Below are positions 1-22,922 of a DNA stretch of 22,922 bases, piece by piece. The DNA lies in IMG/VR virus record IMGVR_UViG_3300044733_000730, positions 1 through 22,922 of that record. One strand, 5' to 3'. The translations under genes and the position numbers were made by a program. The stretch's first letter is position 1; the number at the start of each line of letters is the position of its first letter. This DNA comes from a virus. The notes beneath the pieces were generated by a model. The model was not told the DNA's origin and did no database searches. It was given only the letters and a program-made list of their open reading frames with translations.

Positions 1-327
1 TACCTTGTATGCAGTGACCTTACCATCAGCATCACAGTAGGGAAAAGCTACACCACCCTCATCAGTGATCATCACACCAAAGGCTTTTAAGGCATCTCTG
101 GATAGGTTTCTTAGCGGTATGGACTGATACTTACCATCTAACATTGGAATCACCTTAGCAGACTTTGTATGCTTTTGCCTGAAGTTGTCATCATGTTCAG
201 ACAATTTAGTATTCGTACCACAAGCAAAACAATGTGACCAAGTTTCTCCTTTATCGTTAACAGATACGGATAGTGCATCACTAGACCCACAATCATCACA
301 GCCAACATGCGTGGCTAAGTAGTTCAC
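1..327 (-). CDS. DNA primase/helicase, T7 gp4-like, N-terminal part (partial)
   Basis: The reading frame runs off the left edge, so only the first 109 codons are present. The translation carries a zinc-binding motif of the T7 gp4 primase type: Cys10-x2-Cys13 and Cys33-x2-Cys36, in the context HVGCDDCGSSD and SHCFACG. This is known in that family to recognise the priming site. The sequence after it resembles the start of the primase core. The helicase domain would lie outside the window. Start choice: GTG at 327, overlapping the stop of the upstream gene as GTGA, with an AAGGAG Shine-Dalgarno inside the previous gene's last codons. Expected role is lagging-strand priming and unwinding at the phage fork. 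The family call rests on the zinc motif and its spacing. A primase-only protein is possible. Confidence 0.8.
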   Translation of the reverse strand, partial: MNYLATHVGCDDCGSSDALSVSVNDKGETWSHCFACGTNTKLSEHDDNFRQKHTKSAKVIPMLDGKYQSIPLRNLSRDALKAFGVMITDEGGVAFPYCDADGKVTAYKV

Positions 328-611
328 TGATTCTTCTCCTTCAAAGCTTGTTCAATGGCCTTAGCAAAACCCAAGCGATCAAACCACGCTGCGTTACTAG
401 CATCAATCTTTTGATACAGATAACTCAGATCTTGTATCTCCTCATCCGTTAGTGAAACCCATTGCTTAGCTGGTTTGCTTGAAATACAAGTAACCGTATA
501 GGGTTTGCCGCATTGACACCGCCACGCCGTAGGCCCTGGCCCATACCACACACCGTCGATAAAACCTGTTCCACCATCCGTTGGTGTCTTTGCATTTTTG
601 TTTTCAGCCAT
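324..611 (-). CDS. Hypothetical phage protein with C-terminal QWVxLTDEEI...KAIExxLKEKN module
   Basis: A 95-residue soluble protein of unknown function. The N-terminal half is Gly/Pro-rich and has one CxC pair (WRCQCGKPYTV), possibly a small beta fold. The C-terminal half (QWVSLTDEEI ... FAKAIEQALKEKN) is a short helical module also present at the end of the neighbouring 604-957 product, so the two genes share a duplicated or exchanged domain. LTDEEI modules of this type are common in small proteins of tailed phages, but I know of no assigned function. It overlaps the upstream gene by 8 nt and the primase gene start by 4 nt, so translation is probably coupled. Its last codons (AAG GAG AAG AAT) double as the primase ribosome-binding site. 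Confidence 0.75.
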   Translation of the reverse strand: MAENKNAKTPTDGGTGFIDGVWYGPGPTAWRCQCGKPYTVTCISSKPAKQWVSLTDEEIQDLSYLYQKIDASNAAWFDRLGFAKAIEQALKEKNQ

Positions 612-957
612 GATTCTTCTCCTTCAGCTTGGCTTCAATAGCTTTACCGAATGCTTTGATACCGTAATTACTGCCATGCTGATAAAGATACTTATCTGCA
701 TATTCATAGATTTCCTCATCAGTCAGCCCAACCCATTGCTTTTGTGGTGAGGTGTAGAGGGGGTTGCATTTAAATCCCATTTCATCCATATACCGTTTAC
801 TACGAGACACATCGCCGCCCTCTGATATCCACGCCACAGGCTTTTGCTCTGTTTCCAGTGCTTGGCGCAATACCTCAACGGCTTTTGTTTTTGCCGCCCA
901 ATTACCTAAATTAGCTTCCAGCGCATCTAAAGCAATCTGCATAGCTTCTCTGCTCAT
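604..957 (-). CDS. Hypothetical phage protein with PVAW...PLYTSP and LTDEEI segments
   Basis: A 117-residue protein of a type often seen in proteobacterial phages. It has an N-terminal amphipathic helix (MSREAMQIALDALEANL), a middle PVAWISEGG...NPLYTSP segment, then a C-terminal QWVGLTDEEI ... AFGKAIEAKLKEKN module like that of its downstream neighbour. No catalytic motif is recognised and the function is unknown. The start at 957 overlaps the upstream stop by 4 nt (ATGA) and follows a GAGGA Shine-Dalgarno. The end overlaps the next start by 8 nt. Its terminal AAGGAGAAG codons serve as the next gene's Shine-Dalgarno. Confidence 0.78.
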   Translation of the reverse strand: MSREAMQIALDALEANLGNWAAKTKAVEVLRQALETEQKPVAWISEGGDVSRSKRYMDEMGFKCNPLYTSPQKQWVGLTDEEIYEYADKYLYQHGSNYGIKAFGKAIEAKLKEKNHG

Positions 958-1241
958 GTTGTCCTCAAGTTAAAAGGGTTATGCCAACAGATACCAGTGT
1001 TGTCTTTGGTGTTGTATCCACCTAGTGAGTACGATATCAAGTATTGGTGATCATCCTTCCGAATATCCCTATCAACAGTGTAGTTATCAACTAACTTAGA
1101 CATAGAGTCTCTTATCTGCTTAGAGGTCTTGTCAGGGAATGCCTCTAGGAGCTGTTCTAAGGTAGCATGGCGGCCATGATTCTCTAGGTAGGCTACGTAG
1201 GGGTTAACCTTGCGTTTACGTGGCTGTATACGCTTAATCAT
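954..1241 (-). CDS. Hypothetical small protein, possible winged-helix DNA-binding fold
   Basis: A 95-residue protein with a basic start (MIKRIQPRKRKVNPYV) followed by a segment whose order of helices (HATLEQLLEAFPDKTSKQIRDSMSKLVDNYTV) resembles a helix-turn-helix/winged-helix unit: a scaffold helix, then TSKQIRDSMSKL as a candidate recognition helix. The C-terminal part, HQYLISYSLGGYN, could form the wing. This suggests DNA binding, possibly transcriptional control of early genes, but the assignment is by eye only. It is linked by 4-nt overlaps to both neighbours and so is co-transcribed with the early operon. Confidence 0.65.
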   Translation of the reverse strand: MIKRIQPRKRKVNPYVAYLENHGRHATLEQLLEAFPDKTSKQIRDSMSKLVDNYTVDRDIRKDDHQYLISYSLGGYNTKDNTGICWHNPFNLRTT

Positions 1242-1438
1242 ACGTTGAACCCTTTAGCGTTAAGAGCCTTAGTTAACTGACGCAACATAAAGTAAAAACC
1301 ATACTCTTGGCATAAGCGAACAAAGCGATTTAACACGTCATTGATGTTGTGATCTTCGTGCATATCTTCGTACTCACCTTTAGTGTAATCAAAGGCTTCT
1401 TCAGGTAAAAACTCATAATCAGGGTACATTTCGAACAA
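1238..1438 (-). CDS. Hypothetical small early protein (66 aa)
   Basis: A 66-residue protein, acidic in its first half (MFEMYPDYEFLPEEAFDYTKGEYEDMHEDH) and helical and more basic in its second (NRFVRLCQEYGFYFMLRQLTKAL). I do not recognise the family. The strongly acidic N-terminal half could be an interaction surface, possibly a DNA mimic, but nothing in the sequence proves this. The gene follows the large palindrome at 1460-1546 and overlaps the next gene by 4 nt (ATGA). Only a weak AAGGA lies upstream of the start. Confidence 0.6.
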   Translation of the reverse strand: MFEMYPDYEFLPEEAFDYTKGEYEDMHEDHNINDVLNRFVRLCQEYGFYFMLRQLTKALNAKGFNV

Positions 1439-1459
1439 TCCTTATGTTAAGCCCTACTG

Positions 1460-1546
1460 TACATAGGCTATTTAGACTAAGTACTAAGTATATATTAAAT
1501 ATTATACATAGTATATACTTAGTACATAGCCTAAGTAGCCTACATA
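1460..1546. repeat. Long imperfect palindrome with 9-bp direct repeats
   Basis: Bases 1466-1494 and 1512-1540 are inverted copies of each other, 29 nt with three mismatches, around an AT-rich 17-nt centre. Weaker pairing continues to 1460 and 1546. The right arm and its flank consist of imperfect 9-bp units (TACATAGCC, TAAGTAGCC, TACATAGCC). The centre contains ATTATA (TATAAT on the minus strand), but no good -35 is seen. No T-run follows on the minus strand, so it is not a standard terminator. It lies between two co-oriented early genes. Short frames in both directions across it are composition artefacts. Confidence 0.8.
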
Positions 1547-1590
1547 GCCTATATAGATTTAGGGTATCAGAAAAAAACAAAGTTGTCAAG

Positions 1591-1788
1591 TCATTCTTCA
1601 TCAATGTTACGTTTACTTACAATGTCATCATCTCCTTCATTGATCAAGCGTACATTACCAACAGCAGCAATCTCATCTCGGACATAACGAAAACAACCAT
1701 TACATAAGTCAATGTACTGGTGTGTTCGAACACTACGCCTAGAGGCTTCATAGTCGCTCAAGGCTTCATTACATGATAAGCATCTCAC
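1591..1788 (-). CDS. Small zinc-finger-like phage protein
   Basis: A 65-residue protein beginning with GTG. It contains CLSC (residues 3-6) and LCNGC (28-32), two Cys-x2-Cys pairs about 22 residues apart that should bind one zinc ion, and an acidic C-terminal tail. Small phage proteins of the pattern CLSCN.AL.D.EA.R...G.YIDLCN.C are common in tailed phages of aquatic bacteria; their function is unknown to me. The GTG start overlaps the stop of the 57-aa gene upstream as GTGA, so translation is likely coupled. The large palindrome lies downstream of its stop. Confidence 0.75.
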   Translation of the reverse strand: MRCLSCNEALSDYEASRRSVRTHQYIDLCNGCFRYVRDEIAAVGNVRLINEGDDDIVSKRNIDEE

Positions 1789-1958
1789 TTTAGATCATCC
1801 TTCATAGAGTCAATCAACGAAACAAGTCGATAGTATTGAACATGCTCTTTCTCTGCTTCTTTGTCCGCAGCATCAGCATGACCTAATGCTAAGGCAATAT
1901 TAGCCTTGATTTGCAGTTCAATTAAGTACAGCAACTCATCCAACATCTCTTTAGTCAT
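1785..1958 (-). CDS. Hypothetical 57-aa helical protein
   Basis: A 57-residue frame starting MTKEMLDELLYLIELQIKAN and ending SLIDSMKDDLK. It is predicted to be almost entirely helical, with heptad-like hydrophobic spacing that could form a coiled coil or a small helical hairpin. A GAGGG Shine-Dalgarno lies 7 nt before the ATG. The end overlaps the next gene's GTG start by 4 nt, the same arrangement as elsewhere in this operon, which supports it as real. It is the first gene after the HNH cassette and its terminator. Function unknown. Confidence 0.65.
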   Translation of the reverse strand: MTKEMLDELLYLIELQIKANIALALGHADAADKEAEKEHVQYYRLVSLIDSMKDDLK

Positions 1959-1977
1959 AGAATACCCTCTAGAATCG

Positions 1978-2009
1978 ATTAAAACAGGCCTAGAAGCGAC
2001 GATCTAGGC
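1978..2009 (-). terminator. Rho-independent terminator of the HNH gene
   Basis: On the minus strand GCCTAGA (2009-2003) pairs with TCTAGGC (1994-1988) around an 8-nt loop and is followed by CTGTTTTAA. The 7-bp stem begins within the last codons of the HNH gene and covers its stop. The T-run is short, so partial read-through into the downstream early genes is possible. Confidence 0.6.
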
Positions 2010-2489
2010 TAAGGTGGACTCCGCAAAGGACGGAAACGTCTCAGGCCTTATTTGACGGCTTTGAATGGCTCTTATTTTATACATGAAACGACTAGCCATT
2101 TCTTGCCTAGCTCTAACAAAGTCTTTAAGGTTTCGTCCAAGTTCATCAATTTCGTCATCAGTCCATAAACTCCTTTGCTTTTGAAGTTTAACGTCATAGT
2201 AAGATTCTAAGAAAACAAGTCTATCCATCACTGTAAACAGTTTTTTGTTGCCTAGAGCCGTATTGCACTCATTACAGCATGTAATCAATGAGCATGGAAT
2301 GTCGTTTTTTCTCCTATAGTCATAATCTAAATTGTCCATAACCGTTAATGGCGGAACATGATCTAAGACATTAGCAGGGTCGGCGCAGTAAAAACAATAA
2401 AAGCCTTCGCTGATAAAGTGTCGTTTATACTTATGCCCGTGTAATTGATTAAGTCTTTTGCGTTCCTTGAGTAGATTTCTTTTGTTCAT
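2004..2489 (-). CDS. HNH endonuclease (free-standing, homing type)
   Basis: A 161-residue HNH-family nuclease, counted from the ATG at 2489. A basic N-terminal region (MNKRNLLKERKRLNQLHGHK) precedes the HNH fold: zinc ligands Cys32-x2-Cys35 (CFYC) and Cys72-x2-Cys75 (CNEC), the catalytic-strand motif LDHVPP (residues 42-47) and the Asn-containing CNECNTALGNK helix. The C-terminal half is helical and probably contacts DNA. The frame is open to 2510, but the ATG at 2489 follows GGAGA at a workable distance and is preferred. It carries its own promoter and terminator, so it looks like an inserted selfish gene in the early operon. A role in nicking co-infecting phage DNA is family knowledge, not shown here. 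Confidence 0.85.
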   Translation of the reverse strand: MNKRNLLKERKRLNQLHGHKYKRHFISEGFYCFYCADPANVLDHVPPLTVMDNLDYDYRRKNDIPCSLITCCNECNTALGNKKLFTVMDRLVFLESYYDVKLQKQRSLWTDDEIDELGRNLKDFVRARQEMASRFMYKIRAIQSRQIRPETFPSFAESTLA

Positions 2490-2523
2490 GACGTGCAGTC
2501 TCCATAGCATACATAGTGTTGCT

Positions 2524-2535
2524 ATTTTACCACAC
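2524..2535 (-). promoter_or_regulatory. Extended -10 promoter of the HNH gene
   Basis: The minus strand reads GTGTGGTAAAAT, an extended -10 element (TGG + TAAAAT) about 35 nt before the likely ATG. No good -35 hexamer is found 16-18 nt upstream, as is allowed for extended -10 promoters. The same 12-mer, with one variable base, precedes the genes at 14292 (minus) and 14382 (plus). Confidence 0.6.
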
Positions 2536-2567
2536 TAAACTTACATGATCCTTACATTGTAGTTGAC

Positions 2568-2768
2568 CTACATGAGTGCATCTTCAACGCCTTGTAGAGC
2601 CTCTAATCGCTTTGATACTTTAGTCTTAGTGATTAGCTTGGCTTTAACCCAAGTATAGGATGGAAACGGCCATAGCGGATCAGGTGATGCATGACGTATC
2701 AAAACCTCACCATCAACACCATGCTTCAACACTTCGCATGGTTTACCATTGAAATAAGTCTTAATCAT
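2568..2768 (-). CDS. Hypothetical small early protein (66 aa)
   Basis: A 66-residue protein, MIKTYFNGKPCEVLKHGVDGEVLIRHASPDPLW and onward. The first half has alternating beta-type residues with Gly turns, like a small beta-barrel or SH3-like fold (KPCEVLKHGVDGEVLIR). The second half (VKAKLITKTKVSKRLEALQGVEDAL) is basic and helical. No catalytic motif is seen and I do not recognise the family. The ATG overlaps the stop of the tiny membrane-peptide gene upstream (ATGA). It is the last gene of the promoter-proximal block before the HNH insertion. Confidence 0.65.
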   Translation of the reverse strand: MIKTYFNGKPCEVLKHGVDGEVLIRHASPDPLWPFPSYTWVKAKLITKTKVSKRLEALQGVEDALM

Positions 2769-2854
2769 AGGGTTAGTCCTATAAAGGTCATGAAGGCGAA
2801 CAATACACCGAAAGCACTACCACCAAGATACAACACAAAGTCACTAGATTGCAT
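2765..2854 (-). CDS. 29-aa putative membrane peptide
   Basis: A very short frame with an ATG at 2854 preceded by a strong AGGAGAG Shine-Dalgarno and ending in an ATGA overlap with the next gene. The product begins MQSSDFVLYLGG and continues SAFGVLFAFMTFIGLTL, a single hydrophobic segment long enough to cross the inner membrane, with no charged residue after Asp5. The strong ribosome site and coupling support real translation. Tiny one-segment peptides in phages can be host-membrane effectors or lysis/superinfection modulators, but no function can be assigned. Confidence 0.55.
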   Translation of the reverse strand: MQSSDFVLYLGGSAFGVLFAFMTFIGLTL

Positions 2855-2856
2855 GT

Positions 2857-3018
2857 CTACTCTCCTGATAAGTCTACGATAGGGTTAATCCAAAACTCTT
2901 CAGGCTCTAAACGATCAACGAAGTCCTCAGCATCATCTAACGTATCGAACCTATCCAAGTGCTCTAAACCACCTTCTAAGCTTAGATAGTATGTGACTAG
3001 ATAGCCTACGATTTTCAT
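2857..3018 (-). CDS. Hypothetical 53-aa acidic early protein
   Basis: A 53-residue frame, MKIVGYLVTYYLSLEGGLEHLDRF followed by DTLDDAEDFVDRL and ending DLSGE. A beta-strand start, then a loop and an acidic helix give a beta-alpha pattern with a net negative charge. The ATG overlaps the stop of the first gene of the operon (ATGA). The stop lies 2 nt before the next start, and its final codons GGA GAG TAG supply the next gene's Shine-Dalgarno. Family and function not recognised. Confidence 0.62.
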   Translation of the reverse strand: MKIVGYLVTYYLSLEGGLEHLDRFDTLDDAEDFVDRLEPEEFWINPIVDLSGE

Positions 3019-3317
3019 GCTGTCTCTTCCTCTTCTGATTCTTCTTCATCTTCGTCATCAGTATCAGATGCTAAATGATCAGCAATAGCCCACCAGTCAA
3101 CATCGGACAAGAATGCTAAAGCATAATCACGTGCAAGACCTTCGTTTGATGTTGCCTCAATTAATTCCTCAGCATATTCCTGACAGGCAGATCTTAATTC
3201 TGACATGCAAGTGACAGATCTTCCAGTAAGATCACGTGCTGTCATGCCATCAAACATTTCTAGGTTGATTCTCCAAGTAGCGTAGTTAGTCCAGCCGTTG
3301 TAAGTTGATTTGCTCAT
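3015..3317 (-). CDS. NGWTNYATW-family early phage protein
   Basis: The first gene of the early operon, 100 residues. It starts with the recognisable phage pattern TYNGWTNYATWRINLEMFDG (residues 5-24), shared by many small proteins of tailed phages with no experimentally assigned function that I know of. The middle is helical (SELRSACQEYAEELIEATS ... LARDYALAFLSDVDWWAIADHL). The last 17 residues are almost all Asp/Glu, an acidic tail that might mimic nucleic acid or recruit a host protein. A GGAG site lies 9 nt before the ATG, and a near-consensus promoter sits about 50-75 nt upstream, so it is probably among the first phage proteins made. Confidence 0.75.
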   Translation of the reverse strand: MSKSTYNGWTNYATWRINLEMFDGMTARDLTGRSVTCMSELRSACQEYAEELIEATSNEGLARDYALAFLSDVDWWAIADHLASDTDDEDEEESEEEETA

Positions 3318-3366
3318 GATAGATTCTCCGTAGTTGACTTAGCGGAATTGCTTTGTCGATGTGTCC

Positions 3367-3395
3367 ATACTACCTAGCTGATTTCACGTTGTCAA
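3367..3395 (-). promoter_or_regulatory. Strong sigma70-type early promoter
   Basis: On the minus strand TTGACA (3395-3390), a 17-nt spacer and TAGTAT (3372-3367). The -35 is perfect and the spacing ideal. It points into the early operon starting at 3317, consistent with transcription by host RNA polymerase on entry. Confidence 0.8.
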
Positions 3396-3464
3396 TGGCA
3401 TTTCAGCACTATCCGATGAACGGACAATAATCCAGGATGAACGGTAGTGTTGTTCGAATACAAC

Positions 3465-3480
3465 AGTTTCACGTGGAACA
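3465..3480. promoter_or_regulatory. parS: parS-like ParB-binding site
   Basis: The 16-mer AGTTTCACGTGGAACA contains the 14-bp core GTTTCACGTGGAAC, which fits the bacterial chromosomal parS consensus TGTTYCACGTGRAACA at every position except the first base. It is close to a perfect palindrome around CACGTG. No parA or parB gene is seen in the window, so host ParB or a phage protein outside the window would be the binder. Binding itself is inferred. Confidence 0.6.
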
Positions 3481-3859
3481 CTGCACAGTCTGCACAGTCT
3501 GCGAAGTGTCATTGTAGGTATCAATGTAGGGTGCTTCATCGATACATTCTTCCACCTGCACAGCAACCAGCACAGACTGCACAGCCTATGCAGTAACTTA
3601 CGTTAACTTACACTATCTTGCTGCTATCTTGCAGTATCTCTATTGTATTCTGTATACAGTATACGACATAGGGGGAGGGGTAGAGTTGTGGTGTAGATTG
3701 TTGTGGTGCTACCTAGCCACAAAAAAAAGCTAAAAAGTAACTTGATAATGATAATCCATTACTATTAAGAAATCTCTTTAGAATCAATAGGTTATCTATA
3801 TTGCCTCTGCGGAGCCTAAGACACCATGTTAATGGAGCCCCGCTAAAGCCTTGATTGGT

Positions 3860-3906
3860 GTGTAGTCTACACTGAATCTGCACTGGTTAAAGCATAGTCT
3901 GCACTG
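3860..3906. repeat. Helically phased iterons
   Basis: Three copies of a TCTRCACTG-type repeat at 3863-3874, 3874-3885 and 3895-3906, spaced 11 and 21 bp, i.e. on one face of the helix. The first lies in a perfect palindrome, GTGTAG-T-CTACAC (3860-3872). Related AGTCTGC units occur at 3487-3504. The array is about 30 bp upstream of the plus-strand promoter, so it could be an origin iteron set or an activator/repressor site. Confidence 0.55.
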
Positions 3907-3936
3907 ACAATAACCCTACAGTAGTAGTCAAGAGTC

Positions 3937-3966
3937 TTTACAACAATATCAGTTGTATGCTACAAT
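3937..3966 (+). promoter_or_regulatory. Promoter for the packaging/structural genes
   Basis: TTTACA (3937-3942), an 18-nt spacer ending TGC, and TACAAT (3961-3966), giving an extended -10. The spacer contains the inverted repeat CAAC/GTTG (3941-3955), a possible operator. The predicted start near 3973 sits at a CTATGTAGGCTA motif (3975-3986) that recurs inverted in the early-operon palindrome. The leader to the first gene is about 145 nt. Confidence 0.6.
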
Positions 3967-4084
3967 AAGTCCTTCTATGTAGGCTATGAACAAAACATTG
4001 TATAAAAACAATTCAGTAATAGACATATAACTAATCGTCATACACTACATTGTAGATACATAAAATTATATACACCCTACAGTC

Positions 4085-4098
4085 CTGCCTTCCGGCAG
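4085..4098 (+). promoter_or_regulatory. 5'-leader hairpin before terS
   Basis: CTGCC-TTCC-GGCAG forms a 5-bp GC-rich stem with a tight tetraloop, 21 nt before the first packaging gene and 12 nt before its GAGG site. No T-run follows, so a transcript-stabilising or RNA-processing role is more likely than termination. Confidence 0.45.
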
Positions 4099-4119
4099 AG
4101 AAACTATATAGAGGTAGTG

Positions 4120-4617
4120 ATGTCTGAAATTAAAACTGACGATGTACCATCTAATCTTTGTTCGCTACCTTCATCGGTCAGCCAGGATGTTGTGGCAGTC
4201 AATGAAGAAAAGAAAGTGCCTGCCAAAAAAAGGAAAAGAGGAAGACCAAAGAAGGAAGAGGTACAGAAGTACATCAAAAGAGCTAAAAGAGGTAGGCCTC
4301 CTGGTGAAGCAGCAAGGATTAAAGAACTAACAGCTTCGCTGTTGCTGACACACTCACAGGCCATTATCCGTAAGATTGTTCACAAAGCATTGAATGATGA
4401 GGATAAGGATCAGATGGCAGCACTGAAGCTGTGTGTTGATAGGATGTTGCCAGTATCTTATTTTGAAGAAAAAGGTGTTGGAGGAGGCTCTAGAGCCATT
4501 ACCATCAATATCACTGGAGTGAATGATAATCCAGTAGAAATGATTGAGCATGAACCTGTTGAGGTAGAAACCACGTTGATTGATTACGAAGAAGAAGACG
4601 ATGGATCTACAAGTTAA
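4120..4617 (+). CDS. terS: Terminase small subunit (probable)
   Basis: A 165-residue protein directly upstream of and overlapping the large terminase. It has two AT-hook-like basic motifs (KRGRPKK, about residues 39-45, and KRGRPP, 56-61) that should bind the minor groove of AT-rich DNA, a helical middle (LTHSQAIIRKIVHKALNDED, then AALKLCVDRMLPVS), a beta strand (RAITINITGV) and an acidic tail. The LCVDRMLPVS/ITINITG pattern is seen in small-terminase-like proteins of tailed phages. Role: recognise phage DNA and load it on the motor. ATG at 4120 is preferred to the GTG one codon earlier because GAGG ends 5 nt before it. The evidence is position plus weak sequence likeness, so a general DNA-binding protein is the alternative. 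Confidence 0.72.
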   Translation: MSEIKTDDVPSNLCSLPSSVSQDVVAVNEEKKVPAKKRKRGRPKKEEVQKYIKRAKRGRPPGEAARIKELTASLLLTHSQAIIRKIVHKALNDEDKDQMAALKLCVDRMLPVSYFEEKGVGGGSRAITINITGVNDNPVEMIEHEPVEVETTLIDYEEEDDGSTS

Positions 4618-5854
4618 GTTACTTCCCTGGCAACAAGATGTCTTTAAAGATCCAGCAAGGTTTAAGATCATCGCTGCTGGTAGACGTACAGGTAAATCTA
4701 GGTTAGCAGCTTGGACACTGATCATAGAGGCACTACAGACTGAGAAAGGTCATGTCTGGTATGTAGCACCAACACAGGGTCAAGCTAGAGATATTATGTG
4801 GTCTACGCTGTTAGAGCTAGGCCATACAGTCATTAAAGGTAGTCATGTTAACAACATGCAGATTACCTTAGTCAATGGTGCAATGATCTCACTAAAGGGT
4901 GCAGATAGACCAGAGACAATGCGTGGTGTCAGCTTAAAGTATCTAGTGATGGACGAATACGCTGACATGAAACCACAGGTGTTCGAACAGATCTTAAGAC
5001 CTGCCTTAGCGGATCAGAAGGGTAGAGCAATGTTCATTGGTACGCCAATGGGTAGAAACCACTTCTATGAACTGTATAGGCTAGGTGATAGTGGTAAGGA
5101 TAAGGATTACAAGGCATGGCACTTCACTAGCTTTGATAATCCATTGTTAGATCCAGCAGAGATTGAAGCTGCTAAAGGTTCAATGTCTAGCTTTGCTTTC
5201 AGACAAGAGTTTATGGCTTCGTTTGAAGCATCTCAGAGTGAGATATTTAAGGAAGAATGGATTAAAGTCAGCGACGAGGAACCTGATGAAGGTAACTACT
5301 TTATGGCGGTGGATCTATGTGGTTTCTCTGATTCTTCTCAGACGAACAAGTCGAAGAATTCGAAACTGGATGAAACAGCGATAGCCATTGTTAAGGTTAA
5401 CACCAAAGGTTGGTGGGTTGCTGACATACTGCATGGTAGGTGGGATGTCCGAGAGACAGCAGTACGTATATTAAAGGCTGCAAAGGATTACAGAGTTAGT
5501 TGTGTTGGGATAGAGAAAGGTGCGCTGAAGAATGCAGTGATGCCTTATATGCACGATCTAATGCGTAGGAATGGTTTTTATCCTAGGATTGAAGAACTAA
5601 CGCATGGTAATAAGAAGAAAGCAGATAGGATTGTTTGGTCACTACAAGGTCGATTTGAGCATGGTAGGATTGTTTTAAATGAAGGTGACTGGAATTATCA
5701 GTTCTTAGACCAACTGATGCAGTTCCCAGACACTAAGACACATGATGATTTGATTGATGCACTTAGCTACATTGATCAAATACAAACTGCAAACTGGAAT
5801 CAAAACCTTGATGAAGAAGAGTTTGAAGTATTGGACCAAGTAGCAGGCTATTAG
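4601..5854 (+). CDS. terL: Terminase large subunit (packaging ATPase/nuclease)
   Basis: A 417-residue motor protein that drives DNA into the prohead and cuts it. The ATPase domain shows a Walker A loop GRRTGKS (residues 27-33), a Walker B segment YLVMDEY (114-120) with the acidic pair Asp118-Glu119, and a likely coupling motif in MFIGTPMG (144-151). The RNase H-like nuclease domain follows: MAVDLCG (Asp238), GIEKG (Glu305) and HDDLIDALSY (381-390), which supply the metal-binding acids. Length and order are normal for the family. The ATG at 4601 is chosen over an in-frame TTG seven codons upstream because a purine-rich GAAGAAG precedes it. It overlaps terS by 17 nt. Confidence 0.95.
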   Translation: MDLQVKLLPWQQDVFKDPARFKIIAAGRRTGKSRLAAWTLIIEALQTEKGHVWYVAPTQGQARDIMWSTLLELGHTVIKGSHVNNMQITLVNGAMISLKGADRPETMRGVSLKYLVMDEYADMKPQVFEQILRPALADQKGRAMFIGTPMGRNHFYELYRLGDSGKDKDYKAWHFTSFDNPLLDPAEIEAAKGSMSSFAFRQEFMASFEASQSEIFKEEWIKVSDEEPDEGNYFMAVDLCGFSDSSQTNKSKNSKLDETAIAIVKVNTKGWWVADILHGRWDVRETAVRILKAAKDYRVSCVGIEKGALKNAVMPYMHDLMRRNGFYPRIEELTHGNKKKADRIVWSLQGRFEHGRIVLNEGDWNYQFLDQLMQFPDTKTHDDLIDALSYIDQIQTANWNQNLDEEEFEVLDQVAGY

Positions 5855-5865
5855 GATAACCAAAC

Positions 5866-7866
5866 ATGAAATTTGAATCCGAAATCACTCCTCAGAATGC
5901 TCTAGTAGCATTTGTGATGGATCGATGCAACAACTGGAGGGACCACAGAGATGAGAATTACCTCCCAAGATGGGAAGAGTATGAACGTCTTTGGCGTGGA
6001 ATCTGGGCTGATGAAGATAAAACCAGACAGTCTGAGCGTTCAAAGATCATTTCCCCTGCCCTACAGCAAGCAGTAGACAACAAACAAGCTGATCTTGAAG
6101 AAGCTGTGTTCGCTAAAGGACAGTTCTTCGACATCAGTGATGACGTTGCTGACCAGGATAAACAAGACATTGAGATCTTACGTACTCGTTTGTCTGAAGA
6201 TTTTAAGAAAGACAAGATCAGAAAAGCTATTGGTAATGTCATGACCTTAGCTGAGATCTATGGTACTGGTATCGGTGAGATCATTGTTAAGCAAAAGAAG
6301 GAGATGGCCCCAGCTACACAGCCTTCAGCACAGCCTGGACTGTCTATGATTGGTGTCCGAACCAACAATCGCATTGCTGTACAGTTAAAACCCATCAATC
6401 CTAAGAACTTTATCATTGATCCTAACTCAACAAGCATTGAAGATGCTATGGGTTGTGCTATTGAAGAGTATGTAGGTAGACATGCAGTCATCAAAGGCAT
6501 GGAAGATGGTGTATACAAAGCAGTTGCACTTGGTGATGCTGCTGTAGATACTGACTTAGAGCCTGATCAAGACCTAACATATTACCAGAATGACAAGATT
6601 CTTATGCTAAGGTACTATGGTTTAGTGCCTAGAAAGCTATTAGCAAACCCTGATGACATGGCTTATGAAGATGATGAGCTATATTCAGACATGGTTGAGG
6701 CTATGGTGGTTATTGCTAACGGAGAAGCCCTGCTAAAGGCTGAAGAAAACCCGTTCATGATGCAAGATAGACCTGTAGTTGCTTACCAAGCTGACTCAAT
6801 TCCTGGTCGTTTCTGGGGTCGAGGAACGGCTGAGAAGGCATACAACATGCAAAAGGCTGTTGATGCTCAGTTACGTAGTCATTTAGACTCTTTAGGGCTT
6901 ACAACAGCTCCTATGATGGCTGTAGACGCTACAAGACTGCCTAGAGGAGCTAAATTTGAGATTCGTCCTGGTAAAACCATCCTAACTAATGGTAATCCTA
7001 ACGAAATCTTAACACCATTCAAGTTTGGTAACACAGACCCAGCTAATTTACAGTCTGCACAGGTCTTTGAGAGGATGATGTTGCAGGCTACAGGTACATT
7101 AGACACAGCAAACCTCCCTGCACAGGTCTCTGGTGGTGAAGCAGCCACTGCTGGTCTTGCTATGGCAGTGTCCGGACTGATTAAAAAGAACAAGAGATCG
7201 TTGGTTAACTTCCAAGAAGACTTCTTGATTCCTTTTGTAGAGAAAGCAGCATGGAGATACATGCAGTTTAGTCCTGATCGCTATCCTGTACAAGACTTTG
7301 ACTTTGTTGCTACAGGTACGATGGGCATGATAGCAAGAGAGTTTGAACAAGCACAGATACTTGCATTGTTGTCTACACTTGGTCCGAACAGTCCTATCGT
7401 TCCTTTGTTGCTACAAGGTGTTATTGAGACTTCTTCGTTGCCTAACAAAGAAACATTGTTAGCTCAGTTGGCTCAACTTGCTCAACCAGACCCACAACAA
7501 CAGCAGATACAACAGCAAGCAGCACAGTTGCAGTTAGCAGATGCTGAAGCTAGTGTCCGAGAGAAACAAGCTAAAGCTGCTAAGGATGCTGCTGAGGCTC
7601 AGAAGACAGCGATAGAAGCACAGTTGCTTCCTGAAGAGACTCGTGCTAAAATAATGGCAGCAGTGTCTAAGAACTTACCAAACCAAGACGATGCTGCTAA
7701 GACTGAGTTTGACCGTAGAGTCAAGATAGCAGAGTTAATGCTCAAAGAAGCTGACTTAGCGAACAACACCAAGATTGTAGAAATGCAGATGAGTAAAGCT
7801 GGTGTACTCCCTGGTGATGAAGATATGCTCAACGAACTACTTGATAAGTTGACCGACAATGGCTAA
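5866..7866 (+). CDS. Portal protein (head-tail connector)
   Basis: A 666-residue protein directly after terL, the usual place and size for a podovirus-type portal, the dodecameric ring through which DNA passes. The N-terminal part (NWRDHRDENYLPRWEEYERLW) and SKIISPALQQAVD resemble portal starts. The core contains YYGLVPR, VAYQADSIPGRFWGRGTAEKAYNMQKAVDAQ and TGTLDTANLPAQVSGGEAAT, typical of phage portals. From about residue 541 there is a Gln-rich stretch (DPQQQQIQQQAAQLQLADAE), then a long Ala/Lys/Glu coiled coil to about 610, likely the barrel or crown. It ends 8 nt inside the next gene. Confidence 0.9.
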   Translation: MKFESEITPQNALVAFVMDRCNNWRDHRDENYLPRWEEYERLWRGIWADEDKTRQSERSKIISPALQQAVDNKQADLEEAVFAKGQFFDISDDVADQDKQDIEILRTRLSEDFKKDKIRKAIGNVMTLAEIYGTGIGEIIVKQKKEMAPATQPSAQPGLSMIGVRTNNRIAVQLKPINPKNFIIDPNSTSIEDAMGCAIEEYVGRHAVIKGMEDGVYKAVALGDAAVDTDLEPDQDLTYYQNDKILMLRYYGLVPRKLLANPDDMAYEDDELYSDMVEAMVVIANGEALLKAEENPFMMQDRPVVAYQADSIPGRFWGRGTAEKAYNMQKAVDAQLRSHLDSLGLTTAPMMAVDATRLPRGAKFEIRPGKTILTNGNPNEILTPFKFGNTDPANLQSAQVFERMMLQATGTLDTANLPAQVSGGEAATAGLAMAVSGLIKKNKRSLVNFQEDFLIPFVEKAAWRYMQFSPDRYPVQDFDFVATGTMGMIAREFEQAQILALLSTLGPNSPIVPLLLQGVIETSSLPNKETLLAQLAQLAQPDPQQQQIQQQAAQLQLADAEASVREKQAKAAKDAAEAQKTAIEAQLLPEETRAKIMAAVSKNLPNQDDAAKTEFDRRVKIAELMLKEADLANNTKIVEMQMSKAGVLPGDEDMLNELLDKLTDNG

Positions 7867-10375
7867 AGAACTTATTGATGCAGTAATGCAGGCTTCTTCA
7901 CGAGATAAGAAACTCTTGTTGAAAGAGTTAATTGCTGGTCTTCGTGAAGAGAAACAGAAACATGATCTGGAGGTAAACAAGACTAAATCCGCTTACATCG
8001 TTGATGCCTTTAAACAGATTGAAGATAGACTTACCGCTAAGTACAATGAGATCAAAGATCTTTCTACAAAGAAAGGTGATCCTGGTAGAGATGGTAAGGA
8101 TGGTGTAAACGGTAAGGATGGCCGTGATGGTACAAACGGTATTGATGGTCGTCCAGGTAAAGATGGCATTGATGGAAGAGATGGTAGGGATGGTGTTGAT
8201 GGTGTAAGTGTTACCAATGTATTCATTGACTTTGATGATCAGTTAGTTGTTGAACTATCTAACGGACAACAAATCAATGCTGGTTACGTAACACGTATCG
8301 CTAGTGATGCTGTAGTTCAGATGTTCAAACAAGGACAGATGAGCATCACAGAACTACTACCAGATCAAACAGGACATGCTGGAGAAGTTCTCTCCACAGA
8401 TGGTGATGGTAATCTATCTTGGATTGCTGGTGGCGGTGGAGGCGGTGGTGGAGGCACTACAACCTACTCAGTGACGTTTAACAGTAGCGGTACTGGCGCA
8501 GCCTCACCAGTATCCTTTAATGGCTCTGTAGCCCGTACAATCAGCTACAACACCCTTGGTGCTCCTAGCATCACAGGTACAAACGCTACTGGTACTTGGA
8601 ATATTGACATTCTAGGTAGTGCTGGTACTGTCACTAACGGTGTATACACAACAGGTAGCTACAGTAATCCTTCATGGATCACAGCACTAGCTTGGTCTAA
8701 GATTACATCAACACCAACAACACTGTCAGGCTATGGTATCACTGATGGTGTAAGCACTGGTGGTAGCTATAGCAATCCTACGTGGATTACATCACTGGCT
8801 GGATCAAAGATCACTGGTAACATTAGTGGTAATGCAGGTACTGCAACAGCGATTGCTGGTGGTGCTGCTAACAAGATTGTTTACCAGCTTGGTGCTGATA
8901 CTACAGGCTTTATTGATGCTCCTACCACATCAAATACCTACCTTAAGTGGAGTGGAACAGCATTCGGTTGGGATACTGTTGCTGCTGGCGGTGGCGGTAC
9001 AACAACCAATGCAGTAACTTTCAACAATAGTGGTAGTGGTGACGCATCAGGAACTACCTTTGATGGTTCTGTAGCAAGAACAATCAGTTACAATACATTA
9101 GGTGCTGCTAACTCAGGTGCTAACACAAACATCACTAGTTTAGACAGTATTACAGGTGGTATTAGCTCTCCTGATTACATTCAGTTTGATACAGCAGCAA
9201 CTGTCACTGGAGCTGTTGGTAGGGTTTGGTATGACAGTGGTGATGGTTCTCTGGTTACAAGACTTAAAGGTAACAACCTTGATCTTAATATCGGACAGGA
9301 AAACGTAGTACTGTCTTATAATGGTTCTGGAGCAACCATTACTAAAGGTTCTGTTGTTGCTGTTGCAGGTGCTCAAGGACAAAGACCTAGTATTGTCTTA
9401 GCTGACGCAGATACTGAAGCATTGTCAGCACCTACACTAGGTATTGCTGCTGAAGACATTACTAACGGTGCAGAAGGCTTTGTAGCAACCTTTGGTGTTG
9501 TTCGTGGTATTGATACCAGTGCATTCACTGCAGGTGATGATGTTTACTTATCACAAACAGCAGGTCAATTTACTGCTACAAGACCATCAGCACCAGCACA
9601 TACTGTGTTTCTTGGTTGGGTTGTTAAAGTCAATGCTAGTAGCGGTGAGTTGTTTGTAAACATTAACAACGGATGGGAACTTGACGAACTACATAACGTT
9701 AAGATTACTTCTGTAGCGAACAACGATATCCTGCAGTACGATTCAACTGGTCCTTATTGGAAGAATATTGCACCAGCGTCTGTAACAGGTACTTGGGGTA
9801 TCAGCATCACAGGTAATGCAGGCACAGTAACCAACGGTGTTTATACGACAGGTTCTTATGCTAATCCTTCATGGATTACTTCGTTAGCTTGGTCAAAGAT
9901 TAGCAGTACACCAACAACATTAAGTGGTTACGGCATCACTGATGGTGTAAGTACTGGTGGTAGCTATAGCAACCCTGCTTGGTTAACATCCATTAGTGGT
10001 TCTATTGTGTCCGGTAACATCACAGGCAATGCAGCTAACGTCACTGGTACAGTAGCAGTCGCTAACGGTGGTACGGGTCAAACATCATACACTGATGGAC
10101 AACTACTAATTGGTAATACTGCTACCAGTGGTTTGTCTAAAGCAACTCTTACCGCAGGTTCTAACGTAACCATTACAAACGGTAACGGTACGATTACGAT
10201 TGCTGCTACCGGAGGTGGTGGCGGATCTTCAACGATCTTAGAGAATGATCAAACCATATCATCTAACTATACCGTAACCTCTGCTAAGAATGGACTTAGC
10301 GTTGGTCCTGTAACTATTAATACTGGAGTCTCTGTTACCGTTGGAACAGGTCAGAGATGGATGGTTTTAGCTTAA
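7859..10375 (+). CDS. Tail fibre protein with collagen-like domain
   Basis: An 838-residue fibre subunit. Residues 1-70 are a charged helical segment, likely the trimerising/attachment end. Residues 73-117 are 15 perfect Gly-X-Y triplets (GDP GRD GKD ... GVS), a collagen-like triple helix. A run of nine Gly in the linker IAGGGGGGGGGTTT precedes beta-rich repeats: the unit GSVARTISYNTLGA occurs twice, and a block with VTNGVYTTGSY, PTTLSGYGITDGVS and TGGSYSNP occurs twice. A middle domain (GFVATFGVVRGIDTSAF) and a C-terminal GTGQRWMVLA end are types seen in phage tail proteins. The start overlaps the portal stop by 8 nt. Position after the portal instead of after the tail-tube genes is unlike T7. 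Likely receptor-binding or baseplate fibre. Confidence 0.85.
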   Translation: MAKELIDAVMQASSRDKKLLLKELIAGLREEKQKHDLEVNKTKSAYIVDAFKQIEDRLTAKYNEIKDLSTKKGDPGRDGKDGVNGKDGRDGTNGIDGRPGKDGIDGRDGRDGVDGVSVTNVFIDFDDQLVVELSNGQQINAGYVTRIASDAVVQMFKQGQMSITELLPDQTGHAGEVLSTDGDGNLSWIAGGGGGGGGGTTTYSVTFNSSGTGAASPVSFNGSVARTISYNTLGAPSITGTNATGTWNIDILGSAGTVTNGVYTTGSYSNPSWITALAWSKITSTPTTLSGYGITDGVSTGGSYSNPTWITSLAGSKITGNISGNAGTATAIAGGAANKIVYQLGADTTGFIDAPTTSNTYLKWSGTAFGWDTVAAGGGGTTTNAVTFNNSGSGDASGTTFDGSVARTISYNTLGAANSGANTNITSLDSITGGISSPDYIQFDTAATVTGAVGRVWYDSGDGSLVTRLKGNNLDLNIGQENVVLSYNGSGATITKGSVVAVAGAQGQRPSIVLADADTEALSAPTLGIAAEDITNGAEGFVATFGVVRGIDTSAFTAGDDVYLSQTAGQFTATRPSAPAHTVFLGWVVKVNASSGELFVNINNGWELDELHNVKITSVANNDILQYDSTGPYWKNIAPASVTGTWGISITGNAGTVTNGVYTTGSYANPSWITSLAWSKISSTPTTLSGYGITDGVSTGGSYSNPAWLTSISGSIVSGNITGNAANVTGTVAVANGGTGQTSYTDGQLLIGNTATSGLSKATLTAGSNVTITNGNGTITIAATGGGGGSSTILENDQTISSNYTVTSAKNGLSVGPVTINTGVSVTVGTGQRWMVLA
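8591..8845 (+). repeat. Intragenic repeat, copy 1 (fibre gene)
   Basis: This segment and 9789-10044 encode nearly the same block (VTNGVYTTGSY ... WITxLAWSKI ... PTTLSGYGITDGVSTGGSYSNP). The DNA differs mostly at third codon positions, so the protein has been kept while the bases drifted. An internal duplication of a fibre module is likely. Confidence 0.75.
9789..10044 (+). repeat. Intragenic repeat, copy 2 (fibre gene)
   Basis: Second copy of the block at 8591-8845. It carries SYANPSWITSLAWSKI and SYSNPAWLTSI in place of SYSNPSWITALAWSKI and SYSNPTWITSL. Copies of this kind can recombine and change fibre length. Confidence 0.75.
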
Positions 10376-10384
10376 GGAGCTATA

Positions 10385-10831
10385 ATGTCCGCAATAAAAC
10401 TTCAAGGTCACGCAAGTGGCTCAGGTACAACAACACTTCAATCTGCTAACAGTAATAGTAGTTTTACACAAACATTACCGTCTACAGATAGTGTTACTTT
10501 AGGTTATCTTAATGTACCTATTAATTCTCAATCAGCAGCGTATACATTAGTTGATACGGATTCAGGTAAAGCTATTCTACACCCATCAACAGACGCTAAC
10601 GCAAGAACTTTTACAATTCCTGCGAATAGTTCTGTTGCATACGATGTAGGAACTGTGTTAACATTCATCAATATGACATCTCAAGTTGTTACCATTGCGA
10701 TTACAACAGACACGTTGTATCTTGCTGGTACTGGTACAACAGGATCTAGATCACTAGCTCAATATGGTATGGCAACAGCGATAAAACTAACATCAACAAC
10801 TTGGTTGATTTCTGGTACTGGGTTAACCTAA
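10385..10831 (+). CDS. Beta-rich fibre-associated structural protein
   Basis: A 148-residue protein with an N-terminal segment typical of fibre tips (IKLQGHASGSGTTTLQSANSN) and a beta domain (AAYTLVDTDSGKAILHPSTD ... FTIPANSSVAYDVGTVLTFIN ... TDTLYLAGTGTTGSRSLA ... WLISG). This domain pattern recurs in tail-fibre-linked proteins of aquatic phages. The YTLVxxDxG / FTIP...VG...FIN layout also appears, diverged, in the C-terminal half of the 17255-17806 product, so the two may be distant relatives. It is preceded by AAGGAG, sits between the collagen fibre and the glycine-rich protein, and probably forms part of the same adhesin. No enzymatic motif. Confidence 0.68.
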   Translation: MSAIKLQGHASGSGTTTLQSANSNSSFTQTLPSTDSVTLGYLNVPINSQSAAYTLVDTDSGKAILHPSTDANARTFTIPANSSVAYDVGTVLTFINMTSQVVTIAITTDTLYLAGTGTTGSRSLAQYGMATAIKLTSTTWLISGTGLT

Positions 10832-10840
10832 GGAGTTGTC

Positions 10841-12544
10841 ATGACTGGTATCTTAAATTTATTGCTTGGTGGTGCTGCTGGTAAGTTCACCATCATCCAA
10901 ACCTTCACAGCGACACAAGACTGGACTTGCCCTACGGGAGTGACAAGTGTTGATTATTTGATTGTAGCTGGAGGGGGAGGTGGAGGGGGCGGTAATGGCG
11001 GGTATTCGGCCGGAGGTGGAGGTGCTGGGGGATTTAGAACCGGTACAGGGTTAAGTGTCACCGCCGGAACTAATTACACGATTACTGTTGGCGCATCAGG
11101 AACTGCTGGATCAGGATCAGCACCTGGAAATAACGGTGGTTCTGGTGGCAATTCTTATATTTCAGGAACAGGTATAACCGCAAGTCCTGCCGCCCCAGGC
11201 AACCCTTATGCAAATGCCATCACATCCTTTGGCGGTGGTGGAGGGGGGTTGGCATCAAGTACTGTTGCAAATGCGGGTCTAAATGGTGGTTCTGGTGGTG
11301 GCGGCGGAACTAGATCAAATGGTTCTGGCGGAGCCGGAGGGACAGGTGACACACCTGCCGCATCTTCAGACGGTGGAAACGGTGCGCCTGCTAATCCTCA
11401 GCAAGGAAGAAATGGCGGCGCAGGAAATAATAATCCTTCAAACGTTGACTCTTATTTGAACGCTGGTGGCGGTGGTGGTTCTAATGCGTCAACAGGCACC
11501 GGAGGTTCCGGTTCTAACTCGGCAGCAGGAAATGGAGGAGCAGGAACAGCGTCTACCATTTCAGGAACTTCTGTAACTTATGCAGGTGGTGGTGGCGGTG
11601 CTGCTTTTAGCGGCACTGTTGGTAGCGGGGGTTCTGGTGGAGGTGGTGCAGGTGCTGGCCCTGGTGCTAGCGGCACAGCAGGGACTGTTAATACAGGAGG
11701 TGGTGGAGGTGGAGGTAGTGGCAGCTTAACAAGCGGCGGCGCAGGCGGCTCCGGCATTGTCATTCTGAAATATCAAGCACCATCACAGAGTGTTTTCGTA
11801 TTCAAGGGTTCGGGTAAGTTTACTGTCCCCACGGGCGTGACCAGCATTGACTATTTGATCGTTGGTGGCGGTGGCGGTGGTGGTGGCGCACCAGCTGCTT
11901 TTATAGGTGGTGGTGGCGGGGCAGGAGGGTTTCGTACTGGAACTGGGTTAACAGTAACTGCCAATCAGACTTATACGATTACGGTCGGCGCAGGGCAAGC
12001 AGGGGGAAGTGCTGGGAATAAAGGTACTAATGGGAGCGACTCTTCTATTGCTGGCTCTCCAATTACTGAAAGTCCGTCTGGAGCCGGAACTAATACCATC
12101 AAGTCATATGGCGGTGGTGGTGGCGGTGGTGGAAATACTAATACCGGAGGAAATAACGGAGGTTCTGGCGGTGGTGGCGGTGGTATAAGCGGAACAGCAG
12201 GAACTGGTAATACGCCTAATGCCCCATCTTCTGGCGGTAATGGCGCTCCAGCCGTTGCTTATCAAGGAACCAATGGGTTTGCAGGATCATCAGGTGGTGG
12301 CGGTGGAGGTGGTGGCGGTGCTGGCGGAGCGTCAACAGGAACTTCTGGCGGCCCAGGACAATCATCAACTATTGCGGGTACGCCTGGAACAACTTATGCG
12401 GCTGGTGGTGCGGCAGGTACCGCAGGGAATGGGGTGGTGCCAACAGCGGCAGGTGCAAACACAGGAAATGGCGGAATTGGTGGGTGGAATGCTGTTGGTA
12501 GCGCAGGCGGCTCCGGCATCGTCATCATCAAAATAAATCAATAA
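10841..12544 (+). CDS. Glycine-rich tail adhesin with two tandem modules
   Basis: A 567-residue protein of two related halves, each starting PTGVTSxDYLIVxGGGGGGGG, passing through GAGGFRTGTGLxVTAxxxYTITVGA, then a long poly-Gly/Ser/Thr/Asn segment, and closing with AGGSGIVI(L/I)K. The halves are roughly residues 17-311 and 317-565. Gly-rich domains of this form are found in phage tail proteins. By analogy to known phage adhesins they may pack as polyglycine-II helices with variable tips for host recognition; this is inference. The DNA is visibly richer in GGC, GGG, GCC and CCG codons than neighbouring genes, suggesting recent transfer. Strong AAGGAG before the ATG. Confidence 0.8.
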   Translation: MTGILNLLLGGAAGKFTIIQTFTATQDWTCPTGVTSVDYLIVAGGGGGGGGNGGYSAGGGGAGGFRTGTGLSVTAGTNYTITVGASGTAGSGSAPGNNGGSGGNSYISGTGITASPAAPGNPYANAITSFGGGGGGLASSTVANAGLNGGSGGGGGTRSNGSGGAGGTGDTPAASSDGGNGAPANPQQGRNGGAGNNNPSNVDSYLNAGGGGGSNASTGTGGSGSNSAAGNGGAGTASTISGTSVTYAGGGGGAAFSGTVGSGGSGGGGAGAGPGASGTAGTVNTGGGGGGGSGSLTSGGAGGSGIVILKYQAPSQSVFVFKGSGKFTVPTGVTSIDYLIVGGGGGGGGAPAAFIGGGGGAGGFRTGTGLTVTANQTYTITVGAGQAGGSAGNKGTNGSDSSIAGSPITESPSGAGTNTIKSYGGGGGGGGNTNTGGNNGGSGGGGGGISGTAGTGNTPNAPSSGGNGAPAVAYQGTNGFAGSSGGGGGGGGGAGGASTGTSGGPGQSSTIAGTPGTTYAAGGAAGTAGNGVVPTAAGANTGNGGIGGWNAVGSAGGSGIVIIKINQ

Positions 12545-12552
12545 GAGGTCAA

Positions 12553-12810
12553 ATGGAAAACACGAAAATTTACCGCTTCCTCGGCATTGATACGGCGATG
12601 CACATGCTTCGTCCTGGTGCTAAGTGGGAAATATCAAACAACGTCTTTACCCGCTGGGATGATCCACGCCCCTGTCCGAGTATGGATGAGGTGTACTGGG
12701 TGATGGACAAGATCAAAGAGTTTGAAGAGTCAATCCCTACGATGTGGTTGCCAGAGCAGTTAGAGGAAATGGGCATCAAGATGAAAGAGATTGAAGAGGC
12801 TATTCAATGA
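12553..12810 (+). CDS. Conserved small phage protein (tail-fibre cassette)
   Basis: An 85-residue protein with YRFLGIDTAMHMLRPGAKWE, then NNVFTRWDDPRPCPSMDEVY and a helical end (VMDKIKEFEESIPTMWLPEQLEEM). Proteins with LRPGAKWE...FTRWDD.RPCPS are, from memory, common just after tail-fibre genes in aquatic phages and in some bacterial prophage regions. No function is established to my knowledge. It might be a fibre chaperone or accessory, given position only. GAGG lies upstream. The stop overlaps the oxygenase ATG by 4 nt (ATGA). Base use is GC-richer at third positions, like the preceding glycine-rich gene, so the pair may have arrived together. Confidence 0.7.
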   Translation: MENTKIYRFLGIDTAMHMLRPGAKWEISNNVFTRWDDPRPCPSMDEVYWVMDKIKEFEESIPTMWLPEQLEEMGIKMKEIEEAIQ

Positions 12811-13409
12811 ACTTGCATGGACTCTTCGCACAGCCTGTAGGCTTCTTTGATCTAAATCGTTCTCTTACTGAAGAAGAGTTGTTCGTACTTAAAGAGTTAG
12901 AACAGCGTCCTAACATGGGTAATCGTACCAGTAAGGATAATTTTGTATTGAAGAACTCTACGATGACACCTCTTCGTAGCTGGATGGAAGATTGTTTAGG
13001 ACAGTACTTCAAAGCCACTGTCAATCCTAAGCATGATGTTAACCTTCGTATCACACAGTCTTGGGTTAACTACAGTGAGCCAGGACAATACCATCACAAA
13101 CATGCTCATCCTAATTCATTTGTTAGTGGTGTGTTTTACATACAGACAAATGATACAGATAAGATTTACTTCTACAAAGATGGTTACCAACAGATTAAGT
13201 TTCCACCTCAAGAGTGGAACAGTTGGAATAGTGAATCATGGTGGTTTGAAGCCCTCACTGGTCGCCTAATCCTTTTCCCATCATCACTAACGCACATGGT
13301 CCCTACTGTAGAAGGTGATGATGTCCGTATATCCCTTAGTTTTAATACATTCCCAGTTGGTGTTGTCGGTGAAGAGATGGACCTTACTGGCTTAAGATTG
13401 GAGGCTTAG
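12807..13409 (+). CDS. 2-oxoglutarate/Fe(II)-dependent oxygenase family protein
   Basis: A 200-residue putative dioxygenase. The core double-stranded beta-helix signature is visible: WVNYSEPGQYHHKHAHPNSFVSGVFY-type segment (residues 87-111) with clustered His96, His97, His99 and His101 as candidate iron ligands, RLILFPSSLTHMV (153-165) giving the distal His163, and DDVRISLSFN (171-180) with Arg174 placed to bind 2-oxoglutarate. This matches the phage/cyanophage group of uncharacterised 2OG-Fe(II) oxygenases. The substrate is unknown. Its position inside the tail-adhesin cassette, 4 nt overlapping the gene before and abutting the one after, suggests a virion protein or surface glycan target. 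Length is normal. Confidence 0.82.
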   Translation: MNLHGLFAQPVGFFDLNRSLTEEELFVLKELEQRPNMGNRTSKDNFVLKNSTMTPLRSWMEDCLGQYFKATVNPKHDVNLRITQSWVNYSEPGQYHHKHAHPNSFVSGVFYIQTNDTDKIYFYKDGYQQIKFPPQEWNSWNSESWWFEALTGRLILFPSSLTHMVPTVEGDDVRISLSFNTFPVGVVGEEMDLTGLRLEA

Positions 13410-13730
13410 ATGGCACACTTTGCCAAGATTGAGAATAACGTAGTTACTCAGGTTATCGTTGTAGACAACAAAGATACCGCTGATGCTAGTGGTGTTGAGA
13501 AAGAGCATATCGGTGCTGCTTTCTGTGAACGTCTACTAGGAGGTACTTGGAAGCAAACCAGCTATAACGGTAAGTTTCGTAAGAACTATGCTGGTATTGG
13601 TTATACCTTTGATGAGGCTAGGAATGCCTTTATCCCACCAAAGCCTACAGAAGATGCTGTATTAGACGAAGCAACTTGCCAGTGGATTGTCACCATTGCT
13701 GCAGACTCTATAGGTGCTGATTCTGTCTAA
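13410..13730 (+). CDS. Conserved phage structural-region protein (MAHFAKIENN family)
   Basis: A 106-residue protein starting MAHFAKIENNVVTQVIVVDN, then EKEHIGAAFCERLLGGTWKQTSYNGKFRKNYAGIGYTFDE and PPKP...LDEATCQWI. This family is widespread in marine and freshwater phages, usually beside tail-fibre or structural genes. No function is known to me; a virion or fibre accessory is inferred from context. The ATG directly follows the oxygenase stop. Its last 23 nt overlap, tail to tail, the end of the antisense HNH gene, so the HNH insertion may have trimmed or replaced sequence here. Confidence 0.75.
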   Translation: MAHFAKIENNVVTQVIVVDNKDTADASGVEKEHIGAAFCERLLGGTWKQTSYNGKFRKNYAGIGYTFDEARNAFIPPKPTEDAVLDEATCQWIVTIAADSIGADSV

Positions 13731-14292
13731 GGAAATCAGCAATCCTTTGATGTTCTTCAGCAGTACCATCGTTCTTAATACGATTAGCTCTCCATGACAT
13801 GATCATGACATTGCCTTTGATGTAGCCTTTAGTTGTATCTAAACGATCAAAGCTAACAGAGTTCTCTTGTCTTTCTGAAGCATAGTAATCAAGTTCAATA
13901 CCTAGTATCGGACAATGTGTAGGGAAGAACAGATCATCAAAGGTAATGTCCCATTCATGTTTGTAGTTAGATGCTTTCTTACGTCTGAACTTCTCTCGTT
14001 GTACTTGATAAGCATCTAGTTCACGCACTGATGCCTCTTCTGGGTAATGACCCCATTTCTGCTTATAGTTCTGTCTTAGAAGCTCTCTTCGCTGTGTTCG
14101 AGGACGTTGTTCATCAGTGATACGACCTTCTTTGATTAGTTTATCAATCAGTTGATGTACTCGTTGTCTGCTTACATTACCTAAAGCTTTACGTATCTCT
14201 TCAGTAGGTTTTCCATGAGCAACTAAGTGTTGGACAAGGTTTAACCTTTCCTGAGAAGTTAGTGATGTTTTAGCAAAGTGATGTGCTTGCAT
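13708..14292 (-). CDS. HNH endonuclease with N-terminal HTH (free-standing)
   Basis: A 194-residue nuclease encoded against the late genes. An N-terminal helix-turn-helix (about residues 29-57, PTEEIRKALGNVSRQRVHQLIDKL) resembles the DNA-binding units of homing endonucleases. The C-terminal domain has HCPILGIELDYY (126-137) and SFDRLDTTKGYIKGNVMIMSWRANRIK (147-173), the layout of phage HNH nucleases with DRxDxxKGYxxGNV. The frame is open to 14340, but ATG at 14292 follows GGAG and lies after the promoter, so it is chosen. A selfish mobile gene inserted between the fibre and head modules is the likely origin. Confidence 0.85.
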   Translation of the reverse strand: MQAHHFAKTSLTSQERLNLVQHLVAHGKPTEEIRKALGNVSRQRVHQLIDKLIKEGRITDEQRPRTQRRELLRQNYKQKWGHYPEEASVRELDAYQVQREKFRRKKASNYKHEWDITFDDLFFPTHCPILGIELDYYASERQENSVSFDRLDTTKGYIKGNVMIMSWRANRIKNDGTAEEHQRIADFLRQNQHL

Positions 14293-14311
14293 AGTGTCTC
14301 CAAAAAGCAGG

Positions 14312-14340
14312 ATTGTACCACACTTTAGTAACGCAGTCAA
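14312..14340 (-). promoter_or_regulatory. Promoter of the antisense HNH gene
   Basis: On the minus strand TTGACT (14340-14335), a 17-nt spacer ending GTGTGG, and TACAAT (14317-14312), i.e. near-consensus -35 and -10 plus an extended -10 TGG. The predicted start falls just before the GGAG site of the HNH gene. It is back-to-back with the plus-strand promoter at 14346. Confidence 0.75.
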
Positions 14341-14345
14341 GGGGC

Positions 14346-14375
14346 TTTACAGCAACAAAATAGGTGTGGTAAAAT
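14346..14375 (+). promoter_or_regulatory. Internal late promoter for the head genes
   Basis: TTTACA (14346-14351), 18-nt spacer ending GTGTGG, TAAAAT (14370-14375). The extended -10 12-mer equals that of the HNH gene at 2524-2535. The predicted start is about 6-7 nt downstream, at or next to the ATG at 14382, which has no Shine-Dalgarno, so the first message may be leaderless. Confidence 0.6.
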
Positions 14376-14381
14376 TACAAC

Positions 14382-14624
14382 ATGGAAGAAAAACTACAAA
14401 GATACTATGAAAATAGGTTTGACTTATTTTCTCATCCAGGTTGGCTTGATTTGATGGAAGATGCTCAACAATTGTTTGAAGCATACAACAAAGTCACCTC
14501 CATCACTGACTCAAACAACCTATTCTTTAAAAAAGGTCAACTAGACATCTTAGATTGGCTCCTGACACTCAAAGAAGTATCAGAAAAAGCCTATGAGGAT
14601 TTAACGAATGAGGATTATAAATGA
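14382..14624 (+). CDS. Conserved small phage protein (80 aa)
   Basis: An 80-residue, largely helical acidic protein: MEEKLQRYYENRFDLFSHPGW, LDLMEDAQQLFEAYNKVTSI, FKKGQLDILDWLLTLKEVSEKAYEDL. From memory, proteins of this form (ENRF..F...GW.DLMED and KGQL.I.DWLLTLKEVSE.AYE) often precede scaffold/capsid genes in podovirus-like phages; no function is known to me. It has its own promoter directly before it and no ribosome site. Its end overlaps the next start by 17 nt. A minor head-assembly factor is possible from context. Confidence 0.72.
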   Translation: MEEKLQRYYENRFDLFSHPGWLDLMEDAQQLFEAYNKVTSITDSNNLFFKKGQLDILDWLLTLKEVSEKAYEDLTNEDYK

Positions 14625-14847
14625 TTTTCAATGCTCTGAAGGTCACACAACAGAGCATTTAGTTGAGTATACCCAGAACACTGTAGTTTGTCCTGTTTGC
14701 GGTAAAAGAGCACAAAGGAAATTAGCAGCACCGAGAAGTAAGCTAGAAGGTATTACTGGCTCATTCCCTGGTGCAGCAGATCGATGGGCTAAGGTACACG
14801 AACAGGCCGCTAAAGTAGCACAGTCTAAGTCCTACTACGAGGGATAA
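14608..14847 (+). CDS. Zinc-ribbon protein, FmdB-like
   Basis: A 79-residue protein. The N-terminal 35 residues form a zinc ribbon: CSEGH (Cys9, His13 region) and CPVCG (Cys28-x2-Cys31), in the typical arrangement FQCSEGH...VCPVCGKRAQRKLA of small FmdB-type ribbons. The C-terminal half (GITGSFPGAADRWAKVHEQAAKVAQSKSYYEG) is helical and ends like other phage ribbon proteins near the scaffold gene. The role is unknown; regulatory or assembly binding is possible. ATG at 14608 follows GAGGA by 8 nt and lies inside the previous gene, giving coupled translation. Confidence 0.75.
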   Translation: MRIINDFQCSEGHTTEHLVEYTQNTVVCPVCGKRAQRKLAAPRSKLEGITGSFPGAADRWAKVHEQAAKVAQSKSYYEG

Positions 14848-14864
14848 CTTAGATTTTTTTAACA

Positions 14865-14894
14865 TCCTAACAATTGGGTTTAACCCGACTAGGA
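14865..14894 (+). promoter_or_regulatory. Hairpin covering the scaffold gene ribosome site
   Basis: TCCTA (14865-14869) can pair with TAGGA (14890-14894), enclosing GGGT/ACCC (14876-14879, 14883-14886). TAGGAG is the Shine-Dalgarno of the scaffold gene, so the fold would mask it. The internal loop is uneven, so stability is uncertain. Confidence 0.35.
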
Positions 14895-14901
14895 GACGCA
14901 A

Positions 14902-15678
14902 ATGGCTGAATTTGTAGATTCTGTTGATGACGAACAACAAGTTAATGAATTTCAAGCGGAGGAAGTAAAGCAAGCAACACCTACTCAGCATGAGATCCCT
15001 GACAAGTATAAGGGTAAATCTCTAGATGAGATCATAAGGATGCACCAAGAGGCTGAGAAGTTAATTGGTCGTCAAGCACAAGAGGTTGGTGAAGTTCGAA
15101 AACTTGCTGATGAGTTAATCAAGAGGCAAATCACTACCCCTAAGGTAGAAGCAAAAGAAGCTGTTGAAGAAGAGACTGATTTTTTTGCCGATCCTGTTAA
15201 GGCAGTTAACAAAGCAGTAGCTACGCATCCTGCTGTGCAGCAAGCTCAATTAGCAGCAGCACAGATGGCTCGTATGCAGACTGCGAACAGGCTAGCTCAA
15301 TCACATCCAGATTATACACAGGTCATTGCTGATCCTGAGTTTGCTGAATGGGTTAAAGGCTCTAGTGTTCGACAAAGGCTGTACGCAGCAGCAGATCAAC
15401 AGTTTGACTTTGACTCTGCTAACGAACTACTCACTACGTTTAAGGAACTGAGAAAGATCAAACAGGAAACTGTTAATCAAGCTTCTCAACAACTCCAAGA
15501 ACAGACGGAGAAGACACTTAAAGCTGCTACTGTAGCTCTTGATGGTGCTACTGGAGAAACGAGCAAGAAAATTTACCGTCGAAGCGATCTTATTCGGCTT
15601 CAAATGACAGATCCAGAGCGTTACCTAAACCTGCAACCAGAGATCATGCAGGCATACGCTGATGGACGTGTCCGTTAA
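14902..15678 (+). CDS. Capsid scaffolding protein
   Basis: A 258-residue, highly charged helical protein immediately before the major capsid gene, the usual place of the scaffold that shapes the prohead and then leaves. It has an acidic N-terminal third (MAEFVDSVDDEQQVNEFQAE), a recurring scaffold-type PDKYKGKSLDEIIRMHQEAEKLIGRQAQEVGEVR motif region (about residues 33-67), Ala/Gln-rich helices (VQQAQLAAAQMARMQTANRL) and a basic C terminus (YRRSDLIRLQMTDPERYLNL...ADGRVR) that probably docks on the capsid protein. AGGAG precedes the ATG. Start and length are consistent with podovirus scaffolds. Confidence 0.85.
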   Translation: MAEFVDSVDDEQQVNEFQAEEVKQATPTQHEIPDKYKGKSLDEIIRMHQEAEKLIGRQAQEVGEVRKLADELIKRQITTPKVEAKEAVEEETDFFADPVKAVNKAVATHPAVQQAQLAAAQMARMQTANRLAQSHPDYTQVIADPEFAEWVKGSSVRQRLYAAADQQFDFDSANELLTTFKELRKIKQETVNQASQQLQEQTEKTLKAATVALDGATGETSKKIYRRSDLIRLQMTDPERYLNLQPEIMQAYADGRVR

Positions 15679-15702
15679 ACTTAATTTTAAAGGAAACTTA
15701 AA

Positions 15703-16677
15703 ATGGCTGCTGTAACTTATCCTGGAGGTAGTTCCTCCATCGTTAACAAGACCAATGCTGATAAATTTATTCCAGAGATTTGGTCTGATGAAATCATCGC
15801 TGCTTACAAGAAGAATCTTGTTATGGCAAACCTTGTCAACAAGATGTCTATGCGTGGCAAGAAAGGTGATCTGCTTCATATTCCTAAGCCCACCCGTGGT
15901 GTAGCTGCTGCCAAAGCTGCGAACACTGCCGTTACCATTCAGGCTAACGTTGAAGACGAAGTGCAAGTTTCGATCAACAAGCACTACGAATACTCACGTT
16001 TGATTGAGGACATCGTTGAAGTGCAGGCATTGGCTTCCCTGCGCCGCTTCTACACCGAAGACGCTGGTTACGCTCTTGCTACGCAAGTAGATACTGACCT
16101 TGTTCGTATCGGTCGTCTCTTCAATGGTTCACACGCTGCTGGTGCAACTGGTGACTACTCTGTTACTGGTACAACCACTGCCTACATCGGTGGTGATGGT
16201 ACGACTGCCTTCTCAGGCGGTGCTGGTGCTGGTAACGCTTCTGCACTGACTGATGCTGCTATCCGCCGTACTATCCAGCGTCTTGATGATGCTGATGTTC
16301 CTATGGATCAGCGTTACTTCCTCGTTCCTCCTGTTGCTCGTAACACCATGATGGGTCTTTCTCGTTTCACCGAGCAGGCTTTCGTTGGTGAGCAAGGCGG
16401 TAGCAACACCATCCGCAACGGTCAGATCGGTGATGTATACGGTGTTAAAGTGTTTGTTTCTACTAACGCTGACACAGCTTACAGCTCTTCTGGTACTGCT
16501 CCTCGTGCTTGCTTGATGTTCCACAAGGATGCAATGGTTCATGCAGAGCAGATGGCTGTTCGTTCACAGGCTCAGTACAAGCAAGAGTATCTCTCTACGC
16601 TGTACACTGCTGACACCCTTTACGGTGTTGCAGAGCTTCGTAACGATGCTGGTATCGCCCTCATTATCCCTGGTTGA
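15703..16677 (+). CDS. Major capsid protein
   Basis: A 324-residue shell protein, very probably HK97-fold. It starts MAAVTYPGGSSSIVNKTNAD and contains IPEIWSDEIIAAYKKNLVMANLV, EYSRLIEDIVEVQALASLRRFYTEDAGYALA (the spine-helix region), DDADVPMDQRYFLVPPVARNTMMGLSRF and GQIGDVYGVKVFVSTN, patterns seen in capsid proteins of podovirus-like phages. Placement after the scaffold gene fits. The codons are shifted to C-ending, apparently highly expressed forms (CGT, ATC, GCT), unlike the fibre genes, as expected for the most abundant virion protein. AAAGGAA lies before the ATG. A hairpin follows the gene. Confidence 0.92.
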   Translation: MAAVTYPGGSSSIVNKTNADKFIPEIWSDEIIAAYKKNLVMANLVNKMSMRGKKGDLLHIPKPTRGVAAAKAANTAVTIQANVEDEVQVSINKHYEYSRLIEDIVEVQALASLRRFYTEDAGYALATQVDTDLVRIGRLFNGSHAAGATGDYSVTGTTTAYIGGDGTTAFSGGAGAGNASALTDAAIRRTIQRLDDADVPMDQRYFLVPPVARNTMMGLSRFTEQAFVGEQGGSNTIRNGQIGDVYGVKVFVSTNADTAYSSSGTAPRACLMFHKDAMVHAEQMAVRSQAQYKQEYLSTLYTADTLYGVAELRNDAGIALIIPG

Positions 16678-16684
16678 TAACATT

Positions 16685-16703
16685 AGGGGCCTAATCAGCC
16701 CCT
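16685..16703 (+). terminator. Hairpin after the major capsid gene
   Basis: AGGGGC (16685-16690), 7-nt loop, GCCCCT (16698-16703), shortly after the capsid stop codon. No T-run follows. It may be a weak terminator or a 3'-end stabiliser that keeps capsid mRNA abundant. The same stem sequence recurs at 17048-17065. Confidence 0.5.
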
Positions 16704-16721
16704 CTAACTAAGGAGATAATT

Positions 16722-17042
16722 ATGGCTGCTACTTCTGTTGTTTCTCGTCGTGGTACAGATCAGTTTCGTGGTCTATTCAGTGATACTTGGTCAGTGACAG
16801 CTACGCTGGACTTGGCCTCGGTTGCTGATGCTGAAACACAAGTTGATACTGTTACGGTTCCTGGTGTTGCTCTTGGTGATGTTGTTCTTGGTGTTTCGTT
16901 CGGTGTCGATGTTGCTGGGCTCAGTATTACTGCTGATGTCACGGCTGCTGATACGGTAACGATTGCTGCTAACAACAATACTGGTGGTGCTGTTAACTTA
17001 GCATCCACTACGATCAAGATTGCTGTAGCTAGGTTCGTATAA
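16722..17042 (+). CDS. Putative capsid decoration / minor head protein
   Basis: A 106-residue, Ala/Val/Thr-rich, almost fully beta-type protein (VSRRGTDQFRGLFSDTWSV; VTVPGVALGDVVLGVSFGVD; TVTIAANNNTGGAVNLAST; IKIAVARFV) immediately after the major capsid gene and with similar high-expression codons. This position and composition match small head-surface proteins of tailed phages, but I do not recognise a defined family. Strong AAGGAG Shine-Dalgarno. It is flanked on both sides by related GGGGC hairpins, giving it something like its own transcript segment. Confidence 0.6.
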   Translation: MAATSVVSRRGTDQFRGLFSDTWSVTATLDLASVADAETQVDTVTVPGVALGDVVLGVSFGVDVAGLSITADVTAADTVTIAANNNTGGAVNLASTTIKIAVARFV

Positions 17043-17045
17043 AAA

Positions 17046-17067
17046 GGAGGGGCTTTGTAGCCCCTTC
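17046..17067 (+). terminator. Hairpin after the putative decoration gene
   Basis: GGAGGGGCT (17046-17054), loop TTGT, AGCCCCTTC (17059-17067): a 9-bp stem with one G-T pair, only 4 nt after the stop. Only TTC and no T-run follows. A weak terminator or RNA-stabilising element is likely. Confidence 0.5.
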
Positions 17068-17084
17068 AACATATAGAGGTCATT

Positions 17085-17252
17085 ATGGTTTACTTTAGAT
17101 GTAAGTGGTCCAACAATGTAATTGGTGTTGAGGTTGAATATGATGTAGCACAGATGCGTAAGCATCCTGACTATGATGAAGTAGAAGAAGAAGAAGAAAA
17201 GAAAGAAGAAACTGAAAAGGCTACTAAGGTAAAGAAATCTAAAGAGGATTAG
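17085..17252 (+). CDS. Hypothetical 55-aa protein with charged tail
   Basis: A 55-residue frame beginning MVYFRCKWSNNVIGVEVEYD and VAQMRKHPDYDEV, then an almost purely Glu/Lys tail (EEEEEKKEETEKATKVKKSKED). The N-terminal part looks like a small beta-hairpin unit found in short proteins next to capsid genes of podovirus-like phages. GAGG lies upstream of the ATG and the stop is 2 nt before the next gene, so it is translated in the late operon. Function unknown. Confidence 0.65.
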   Translation: MVYFRCKWSNNVIGVEVEYDVAQMRKHPDYDEVEEEEEKKEETEKATKVKKSKED

Positions 17253-17254
17253 AA

Positions 17255-17806
17255 ATGTCTAACTATACGAAGACAACCAACTTTACTGCCAAAGATTCTC
17301 TACCATCAGGTAATGCTGGAAAGATTGTCAAAGGTTCTGACTTTGACACTGAGTTTGACAACATTGCAACTGCTATCTCTACTAAGCAGGATTCTTCTTC
17401 GCTTGGTACGATAGCAACACAGAATGCTAGTAACGTAACCATCACTGGCGGTACGATGAGTGGTATGACATCGATTGCTGATGCTGATGGTAATGTTCGT
17501 GGTATTCAGAAGTCTGGTTCTACAAAGACATCTTCGTATACGTTAGTAGCAGCAGATGCTGGTAACTTCATTCAAGTAGAATCTGGTGGTTCTATCATAG
17601 TTCCAACATCCGTATTCACTGCTGGTGATAGTGTTATCATCTTTAACAACACCACAGGTGATATGACAATTACTTGTAGTGCTGTTACTGCTTATGTTGG
17701 CGGTATCAGTTCTGCAAAGACTTCAGCAACAGTAGCTACCAGAGGTATTGCTACGATCTTGTTCGTAACCTCGTCACTTGCTGTGATTGTAGGTAACGTA
17801 AAATGA
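17255..17806 (+). CDS. Tail-fibre-like protein
   Basis: A 183-residue protein with a recognisable phage fibre N terminus (MSNYTKTTNFTAKDSLPSGN, then GSDFDTEFDNIATAISTKQD), followed by repeating beta turns (GTIATQNASNVTITGGTMSG) and a C-terminal domain (SYTLVAADAGNFIQVESGG ... VFTAGDSVIIFNNTTGDMTI). The latter has the layout of the 10385-10831 product. It is probably the base or adaptor of a second adhesin made with the following glycine-rich protein, whose start overlaps it by 4 nt (ATGA). GAGGA precedes the ATG. Confidence 0.78.
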   Translation: MSNYTKTTNFTAKDSLPSGNAGKIVKGSDFDTEFDNIATAISTKQDSSSLGTIATQNASNVTITGGTMSGMTSIADADGNVRGIQKSGSTKTSSYTLVAADAGNFIQVESGGSIIVPTSVFTAGDSVIIFNNTTGDMTITCSAVTAYVGGISSAKTSATVATRGIATILFVTSSLAVIVGNVK

Positions 17807-18615
17807 CAGCCCTTCCTGCCTTCCTAGGCTCTGGTGGTTTAAAACAAGGACAACAAGCCTACACAACTGCTGGTACATACACGTTTGTTCCTCCTCCTGG
17901 TGTTGAATCAATCTGTGTTGTTTGTATTGGTGCAGGTGGGGGTGGGTCCAGAAATAAGGGTGCTGGTGCTGGAGGTGGTTTAGGATACAAGAATAACATT
18001 ACCGTTGTTCCAGGTAACTCTTACACAGTTGTTGTTGGTGCTGCTGGTGTAGGATCTAATTCAGGTAACGGAACTGCTGGAGGCGATAGTTACTTTGTTA
18101 ATACATCAACCTGTGCTGGTTATGGTGGTGGTGCTGGTGTAGTTGATACAACATCTACAGGTGGTGGTTATGTTGGCGATGGTGGTGGTAATGGTGGTAA
18201 TGGAGTCTTAGGTGGAGGTGGAGCTGGAGGCTATTCAGGCAATGGTGGTGATGGTGGTTATAATTATCTAATAAACGGTACTAATGGCTCTGGTGGTGGT
18301 GCTGGTGGTGGAGGAGGCGGTACAACCTCTGGTGGTGGTTCTGGGGGTGGAGGTGGTACAGGAATCCTAGGTGAAGGATCATCCGGTACAGGCGGTAGCG
18401 GTACAGCAGGTGGTACAGGTGGTTCTGGAGGAGCTACAGGAGGCACTTCATCAGTATCAGCATCAGGTGCTGGTGGTGCTTATGGTGGTGGTGGAGCAAC
18501 CGGAGAATATCCTAACTATCAACCATATTTAGGTGGTAATGGTGCTGTAGGTGCAGTAAGAATTATATGGGGAGCAGGACGTTCATTCCCGTCAACTAAT
18601 ACCGGAGATGTGTGA
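17803..18615 (+). CDS. Glycine-rich tail adhesin (single module)
   Basis: A 270-residue protein with one glycine-rich module: PPPGVESICVVCIGAGGGGS, GYKNNITVVPGNSYTVVVGAAG, a long Gly/Ser/Thr/Asn run, and an end (GAVGAVRIIWGAGRSFPSTN) that resembles C-terminal tips of phage glycine-rich adhesins. It is related in plan to each half of the 10841-12544 protein, but its Gly codons are mostly GGT, as in the neighbouring phage genes, so it looks native. It likely contributes to host binding together with the preceding fibre-like protein. The end overlaps the holin ATG by 1 nt. Confidence 0.78.
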   Translation: MTALPAFLGSGGLKQGQQAYTTAGTYTFVPPPGVESICVVCIGAGGGGSRNKGAGAGGGLGYKNNITVVPGNSYTVVVGAAGVGSNSGNGTAGGDSYFVNTSTCAGYGGGAGVVDTTSTGGGYVGDGGGNGGNGVLGGGGAGGYSGNGGDGGYNYLINGTNGSGGGAGGGGGGTTSGGGSGGGGGTGILGEGSSGTGGSGTAGGTGGSGGATGGTSSVSASGAGGAYGGGGATGEYPNYQPYLGGNGAVGAVRIIWGAGRSFPSTNTGDV

Positions 18616-18818
18616 TGGCTCTCCAAGCAGACGAACACGTAAAACAAGTTGGTGATGCTTTATCAATCATCACTGTTGTAGGTACATTAGCTGAATTACT
18701 GCCTGCAATGGCTGCTGTCCTCACCATTGTCTGGACTGCAATCAGGATATGGGAAACAGATACAGTACAAATGATCTTTGGAAGGAAGAAAGATGAAACA
18801 AAAACCAAAGAAGATTGA
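18615..18818 (+). CDS. Holin (probable)
   Basis: A 67-residue protein with a short polar start (MALQADEHVKQVGDA), a hydrophobic stretch from about residue 16 to 44 (LSIITVVGTLAELLPAMAAVLTIVWTAIRI) that could form one long or two short membrane segments, and a charged C terminus (FGRKKDETKTKED). This plan is that of small phage holins, which open the inner membrane at lysis. No endolysin gene is visible nearby. ATG at 18615 follows GGAG by 7 nt, in a TGATG overlap; a GTG one codon earlier is less likely. Confidence 0.7.
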   Translation: MALQADEHVKQVGDALSIITVVGTLAELLPAMAAVLTIVWTAIRIWETDTVQMIFGRKKDETKTKED

Positions 18819-18951
18819 GAAAGTTATGCGTGAGTACAAAGAAGGTACTCTGCATAGCGGTAAAGGTGGTCCTGTAGTTAAGTCACGTAAGCAAGCAGTT
18901 GCCATTGCCTTATCAGAGGCTGGTATGACTAAGAAGAAAGGAAAGAAATAA
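18793..18951 (+). CDS. Small basic phage protein, DUF6496-like
   Basis: A 52-residue Lys-rich protein: KIEKVMREYKEGTLHSGKGG, then VVKSRKQAVAIALSEAGMTK. The pattern KVMREYK.G.L.SG...VKSRKQA.AIALSEAG is a recurring small phage family (DUF6496, from memory). It starts inside the holin gene after GGAAGAAAG and ends in TAATG shared with the next gene. The net charge is strongly positive, which would suit nucleic-acid binding; function unknown. Confidence 0.72.
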   Translation: MKQKPKKIEKVMREYKEGTLHSGKGGPVVKSRKQAVAIALSEAGMTKKKGKK

Positions 18952-19043
18952 TGAAACCATGTCCAGGATGTCCTACACCAGCTAAGTGCAAGAAAGCTGG
19001 TAAGTGTATGATGAAAGCCAAAGAAGCAAAGAGAACAAAGTGA
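18951..19043 (+). CDS. 30-aa four-cysteine mini-protein
   Basis: A 30-residue frame, MKPCPGCPTPAKCKKAGKCM then MKAKEAKRTK, with Cys4, Cys7, Cys13 and Cys19. The spacing (CxxC-x5-C-x5-C) could hold one metal ion and the rest is basic. GGAAAG precedes the ATG, which overlaps the previous stop (TAATG), and the end overlaps a GTG start (GTGA). Both couplings support expression. No function is known. Confidence 0.58.
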   Translation: MKPCPGCPTPAKCKKAGKCMMKAKEAKRTK

Positions 19044-19186
19044 AACCAGGACTATACGCTAACATCCAAGCCAAGCGTAAGCGTATTGCTGAAGGCTCTG
19101 GTGAGAAGATGAAGAAGCCTGGAAGTAAAGGTGCTCCAACCGCTAAAAATTTCAAGGAGGCAGCTAAAACTGCTAAGAAGAAATGA
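19040..19186 (+). CDS. Small basic phage protein (48 aa)
   Basis: A 48-residue Lys/Ala-rich protein, from GTG: KPGLYANIQAKRKRIAEGSG, then EKMKKPGSKGAPTAKNFKEA and AKTAKKK. The pattern KPGLYANI.AKRKRIA.GSGEKMRKPGSKGAPTA is familiar from small phage genes beside tail genes. The frame is open upstream to 19004, but the GTG at 19040, in GTGA overlap with the previous stop, gives the family-like start. Probably nucleic-acid-associated because of charge; function unknown. Confidence 0.65.
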   Translation: MKPGLYANIQAKRKRIAEGSGEKMKKPGSKGAPTAKNFKEAAKTAKKK

Positions 19187-19440
19187 AAGACTCTAGATTG
19201 GAAAGGGCAGGAGTGTCTGGGTACAACAAACCGAAGCGTACACCGGACCATCCTACGAAATCTCACATTGTTGTTGCAAAGGACGGTGATCAAGTAAAGA
19301 CGATTCGCTTCGGACAACAAGGTGTTAAAGGTTCTCCTGAAGGTTCAGCAAGGAACAAAGCCTTTAAAGCTCGTCATGCAGAAAACATCTCAAAAGGTAA
19401 GATGTCAGCGGCTTACTGGGCCAATAAGGTGAAATGGTAA
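19183..19440 (+). CDS. Conserved basic phage protein (85 aa)
   Basis: An 85-residue basic protein: RAGVSGYNKPKRTPDHPTKS, HIVVAKDGDQVKTIRFGQQG, RNKAFKARHAENISKGKMSA, AYWANKVKW. This arrangement, with the TKSH.VVAK.G...TIRFGQQG core and the AYWANKVKW end, is a conserved family in tailed phages, usually next to the tail-adaptor gene; the function is not established to my knowledge. ATGA overlap with the gene before, GGAGG upstream of the start, and its stop overlaps the ATG of the adaptor gene (TAATG). The basic, His-containing core might bind DNA. Confidence 0.72.
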   Translation: MKDSRLERAGVSGYNKPKRTPDHPTKSHIVVAKDGDQVKTIRFGQQGVKGSPEGSARNKAFKARHAENISKGKMSAAYWANKVKW

Positions 19441-20090
19441 TGGCTACCTTTCTTGATTGTGTTAATGGCGTTCTTAGGCGCATCCGTGAGGATGAAGTAG
19501 TTGCTGTTATTCAGAGTGACTACTCTAAACTCATTGGTGATATGGTCAATGAAGCTAAGAAAGAAGTTGAAGATGCTTGGAACTGGTCTGTGCTTCGTCA
19601 AACGATCACAGTCACTACAGCAGCATCAACAACGAATTATGCTTTGTCTGGTTCTAATCTAAGAACTAAGATTGAAGATGCTTTCATACCCGCTGCACAC
19701 TGGTATCTACGTCAGCTATCAGCAGCAGAGATGAACATGTACTTAAATGTTCTTAGTGCCCCTACTGGTCGTCCTAGTAGCTATGCTATGGCTACGACAA
19801 GCTCTGCTGGTGTATTGTCCGTTGATGTATTCCCTGTTCCAGATGCAGTTTACACACTGAAGTTTGATTGCATTGTACCTCAAGCAGATCTTGTTAATGA
19901 TACTGATGTTATCTATGTACCATCAGATGTTGTTATCCAAGGTGCTTACCTACGTGCTATCAATGAACGTGGAGAGGATGGTGGTCGTCTATCTGATCAG
20001 CAAGCAGATCTTTATCGTAAGACGCTTGCTAACTATATCTCTATTGAAGCTGGTAGAGAGAGTGACTTAGTTCTCTGGGAAGCAGTATAA
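19440..20090 (+). CDS. Tail tubular protein A / head-tail adaptor (T7 gp11-like)
   Basis: A 216-residue protein that likely forms the ring joining portal and tail. The N-terminal part (MATFLDCVNGVLRRIREDEV, SDYSKLIGDMVNEAKKEVEDAWNW) is typical of podovirus tail tubular A/adaptor proteins; T7 gp11 is about 196 residues. The middle is beta-rich and ends in a helical segment (YLRAINERGEDGGRLSDQQADLYRKTLANYI). The ATG at 19440 is preferred over the ATG at 19434, because AGGTG is then at about 8 nt instead of 2. It is followed at a 1-nt overlap by the nozzle-like gene, the T7 gp11-gp12 order. Confidence 0.82.
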   Translation: MATFLDCVNGVLRRIREDEVVAVIQSDYSKLIGDMVNEAKKEVEDAWNWSVLRQTITVTTAASTTNYALSGSNLRTKIEDAFIPAAHWYLRQLSAAEMNMYLNVLSAPTGRPSSYAMATTSSAGVLSVDVFPVPDAVYTLKFDCIVPQADLVNDTDVIYVPSDVVIQGAYLRAINERGEDGGRLSDQQADLYRKTLANYISIEAGRESDLVLWEAV

Positions 20091-21622
20091 TGGCTGATCA
20101 ACTTAAACCAGTAACAGTTGTTGCTCCTGGTTTTTTTGGTCTTAACACCCAAGACTCTTCTGTTACACTGCCTAAGGAATATGCTCTTAAGGCAGAGAAT
20201 GCTGTTATTGATCAGTTTGGTCGTATTGCTTCTAGGCGTGGTTGGGTCAAAGTCAATACTTCTTCTGGTTTCAACAGCACAGAGCCTGCATTGATCAAAG
20301 AAGTCATCAAGACTGATGGATCAAAAGAGATTCTTAGTATTGGTGATAACAAGATCTATTCAGGTACAACATCATTAACCTTGAAGTACACTGGTACTAC
20401 ATGGACAGCACAGAACTGGAAAGCAGTAGACTTCAATGGCTTTACTTATTTCTTTCAACGTAGTCATGACCCACTGATCTACGTACACAGCACCAATACT
20501 TACTCACTGATGTCCGCTTATGGTAGCTACAGTGGTACTGTACCTTTAGCTAATGAAGTGTTAAGTGCTTTTGGTCGTCTATGGGTTGCGGACACAAGCA
20601 CTGATAAACGTACAGTTACTTGGTCAGATTCTCTACAGGGTTTTGCTTGGACAGGCGGTACAGCAGGTTCAGTCAATATTGAGAAGGTATTGACTAACGG
20701 AACTGATACCATCACAGCCTTAGCAGCCTTTAACGGCTATCTTATCATCTTCTGTCGTCGGTCTATCATCATATACAACGGTGCTCAGAATGACCCAACA
20801 ACAAACCTATCATTGATTGAAGTCATTGATGGTGTTGGTTGTATCAGTAGAGATACAGTACAAGATGTAGGCACTGATATCTTCTTCTTGTCCGATAGTG
20901 GTGTTAAGAGTCTAGCTAGGGTTATTCAAGAGAAGTCTAATCCGATCTTTGATATCTCTCGTAATGTCAAGAATGATTTGATCACTGACATTGCTACCAA
21001 TGGTAACGATGACAACATCAAGTCTGTTTACTCAGATGCTGATGGTTTCTACTTATTAAGTCTTCCTTCAAGAAAGATAATCTATTGCTTTGATGTTAAG
21101 TCAAGGCTACAGGATGGTTCCTGTAAAGTCACTACATGGACAATAGCACCGATATCGTTTTGTGCTACCAGTGATCGTAAATTGTACTTTAGCAGAACAG
21201 GCTATATAGCTCAATACTCTGGTGCAAGCGACAATGGGGCAGCATATACGTTCTCTTACTATACTTCAAACATTGATGCCCAATCACCAGGAATATTTAA
21301 GATACTTAAGAAGATGACGATGCTTCTTATTGGCGGTAACAACACCACTATCAATATTCGATGGGCTACAGATTACAGTAACAGCTACAAAAGCGGTCAA
21401 TACACACTACCTACAATAGCTCGTGCTGAGTACAACATTGCTCAGTACAACATTGATGAATACAACACAGGTTACAACACTGGTTTATCTGTTCGTAAAG
21501 TAGAAAGACAGATTAGTGGTACTGGTGGTGTATTCCAGATAGGTATTGAAGCTAACATAGCAACAGAAACAATCTCCGTTCAACAATTGGACGTATTTGT
21601 GAAAACAGGTAGGGTCATATAA
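20090..21622 (+). CDS. Tail nozzle / tail tubular protein B-like
   Basis: A 510-residue protein with a recognisable start (VVAPGFFGLNTQDSSVTLPK, YALKAENAVIDQFGRIASRRGW) seen in proteins encoded right after tail tubular A in many podovirus-like phages. The rest is beta-rich with turns suggestive of a propeller (FGRLWVADTSTDKRTVTWSD, FNGYLIIFCRRSIIIYNGAQ, DIFFLSDSGVKSLARV, DADGFYLLSLPSRKIIYCFD). It is shorter than T7 gp12 (about 794 residues), so the match is functional position, not close homology. A host-range-linked needle is an alternative. Near 20131 there is a run of seven T in codons PGFFG. Confidence 0.75.
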   Translation: MADQLKPVTVVAPGFFGLNTQDSSVTLPKEYALKAENAVIDQFGRIASRRGWVKVNTSSGFNSTEPALIKEVIKTDGSKEILSIGDNKIYSGTTSLTLKYTGTTWTAQNWKAVDFNGFTYFFQRSHDPLIYVHSTNTYSLMSAYGSYSGTVPLANEVLSAFGRLWVADTSTDKRTVTWSDSLQGFAWTGGTAGSVNIEKVLTNGTDTITALAAFNGYLIIFCRRSIIIYNGAQNDPTTNLSLIEVIDGVGCISRDTVQDVGTDIFFLSDSGVKSLARVIQEKSNPIFDISRNVKNDLITDIATNGNDDNIKSVYSDADGFYLLSLPSRKIIYCFDVKSRLQDGSCKVTTWTIAPISFCATSDRKLYFSRTGYIAQYSGASDNGAAYTFSYYTSNIDAQSPGIFKILKKMTMLLIGGNNTTINIRWATDYSNSYKSGQYTLPTIARAEYNIAQYNIDEYNTGYNTGLSVRKVERQISGTGGVFQIGIEANIATETISVQQLDVFVKTGRVI

Positions 21623-22922
21623 TGGCTATTCAGCAGAATACTGGGTTTAGGATGATGGAGGGAGGTTTAGAAGACACTCCTTTAACAATGTCTGAAGACG
21701 CTTCAAGAACTGCTTTTGATCAAGTAACTTCAGGTATTAGTAACCTGTATCAGAACATGCTTCAAAGATCCCCTGATGCTGGTGGTTTACAGTATTGGGT
21801 TGATCAGGTTAATAGCGGTAAAGCTACCTTGAATGATGTATCTAATGCCTTTAAAGGCAGTACAGAATTCTTAGGTACACAGCTTCGATCATTGAACTCG
21901 TTATGGGATGCTGAAGTAGCTAACCAAGAACAGCCTGGAATACAATCCGACATCAAAACTGGTTCTGTAGACTTTGGTGGTAGGAACTGGACAGCCTTCA
22001 GAAGTCCTGATGGTGGTGTTCAAATCTCGACACTTAATGCTGATCAGAGTGGTATTGGTAGCGGACAATACAGGGCAGACTTCTTAGATCCTGCTACTGG
22101 TGAAGTTACCACAAGAGTGTTGGATCGTAATAAGACAACTGATAGATTAGGTAAAGTACTGATAGGCACAATGGCTGCTTTGATTGCAGCACCACAGCTA
22201 GCTGGTTCTTTGTTCGGTACTGAAGCTGCTGCTGGCTTGGGGGCTGACTTAGCTGCTGGTGGTTTGTCCGCAGAATCATTAGCTACACTCAATGCTATTG
22301 GTCCTGGTGCTGTAAGTGAGATTATTGCAGGTACTGGCGCTGAATTAGCAGGTCTTACAGGAGCTACTGCCGGAGCCACAGCAGGAGGTTTACTTAGTGG
22401 GGCTTCTGACCTTGCTGTTGCTGGTGTTGAGGGAGCAGCATCACAGGCTGCAACAAGTGCCTATACACAAACACTAGCCGCTACTGGTAACTCAGCCTTA
22501 GCAAACATTGCTGCTGATGTAGCCTCTGGTAATGTCGCTGCTGGCCTGTCTGTTTCTGATGCTGTTGCTGCTGGTGTTACAACGGCTTCTGACGCAGCCG
22601 CTACAGGAGCAGTAACTGGTACAGGTGCTGTTACTGGTGGTGGTGGTACTGTAACAGGTGGTATTTCAGCAGGCACTGGAGCTACAGCAGGCGGTTTATT
22701 AACTGGTGCTGGTACTGCTGCGACAGGAGCAACTACCGCAGGTACTACCACAGCAGGAACTACTACTGGAGCAACCACGGCTGGAACTGCTGGCGCAGGC
22801 GGAGCCGCTACTAACTTATTTGGTGATAATCCTTTAGGTAACTTACTAAAGACAATTGGTATCACTGATGCCGAGGGACTAAAGAGTTTATTTAGTACTG
22901 GTATTGATATGGCTGCTAGGAA
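21622..22922 (+). CDS. DUF4214-containing Ala/Gly/Thr-rich virion protein (partial)
   Basis: The frame is open from the ATG at 21622 (1-nt overlap with the gene before) to the right edge, 433 codons, and is cut there. Residues about 38-85 (LYQNMLQRSPDAGGLQYWVD, then QVNSGKATLNDVSNAFKGSTEF) match the DUF4214 pattern of a short helical domain known from bacterial surface and secreted proteins. Residues 100-170 are beta-rich. A hydrophobic stretch near 179-198 (VLIGTMAALIAAPQLAGSLF) may insert in membrane, followed by a long low-complexity Ala/Gly/Thr region. Placed after the nozzle gene, where T7-like phages encode ejected internal proteins, it may be an ejection or tail-tip protein. Function inferred. 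Confidence 0.68.
   Translation, partial: MAIQQNTGFRMMEGGLEDTPLTMSEDASRTAFDQVTSGISNLYQNMLQRSPDAGGLQYWVDQVNSGKATLNDVSNAFKGSTEFLGTQLRSLNSLWDAEVANQEQPGIQSDIKTGSVDFGGRNWTAFRSPDGGVQISTLNADQSGIGSGQYRADFLDPATGEVTTRVLDRNKTTDRLGKVLIGTMAALIAAPQLAGSLFGTEAAAGLGADLAAGGLSAESLATLNAIGPGAVSEIIAGTGAELAGLTGATAGATAGGLLSGASDLAVAGVEGAASQAATSAYTQTLAATGNSALANIAADVASGNVAAGLSVSDAVAAGVTTASDAAATGAVTGTGAVTGGGGTVTGGISAGTGATAGGLLTGAGTAATGATTAGTTTAGTTTGATTAGTAGAGGAATNLFGDNPLGNLLKTIGITDAEGLKSLFSTGIDMAAR

Follow-up and report, generated by a model that had tools for sequence, protein, structure and literature searches.

Why should a phage genome keep a large palindrome between two of its genes, and why should part of it recur at the start of the late transcript? 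The question was raised by an initial annotation of 22,922 nt of viral DNA (IMGVR_UViG_3300044733_000730; this whole stretch is called the window hereafter), which described a palindrome at 1460-1546, with 29-nt arms and 9-bp units, and proposed that one phage regulator acts at both places or that the early message contains a structured RNA that is processed.

An inverted-repeat search confirmed the palindrome as the strongest inverted repeat of the window: an AT-rich, imperfect palindrome at 1464-1542, whose arms (1464-1502 and 1504-1542) are 39 nt each, 85% complementary and 1 nt apart, and of which the 29-nt arms described earlier are only a part. Its neighbours, both on the minus strand, are a Zn-ribbon-like ORF (1591-1788) on one side and a small ORF with an ATG at 1429 on the other. 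Taken as a leader hairpin on the minus strand, the element spans 1461-1546 and consists partly of 9-bp CTANNTAGG-type units. These units are real, in that relatives gain or lose entire TAGGCTACT units, with one extra in L106 and four extra in L136. In L089 the centre of the palindrome is exactly inverted with respect to the arms, and L118 and L126 are similarly inverted, as if recombination or template switching had turned the segment round. RNA folding of 1455-1556 gave one long stem, with -41.5 kcal/mol (z -5.27) for the minus strand and -40.8 kcal/mol (z -6.97) for the plus strand; 0 of 200 shuffles were as good on either strand, and the better z of the plus strand speaks against an RNA leader. 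An intrinsic terminator, that is, a GC-rich stem followed by a T-run, was rejected because no terminator-like site was called at the hairpin on either strand, as the initial annotation had held. A search of window positions 1-5000 against Rfam gave seven matches, all below the gathering threshold and mostly to microRNA models on the palindrome.

A sigma70-type signature stands on the minus strand in the gap that separates the palindrome from the Zn-ribbon gene: a conserved -35 hexamer, TTGACA (1584-1589), 17 nt, a -10 hexamer, TACCCT (1561-1566, within TGATACCCT at 1561-1569), and then the self-palindromic CTATATAG box (1549-1556), at or inside which transcription would start. A scan for consensus promoters picked up the late promoter and another, at 3395-3367, that points leftward; it missed the signature at the hairpin, as TACCCT agrees with TATAAT at three positions only. 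The leftward one is a strong sigma70-like promoter of the leftward early genes, TTGACA-N17-TAGTAT (3367-3395, minus strand). The putative promoter at the hairpin is supported by its conservation. We searched with the pattern TGATACCCTN{1,7}CTATATAG, without the -35 (116 stretches, 80 of them among the matches listed), and among the matches listed 75 distinct hits had enough upstream sequence. In the two groups of close relatives described below, every distinct hit (39 of 39) had TTGAC 16-18 nt upstream of the -10, and so did 22 of the 36 other distinct hits, each of them with a spacing of exactly 17 nt; the background is 0.4%. Given that the -35 was not in the search pattern, this spacing argues for a real promoter. 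An element with its own promoter just upstream probably begins a message, and the promoter signature predicts that the palindrome is promoter-proximal. The message would then pass a Shine-Dalgarno-like AAGGAT (1438-1443) and enter, on the minus strand, the first ORF past the hairpin (1238-1429; 63 aa from ATG 1429, or from TTG 1438 in the ORF list) and a second ORF (954-1241), which encodes a predicted winged-helix protein.

The element is more widespread than the window suggests. Close relatives were collected by a TerL search and a pattern scan (72 stretches, among them a few chance matches in unrelated sequence: L083, L087, L099, L131 and L133), and they contain 43 distinct versions of the element (81 copies including duplicates) behind the same promoter. 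Twenty-nine versions belong to group 1, which is window-like, and 14 to group 2, in which an outer stem of about 19 bp pairs perfectly and the inside differs; the palindrome of L027 spans about 124 nt. For distant relatives, the Zn-ribbon gene was used as the anchor, and 54 dereplicated places were read. The promoter signature stands behind the Zn-ribbon gene in 33 of these 54 places, compared with 11% of positions picked at random and 22% of AT-rich ones, and in many of them CTATATAG lies a few nucleotides past the -10 and an inverted repeat, retained with a different sequence, precedes the next gene. All locus counts are lower bounds, several searches having had further loci beyond 80. The initial annotation expected its reading to fail if close relatives kept neither the structure nor the shared motif; both the structure and the core of the motif are conserved. 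In L239, L241, L261 and L250, promoter and repeat are opposed to the neighbouring genes in a long unidirectional gene row, so that the element is not always the leader of a replication operon and would there give antisense transcription over the Zn-ribbon gene. A search for a close cultured relative gave none: the phage collection had no DNA match to window positions 900-4200, and TerL matched only below 60% identity. In the isolates MEP401 and MEP402, which are Zobellviridae phages (PMC10580990), a homologue of the Zn-ribbon gene immediately precedes the primase and the replication genes are similar, but the primase overlaps the Zn-ribbon gene and neither promoter nor hairpin is present there. 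The palindrome is thus a real, fast-evolving hairpin behind a conserved promoter, heading the DNA-replication genes of a large group of uncultured water phages.

The late operon, too, opens with sequence akin to this hairpin. Its promoter, TTTACA-N18-TACAAT (3937-3966, plus strand), is followed by CTATGTAGGCTATG (3975-3988, plus strand) at the start of the late leader, and the 12-mer CTATGTAGGCTA of the palindrome (1536-1547, minus strand) is common to both leaders in the same transcript sense. The window holds 51 inverted 12-mer pairs, and such a pair alone is unremarkable; what is noteworthy is the position of the late copy, as 3975 is 8 nt past the -10 of the late promoter, at the late transcript start where the initial annotation had placed it. 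The 12-mer is present in the window as claimed, but the shared core that is conserved is CTAYRTAG rather than the full 12-mer. CTATGTAG, the part of CTATGTAGGCTATG kept in group 2, stands behind the -10 in all listed late leaders of groups 1 and 2, and only this 8-mer is common to them because group 2 continues differently. The late promoter of close relatives is of two types, TTTACA-N18-TACAAT or TTGACA-N17-TANAAT, with the same leader behind. Pairing is possible between the beginning of the late leader and its ribosome-binding site (3972-3982 with CTATATAGAGG at 4104-4114, plus strand) or the intervening segment, and this pairing hardly varies among relatives. Elsewhere in the window, CTATGTATGCTATG at 2516 (minus strand), one mismatch from the shared 14-mer, stands just before ORF 2004-2510, and an HNH-like ORF, possibly a homing endonuclease on reading, lies among the late genes but is encoded on the other strand (13708-14340, minus strand).

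Sharing between the two leaders recurs in a marine clade with a different motif. In L035, L041, L048 and L180, the same GCAAGAGA...TCTCTTGC hairpin, one 13-bp helix, lies 14-21 nt past the -10 of both replication and late promoters. The marine hairpins read are the filter-passing subset of the listed matches of a pattern scan that returned mostly chance hits; their covariation score is 0.178, which was reached by 4 of 500 shuffles, and controls slid along the sequence stayed at or below 0.083. Three pairs are changed on both sides. In L180 the early leader can be aligned with the late one across about 56 nt, with a score of 33 (0 of 500 shuffles), and 0 of 500 shuffles also reached the early-late similarity of L048 and L319. 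Among the 12 dereplicated genomes with both leaders, the similarity of a genome's own early and late leaders has p ≤0.022, estimated from single-base shuffles, in L023, L041, L045, L048, L136, L180 and L319; the window reaches p 0.048, and there is little or no similarity in L008 (p 0.134), L053 (0.092), L055 (0.448) and L187 (0.822). The late leaders of other genomes sometimes score as high as a genome's own. As expected of palindromes, the antisense early-late score is as high or higher in L023, L041 and L048, so the similarity is clearly sense-specific only in L180, L319 and L136. One factor for both leaders is probable, because the leader sequence is common within a genome and different between clades. 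The proposal of one regulator acting on both regions is accordingly supported in part, namely as regards a common factor. The pattern suggests, short of proof, one control element used at both switches.

In which form would such an element act? The best reading, to our mind, is a leader hairpin close to the promoter that a factor common to the replication and late operons recognises; we hold it tentatively. In the early-leader stems of 33 dereplicated leaders, read on the transcript strand, imperfect positions favour G-U over A-C, with GT:AC counts of 36:13 as compared with 101:106 in shuffles; the stem search gave G-T and A-C mismatches the same score. At three cut-offs the counts were 36:13, 40:14 and 30:12, with 101:106, 132:121 and 55:57 in the respective shuffles. 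Fourteen leaders had more GT and three had more AC (two-sided sign test about 0.013, by our own count), and the counts are not fully independent, as related leaders share some pairs. The 21 of 54 representatives without the promoter signature were left out of these counts and of the folding of diverse leaders, and L062, L337 and L353 were kept in both, though they probably run into coding sequence. This bias supports a leader RNA. Of the close versions, which are not independent, 42 of 43 fold better as the transcript strand than as the complementary one; among diverse early leaders the median z is -2.10 versus -2.13 on the two strands, with the transcript strand better in 22 of 33. There is no G-U bias in the late leaders (7:8 in 13 representatives, left after dereplication and a length filter from 148 loci with a TerS-like gene, 141 of them with a promoter), and no strand bias in eight inverted-clade or similar elements (8:8).

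A DNA operator array ranks directly behind the leader hairpin and is a less likely, though serious, contender. On this view CTANNTAG dyads, recurring every 8-11 bp where transcription from the replication and late promoters would start, are bound by a phage protein, perhaps with looping between two sites, and the RNA hairpin would be a by-product. Of 64 dyads, CTANNTAG shows the strongest enrichment (56 observed versus 3.2 expected, 17.7-fold, in 21 of 33 leaders), and in 19 pairs successive copies are separated by 8-11 bp, most often by 9 bp, which fits a DNA site as well. The CTATATAG box overlaps the predicted start, both strands fold symmetrically, and the gene two places downstream is predicted to encode a winged-helix protein. 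CTAYRTAG is restricted to the two leaders in G003 (5 of 5 copies), G004 (4 of 4) and G008 (5 of 5), but G007, G021 and the window hold part of their copies elsewhere, and the motif was picked after the leaders had been seen. MetJ/Arc-type tandem operators consist of short dyads repeated at short spacing at promoters, and the tandem dyads found here resemble them in this respect, while the MetJ/Arc consensus differs from the element. Against an operator stand the G-U bias of the stem mismatches, the marine hairpin, which has another sequence (GCAAGAGA) and covaries, and the best Foldseek E of only 0.016 for the winged-helix candidate. Relatives point both ways: marine compensatory changes and G-U bias favour RNA, whereas CTANNTAG enrichment and symmetric folding favour DNA. 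The structured RNA suggested by the initial annotation receives moderate support, with the modification that the element would begin its own message from the promoter upstream.

Other accounts fare worse. Plain protection of the 5' end of the mRNA, by a hairpin that shields the message from decay with no specific factor, would suit the position at the message start and a structure that is kept while its sequence changes; yet it leaves unexplained both the early-late sequence sharing within genomes and the CTAYRTAG box, and we regard it as improbable. Stabilising stem-loops of the ompA type are hairpins at the start of a message, whereas the sequence described here is common to two operons of one genome. 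Still less probable is a replication origin, in which the promoter and the AT-rich inverted repeats would prime DNA synthesis: the element is AT-rich, adjoins replication genes and can flip its orientation, but in 6 of 6 sequences the cumulative GC-skew minimum, which is confounded by transcription, is near the divergent/late promoter and not at the hairpin. As a separate observation, CACAGTCTGCACAG-like stretches, possible origin iterons, are repeated at window positions 3480-3600 and 3840-3900, between the divergent operons and near that minimum. A neutral palindrome made by template switching and slippage would account for the whole-unit copy changes (L106, L136) and the exactly inverted centre of L089, but is unlikely, and the least probable of these accounts, in view of its conservation at one place, with a fixed promoter, across dozens of divergent phages.

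The leader-hairpin reading has a parallel in the put antitermination RNAs of phage HK022. putL and putR are RNAs of about 70 nt with two stem-loops; they occur twice per genome, one per operon, with a common sequence, and putL lies directly past an early promoter (PMC9378689). A structured RNA behind a promoter is predicted here from the promoter signature, and two sequence-sharing copies per genome are found in the marine clade (L180, L048), the window being weak in this respect (p 0.048). Unlike the two stem-loops described for put (PMC9378689), the window has one long stem and the marine clade one 13-bp helix. Moreover, put serves the left and right early operons and acts in antitermination (PMC9378689), whereas the element described here would serve replication and late operons. 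No such element was named in the literature searched, which is not proof of its absence from print.

We therefore propose, tentatively, that a sigma70-type promoter with an unusual -10, TACCCT, may start a message at or in the CTATATAG box, so that the replication-operon message would open with a long hairpin ahead of its first gene and the late operon with a related leader. One factor, either host RNA polymerase itself, as for HK022 put, or a phage protein, would recognise both leaders and tune the transcription, stability or translation of both messages. The product of ORF 954-1241 is, by its position, a possible candidate. This ORF is conserved in groups 1 and 2, is predicted to form a winged helix (mean pLDDT 75.7) and weakly resembles HxlR/MarR-type regulators (best Foldseek E 0.016; HxlR TM 0.59). 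Pfam gave no ribbon-helix-helix repressor among ten early ORFs, in which the best DNA-binding candidate was the winged-helix protein, and the RNA polymerase model PF00940 was found in 0 of 18 records, its control likewise being found in no genome. A bolder conjecture, which we consider improbable as it stands, is a new put-like family of leader RNAs in uncultured aquatic podoviruses: one such RNA, standing at the head of both operons, would load onto either a phage factor or the RNA polymerase of the host, set the early-to-late programme and evolve in concert within each genome.

In phages without a recognised polymerase or sigma factor, the switch from replication to virion genes is mostly obscure for uncultured aquatic podoviruses. 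A specific, testable element is now placed at both switches, and its natural variants, in unit number, inverted centre and clade-specific motif, would allow action as RNA to be separated from action as DNA.
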